Assembly: GCA_014382915.1 (NCBI GenBank)
Contig: JACNIV010000277.1
Coordinates: forward strand, 1 to 14,042
Source of the DNA: Candidatus Cloacimonadota bacterium
GTDB lineage: Bacteria > Cloacimonadota > Cloacimonadia > Cloacimonadales > TCS61
Reading direction: 5' to 3'
Length of the DNA: 14,042 nucleotides
The position numbers were made by a program, and so were the translations under genes. How positions within the stretch are numbered: the stretch's first letter is position 1; each line of letters starts with the position of its first letter. Positions 1 to 14,042 of the stretch are shown here, piece after piece. Under the pieces are notes generated by a model. It worked only from the letters and a program-made list of their open reading frames with translations. It had not been told where the DNA came from and made no database searches.

Positions 1-105
1 TTCTTCTTTGCAGAATAGAAATAATAATTTTTCGAATTTTAAATTTTCTAGATTTCCCCCAAAAGCTTCAATAAGAGATAAGAATATTTTTTTTCGATAA
101 TACAT
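1..105 (-). CDS. N-terminal fragment of a small protein, possibly Panacea/SocA-like (DUF4065-type); runs off the left edge
   Basis: Reading the minus strand from an ATG at 105 gives 35 uninterrupted codons to the window edge in very AT-rich DNA. The peptide begins MYYRKKIFLSLIEAFGG and continues through FEKLLFLFCKEE. The pattern (YR-K followed by a hydrophobic helix, a FGG turn, then a KLLFLF helix) reminds me of the N-terminus of Panacea/SocA-like proteins, formerly DUF4065-type, many of which are uncharacterised. That family link is from memory and tentative. A purine-rich GGGG lies just upstream of the ATG as a possible ribosome binding site. The 153 bases between it and the gcvPB stop hold no other gene that I can see, only a 12-base palindrome at 129-140 and a weak hairpin near 184-201. 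Whether it is co-transcribed with gcvPB is unknown. Confidence 0.5.
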   Translation of the reverse strand, partial: MYYRKKIFLSLIEAFGGNLENLKFEKLLFLFCKEE

Positions 106-258
106 TTTTCCCCGTTTCTTACAGTGCAAATCTATAGATTCTTCTTCTAAATGTAAAGAAATTTATTTTTAGTATCTAAAAAGAACAGCTCGATGATCTG
201 TCTATATGAATATATTTTGTCCGTTTTTGCTGTTGTTAATTTCTACATTTTTATTTCT

Positions 259-1710
259 TTACCACTCAAATTTTACATTCAATTGCCGTACTGCCAGCGT
301 ATCATCAACTCTTTTCACAGGTGTATTCAGCGGAGCATTTTTCAATAGTTCAGGATTTTCTTCACACTCTTTTGCAATTTCTATCATTGCATTAATGAAT
401 TCATCCAATGTTTCTTTGCTTTCGGTTTCTGTGGGTTCTATCATCATGGCTTCATGCACGATAAGCGGGAAATAAATAGTTGGTGCATGGAATCCTTTAT
501 CTAATATTCGTTTGGCAATATCCAGTGTTTTGATACCATATTTTTCTTTTTGCCAATTCCCGCTGGCTACGAATTCGTGCATACAGAATGAATCTTTGTA
601 AGGGATCTCATAATAGTTTTCCAGCTTTTTCTGGATATAATTTGCATTGATCACTGCATTTTCAGCAACTCTTCTCAAACCTTTTGGACCTAACATCTTA
701 ATATAAATATAAGCGCGGACGCTGACCGCAAAATTACCAAAGAATGAATGTACTTTCCCAAAGGATGTTTTTTCATGTGTATAATCGAGGAAATATTTAT
801 CATCTTTCTTTCCAATCATTGGAACTGGTAGGAATTTGATCAGATCTTCACGAACGCCGATAGGACCTGCACCCGGACCGCCGCCGCCATGAGGAGTAGC
901 GAAAGTTTTATGAAGATTGAAGTGCATGATGTCAAACCCATTCTCACCTGGTTTCACAATACCCATGATTGCATTGAAATTTGCTCCGTCCATATACATC
1001 AAACCATCCACACTGTGAATTATCTCTGCGATTTCCTCAATCTGAGATTCAAAGAGACCAAGAGTGTTTGGGTTTGTAAGCATAAAACCTGCTGTCTCGT
1101 CATTTACATGAACTTTCAGATCTTCAATGTCGACCAATCCTTTTTCATTGGATTTGATCTCTACCATTTCATAACCTGCAAGAGTCACACTTGCTGGATT
1201 TGTTCCATGAGCAGAATCGGGGAGTATTATCTTCTTCTTGTGGGAATTTCCCTTATGGACATGATATGCTTTCATAACCTTAAGACCGGTAAATTCACCG
1301 TGAGCACCGGCAACGGGTTGTAATGTAACTCCTGCAAATCCGGATATTTCTGCCAGATCTTTCTGCAATTCAAATAAAATTTCCAAAGCACCCTGAACAG
1401 TGTCTTCATCCTGGAGTGGATGAAGCTTATTAAAACTATCGTTGCGAACCAGAGTTTCATTTATTTTGGGGTTATATTTCATTGTGCAGGAACCAAGTGG
1501 ATAAAAACCTTTTTCAATGCAGTGGTTCATATGGCTCAACTCAAGGAAATGACGCATAACATCAAGCTCACTTACATCAGGAAGTTTAACTTCTTCTTTT
1601 CTCTGGAATTTCTCAGGAATGCATTTGTTCATAGAGATTTCCACATCATTGGTGGGAAGCGTGTAACCTTTTCTACCGGGACTATGTTTTTCAAATATTG
1701 TTTTAGCCAT
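259..1710 (-). CDS. gcvPB: Glycine dehydrogenase (decarboxylating) subunit 2, P-protein beta chain
   Basis: This is the PLP-binding half of the split glycine decarboxylase (P-protein) of the cytoplasmic glycine cleavage system. It decarboxylates glycine and passes the aminomethyl group to lipoyl-GcvH. At 483 residues it has the usual length for the two-subunit form. Visible motifs are [15 protein letters not shown] at residues 68-82, [10 protein letters not shown] at 165-174 and the PLP-lysine motif [14 protein letters not shown] at 265-278, where K268 should form the Schiff base. The ATG at 1710 is preceded by AGGAG at good spacing. It lies 51 bases after gcvPA on the same strand, so the two are almost certainly one operon. 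No gcvT or gcvH is seen in the window; they must be elsewhere or beyond the left edge. Confidence 0.97.
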
Positions 1711-1761
1711 TATTTCTCCTTTTCCATATAATCCCCTTCTCAGGGTAGTTTTTAGCGGAAA

Positions 1762-3102
1762 TTAGCGAGAGAATTCCTGCAGAGCATTCACTAATTCATC
1801 CAAATCACATTTCCTCTTCTTCTCTGTAACGGCAACCAGTAGCATATTATCATATCCGAATTGTTTCAGATCGATTCCCGGGAAGATATTTTTTTCTTTC
1901 AGTTTGAAAATTATTTCTTCTGCCGGAACAGGAGTTTTCACTGCAAATTCTTTGAAGAAAGCTACACCAAAAGCCAGAGAGAAGCCATCGAGTTTGTTTA
2001 TTTCATCAGCCAGATAATGCGCTTTTGTTGTGCTCTGTACAGCAACTTCTTTCAATCCTTCTTTTCCCATTAAAGACATATAGACCGTTGCTGCCAGATT
2101 GCATAAAGCTTCATTAGAACATATATTAGAAGTTGCTTTCGCTCGACGGATGTGTTGCTCTCGAGCCTGTAGAGTCAGGCAATATGCTTTTTTGCCATCA
2201 GCATCCAGAGTTGCTCCCACGATTCTGCCGGGCATACTTCTCCCGAGGGTGATATTCGAAGCCAGAAAACCGAAAAGAGGACCACCAAAATTCTGAGCGT
2301 TGCCCAGTGCCTGTCCTTCACCCATAACAATATCAGCTTTATATTCTGCGGGAGAGTTCATAACAGCCAGAGATATAGGATCAACAGCAACAATGAAAAG
2401 AGCTTTCTTAGAAGAATGAGTTATTTCTCCAACCGCAAAAGCATCTTCGATGTTACCGAAGAAATTTGGTGTTTGCAACAGTACACAACTGGTGTTGTCA
2501 TCCACAGCTTTTTTTAATGCATCGAGATCAACCAGCCCATTTCTGGCAGGAACAACTACAAGTTCTATTCCCACGCCTTCCGTATAAGATTTTATTACTT
2601 CCAGATAATTTGGATTAAGCGTTCCGACGATAATAGCTTTAAAATTCTTTGTTTTTTGGGTTGCCATTAGAATTGCTTCAGCTGCTGCGGAAGCGCCATC
2701 ATACATACCAGCGTTGGAAATCTCCATTCCGGTAAGTTCACAGATCATCGTCTGATATTCGTAAATGTATTGCAAAGTTCCCTGGCTTACTTCTGCCTGG
2801 TAAGGAGTGTATGCAGAATGAAATTCAGGTCTCAGAATTATATGGTCAACCGCTGCCGGGATAAAATGATCATAAATTCCACCGCCCAGGAATGAATTTG
2901 CGTGGCCAGTAGAAATATTCTTTGCTGCTAGTTCAGTTATTTTACGTGTAATTTCCAGTTCGGAATACGGTTCATCTAAACAGCAGTCTTCTTTCAGCAG
3001 GAATTTTTGGGGGATATTAGCTAACAGATCTTCAAATTTTTTCACTCCGATTTCTTTCAGCATCTCTTTTCGTTCTTTATCTGTATTGGAAATAAAGGGC
3101 AT
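1762..3102 (-). CDS. gcvPA: Glycine dehydrogenase (decarboxylating) subunit 1, P-protein alpha chain
   Basis: This is the partner of GcvPB; the two form the alpha2beta2 P-protein found in many bacteria and archaea in place of the single-chain enzyme. The 446 residues match the family. Hallmarks include MPFISNTDKER at the N-terminus, FLGGGIYDHFIPAAVDHI at 71-88, EFHSAYTPYQAEVSQGTLQ at 93-111 and NAGMYDGASAAAEA at 130-143. As expected for the alpha chain it lacks the PLP-lysine HKT motif. The ATG at 3102 has AAGGAG a few bases upstream. In the 143 bases between it and the upstream permease gene a TTGACA hexamer lies on the minus strand (3159-3164), but the matching -10 is poor, so an own promoter is possible rather than shown. 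I saw no glycine-riboswitch-like tandem aptamer there; the space is too short for a full one. Confidence 0.97.
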   Translation of the reverse strand: MPFISNTDKERKEMLKEIGVKKFEDLLANIPQKFLLKEDCCLDEPYSELEITRKITELAAKNISTGHANSFLGGGIYDHFIPAAVDHIILRPEFHSAYTPYQAEVSQGTLQYIYEYQTMICELTGMEISNAGMYDGASAAAEAILMATQKTKNFKAIIVGTLNPNYLEVIKSYTEGVGIELVVVPARNGLVDLDALKKAVDDNTSCVLLQTPNFFGNIEDAFAVGEITHSSKKALFIVAVDPISLAVMNSPAEYKADIVMGEGQALGNAQNFGGPLFGFLASNITLGRSMPGRIVGATLDADGKKAYCLTLQAREQHIRRAKATSNICSNEALCNLAATVYMSLMGKEGLKEVAVQSTTKAHYLADEINKLDGFSLAFGVAFFKEFAVKTPVPAEEIIFKLKEKNIFPGIDLKQFGYDNMLLVAVTEKKRKCDLDELVNALQEFSR

Positions 3103-3245
3103 AATTTTACTCCTTGATTCATTAAATTTTTTCTACAAATTTCTATCGGAGATTATTCTGTCAAATGAAAAGCATTCCGACTAATTCAAATAGTTGAACT
3201 TAATGAAATTTCAATAAAAAGGGTGTTATTAATTCGATTATCTTA

Positions 3246-3980
3246 TTAAGTTCTCAATCCGGAAATCAAGGATAATATTCCCATTAATATCAAAAGTAAA
3301 AGTATCAATTTCCTGAAATGATCTTCCTTGATTTTATGTGAAAGTAAGTTACCGGCTATCACTCCAACCAGAAGCCCCGGGGAAAAAACAGCAGAAAAGG
3401 AAAGGACTTCTTTAGTGAAAAGACCGTTTAGAAAGTAAACCGGAATAGTGAATATATTCAGTAGAAAAAAGTAAACTGCCAGATTACCGCGGAAGGCATG
3501 TTTTTCAACGCCTTTGTTTGCCATGAATAGAATGATCGGAGGACCGCTGATAGAGATGCTTCCACCTAAAAGACCACTGATCAGTCCGATCGGGATCATT
3601 GCTATTTTTTCATGTTTGAATTGCTTCTTAAATCCCAAAAGCAAGAGCAGTCCAAATAGAAAGATTAAGCTTCCAATAAAGATCTTAAGAGTATTCTCGT
3701 TTAAAATTACCAGCAGATGAGCGCCCAATGGCATAGCAATAATTGCAAAAACCAATAATATCCAGATCTTCCTTAAGTTTATTTCCTTCCAGGTTGAAAA
3801 AAGTATAACAATATTAATGATCATAGAAAACAAAATAAGTACTGGAACGGCCGTTCTAGGAGAAATAAAAAGCGTAATTAACGGAATCGCCAGAATGGAA
3901 AAGCCGAATCCGGAAATTCCCTGCAGCATGGCAGACGCAAAGAAAATGATGCTCCCTATCAAAACTAATTCCATTTCCAT
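3246..3980 (-). CDS. TauE/SafE-family (TSUP) inner-membrane permease
   Basis: This is a 244-residue, very hydrophobic protein with about seven to eight membrane segments. The two family repeat signatures are present: QGISGFGFSILAIPL near the N-terminus and GLLGGSISISGPPIILFM in the middle. Known family members export or import organic anions and sulfur compounds such as sulfite, sulfoacetate or taurine; the substrate here cannot be read from the sequence. The ATG at 3980 has GGAG about ten bases upstream, and the next in-frame ATG two codons on is a possible alternative. It lies upstream of gcvPA on the same strand with a 143-base gap and is divergent from lptD with a 119-base gap. The link to glycine metabolism may be coincidental. 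Confidence 0.88.
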   Translation of the reverse strand: MEMELVLIGSIIFFASAMLQGISGFGFSILAIPLITLFISPRTAVPVLILFSMIINIVILFSTWKEINLRKIWILLVFAIIAMPLGAHLLVILNENTLKIFIGSLIFLFGLLLLLGFKKQFKHEKIAMIPIGLISGLLGGSISISGPPIILFMANKGVEKHAFRGNLAVYFFLLNIFTIPVYFLNGLFTKEVLSFSAVFSPGLLVGVIAGNLLSHKIKEDHFRKLILLLLILMGILSLISGLRT

Positions 3981-4099
3981 ATTCAGAGTTCTCCAAAATT
4001 AATTGCTTCGAACTTTGAAAATCATTGATCTTTGTCAAAGTATATTATAGTAAACGTGTATTATGACCTTTTCTTGACACAATAGATAATAACTGAAAA

Positions 4100-6595
4100 A
4101 TGCCAGTAATGAAAAAAAATGTATCGAGAGTAAAAGCTGCAGTTCCTGTGACTGTATTTATACTGCTTAGCGTTATTTTCTTGTGGGGGCAGGAAGGTGC
4201 AGTCGAACCGGTTTCAGATCCTGTTGACAGCTTACGGATAGATTCACTGAAAATTGAACAGGTAACTATCGATACTGTGGAGATCGACTCGGTTTTCTAT
4301 TTTGCAGACAGTATTTTCTATGACGTGAAAAATGAAACAATTGATCTGGTTGGGAAAGCTAAGATCACCTATCATAATTCAAATATTATTTCGGATACAA
4401 TTACGATCAACCTGGCTAAAGAGCAAGCTTTTGCCAGGGGGAAATCTTACCTGCAGGATGGCACTCAGAATATGCTGGGGAAAGACATCTACTTCGATCT
4501 CGATTCGCAGTGGGGGCTTATAAAAAACGGGATCAGCGAATTCGACAAAGGATTTTACTACGGCGAAGAAATACGTAAAGTAGATAAACATACATTTGAT
4601 GTAGATAATGGACTTTTCACTACCTGCGATGCTCTGCACCCGCATTTTTATATTTATGCGAATAAACTGCGCGTTTACCAGAATGATAAAATAGTAGCCA
4701 AACCGATTGTATTTTATGTTAATAATTTTCCAGTGATGGCTCTCCCTTTTGGCACTTTCACCATCAAAAGGGGCAGGCAGACCGGCATTCTTGTGCCTTC
4801 CCCCGGCTGGAACAAAGTTAAAGGGAAATACCTGGAAAATATAGCTTTTTATTATGCTTATAAGAATTTTGCCGACGCAACTCTCTACATGGATTATTTT
4901 GAAAAAACCGGCTGGGAAGCCGGATTCCATTCCCGATACCTTAAACGTTATATTTTTAATGGGAAATTGAATGCTATTTTACAAAAAAGGATTGAAAGTC
5001 CTAAACAATCCAGTTACGAATGGGAGATCAATAGCACTCACCATCATGATTTCGGCAATAAGACCACTTTTGATGAGAATATAATTTTTGTCAGTAGTAA
5101 ACGTGTGTGGGAAGGGAGTGATATCCTGGATGAAAGACTGACGGAAAAGATCACTTCCAGACTTGCTTATAAGAGACCTTTATTCAACAGTACTTTAAAT
5201 ATAACAGCGACATACGTCGACGACTTTGAAAATAACAGAAAAGATATTACATTGCCCGATGTTTCTTATTCTCTTCCTTCCAAACCTGTTTATGAACTTT
5301 TTCTGAGTGAAGATGATGAAATGCCAGAAGACGCCTGGTGGCAGGATTTTTCGTATTCCTATGGTTTTAAAGCAAATCATGTGGGTGATATCAATGATTC
5401 AACAGCTACGTTCTGGGATGTGCTCTACGACGATACAATAGGACCAGATTCAACCTATGCAACAGGAAATCAGCATAATGCCGGAATCAAACATTCTGCC
5501 AGTTTGAGTTATTCCTATAAATTTAAGGGTTGGCTGAATCTTTCCCAGTCTGTTTCCGGAAATGAAGTCTGGTTCGATCGTGATATGGAAGGTGCAAAGT
5601 TAGTGCGAGGGGCAGATTACAATACAAGATCTTCTCTCTCGTTCAACCTGTATGGGATCAGGAACATGCCTACGTTCTATCTATCTGCTGTCAGACATAT
5701 CATCACTCCCAGCGTTAGTTTTACTTACAAACCTGATTTTTCCAGGAACGACAGATTCTACAATTTTGGTGATATTGGGCTGAGTACAGGGGCAAAACAA
5801 AGAACGATTAGTCTTTCGCTGAGCAATACATGGCAATTAAAACTGAAACAAACTGCAAATACCAGGGAACGGAAGATAAATGATTTCTTCAAAATAGGCT
5901 CCTCTATCAGTTATGATTTTGAAAAAGAAGGAAAGGGATTTACCGAGACTATCGGTCACAGCATAAATCTGAATCCGAATAAATTTGCCTGGAGCGTTAT
6001 CGATCTTTCAACAAAACCTTCCGGCTCGATCACCCAGGAAACTTATGGGTTAAAATTCAAAGGATGGGACCCTGATAAATGGGATTGGGCAGTATCGAAC
6101 TGGACTTTTAGAGTTACTACGAAACTGAATTTCTCAGGTGATGCAAATTATATAGATTATTTTCCTACTCCCCAAAATGAATTTGTTACAGGTGAATTTT
6201 TTCAGAGTGATACACTGTCTGTAGAAGAGGATAGAATGATAACTACATTGGAAGAATTAGATGAATTATACCGGGAAAAAAAGAACTGGTCATTCAATTT
6301 TTCTCATACTTATAAGACCAATAAAACCTCTTACGACATTAATGATTATACCAGCGATCTTCGTATGTCCGTTTCTGCCAAACTTACCCGAAACTGGTCG
6401 GTCAATTATGATAATTATATAGACCTCAAAGACGATGAACTGGTCTCACACAACTTCACTATCACGCGTGATCTTCATTGCTGGAAAGTCTATTTTAAAT
6501 ACACCAGACAGGGAGATTACTGGAGTTACCGGTTCCAATTATTTAATATCAAACTTCCGGAGGATCTTAAATTCAGAACTTCGGATCATAGTTAA
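4100..6595 (+). CDS. lptD: LPS-assembly outer-membrane protein LptD (OstA/Imp)
   Basis: LptD, with the lipoprotein LptE, inserts lipopolysaccharide into the outer leaflet of the outer membrane. The 831-residue product starts with a signal peptide (hydrophobic core about residues 13-29). An LptA/OstA-like beta-jellyroll domain follows at about 65-165, then the conserved junction GLFTTCDALHPHFYIYA (171-187), PVMALPFG and RGRQTGILVPS. From about 240 to the end it shows alternating aromatic/polar strands typical of a large beta-barrel, with a C-terminal DLHCW motif. There are only two cysteines, C176 and C794. No strong Shine-Dalgarno is visible. An ATG three codons downstream (4109, MKKN...) may be the real start, because it gives a more standard signal peptide. 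The gene is divergent from the permease and is followed 53 bases later by a GmhB-like gene, an LPS-related context. Confidence 0.92.
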   Translation: MPVMKKNVSRVKAAVPVTVFILLSVIFLWGQEGAVEPVSDPVDSLRIDSLKIEQVTIDTVEIDSVFYFADSIFYDVKNETIDLVGKAKITYHNSNIISDTITINLAKEQAFARGKSYLQDGTQNMLGKDIYFDLDSQWGLIKNGISEFDKGFYYGEEIRKVDKHTFDVDNGLFTTCDALHPHFYIYANKLRVYQNDKIVAKPIVFYVNNFPVMALPFGTFTIKRGRQTGILVPSPGWNKVKGKYLENIAFYYAYKNFADATLYMDYFEKTGWEAGFHSRYLKRYIFNGKLNAILQKRIESPKQSSYEWEINSTHHHDFGNKTTFDENIIFVSSKRVWEGSDILDERLTEKITSRLAYKRPLFNSTLNITATYVDDFENNRKDITLPDVSYSLPSKPVYELFLSEDDEMPEDAWWQDFSYSYGFKANHVGDINDSTATFWDVLYDDTIGPDSTYATGNQHNAGIKHSASLSYSYKFKGWLNLSQSVSGNEVWFDRDMEGAKLVRGADYNTRSSLSFNLYGIRNMPTFYLSAVRHIITPSVSFTYKPDFSRNDRFYNFGDIGLSTGAKQRTISLSLSNTWQLKLKQTANTRERKINDFFKIGSSISYDFEKEGKGFTETIGHSINLNPNKFAWSVIDLSTKPSGSITQETYGLKFKGWDPDKWDWAVSNWTFRVTTKLNFSGDANYIDYFPTPQNEFVTGEFFQSDTLSVEEDRMITTLEELDELYREKKNWSFNFSHTYKTNKTSYDINDYTSDLRMSVSAKLTRNWSVNYDNYIDLKDDELVSHNFTITRDLHCWKVYFKYTRQGDYWSYRFQLFNIKLPEDLKFRTSDHS

Positions 6596-6596
6596 T

Positions 6597-6625
6597 CTTG
6601 TTTACAAGTTCAACTTGTAAACGAG
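6597..6625. repeat. 12-bp inverted repeat (hairpin) between lptD and the HAD gene
   Basis: CTTGTTTACAAG and CTTGTAAACGAG are complementary over 12 pairs, including one G-T wobble, around a five-base TTCAA loop. The hairpin begins one base after the lptD stop codon. No T-run follows on either strand, so it does not look like an ordinary intrinsic terminator. It may be an mRNA-stabilising or processing hairpin, or a short palindromic repeat. Confidence 0.7.
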
Positions 6626-6648
6626 ATAGAAGATAAGTGGATGAAATT

Positions 6649-7233
6649 ATGGATTTGAAAAAAGCTGTGTTTCTCGATCGTGACGGCACAATAAATTGGG
6701 ACGAAAACGGATATATCAACAACCCCGATGATTTTCATCTTTATCCGTATGCAGGAAAAGCAATAGCAGAACTTAACAAAATGGATTTCCTGATCTTTGT
6801 GGTAACCAATCAATCCGGTGTTGCACGTGATATATATAAGATACAAGATATTGAAGCAATACACGATAAAATGAATATATGCCTTAAAGAATTTGGAGCA
6901 CATATCAATGAAATATTTTTCTCTCCTTATCATAAACACGGAAAGATCATACCTTATAATGTGGATCATGAAGACCGCAAACCCGGGTTGGGAATGTTCA
7001 AAAAAGCATTGAAGAAATATAATTTCAATATTAAGAATTCCTTCATGATCGGGGATAGGTACGCAGATATTGCCTTTGGTAAAAAAGCGGGTCTTACAAC
7101 GATACTTGTCCTTACAGGAAATGGGGGGAAGGAGTTTTTTCAAAAAAGAAATGATAGGGAATATAAGCCCGATTTTGTTGTTAAGAATTTAATGTCGGCA
7201 GCGAAATTAATGCAATGGATGAAAGATAAATGA
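6649..7233 (+). CDS. HAD-IIIA phosphatase, D-glycero-D-manno-heptose 1,7-bisphosphate phosphatase-like (GmhB family)
   Basis: This is a compact 194-residue HAD phosphatase without a large cap. Motif I is FLDRDGT with nucleophile D10 and acid D12, motif II is TNQSG at 53-57, the motif III lysine is K111 in RKPG, and motif IV is GDRYAD with D136 and D140. The layout matches GmhB, which dephosphorylates heptose bisphosphate for LPS core, and the histidinol-phosphatase-like relatives. The zinc loop of classical GmhB (C-P-H-H ... C-x-C-R-K-P) is present in outline, but its cysteines are gone: S92-P-Y-H and H107-E-D-R-K-P instead. I chose ATG 6649 because it puts DRDGT at the usual distance; an in-frame GTG at 6637 would add four residues. 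It overlaps the next gene by ATGA, so translation is probably coupled. The substrate is inferred from LptD next door. Confidence 0.82.
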   Translation: MDLKKAVFLDRDGTINWDENGYINNPDDFHLYPYAGKAIAELNKMDFLIFVVTNQSGVARDIYKIQDIEAIHDKMNICLKEFGAHINEIFFSPYHKHGKIIPYNVDHEDRKPGLGMFKKALKKYNFNIKNSFMIGDRYADIAFGKKAGLTTILVLTGNGGKEFFQKRNDREYKPDFVVKNLMSAAKLMQWMKDK

Positions 7234-8153
7234 AAAAAATCTGGATCGCAATCATAGTAGTTTTCATAATAATTTCCTGCGGAAAAACCGAATCCGGTCC
7301 TACCTCTATCGATCCGCCATTAGTTCCTATTCTGGACAGCCTTTTCTTTGGAACGGATTCCACTTTCGAAATTGTTACCTGGAATATTCAAAATTTTCCA
7401 AAAGAAGATATGATCACAGCAGATTATGTGGTTCAGATCATTATGGCTATCGATGCGGATGTGTTTGCCCTGCAGGAGATCGAAAGCAGCAGCTATTTTG
7501 ATTTTGATTATGTTGTTGATGAATTGCAGGAAATAGATTCACTTTACAATTGGGATGGTTATAAAGCAAACAGTGATACTTATGGCAACCTGGCATATAT
7601 TTATAAAAACGATTTCGTAGAAGTAGATAGTATTTACGAAATTTACCAGGATGATTGGTATGCTTTTCCACGCTGTCCGCTTGTATTTGAATTAACTTAT
7701 GATGAACAGGAACTGGTGATCATTGATAATCATTTGAAAGCAGGTGGAGATTCTGAGGATGAAGATAGACGTGAAGAAGCTTCTCAAAAACTTCAGGCTT
7801 TTATTGATAGCTCTTTTACAGATATGGAAGTGATTCTGGTGGGCGATCTGAATGATGATATTTCCGAACCACAGAACACAAACGTTTTCTGGAATTTTAT
7901 TTCTCAACCAGATAATTACCTTTTTACAGATATGGAAATTGCAGAGGGAAGTAGTTCAAATTGGTCATATCCTGGTTGGCCCAGCCATCTGGATCATATT
8001 CTGATAACGAATGAACTCTTCGATGAGTTTTCTCTGCCTTCCGCTGCAATTCAAACTTTGAAGATTGATAATTACCTGGAAGGCGGCTGGAATGAATATT
8101 ATGAAAATGTATCCGATCACCGTCCGGTGGGGCTGAAATTATATTTTGAATAA
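7230..8153 (+). CDS. Endonuclease/exonuclease/phosphatase (EEP)-fold lipoprotein
   Basis: This is a 307-residue exported protein of the DNase I-like EEP superfamily. The N-terminus MKKIWIAIIVVFIIISCGK is a lipoprotein signal with C17 as the lipidated cysteine. The catalytic series is complete: TWNIQNF (N52), LQEIE (E83), DNHLKAGG (N167-H168), VGDLND (D206, N208), SHLDHIL (D255-H256) and SDHRPV (D296-H297). The family includes nucleases and phosphodiesterases or phosphatases that use a divalent metal; the substrate cannot be called. Being membrane-anchored and outside the cytoplasm suggests nutrient scavenging or nucleic-acid turnover. Its ATG overlaps the stop of the upstream phosphatase gene (ATGA), and the next gene's leader begins three bases after its own stop, so it sits inside an operon-like run. 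It is a clear paralogue of the gene at 9972-10883. Confidence 0.9.
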   Translation: MKKIWIAIIVVFIIISCGKTESGPTSIDPPLVPILDSLFFGTDSTFEIVTWNIQNFPKEDMITADYVVQIIMAIDADVFALQEIESSSYFDFDYVVDELQEIDSLYNWDGYKANSDTYGNLAYIYKNDFVEVDSIYEIYQDDWYAFPRCPLVFELTYDEQELVIIDNHLKAGGDSEDEDRREEASQKLQAFIDSSFTDMEVILVGDLNDDISEPQNTNVFWNFISQPDNYLFTDMEIAEGSSSNWSYPGWPSHLDHILITNELFDEFSLPSAAIQTLKIDNYLEGGWNEYYENVSDHRPVGLKLYFE

Positions 8154-8156
8154 CCC

Positions 8157-8180
8157 ATGAAAAAATGGAGTGAATTATGA
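8157..8180 (+). promoter_or_regulatory. Seven-codon mini-ORF leader overlapping the subtilisin start (ATGA)
   Basis: The short frame MKKWSEL ends in TGA at 8178-8180, which overlaps the ATG of the protease gene at 8177 as ATGA. The Shine-Dalgarno GGAG (8167-8170) of the protease gene lies inside the mini-ORF. A closely matching leader, MKKWRII with the same ATGA overlap, precedes the second EEP gene. Whether it is translated is unknown; no ribosome binding site of its own is evident. Confidence 0.4.
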
Positions 8181-9868
8181 AAAAATTAATTGTATTAATT
8201 ATTTTATTTTTTGCATTTTCATATTTAGTTGCTGACGAATCGCTTTATGTACCGGGGCAGCTTCTGATTCAGCTTGAAGAAAATACAAACGAGAATCTGC
8301 AACTAATCTCAGAAAACTTTTCAAATTTAAATCTAAAACCGATAAAACAACTATCACGCAGAATGCATATCTGGCTTTTTGAATATGATTCCGGTATTCT
8401 ACTAGATGAAGATATTCTGATCGCCATAAAAAGGCATTCCGTAGTAAAAGAAGCTCAATTCAATCATTATGTGCAGGAACGGGAAACATATCCCGATGAT
8501 CCTCATTTTAACAATCAATGGGCCTTGGAAAATACCGGGCAAACAGGAGGTCTTCCCGATGCCGATATAGATGCTCCCGAAGCGTGGGATTTGAATACCG
8601 GAGGTATTACAGCTTTTGGTGATACTCTGGTTGTGGCAATTGTAGATGCTGGTGCATATATTAGTCATCCCGATATTAACTGGTGGAAGAATTACGATGA
8701 GATCCCTTGTAACGGAATAGACGATGATGAAAATGGTTACATAGACGACTATGATGGCTGGAATGCCTATAACAGTACAGGTAATATAATAGCCAGCAGT
8801 CATGGTACTCATGTTTCAGGAATTGCCGGTGCTATTGGTAATAACGGACTGGGGGTTTGCGGTGTAAATTGGAATGTTCAAACAATGCCTGTAGTTGGTT
8901 CTTCAAACACGGAATCGGTGGTAGTGGAAGCTTATGGATATGTTCTGGAAATGCGCAGTATTTATAATGAAACATATGGAGATTCAGGAGCCTTTGTGGT
9001 TGCTACCAATTCTTCCTTTGGCATAAATTATGGTAACCCGGAAGATTACCCGCTCTGGAGCGCAATGTACGATTCTATGGGAGTAGCAGGAATTCTAAGT
9101 TCTGCTGCCACGATGAATATTACAGCCAATGTGGATGAAGTGGGAGATATGCCCACAGCTTGCGATAGCGATTACCTGATAACTGTTACAAATACTACCA
9201 ACCTCGATGAAAAATATGGTTCTGCCGCTTACGGTCTTACCACTATCGACTTGGGAGCTCCGGGAACTGACATCTATTCAACTGATCAATCTAACAACTA
9301 CAGTTATAAAACAGGAACTTCGATGGCAACACCACATGTAACAGGTGCGGTTGCTCTGCTTTTATCAGCTGCACCGGAAGAACTATTGATTCAATATATG
9401 GAAAATCCGGCTGAAATTGCGCTACAAATAAAAACTTATATACTTGAGGGTGTAGAAATGCTACCATCGCTTGATAGCTTGACCGTTTCCGGTGGCAGAC
9501 TGAATATTTTCAATTCGCTGGATTTAATGCTGAATTCAAATTACGCTCAAAACGAAATACCCGAATCGACAATCAGACTAAATAATTATCCTAATCCTTT
9601 TAATCCTGAAACTACTATTGTATTTAATCTTACAGCAGAGAACGCTGAGAACGCAGAGTTGGTGATTTACAATTTAAAAGGACAGAAGGTGAAAATTATT
9701 TCCCCGAGCTTGTGTCATCCTGAGTTTATCGAAGGACGAGGGCAAAACAAATACAGTGTTACATGGAATGGAACGGACGAAAACAATCAACCTATTGCTT
9801 CAGGGATTTATTTCTTTAAATTAAATATTCAAAATTCACCGGTAAAGAAGATGTTATTATTGAAATAG
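8177..9868 (+). CDS. Secreted subtilisin-family (S8) serine protease with C-terminal NYPNPFNP sorting-type domain
   Basis: This 563-residue protein has a signal peptide (MKKLIVLIILFFAFSYLVA), a propeptide-like segment to about residue 105, and an S8 peptidase domain at about 110-450. The catalytic triad is D157 (AIVDAG), H209 (SSHGTHVSG) and S382 (GTSMATPH). The oxyanion region is SAATMN with N314, not the textbook AAGN. A C-terminal domain of about 95 residues starts at NNYPNPFNPETT and ends YFFKLNIQNSPVKKMLLLK, resembling FlgD-Ig-like or T9SS type A tails that route or anchor secreted proteins. Two repeat-like peptides lie in this tail: ENAENAE at about 488-494 and SLCHPEFIEGRG at 511-522. 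The start has GGAG six bases upstream. It lies between two paralogous EEP-fold genes. The protein's target is unknown. Confidence 0.92.
   Translation: MKKLIVLIILFFAFSYLVADESLYVPGQLLIQLEENTNENLQLISENFSNLNLKPIKQLSRRMHIWLFEYDSGILLDEDILIAIKRHSVVKEAQFNHYVQERETYPDDPHFNNQWALENTGQTGGLPDADIDAPEAWDLNTGGITAFGDTLVVAIVDAGAYISHPDINWWKNYDEIPCNGIDDDENGYIDDYDGWNAYNSTGNIIASSHGTHVSGIAGAIGNNGLGVCGVNWNVQTMPVVGSSNTESVVVEAYGYVLEMRSIYNETYGDSGAFVVATNSSFGINYGNPEDYPLWSAMYDSMGVAGILSSAATMNITANVDEVGDMPTACDSDYLITVTNTTNLDEKYGSAAYGLTTIDLGAPGTDIYSTDQSNNYSYKTGTSMATPHVTGAVALLLSAAPEELLIQYMENPAEIALQIKTYILEGVEMLPSLDSLTVSGGRLNIFNSLDLMLNSNYAQNEIPESTIRLNNYPNPFNPETTIVFNLTAENAENAELVIYNLKGQKVKIISPSLCHPEFIEGRGQNKYSVTWNGTDENNQPIASGIYFFKLNIQNSPVKKMLLLK
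9638..9657 (+). repeat. In-frame 9-base tandem repeat within the protease C-terminal domain
   Basis: GAGAACGCT is followed directly by GAGAACGCA and then GAG, encoding E-N-A-E-N-A-E. Because the period is nine bases the reading frame is kept. Similar GAGAACGC-type strings are, to my recollection, frequent short repeats in some bacterial genomes; a genome search would settle that here. Confidence 0.6.
9701..9745 (+). repeat. Probable interspersed palindromic repeat fixed in-frame (CHPEFIEG type)
   Basis: The DNA contains GTCATCCTGAG ... TCGAAGGACGAG, the style of an intergenic palindromic repeat whose translation reads CHPEFIEG or CHPELVEG. Here it is in frame as SPSLCHPEFIEGRGQ in the protease's C-terminal domain. 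It replaces and lengthens by several residues the loop that normally joins the KGQKVK strand to the SVTWNG strand. The arms TCATCCT and AGGACGA pair with one mismatch. The repeat assignment rests on memory of such peptides in other genomes. Confidence 0.6.
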
Positions 9869-9872
9869 AAAT

Positions 9873-9946
9873 CGTTCGGCAGGTTCAATTTTTTAGATTG
9901 AACCGTAGCATTTCGGACGTATCAGAATGATACGTCCTGCTGAACG
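9873..9946 (+). repeat. Folded repeat, copy A: three-helix (cloverleaf-like) structure upstream of the second EEP gene
   Basis: An outer stem CGTTCGGCA/TGCTGAACG (9873-9881 with 9938-9946, one G-T wobble) encloses two hairpins. The first is GGTTCAAT/ATTGAACC with a seven-base loop (9882-9904). The second is GGACGTATCA/TGATACGTCC with a GAA loop (9915-9937). The helices abut the outer stem exactly, leaving only ten unpaired bases between the two hairpins. A related copy is at 11004-11081. It fills most of the gap between the protease stop and the next start. It could be a mobile palindromic element or a structured RNA. Confidence 0.75.
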
Positions 9947-9951
9947 CTGTG

Positions 9952-9975
9952 ATGAAAAAATGGAGAATAATATGA
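9952..9975 (+). promoter_or_regulatory. Seven-codon mini-ORF leader overlapping the start of the second EEP gene (ATGA)
   Basis: The frame MKKWRII ends in TGA at 9973-9975, overlapping the ATG at 9972. The first 14 bases, ATGAAAAAATGGAG, are identical to the leader of the protease gene at 8157, and the coding sequences then both begin ATGAAAAAATTAAT. GGAG at 9962-9965, six bases before ATG 9972, also settles the start of the following gene. Confidence 0.4.
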
Positions 9976-10883
9976 AAAAATTAATGGTTTCTTTTATCTT
10001 TATCCTTTTATCTTTTTCCTTTTTGTTCTCCGATGAACTACCCAAAATAGAATATGAAAAACTTTCTTTTGGAGAGGAGAATACTCTGGAAGTAATGACC
10101 TGGAACATCCAGAATTTTCCTAAAAGTAAATTTACAGTCGATTATACAACGGGAATAATATTAGCGGTAGATGCTGATGTTATCGGGTTGCAGGAGATCC
10201 AGAGCGATTCTGCGTTTGTGGTGTTGTTAAAAAATTTGCAGGCACAAGATCCCGAAAATAAGTGGAACGGATTCAGGGCAAAAACTAATGAATGGAAAAT
10301 GAACCTGGCATATCTCTATAAATCGGGTATGATAAATGTGGATAGTATTTACCAGATCTATCCCGATGATGAAATATATCACCAACCCTTTCCCAGAAAA
10401 CCTCTAGTACTGGAATTTACCTGTTTTGACCAGAAATTCTTTATCATAAATAATCACCTGAAAGCAATGCCGGGTGAGCAAAACATGGTACGCAGAAGAG
10501 TTGCTTGTAAACTTTTAGATGAATACATAGATAATTTTCTTCCAGAGGAAAATGTAATTTTATTGGGCGATCTGAATGACCAACTCACCGATCCTGAAGA
10601 GGAAAATGCTTTCACTGTCTTTCTGGAAGATAAACAGAATTACTATTTTGCAGATTGGAAAGTGGCAGCAGACAGTACAGCCAACTGGTCATATCCATAC
10701 TGGAAATATCGCAGTCATCTCGATCATATTCTTATATCTAACGAATTGTTTGATGAATTTGAAAAAAAGGGTTCGGAAATAAAAACGATCACCATCGATA
10801 AATTTATGGAAGGCGGAGAAGATGCGCGCTATAAATATATCACCGATCACCGACCGGTTGTATTGAAATTGGTTCTTGAATAA
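9972..10883 (+). CDS. Secreted EEP-fold (DNase I-like) phosphoesterase, paralogue of the lipoprotein at 7230-8153
   Basis: This is a 303-residue protein with a standard signal peptide, MKKLMVSFIFILLSFSFLFS, cleaved near residue 20. It keeps the whole EEP catalytic series: MTWNIQNF (N45), LQEI (E75), NNHLKA (N161-H162), LGDLND (D200, N202), SHLDHI (D251-H252) and TDHRPV (D292-H293). It is close to the upstream EEP lipoprotein along its length (shared TWNIQNFPK, GDLND, ANWSYP, SHLDHILI and NELFDEF) but lacks the lipobox cysteine, so the two copies should reach different places. I start it at 9972 on the GGAG there. An in-frame ATG at 9927 would begin inside the loop of a conserved hairpin and put 15 polar residues before the signal peptide. 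It is flanked by two copies of a folded repeat. Confidence 0.9.
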   Translation: MKKLMVSFIFILLSFSFLFSDELPKIEYEKLSFGEENTLEVMTWNIQNFPKSKFTVDYTTGIILAVDADVIGLQEIQSDSAFVVLLKNLQAQDPENKWNGFRAKTNEWKMNLAYLYKSGMINVDSIYQIYPDDEIYHQPFPRKPLVLEFTCFDQKFFIINNHLKAMPGEQNMVRRRVACKLLDEYIDNFLPEENVILLGDLNDQLTDPEEENAFTVFLEDKQNYYFADWKVAADSTANWSYPYWKYRSHLDHILISNELFDEFEKKGSEIKTITIDKFMEGGEDARYKYITDHRPVVLKLVLE

Positions 10884-11003
10884 AAACCTTGAAAACGGTC
10901 TCTTTCGGAGATATACACATCATGCCGTGAATTCTTCCTGCTTGACCTTTTCAACGATTTAGTGTAGTGAAAGAACATTGTTCTGTCTTCAGCAGGTTCA
11001 ATC
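10884..11003. other. Non-coding stretch after the second EEP gene; no gene seen
   Basis: No convincing open frame is visible. TTGAAAACGGTC (10889-10900) and GACCTTTTCAA (10944-10954) are complementary apart from one bulged base, with a long loop between. The 12-base string GCAGGTTCAATC occurs at 10992-11003 and again at 11009-11020, the second being the left arm of the folded repeat copy B. The stretch looks like repeat debris. Confidence 0.5.
10964..10987 (+). repeat. Direct repeat, copy 1, with palindromic core AGAACATTGTTCT
   Basis: This 24-base unit matches 11091-11114 at 21 of 24 positions. Its core is a palindrome, AGAACA-T-TGTTCT. The two copies lie on either side of the folded repeat copy B. 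It could be a regulator-binding site, a recombination site or part of the repeat element. Confidence 0.65.
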
Positions 11004-11081
11004 ATTTTGCAGGTTCAATCCGGCAGCTGCCGGATTGAATCGCAAGGTTTTGGACGCATCAGCATGATACGTCCTGCTAAG
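11004..11081 (+). repeat. Folded repeat, copy B: same architecture as 9873-9946, downstream of the second EEP gene
   Basis: It aligns with copy A in the same orientation through GCAGGTTCAAT, ATTGAA, a short linker, GGACG-ATCAG-ATGATACGTCCTGCT. The first hairpin is extended to a near-perfect 15-pair palindrome centred on CAGCTG (11012-11041). The second hairpin is GGACGCATCA/TGATACGTCC with one C-A mismatch (11052-11074). The outer stem is weaker than in copy A. Conserved flanks with a changed apical segment suggest a repeat family. Confidence 0.75.
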
Positions 11082-11090
11082 CAGTTTATT

Positions 11091-11114
11091 GTAGTAGCAG
11101 AACATTGTTCTGTC
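11091..11114 (+). repeat. Direct repeat, copy 2, with palindromic core AGAACATTGTTCT
   Basis: Second copy of the unit at 10964-10987. Here the palindrome extends to CAGAACA-T-TGTTCTG. The three differing positions are all just left of the core. Confidence 0.65.
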
Positions 11115-11137
11115 ATTTATGCTAGATAGGTTTTTTT
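11095..11137 (+). terminator. Possible terminator-like hairpin followed by seven T
   Basis: TAGCA (11095-11099) pairs with TGCTA (11120-11124), nested around the GAACA-T-TGTTC palindrome, and seven T follow at 11131-11137 after a six-base spacer. The spacer and the weak outer stem make this a marginal intrinsic terminator. If real it would end transcripts coming from the EEP/protease operon. Confidence 0.3.
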
Positions 11138-11460
11138 ATAAATTTATTGACATAATTTTTCATTTTAGTAAATAAAAAATTTATTTTTTATTAAATGATT
11201 TATAAAAAAATTGGCATCATCGGAAAATTGATAAGAATTTCGAAACTTGGATTTGAAAAACTAAACTGAAACAGCTCGAGATATGCGGATGTTACAAACA
11301 ACTTGGAAAATAGAAAAATTGCAAAAAAATAAAAAAATATCGAGTGGTGGCGTCACACTTTGATGATTTTTGGGATATTAATATAGAGGGTGTTGAAAAA
11401 TTTAAGATAATCTTTCTTTCAAACTTATCTTCTTAAACGATAAGTGAAGCAGGAGGAAAA
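11138..11460. other. Very AT-rich leader region upstream of the tandem FG-GAP genes; no gene seen
   Basis: No credible coding frame is visible in these 320 bases. A TTGACA hexamer at 11147-11152 has no good -10 partner at normal spacing. A hairpin ACTTATC/GATAAGT with a nine-base loop (11423-11445) lies directly upstream of the strong Shine-Dalgarno AGGAGG (11451-11456) of the first FG-GAP gene. It could affect ribosome access. Any promoter for the FG-GAP pair must lie here or further upstream. Confidence 0.5.
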
Positions 11461-12927
11461 ATGAGATATCTAGTTTTATTATTTATTGTATTAGTAATTT
11501 TTACTACAACCTTTGCTGCTGAATACACTGTACCCCGTGCCGCATATTCTGTTTATGCAGAAGATCTGGATTTAGATGGTGATAAAGATATTGTGGTGGG
11601 ACATTTATATAATAGTTCAACAAATTGGACAGGGATTACAACATTAGAAAATATTAATGCGGAATTTTCAAATATAGATAGTTTTTACTTAAATGGACAA
11701 CATAGAGATCTTTGTATAGAAAAAATTGATAATAATAATGACTTTGATTTAATTACTCAATACTATAATGGAACAAATTCTCAGATAGGCATTCTTTTTG
11801 ATTTTTATTATAACCAAAGTAATTTAACAGCTTATAACATTTCAGATTATGCTGATGATATCACAAATGGCGATATAGACAACGACAACGACATAGATAT
11901 AATTGTAGCATCAAATAACGGTCAGTTTTGGAGTGTATTATATAATAATGGAACGGGTCAATTTTCATCACCTGAATATCATTATGTAGATTATCATCCT
12001 AGCGGTATTGCTTGTGGAGATTTGAATAACGATGGACGAGATGATGTTGTTGTCTGCGGTCTAAAATTAGAAGTATATCTGAGTTATCCTGGTAGTTTTC
12101 AATATATTTTAGTAGTAGATGAACTTTTTTATATGTGTAATGTAAAAATTGCAGATATTGATAGTGATGGAGATAATGATATTATAGCAGCAGATTGGGG
12201 AATTCCAGGATCACCCAAAAGAGTTTTAGTATATTCAAATGATGGGAATTGTAATTTTGACCTTACATACAGTAAATGGATAGATGAAGCAATGGCAGAA
12301 ATCTTTATTTCTGATCTAAATAATGATATTTTCCCGGATATTATTTATAATGTCTCCTATTCTTATCCTAATTCTGTATATGAAAAAACTCACACTTATA
12401 TTTTATATAATAATGGGAATAATACATTACAGGATCCGGTAAATTATCAAACTTATTTAGGTAATTCAGAATACATAACAAGTTTTAAGTCTTTTGCGGC
12501 TGATGTAGATAATAATAGTTGGAATGATATTATTACAGTCAATTATAGTTATAATGAAAGCTCTATCCATATCCTCTATAATGACAGTACCGGCAATTTT
12601 ATAGAGGAACCGCAGGTGGGAATAAGTGGAGAATGTATAATGGATAATGAAAAATGTATAATGTGCAATTACCCTAATCCTTTTAACATAAGCACAGCAA
12701 TCAAGTTTTCAATAAAAGAGCCAGGATTTGTAGAATTAAAAATTTATGATATAAAAGGAAGGTTAATTAAACTATTAATTAACCAAAAACTGAAAGGAGG
12801 TGAACACAATGTTATCTGGAATGGAAAAGATGGAAATAATAAATGTTGCAGTTCCGGGATTTACTTGATGAATTTGAAATTGAATGGAAAAAGTAGAAAA
12901 ACAAGTAAAGTGATTTTATTGAAATAA
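11461..12927 (+). CDS. Secreted FG-GAP/VCBS-repeat protein with C-terminal NYPNPFN sorting-type domain
   Basis: The 488 residues start with signal peptide MRYLVLLFIVLVIFTTTFA. Six or seven calcium-binding FG-GAP/VCBS-type blades follow, each with a D-x-D-x-D-G/N-x-x-D-I core: DLDLDGDKDIVVG (35-47), KIDNNNDFDLIT (88-99), DIDNDNDIDIIVA (138-150), DLNNDGRDDVVV (187-198), DIDSDGDNDIIAA (232-244), DLNNDIFPDIIY (285-296) and DVDNNSWNDIITV (348-360). This suggests an integrin-like beta-propeller. The tail from NYPNPFNIST (403) to KVILLK matches the protease tail. Just before it, ECIMDNEKCIMC is a repeat-derived-looking linker. AGGAGG precedes the ATG. The function is probably adhesion or surface binding; no enzymatic domain is visible. 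It is tandemly paired with the next gene 13 bases on. Confidence 0.88.
   Translation: MRYLVLLFIVLVIFTTTFAAEYTVPRAAYSVYAEDLDLDGDKDIVVGHLYNSSTNWTGITTLENINAEFSNIDSFYLNGQHRDLCIEKIDNNNDFDLITQYYNGTNSQIGILFDFYYNQSNLTAYNISDYADDITNGDIDNDNDIDIIVASNNGQFWSVLYNNGTGQFSSPEYHYVDYHPSGIACGDLNNDGRDDVVVCGLKLEVYLSYPGSFQYILVVDELFYMCNVKIADIDSDGDNDIIAADWGIPGSPKRVLVYSNDGNCNFDLTYSKWIDEAMAEIFISDLNNDIFPDIIYNVSYSYPNSVYEKTHTYILYNNGNNTLQDPVNYQTYLGNSEYITSFKSFAADVDNNSWNDIITVNYSYNESSIHILYNDSTGNFIEEPQVGISGECIMDNEKCIMCNYPNPFNISTAIKFSIKEPGFVELKIYDIKGRLIKLLINQKLKGGEHNVIWNGKDGNNKCCSSGIYLMNLKLNGKSRKTSKVILLK
11884..11988 (+). repeat. Near-identical 105-base patch shared with 13391-13495 (tandem paralogues)
   Basis: The two FG-GAP genes match here at all but two of 105 positions, third codon positions included, in blocks of 48 and 46 identical bases. 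Sequence on both sides, in the same genes, is much more diverged. It encodes most of one FG-GAP blade and its loop (NDIDIIVASNNGQFW...). Confidence 0.8.
12632..12663 (+). repeat. Short in-frame direct repeat AATGTATAATG in the linker before the sorting domain
   Basis: AATGTATAATG occurs at 12632-12642 and 12653-12663, separated by GATAATGAAA. It is translated as CIMDNEKCIM directly before NYPNPFN. The style resembles NEQ/NEK-type low-complexity repeats, suggesting a repeat absorbed into the coding frame. Confidence 0.55.
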
Positions 12928-12940
12928 CTTGGAGGAGAAA

Positions 12941-13612
12941 ATGAGATATATAATTTTATTTTTTTTATCGTTAATTATTTTTACTCCCACCTTTGCTGCC
13001 GAATACATCGTTCCCCGTGCTGCTTATTCTGTTTATGCAGAAGACTTAGATTTAGATGGAGATAAGGATATTGTGGTGGGTCATAAATATAATTCCCAAA
13101 CGGATTGGGGAGGTGTATCAATTTTAGGAAATAATGGAAATGGTGAATTTGAACTTATTGATTCATTATTTTTTAATAATGGATTTGCTTATGTTAATGG
13201 TAATTATATTGATAATGACAATTATATAGACATTTTCGGTCAATATGTGTCAGATGATCCTGCACCGATAAATAACAGATTCATTGGAATAATTTATAAT
13301 TATGGATACCAAAGTTTTAATAATATAATCTACTTTCCATTAAATACTAGAGAACCAGTGCCTGATATAACAAGTGGTGACATAGACAATGACAACGACA
13401 TAGATATAATTGTAGCATCAAATAACGGTCAGTTTTGGGGTGTATTATGTAATAATGGAACGGGTCAATTTTCATCACCTGAATATCATTATGTAACAGG
13501 CTATTATCCTGTTGATATCGCATGTGGTAATTTAAATGAGGATAATAGAAATGATATTGCAATTTGCGCCCAGAAAACAGAGGTTTACTTTAGTTATGAA
13601 ACAGGTTTTTAA
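12941..13612 (+). CDS. FG-GAP/VCBS-repeat secreted protein, paralogue of 11461-12927, cut short by an in-frame TAA
   Basis: The ATG at 12941 is preceded by GGAGGAG and gives signal peptide MRYIILFFLSLIIFTPTFA, nearly the same as the upstream gene; an in-frame TTG at 12929 is unlikely. The first 223 residues follow the paralogue through EYIVPRAAYSVYAEDLDLDG, a diverged middle, DIDNDNDIDIIVASNNGQFW and EVYFSYETGF, then stop at TAA 13610-13612. The reading frame continues directly beyond with more FG-GAP blades. As it stands the product would have only the first few blades and no sorting domain, so a stable exported protein is doubtful. It is 13 bases downstream of the first FG-GAP gene and probably shares its transcript. 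Confidence 0.75.
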   Translation: MRYIILFFLSLIIFTPTFAAEYIVPRAAYSVYAEDLDLDGDKDIVVGHKYNSQTDWGGVSILGNNGNGEFELIDSLFFNNGFAYVNGNYIDNDNYIDIFGQYVSDDPAPINNRFIGIIYNYGYQSFNNIIYFPLNTREPVPDITSGDIDNDNDIDIIVASNNGQFWGVLCNNGTGQFSSPEYHYVTGYYPVDIACGNLNEDNRNDIAICAQKTEVYFSYETGF

Positions 13613-14042
13613 TGTTTAACCCTTGAAGAAAACAATTTTAAAAACGAAATAAATATATCGGATATGGATTATGATGGTGATAATGATATTGTGGGATTAA
13701 CTCAAATATTTGATATAATTGGTTTATCTATCTACGAAAATGTAGAAGAGAACAATTTTTATGAACATGAACAAACATTTTACGAAATATTTACATCATC
13801 TTTTGTGATTTCCGATCTGGATAATGATGATTTTCCTGATATCGTTTGCCCTGATCTTAGTCCCGATGGTGGTATATACATAATTTACAATGAAGGTGAT
13901 TTTAATTTATCAGAACAGCAGTATTTCTATGTTGCCAATTATGGTGAACCTATAAGAAAATCATTTTGCGCTGATTTGGACGGAAATGGCTTTAATGATA
14001 TTATAACTATAAGATATAGTCACAATATTTTACCATCAAATT
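13613..14042 (+). pseudogene. In-frame continuation of the interrupted FG-GAP gene; runs off the right edge
   Basis: Immediately after the TAA the same frame stays open to the window end. It reads further calcium-binding blades: DMDYDGDNDIVG, DLDNDDFPDIVC and DLDGNGFNDIIT. These match blades at residues 232 onward in the upstream paralogue, so nothing has been lost but one codon. The paralogue has F-Q-Y (TTT CAA TAT) where this copy has TTT TAA TGT, so a single C-to-T change explains the stop. Alternatives are a sequencing error, readthrough, or expression as two pieces. No strong internal ribosome binding site was seen. Confidence 0.75.

Follow-up and report, generated by a model that had tools for sequence, protein, structure and literature searches.

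A common view of small bacterial repeats is that they are parasites tolerated close to the ends of genes. MIRUs stand in sense orientation in operons. Stem mismatches are needed in E. coli REPs (PMC8266576), GYAG variants of the REP tag are reported and REPs between co-directional genes keep close to the upstream gene's 3' end while their distance to the next one varies (PMC3733652), and REPIN/REP abundance is usually over 100 copies per genome (PMC2817692). The MIRU is a short repeat at gene junctions adjoining start codons (PMC12548453), the effect of ERIC on mRNA is orientation-dependent (PMC2229807), and about 61–63% of pneumococcal repeats lie on the leading strand, with over-representation between convergent genes (PMC3049150).

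The window analyzed here (14,042 nt) makes up all of contig C277 in the draft genome of a Candidatus Cloacimonadota bacterium (G000), which has 1.98 Mb and a completeness of 78%. It holds two copies, A and B, of a small folded element on either side of an EEP gene, and shorter palindromic repeats around copy B:

9879–9940, + strand: element copy A, short hairpin-1 type (covariance model R1, 71.2 bits; orthologous copy in G014:C89, locus L154)
9882–9904, + strand: hairpin 1 of copy A (from fold and sequence)
9915–9937, + strand: hairpin 2 of copy A, with T-A where the family usually has a C.A mismatch
9972–10883, + strand: second EEP gene (Exo_endo_phos; Pfam PF03372, 5e-14), outside the element and bracketed by A and B
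10964–10987, + strand: left GTAG-tagged REP, palindrome AGAACATTGTTCT; homologues flank Y1 transposase genes in G012:C255 and G032:C46
10992–11003, + strand: probable truncated start of another element copy, directly 5' of copy B, GCAGGTTCAATC (read from the sequence)
11009–11077, + strand: element copy B, long hairpin-1 type (covariance model R1, 91.3 bits)
11012–11041, + strand: hairpin 1 of copy B (from fold and sequence)
11052–11074, + strand: hairpin 2 of copy B, with the conserved C.A mismatch
11091–11114, + strand: right GTAG-tagged REP

Copy A is located between a subtilase gene and the second EEP gene, and copy B between the second EEP gene and an FG-GAP gene, each in the sense of both neighbors. 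Copy A is overlapped by the called start of the gene that follows, for which 9972 is the likely start. The first-pass annotation had described the two copies as lying in the same orientation on both sides of the second EEP gene, which proved correct, as did their places; the covariance model trims its copy B by a few flanking bases. Its closing helix of copy A exists as a 10-bp pairing (CGTTCGGCAG/CTGCTGAACG) that includes one G.T and is therefore not quite the exact junction described; across the family GCA/TGC alone is conserved. Single-stranded DNA folds around A and B had z values of -6.7 and -6.3, respectively, with none of 200 shuffles equally stable, and in the best fold of B some of the linker is paired too. 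Hairpin 1 has an apex of the short type in A and of the long CCGGCAGCTGCCGG type in B.

Other repeats were observed in the neighboring genes. Inside the subtilase gene, the stretch TGTCATCCTGAGTTTATCGAAGGACGAGG (9703–9745) is coding and reads CHPEFIEGRG, part of the region with a sorting-tail match; it resembles a palindromic repeat common in uncultured genomes. Two tandem FG-GAP genes (11461–13612) share a 133-nt stretch with 95% identity (11856–11988 and 13363–13495), whereas another shared stretch is 79% identical, which suggests gene conversion between them. The second of these genes has a stop near 13612, and similar coding sequence continues beyond it.

A covariance model built from 23 copies was searched in 40 genomes of the same taxonomic family. 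Matches at E 0.01 or better were found in 20 of the 40 genomes and six of the 18 genera. The 99 matches in 85 fetched sources corresponded to 96 places after merging second-strand matches, 85 of which were strong copies (44.8 bits or more) distributed over 17 of the 40 genomes with 1 to 11 per genome. The element is 61–70 nt long, and the genes flanking its copies belong to many families. Besides A and B, near-full copies occur at three more places in the window genome (C147, C166, and C257), and C107 has a copy that is damaged, so the search of the genome and its relatives proposed by the first-pass annotation found further copies in both. The exact hairpin-2 pattern, which misses variants, matched 21 stretches over 84,980 named species genomes, a set from which records of the window genome may be absent. 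The records were Cloacimonadota, Cloacimonadales, or Ca. Tenebribacter, except for three labelled Armatimonadetes/Armatimonadota that are apparently G008:C70, G009:C213, and G009:C234, which are placed in the same family. Among 12 of 644 matching literature titles, none concerned Cloacimonadota repeats, and we make no claim that print holds none.

The element runs from GCA through hairpin 1, a linker of roughly 10 nt, and hairpin 2 to TGC. Hairpin 1 reads GGTTCAWTC...GATTGAACC, with a long (CCGGCAG.TGCCGG) or a short apex, and hairpin 2 reads GGACGCATCA-NNA-TGATACGTCC. The two unlike hairpins face each other and GCAG precedes each on its own strand (GCAG-hairpin 1 ... hairpin 2-CTGC), placing the tag at both ends, where it is able to pair as GCA/TGC. 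A C.A mismatch in hairpin 2 occurred in 86 of the 96 places, and T.T in hairpin 1 in 40 of 96. The 99-row alignment, which was fitted to the model itself, contained 82 cells with two-sided pair changes; shuffling gave 14.9 on average and never as many in 500 trials, and slid-structure controls reached at most 25 cells. By the same measure the signal was weaker in the first 23 copies (4 cells, with 25 of 500 shuffles as high). The stems are held by compensatory changes. This bears out the earlier suggestion that a differing hairpin-1 apex on kept stems reflects selection on structure, and, together with the copies of the family, the view of the repeats as structured dispersed units of REP-like architecture. 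Counts of G.U versus A.C were 47:22 in hairpin 1 and 29:31 in hairpin 2; as the G.U excess is limited to hairpin 1, this mixed asymmetry gives no clear sign that selection acts on the RNA strand.

Variants of the layout were also seen. Sibling elements at L180:1842-1903, L183:2562-2622, L187:2587-2648, and L188:2491-2552 have other hairpin sequences, the identical layout, and a similar linker, suggesting a modular superfamily. At a nifX-like junction (L067:3006-3073 and L164:2542-2602) near-identical flanks in two genomes enclose a long and a short hairpin-1 apex, respectively, which points to a swap of the apex within a resident copy.

The genomic place of the element was determined from heuristic gene calls. 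None of the 85 strong copies was placed inside a gene; 68 were sense to both neighbors, seven antisense to both, and six and four were mixed. Merging sites on both flanking families gave 64 sites (51, 6, 6, and 1; sense to antisense 51:6, p 6e-10), and merging on either flank gave 36 (29, 5, 1, and 1; 29:5, p 4e-5). The distance from the 68 sense copies to the downstream called start had a median of 48 nt (quartiles 27 and 83). Where this distance was 15 to 120 nt (57 cases), a ribosome-binding-like motif lay in the interval in 55, a proportion that is partly circular because the gene caller rewards such motifs. Copies scoring 66.3 bits or more comprised 40 sense and no antisense, compared with 28 and seven among the lower-scoring ones, where all seven antisense copies had 66.2 bits or less and one of them (L183) scored alike on both strands. 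Six of the 11 weak places dropped from the count were viewed later and were antisense (three) or mixed (three), with no sense/sense case. The bias weakens among poor matches and is thus a property of the well-kept copies. This would be expected from maintenance of sense copies, or from the presence of other repeats among the weak matches.

Three comparisons bear on this bias. GTAG REPs in the same genomes, a small control, were sense in six and antisense in four of 23 sites, the others being mixed, intragenic, or at contig ends, with several sites neighboring each other; the difference from the element had a Fisher p of 0.02 raw and 0.035 with merged sites. Co-directional pairs made up 532 of the 611 adjacent gene pairs in 40 stretches surrounding elements and accounted for 71% of intergenic bases, and against this mostly co-directional background the enrichment in co-directional gaps is modest, making orientation the stronger result. 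Intergenic GC skew, a rough replication-strand proxy tallied by eye, had an absolute value of 0.08 or more at 23 copies, whose orientation agreed with it in 13 and disagreed in 10. For 17 copies in skewed stretches with both neighbors on one strand, skew and gene strand coincided in 17 of 17, so that transcription and replication direction are inseparable there; in weaker-skew stretches the bias persisted, with 18 sense versus four antisense.

Filled and empty versions of the same junctions were found. The ybaB-recR junction contained the element in two of 30 recR loci, both from Tenebribacter, and a short gap without the element in the six other Tenebribacter genomes of the sample. The element was located upstream of PrsW genes in five genomes; at the PrsW junction, stop and start are three bases apart in G035, while the junction is filled in G031 and the ends of the upstream proteins match. 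At a divergent-gene site common to two genera, the element was 84–89% identical, compared with 38–41% for the aligned flanks (gaps counted as differences). These filled and empty sites, together with the site conserved across genera, indicate that copies come and go and that some are kept for long. Of the terminal inverted repeats and target duplications that mark a MITE of a DDE transposon (ERIC, NEMIS, or RUP type), the element has a terminal match limited to its GCAG/CTGC ends, and the empty sites are too eroded for exact insertion boundaries and target duplications to be read.

The 24-base direct repeats around copy B are indeed a second palindromic repeat, as first annotated, and extend to 30 nt with 87% identity (10958–10987 and 11085–11114). 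With up to two mismatches, GTAGTNNNAGAACATTGTTCT occurred 48 times in 17 of the 40 genomes, compared with nine occurrences of a reversed control pattern. A Y1 gene in G032:C46 is flanked by GTAG REPs on either side. The Y1 gene of G012:C255 is preceded by two pairs whose partner is of the GTAGTGAYAG type and followed by a single pair carrying a variant palindrome, AGATCGATGATCT. Given the GTAG tag, the palindrome, and these homologues, the repeats around B are ordinary GTAG REPs, with no departure from the known kind seen. In a genome of the same genus, two GTAG REPs lie directly 3' of an EEP gene (G010:C226:1531-1623).

The two inward hairpins, the outer GCAG tags, and the conserved mismatch are also what a true REPIN or BIME would have, mobilized in trans by a RAYT or an IS200/IS605 transposase resident in the genome, in which case the sense bias would come from insertion into a single strand exposed in replication or transcription. 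Y1 matches (PF01797) are common (215 in total, in 36 of 40 genomes), and two of 170 proteins flanking the element were Y1-like (G000:C107 and G030:C77), with the element on one side of each. However, the 79 Y1 loci sampled from the 215, both IS200/IS605-like and RAYT-like, had no clear element match (five weak ones, 13.9–17.4 bits), and beyond the two one-sided neighbors no cognate transposase gene flanked by the main element was found in these 79 loci. Per 100 kb, Y1 loci had more GTAG and GGAG hairpins than element contigs did (9.0 versus 3.7 and 4.5 versus 2.0, respectively) but not more GCAG hairpins (1.4 versus 2.3, the latter figure being raised because these contigs were chosen for the element). 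G031 has nine strong copies and one Y1 match, no genome exceeds 11 strong copies, and the correlation between element and Y1 counts per genome was weak (rho 0.27, p 0.09). We consider mobilization by such a resident enzyme doubtful. The C107 copy beside its Y1 gene was considered as a RAYT/REP pair in its own right, and this pairing was not supported by the wider sample of Y1 loci.

A fixed cis-regulatory RNA, either a riboswitch or a leader controlling particular genes, would be sense-oriented, placed before starts, and subject to covariation, and one site is conserved across genera; it is nevertheless improbable given flanking genes of many families, orthologous sites that are empty, and an Rfam 15 search with no gathering-level match over the window, whose permissive scan of 9850–11150 likewise gave no overlap with A or B. 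The first-pass annotation had suggested a possible role for the repeats in copying or moving the second EEP gene. As the ends of a composite mobile unit they would bracket the gene in the same orientation, as A and B do, and neighboring pairs in the fetched loci shared orientation in 13 of 13 cases (the A/B pair included); 22 of the 85 copies had a neighbor within 5 kb compared with 2.2 expected (maximum 12 in 20,000 simulations). The same orientation is, however, expected if each copy follows its operon. EEP matches occurred in 37 of 40 genomes; in 23 of the 40, from 13 of 18 genera, two matches share a contig at a spacing of up to about 3 kb, directly adjacent or with one gene's room between them, whereas the element was present at two of the 30 best EEP2-like loci, only in the window genome and G014. 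The gene pair is thus older than these copies, and the proposal, very improbable in general, is refuted for the EEP gene. In G014, copy A is orthologous and a stretch with a GTAG REP and a truncated element follows the first rather than the second EEP gene, so that this junction must have been rearranged. Integron attC sites are folded, strand-specific, and set in gene orientation, which speaks for this reading; against it, an integron integrase (TIGR02249) exceeded the cut-off in only two of 40 genomes (G003 and G035, in pieces in the latter), G003 has no strong element copy, and ordinary cellular genes such as ybaB-recR flank the element, leaving attC-like recombination sites hardly credible. 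The G003 integrase (G003:C128:535-1479) is a full one of the integron type and scores above the curated threshold.

The explanation we favor, and regard as fairly probable, is a lineage-specific family of miniature non-autonomous interspersed elements in one Cloacimonadota family, REPIN-like and co-transcribed between cistrons as structured RNA, with a presumed mobilizing enzyme and a presumed RNA function. Being located between co-directional genes in the sense of transcription, the copies should be co-transcribed. A well-kept copy lies, in sense orientation, after the upstream stop codon and ahead of the start region of the next co-directional gene, and should fold within the polycistronic mRNA as a spacer of two hairpins. 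The element may move, or may have moved, as a DNA hairpin of which one strand is processed by an enzyme, and sense copies may be tolerated or kept because their RNA separates the neighboring cistrons, either by protecting the end of the upstream message or by loosening translational coupling. By analogy, any effect on mRNA would be like the orientation-dependent one of ERIC. We offer tentatively, as a rather unlikely extension, that the element is a portable intercistronic RNA module, that is, a mobile two-hairpin element that was spread to junctions within operons and is kept only in sense, whose RNA uncouples or insulates cistrons and whose strand-specific spread is of a non-RAYT, non-IS200 kind, possibly acting on the non-template strand or on the transcript. 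With well-kept copies in sense ahead of the next gene and stems held by compensatory change, these elements offer a natural experiment on how an inserted RNA structure changes operon expression. They also add a repeat family for the annotation of Cloacimonadota genomes and pose the question of which agent spreads a REPIN-like element that has no RAYT to match.

Among known systems, the element is like REPINs and BIMEs in its inverted two-hairpin arrangement, outer tetranucleotide tags, extragenic location, conserved stem mismatch, and heterodimer of unlike hairpins, but differs in its GCAG tag, in that no cognate RAYT was found, and in having 1–11 strong copies per element-bearing genome, as counted in draft genomes. 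In contrast to REPs as described in PMC3733652, it is strongly sense-oriented and lies on the 5' side of genes. It shares with ERIC, Correia/NEMIS, and the pneumococcal BOX, RUP, and SPRITE the character of a small folded interspersed repeat, some of which are co-transcribed and act on mRNA (PMC2229807, PMC3049150); such repeats are mostly longer and several have longer terminal inverted repeats (PMC2229807). The leaning of the pneumococcal repeats toward the leading strand and toward convergent genes (PMC3049150) is also unlike this family. In its place at gene junctions and its sense orientation the element is like MIRUs; MIRUs, however, carry an ORF coupled to the next gene, whereas the one full copy checked frame by frame, G000:C166, has stops in all three forward frames.
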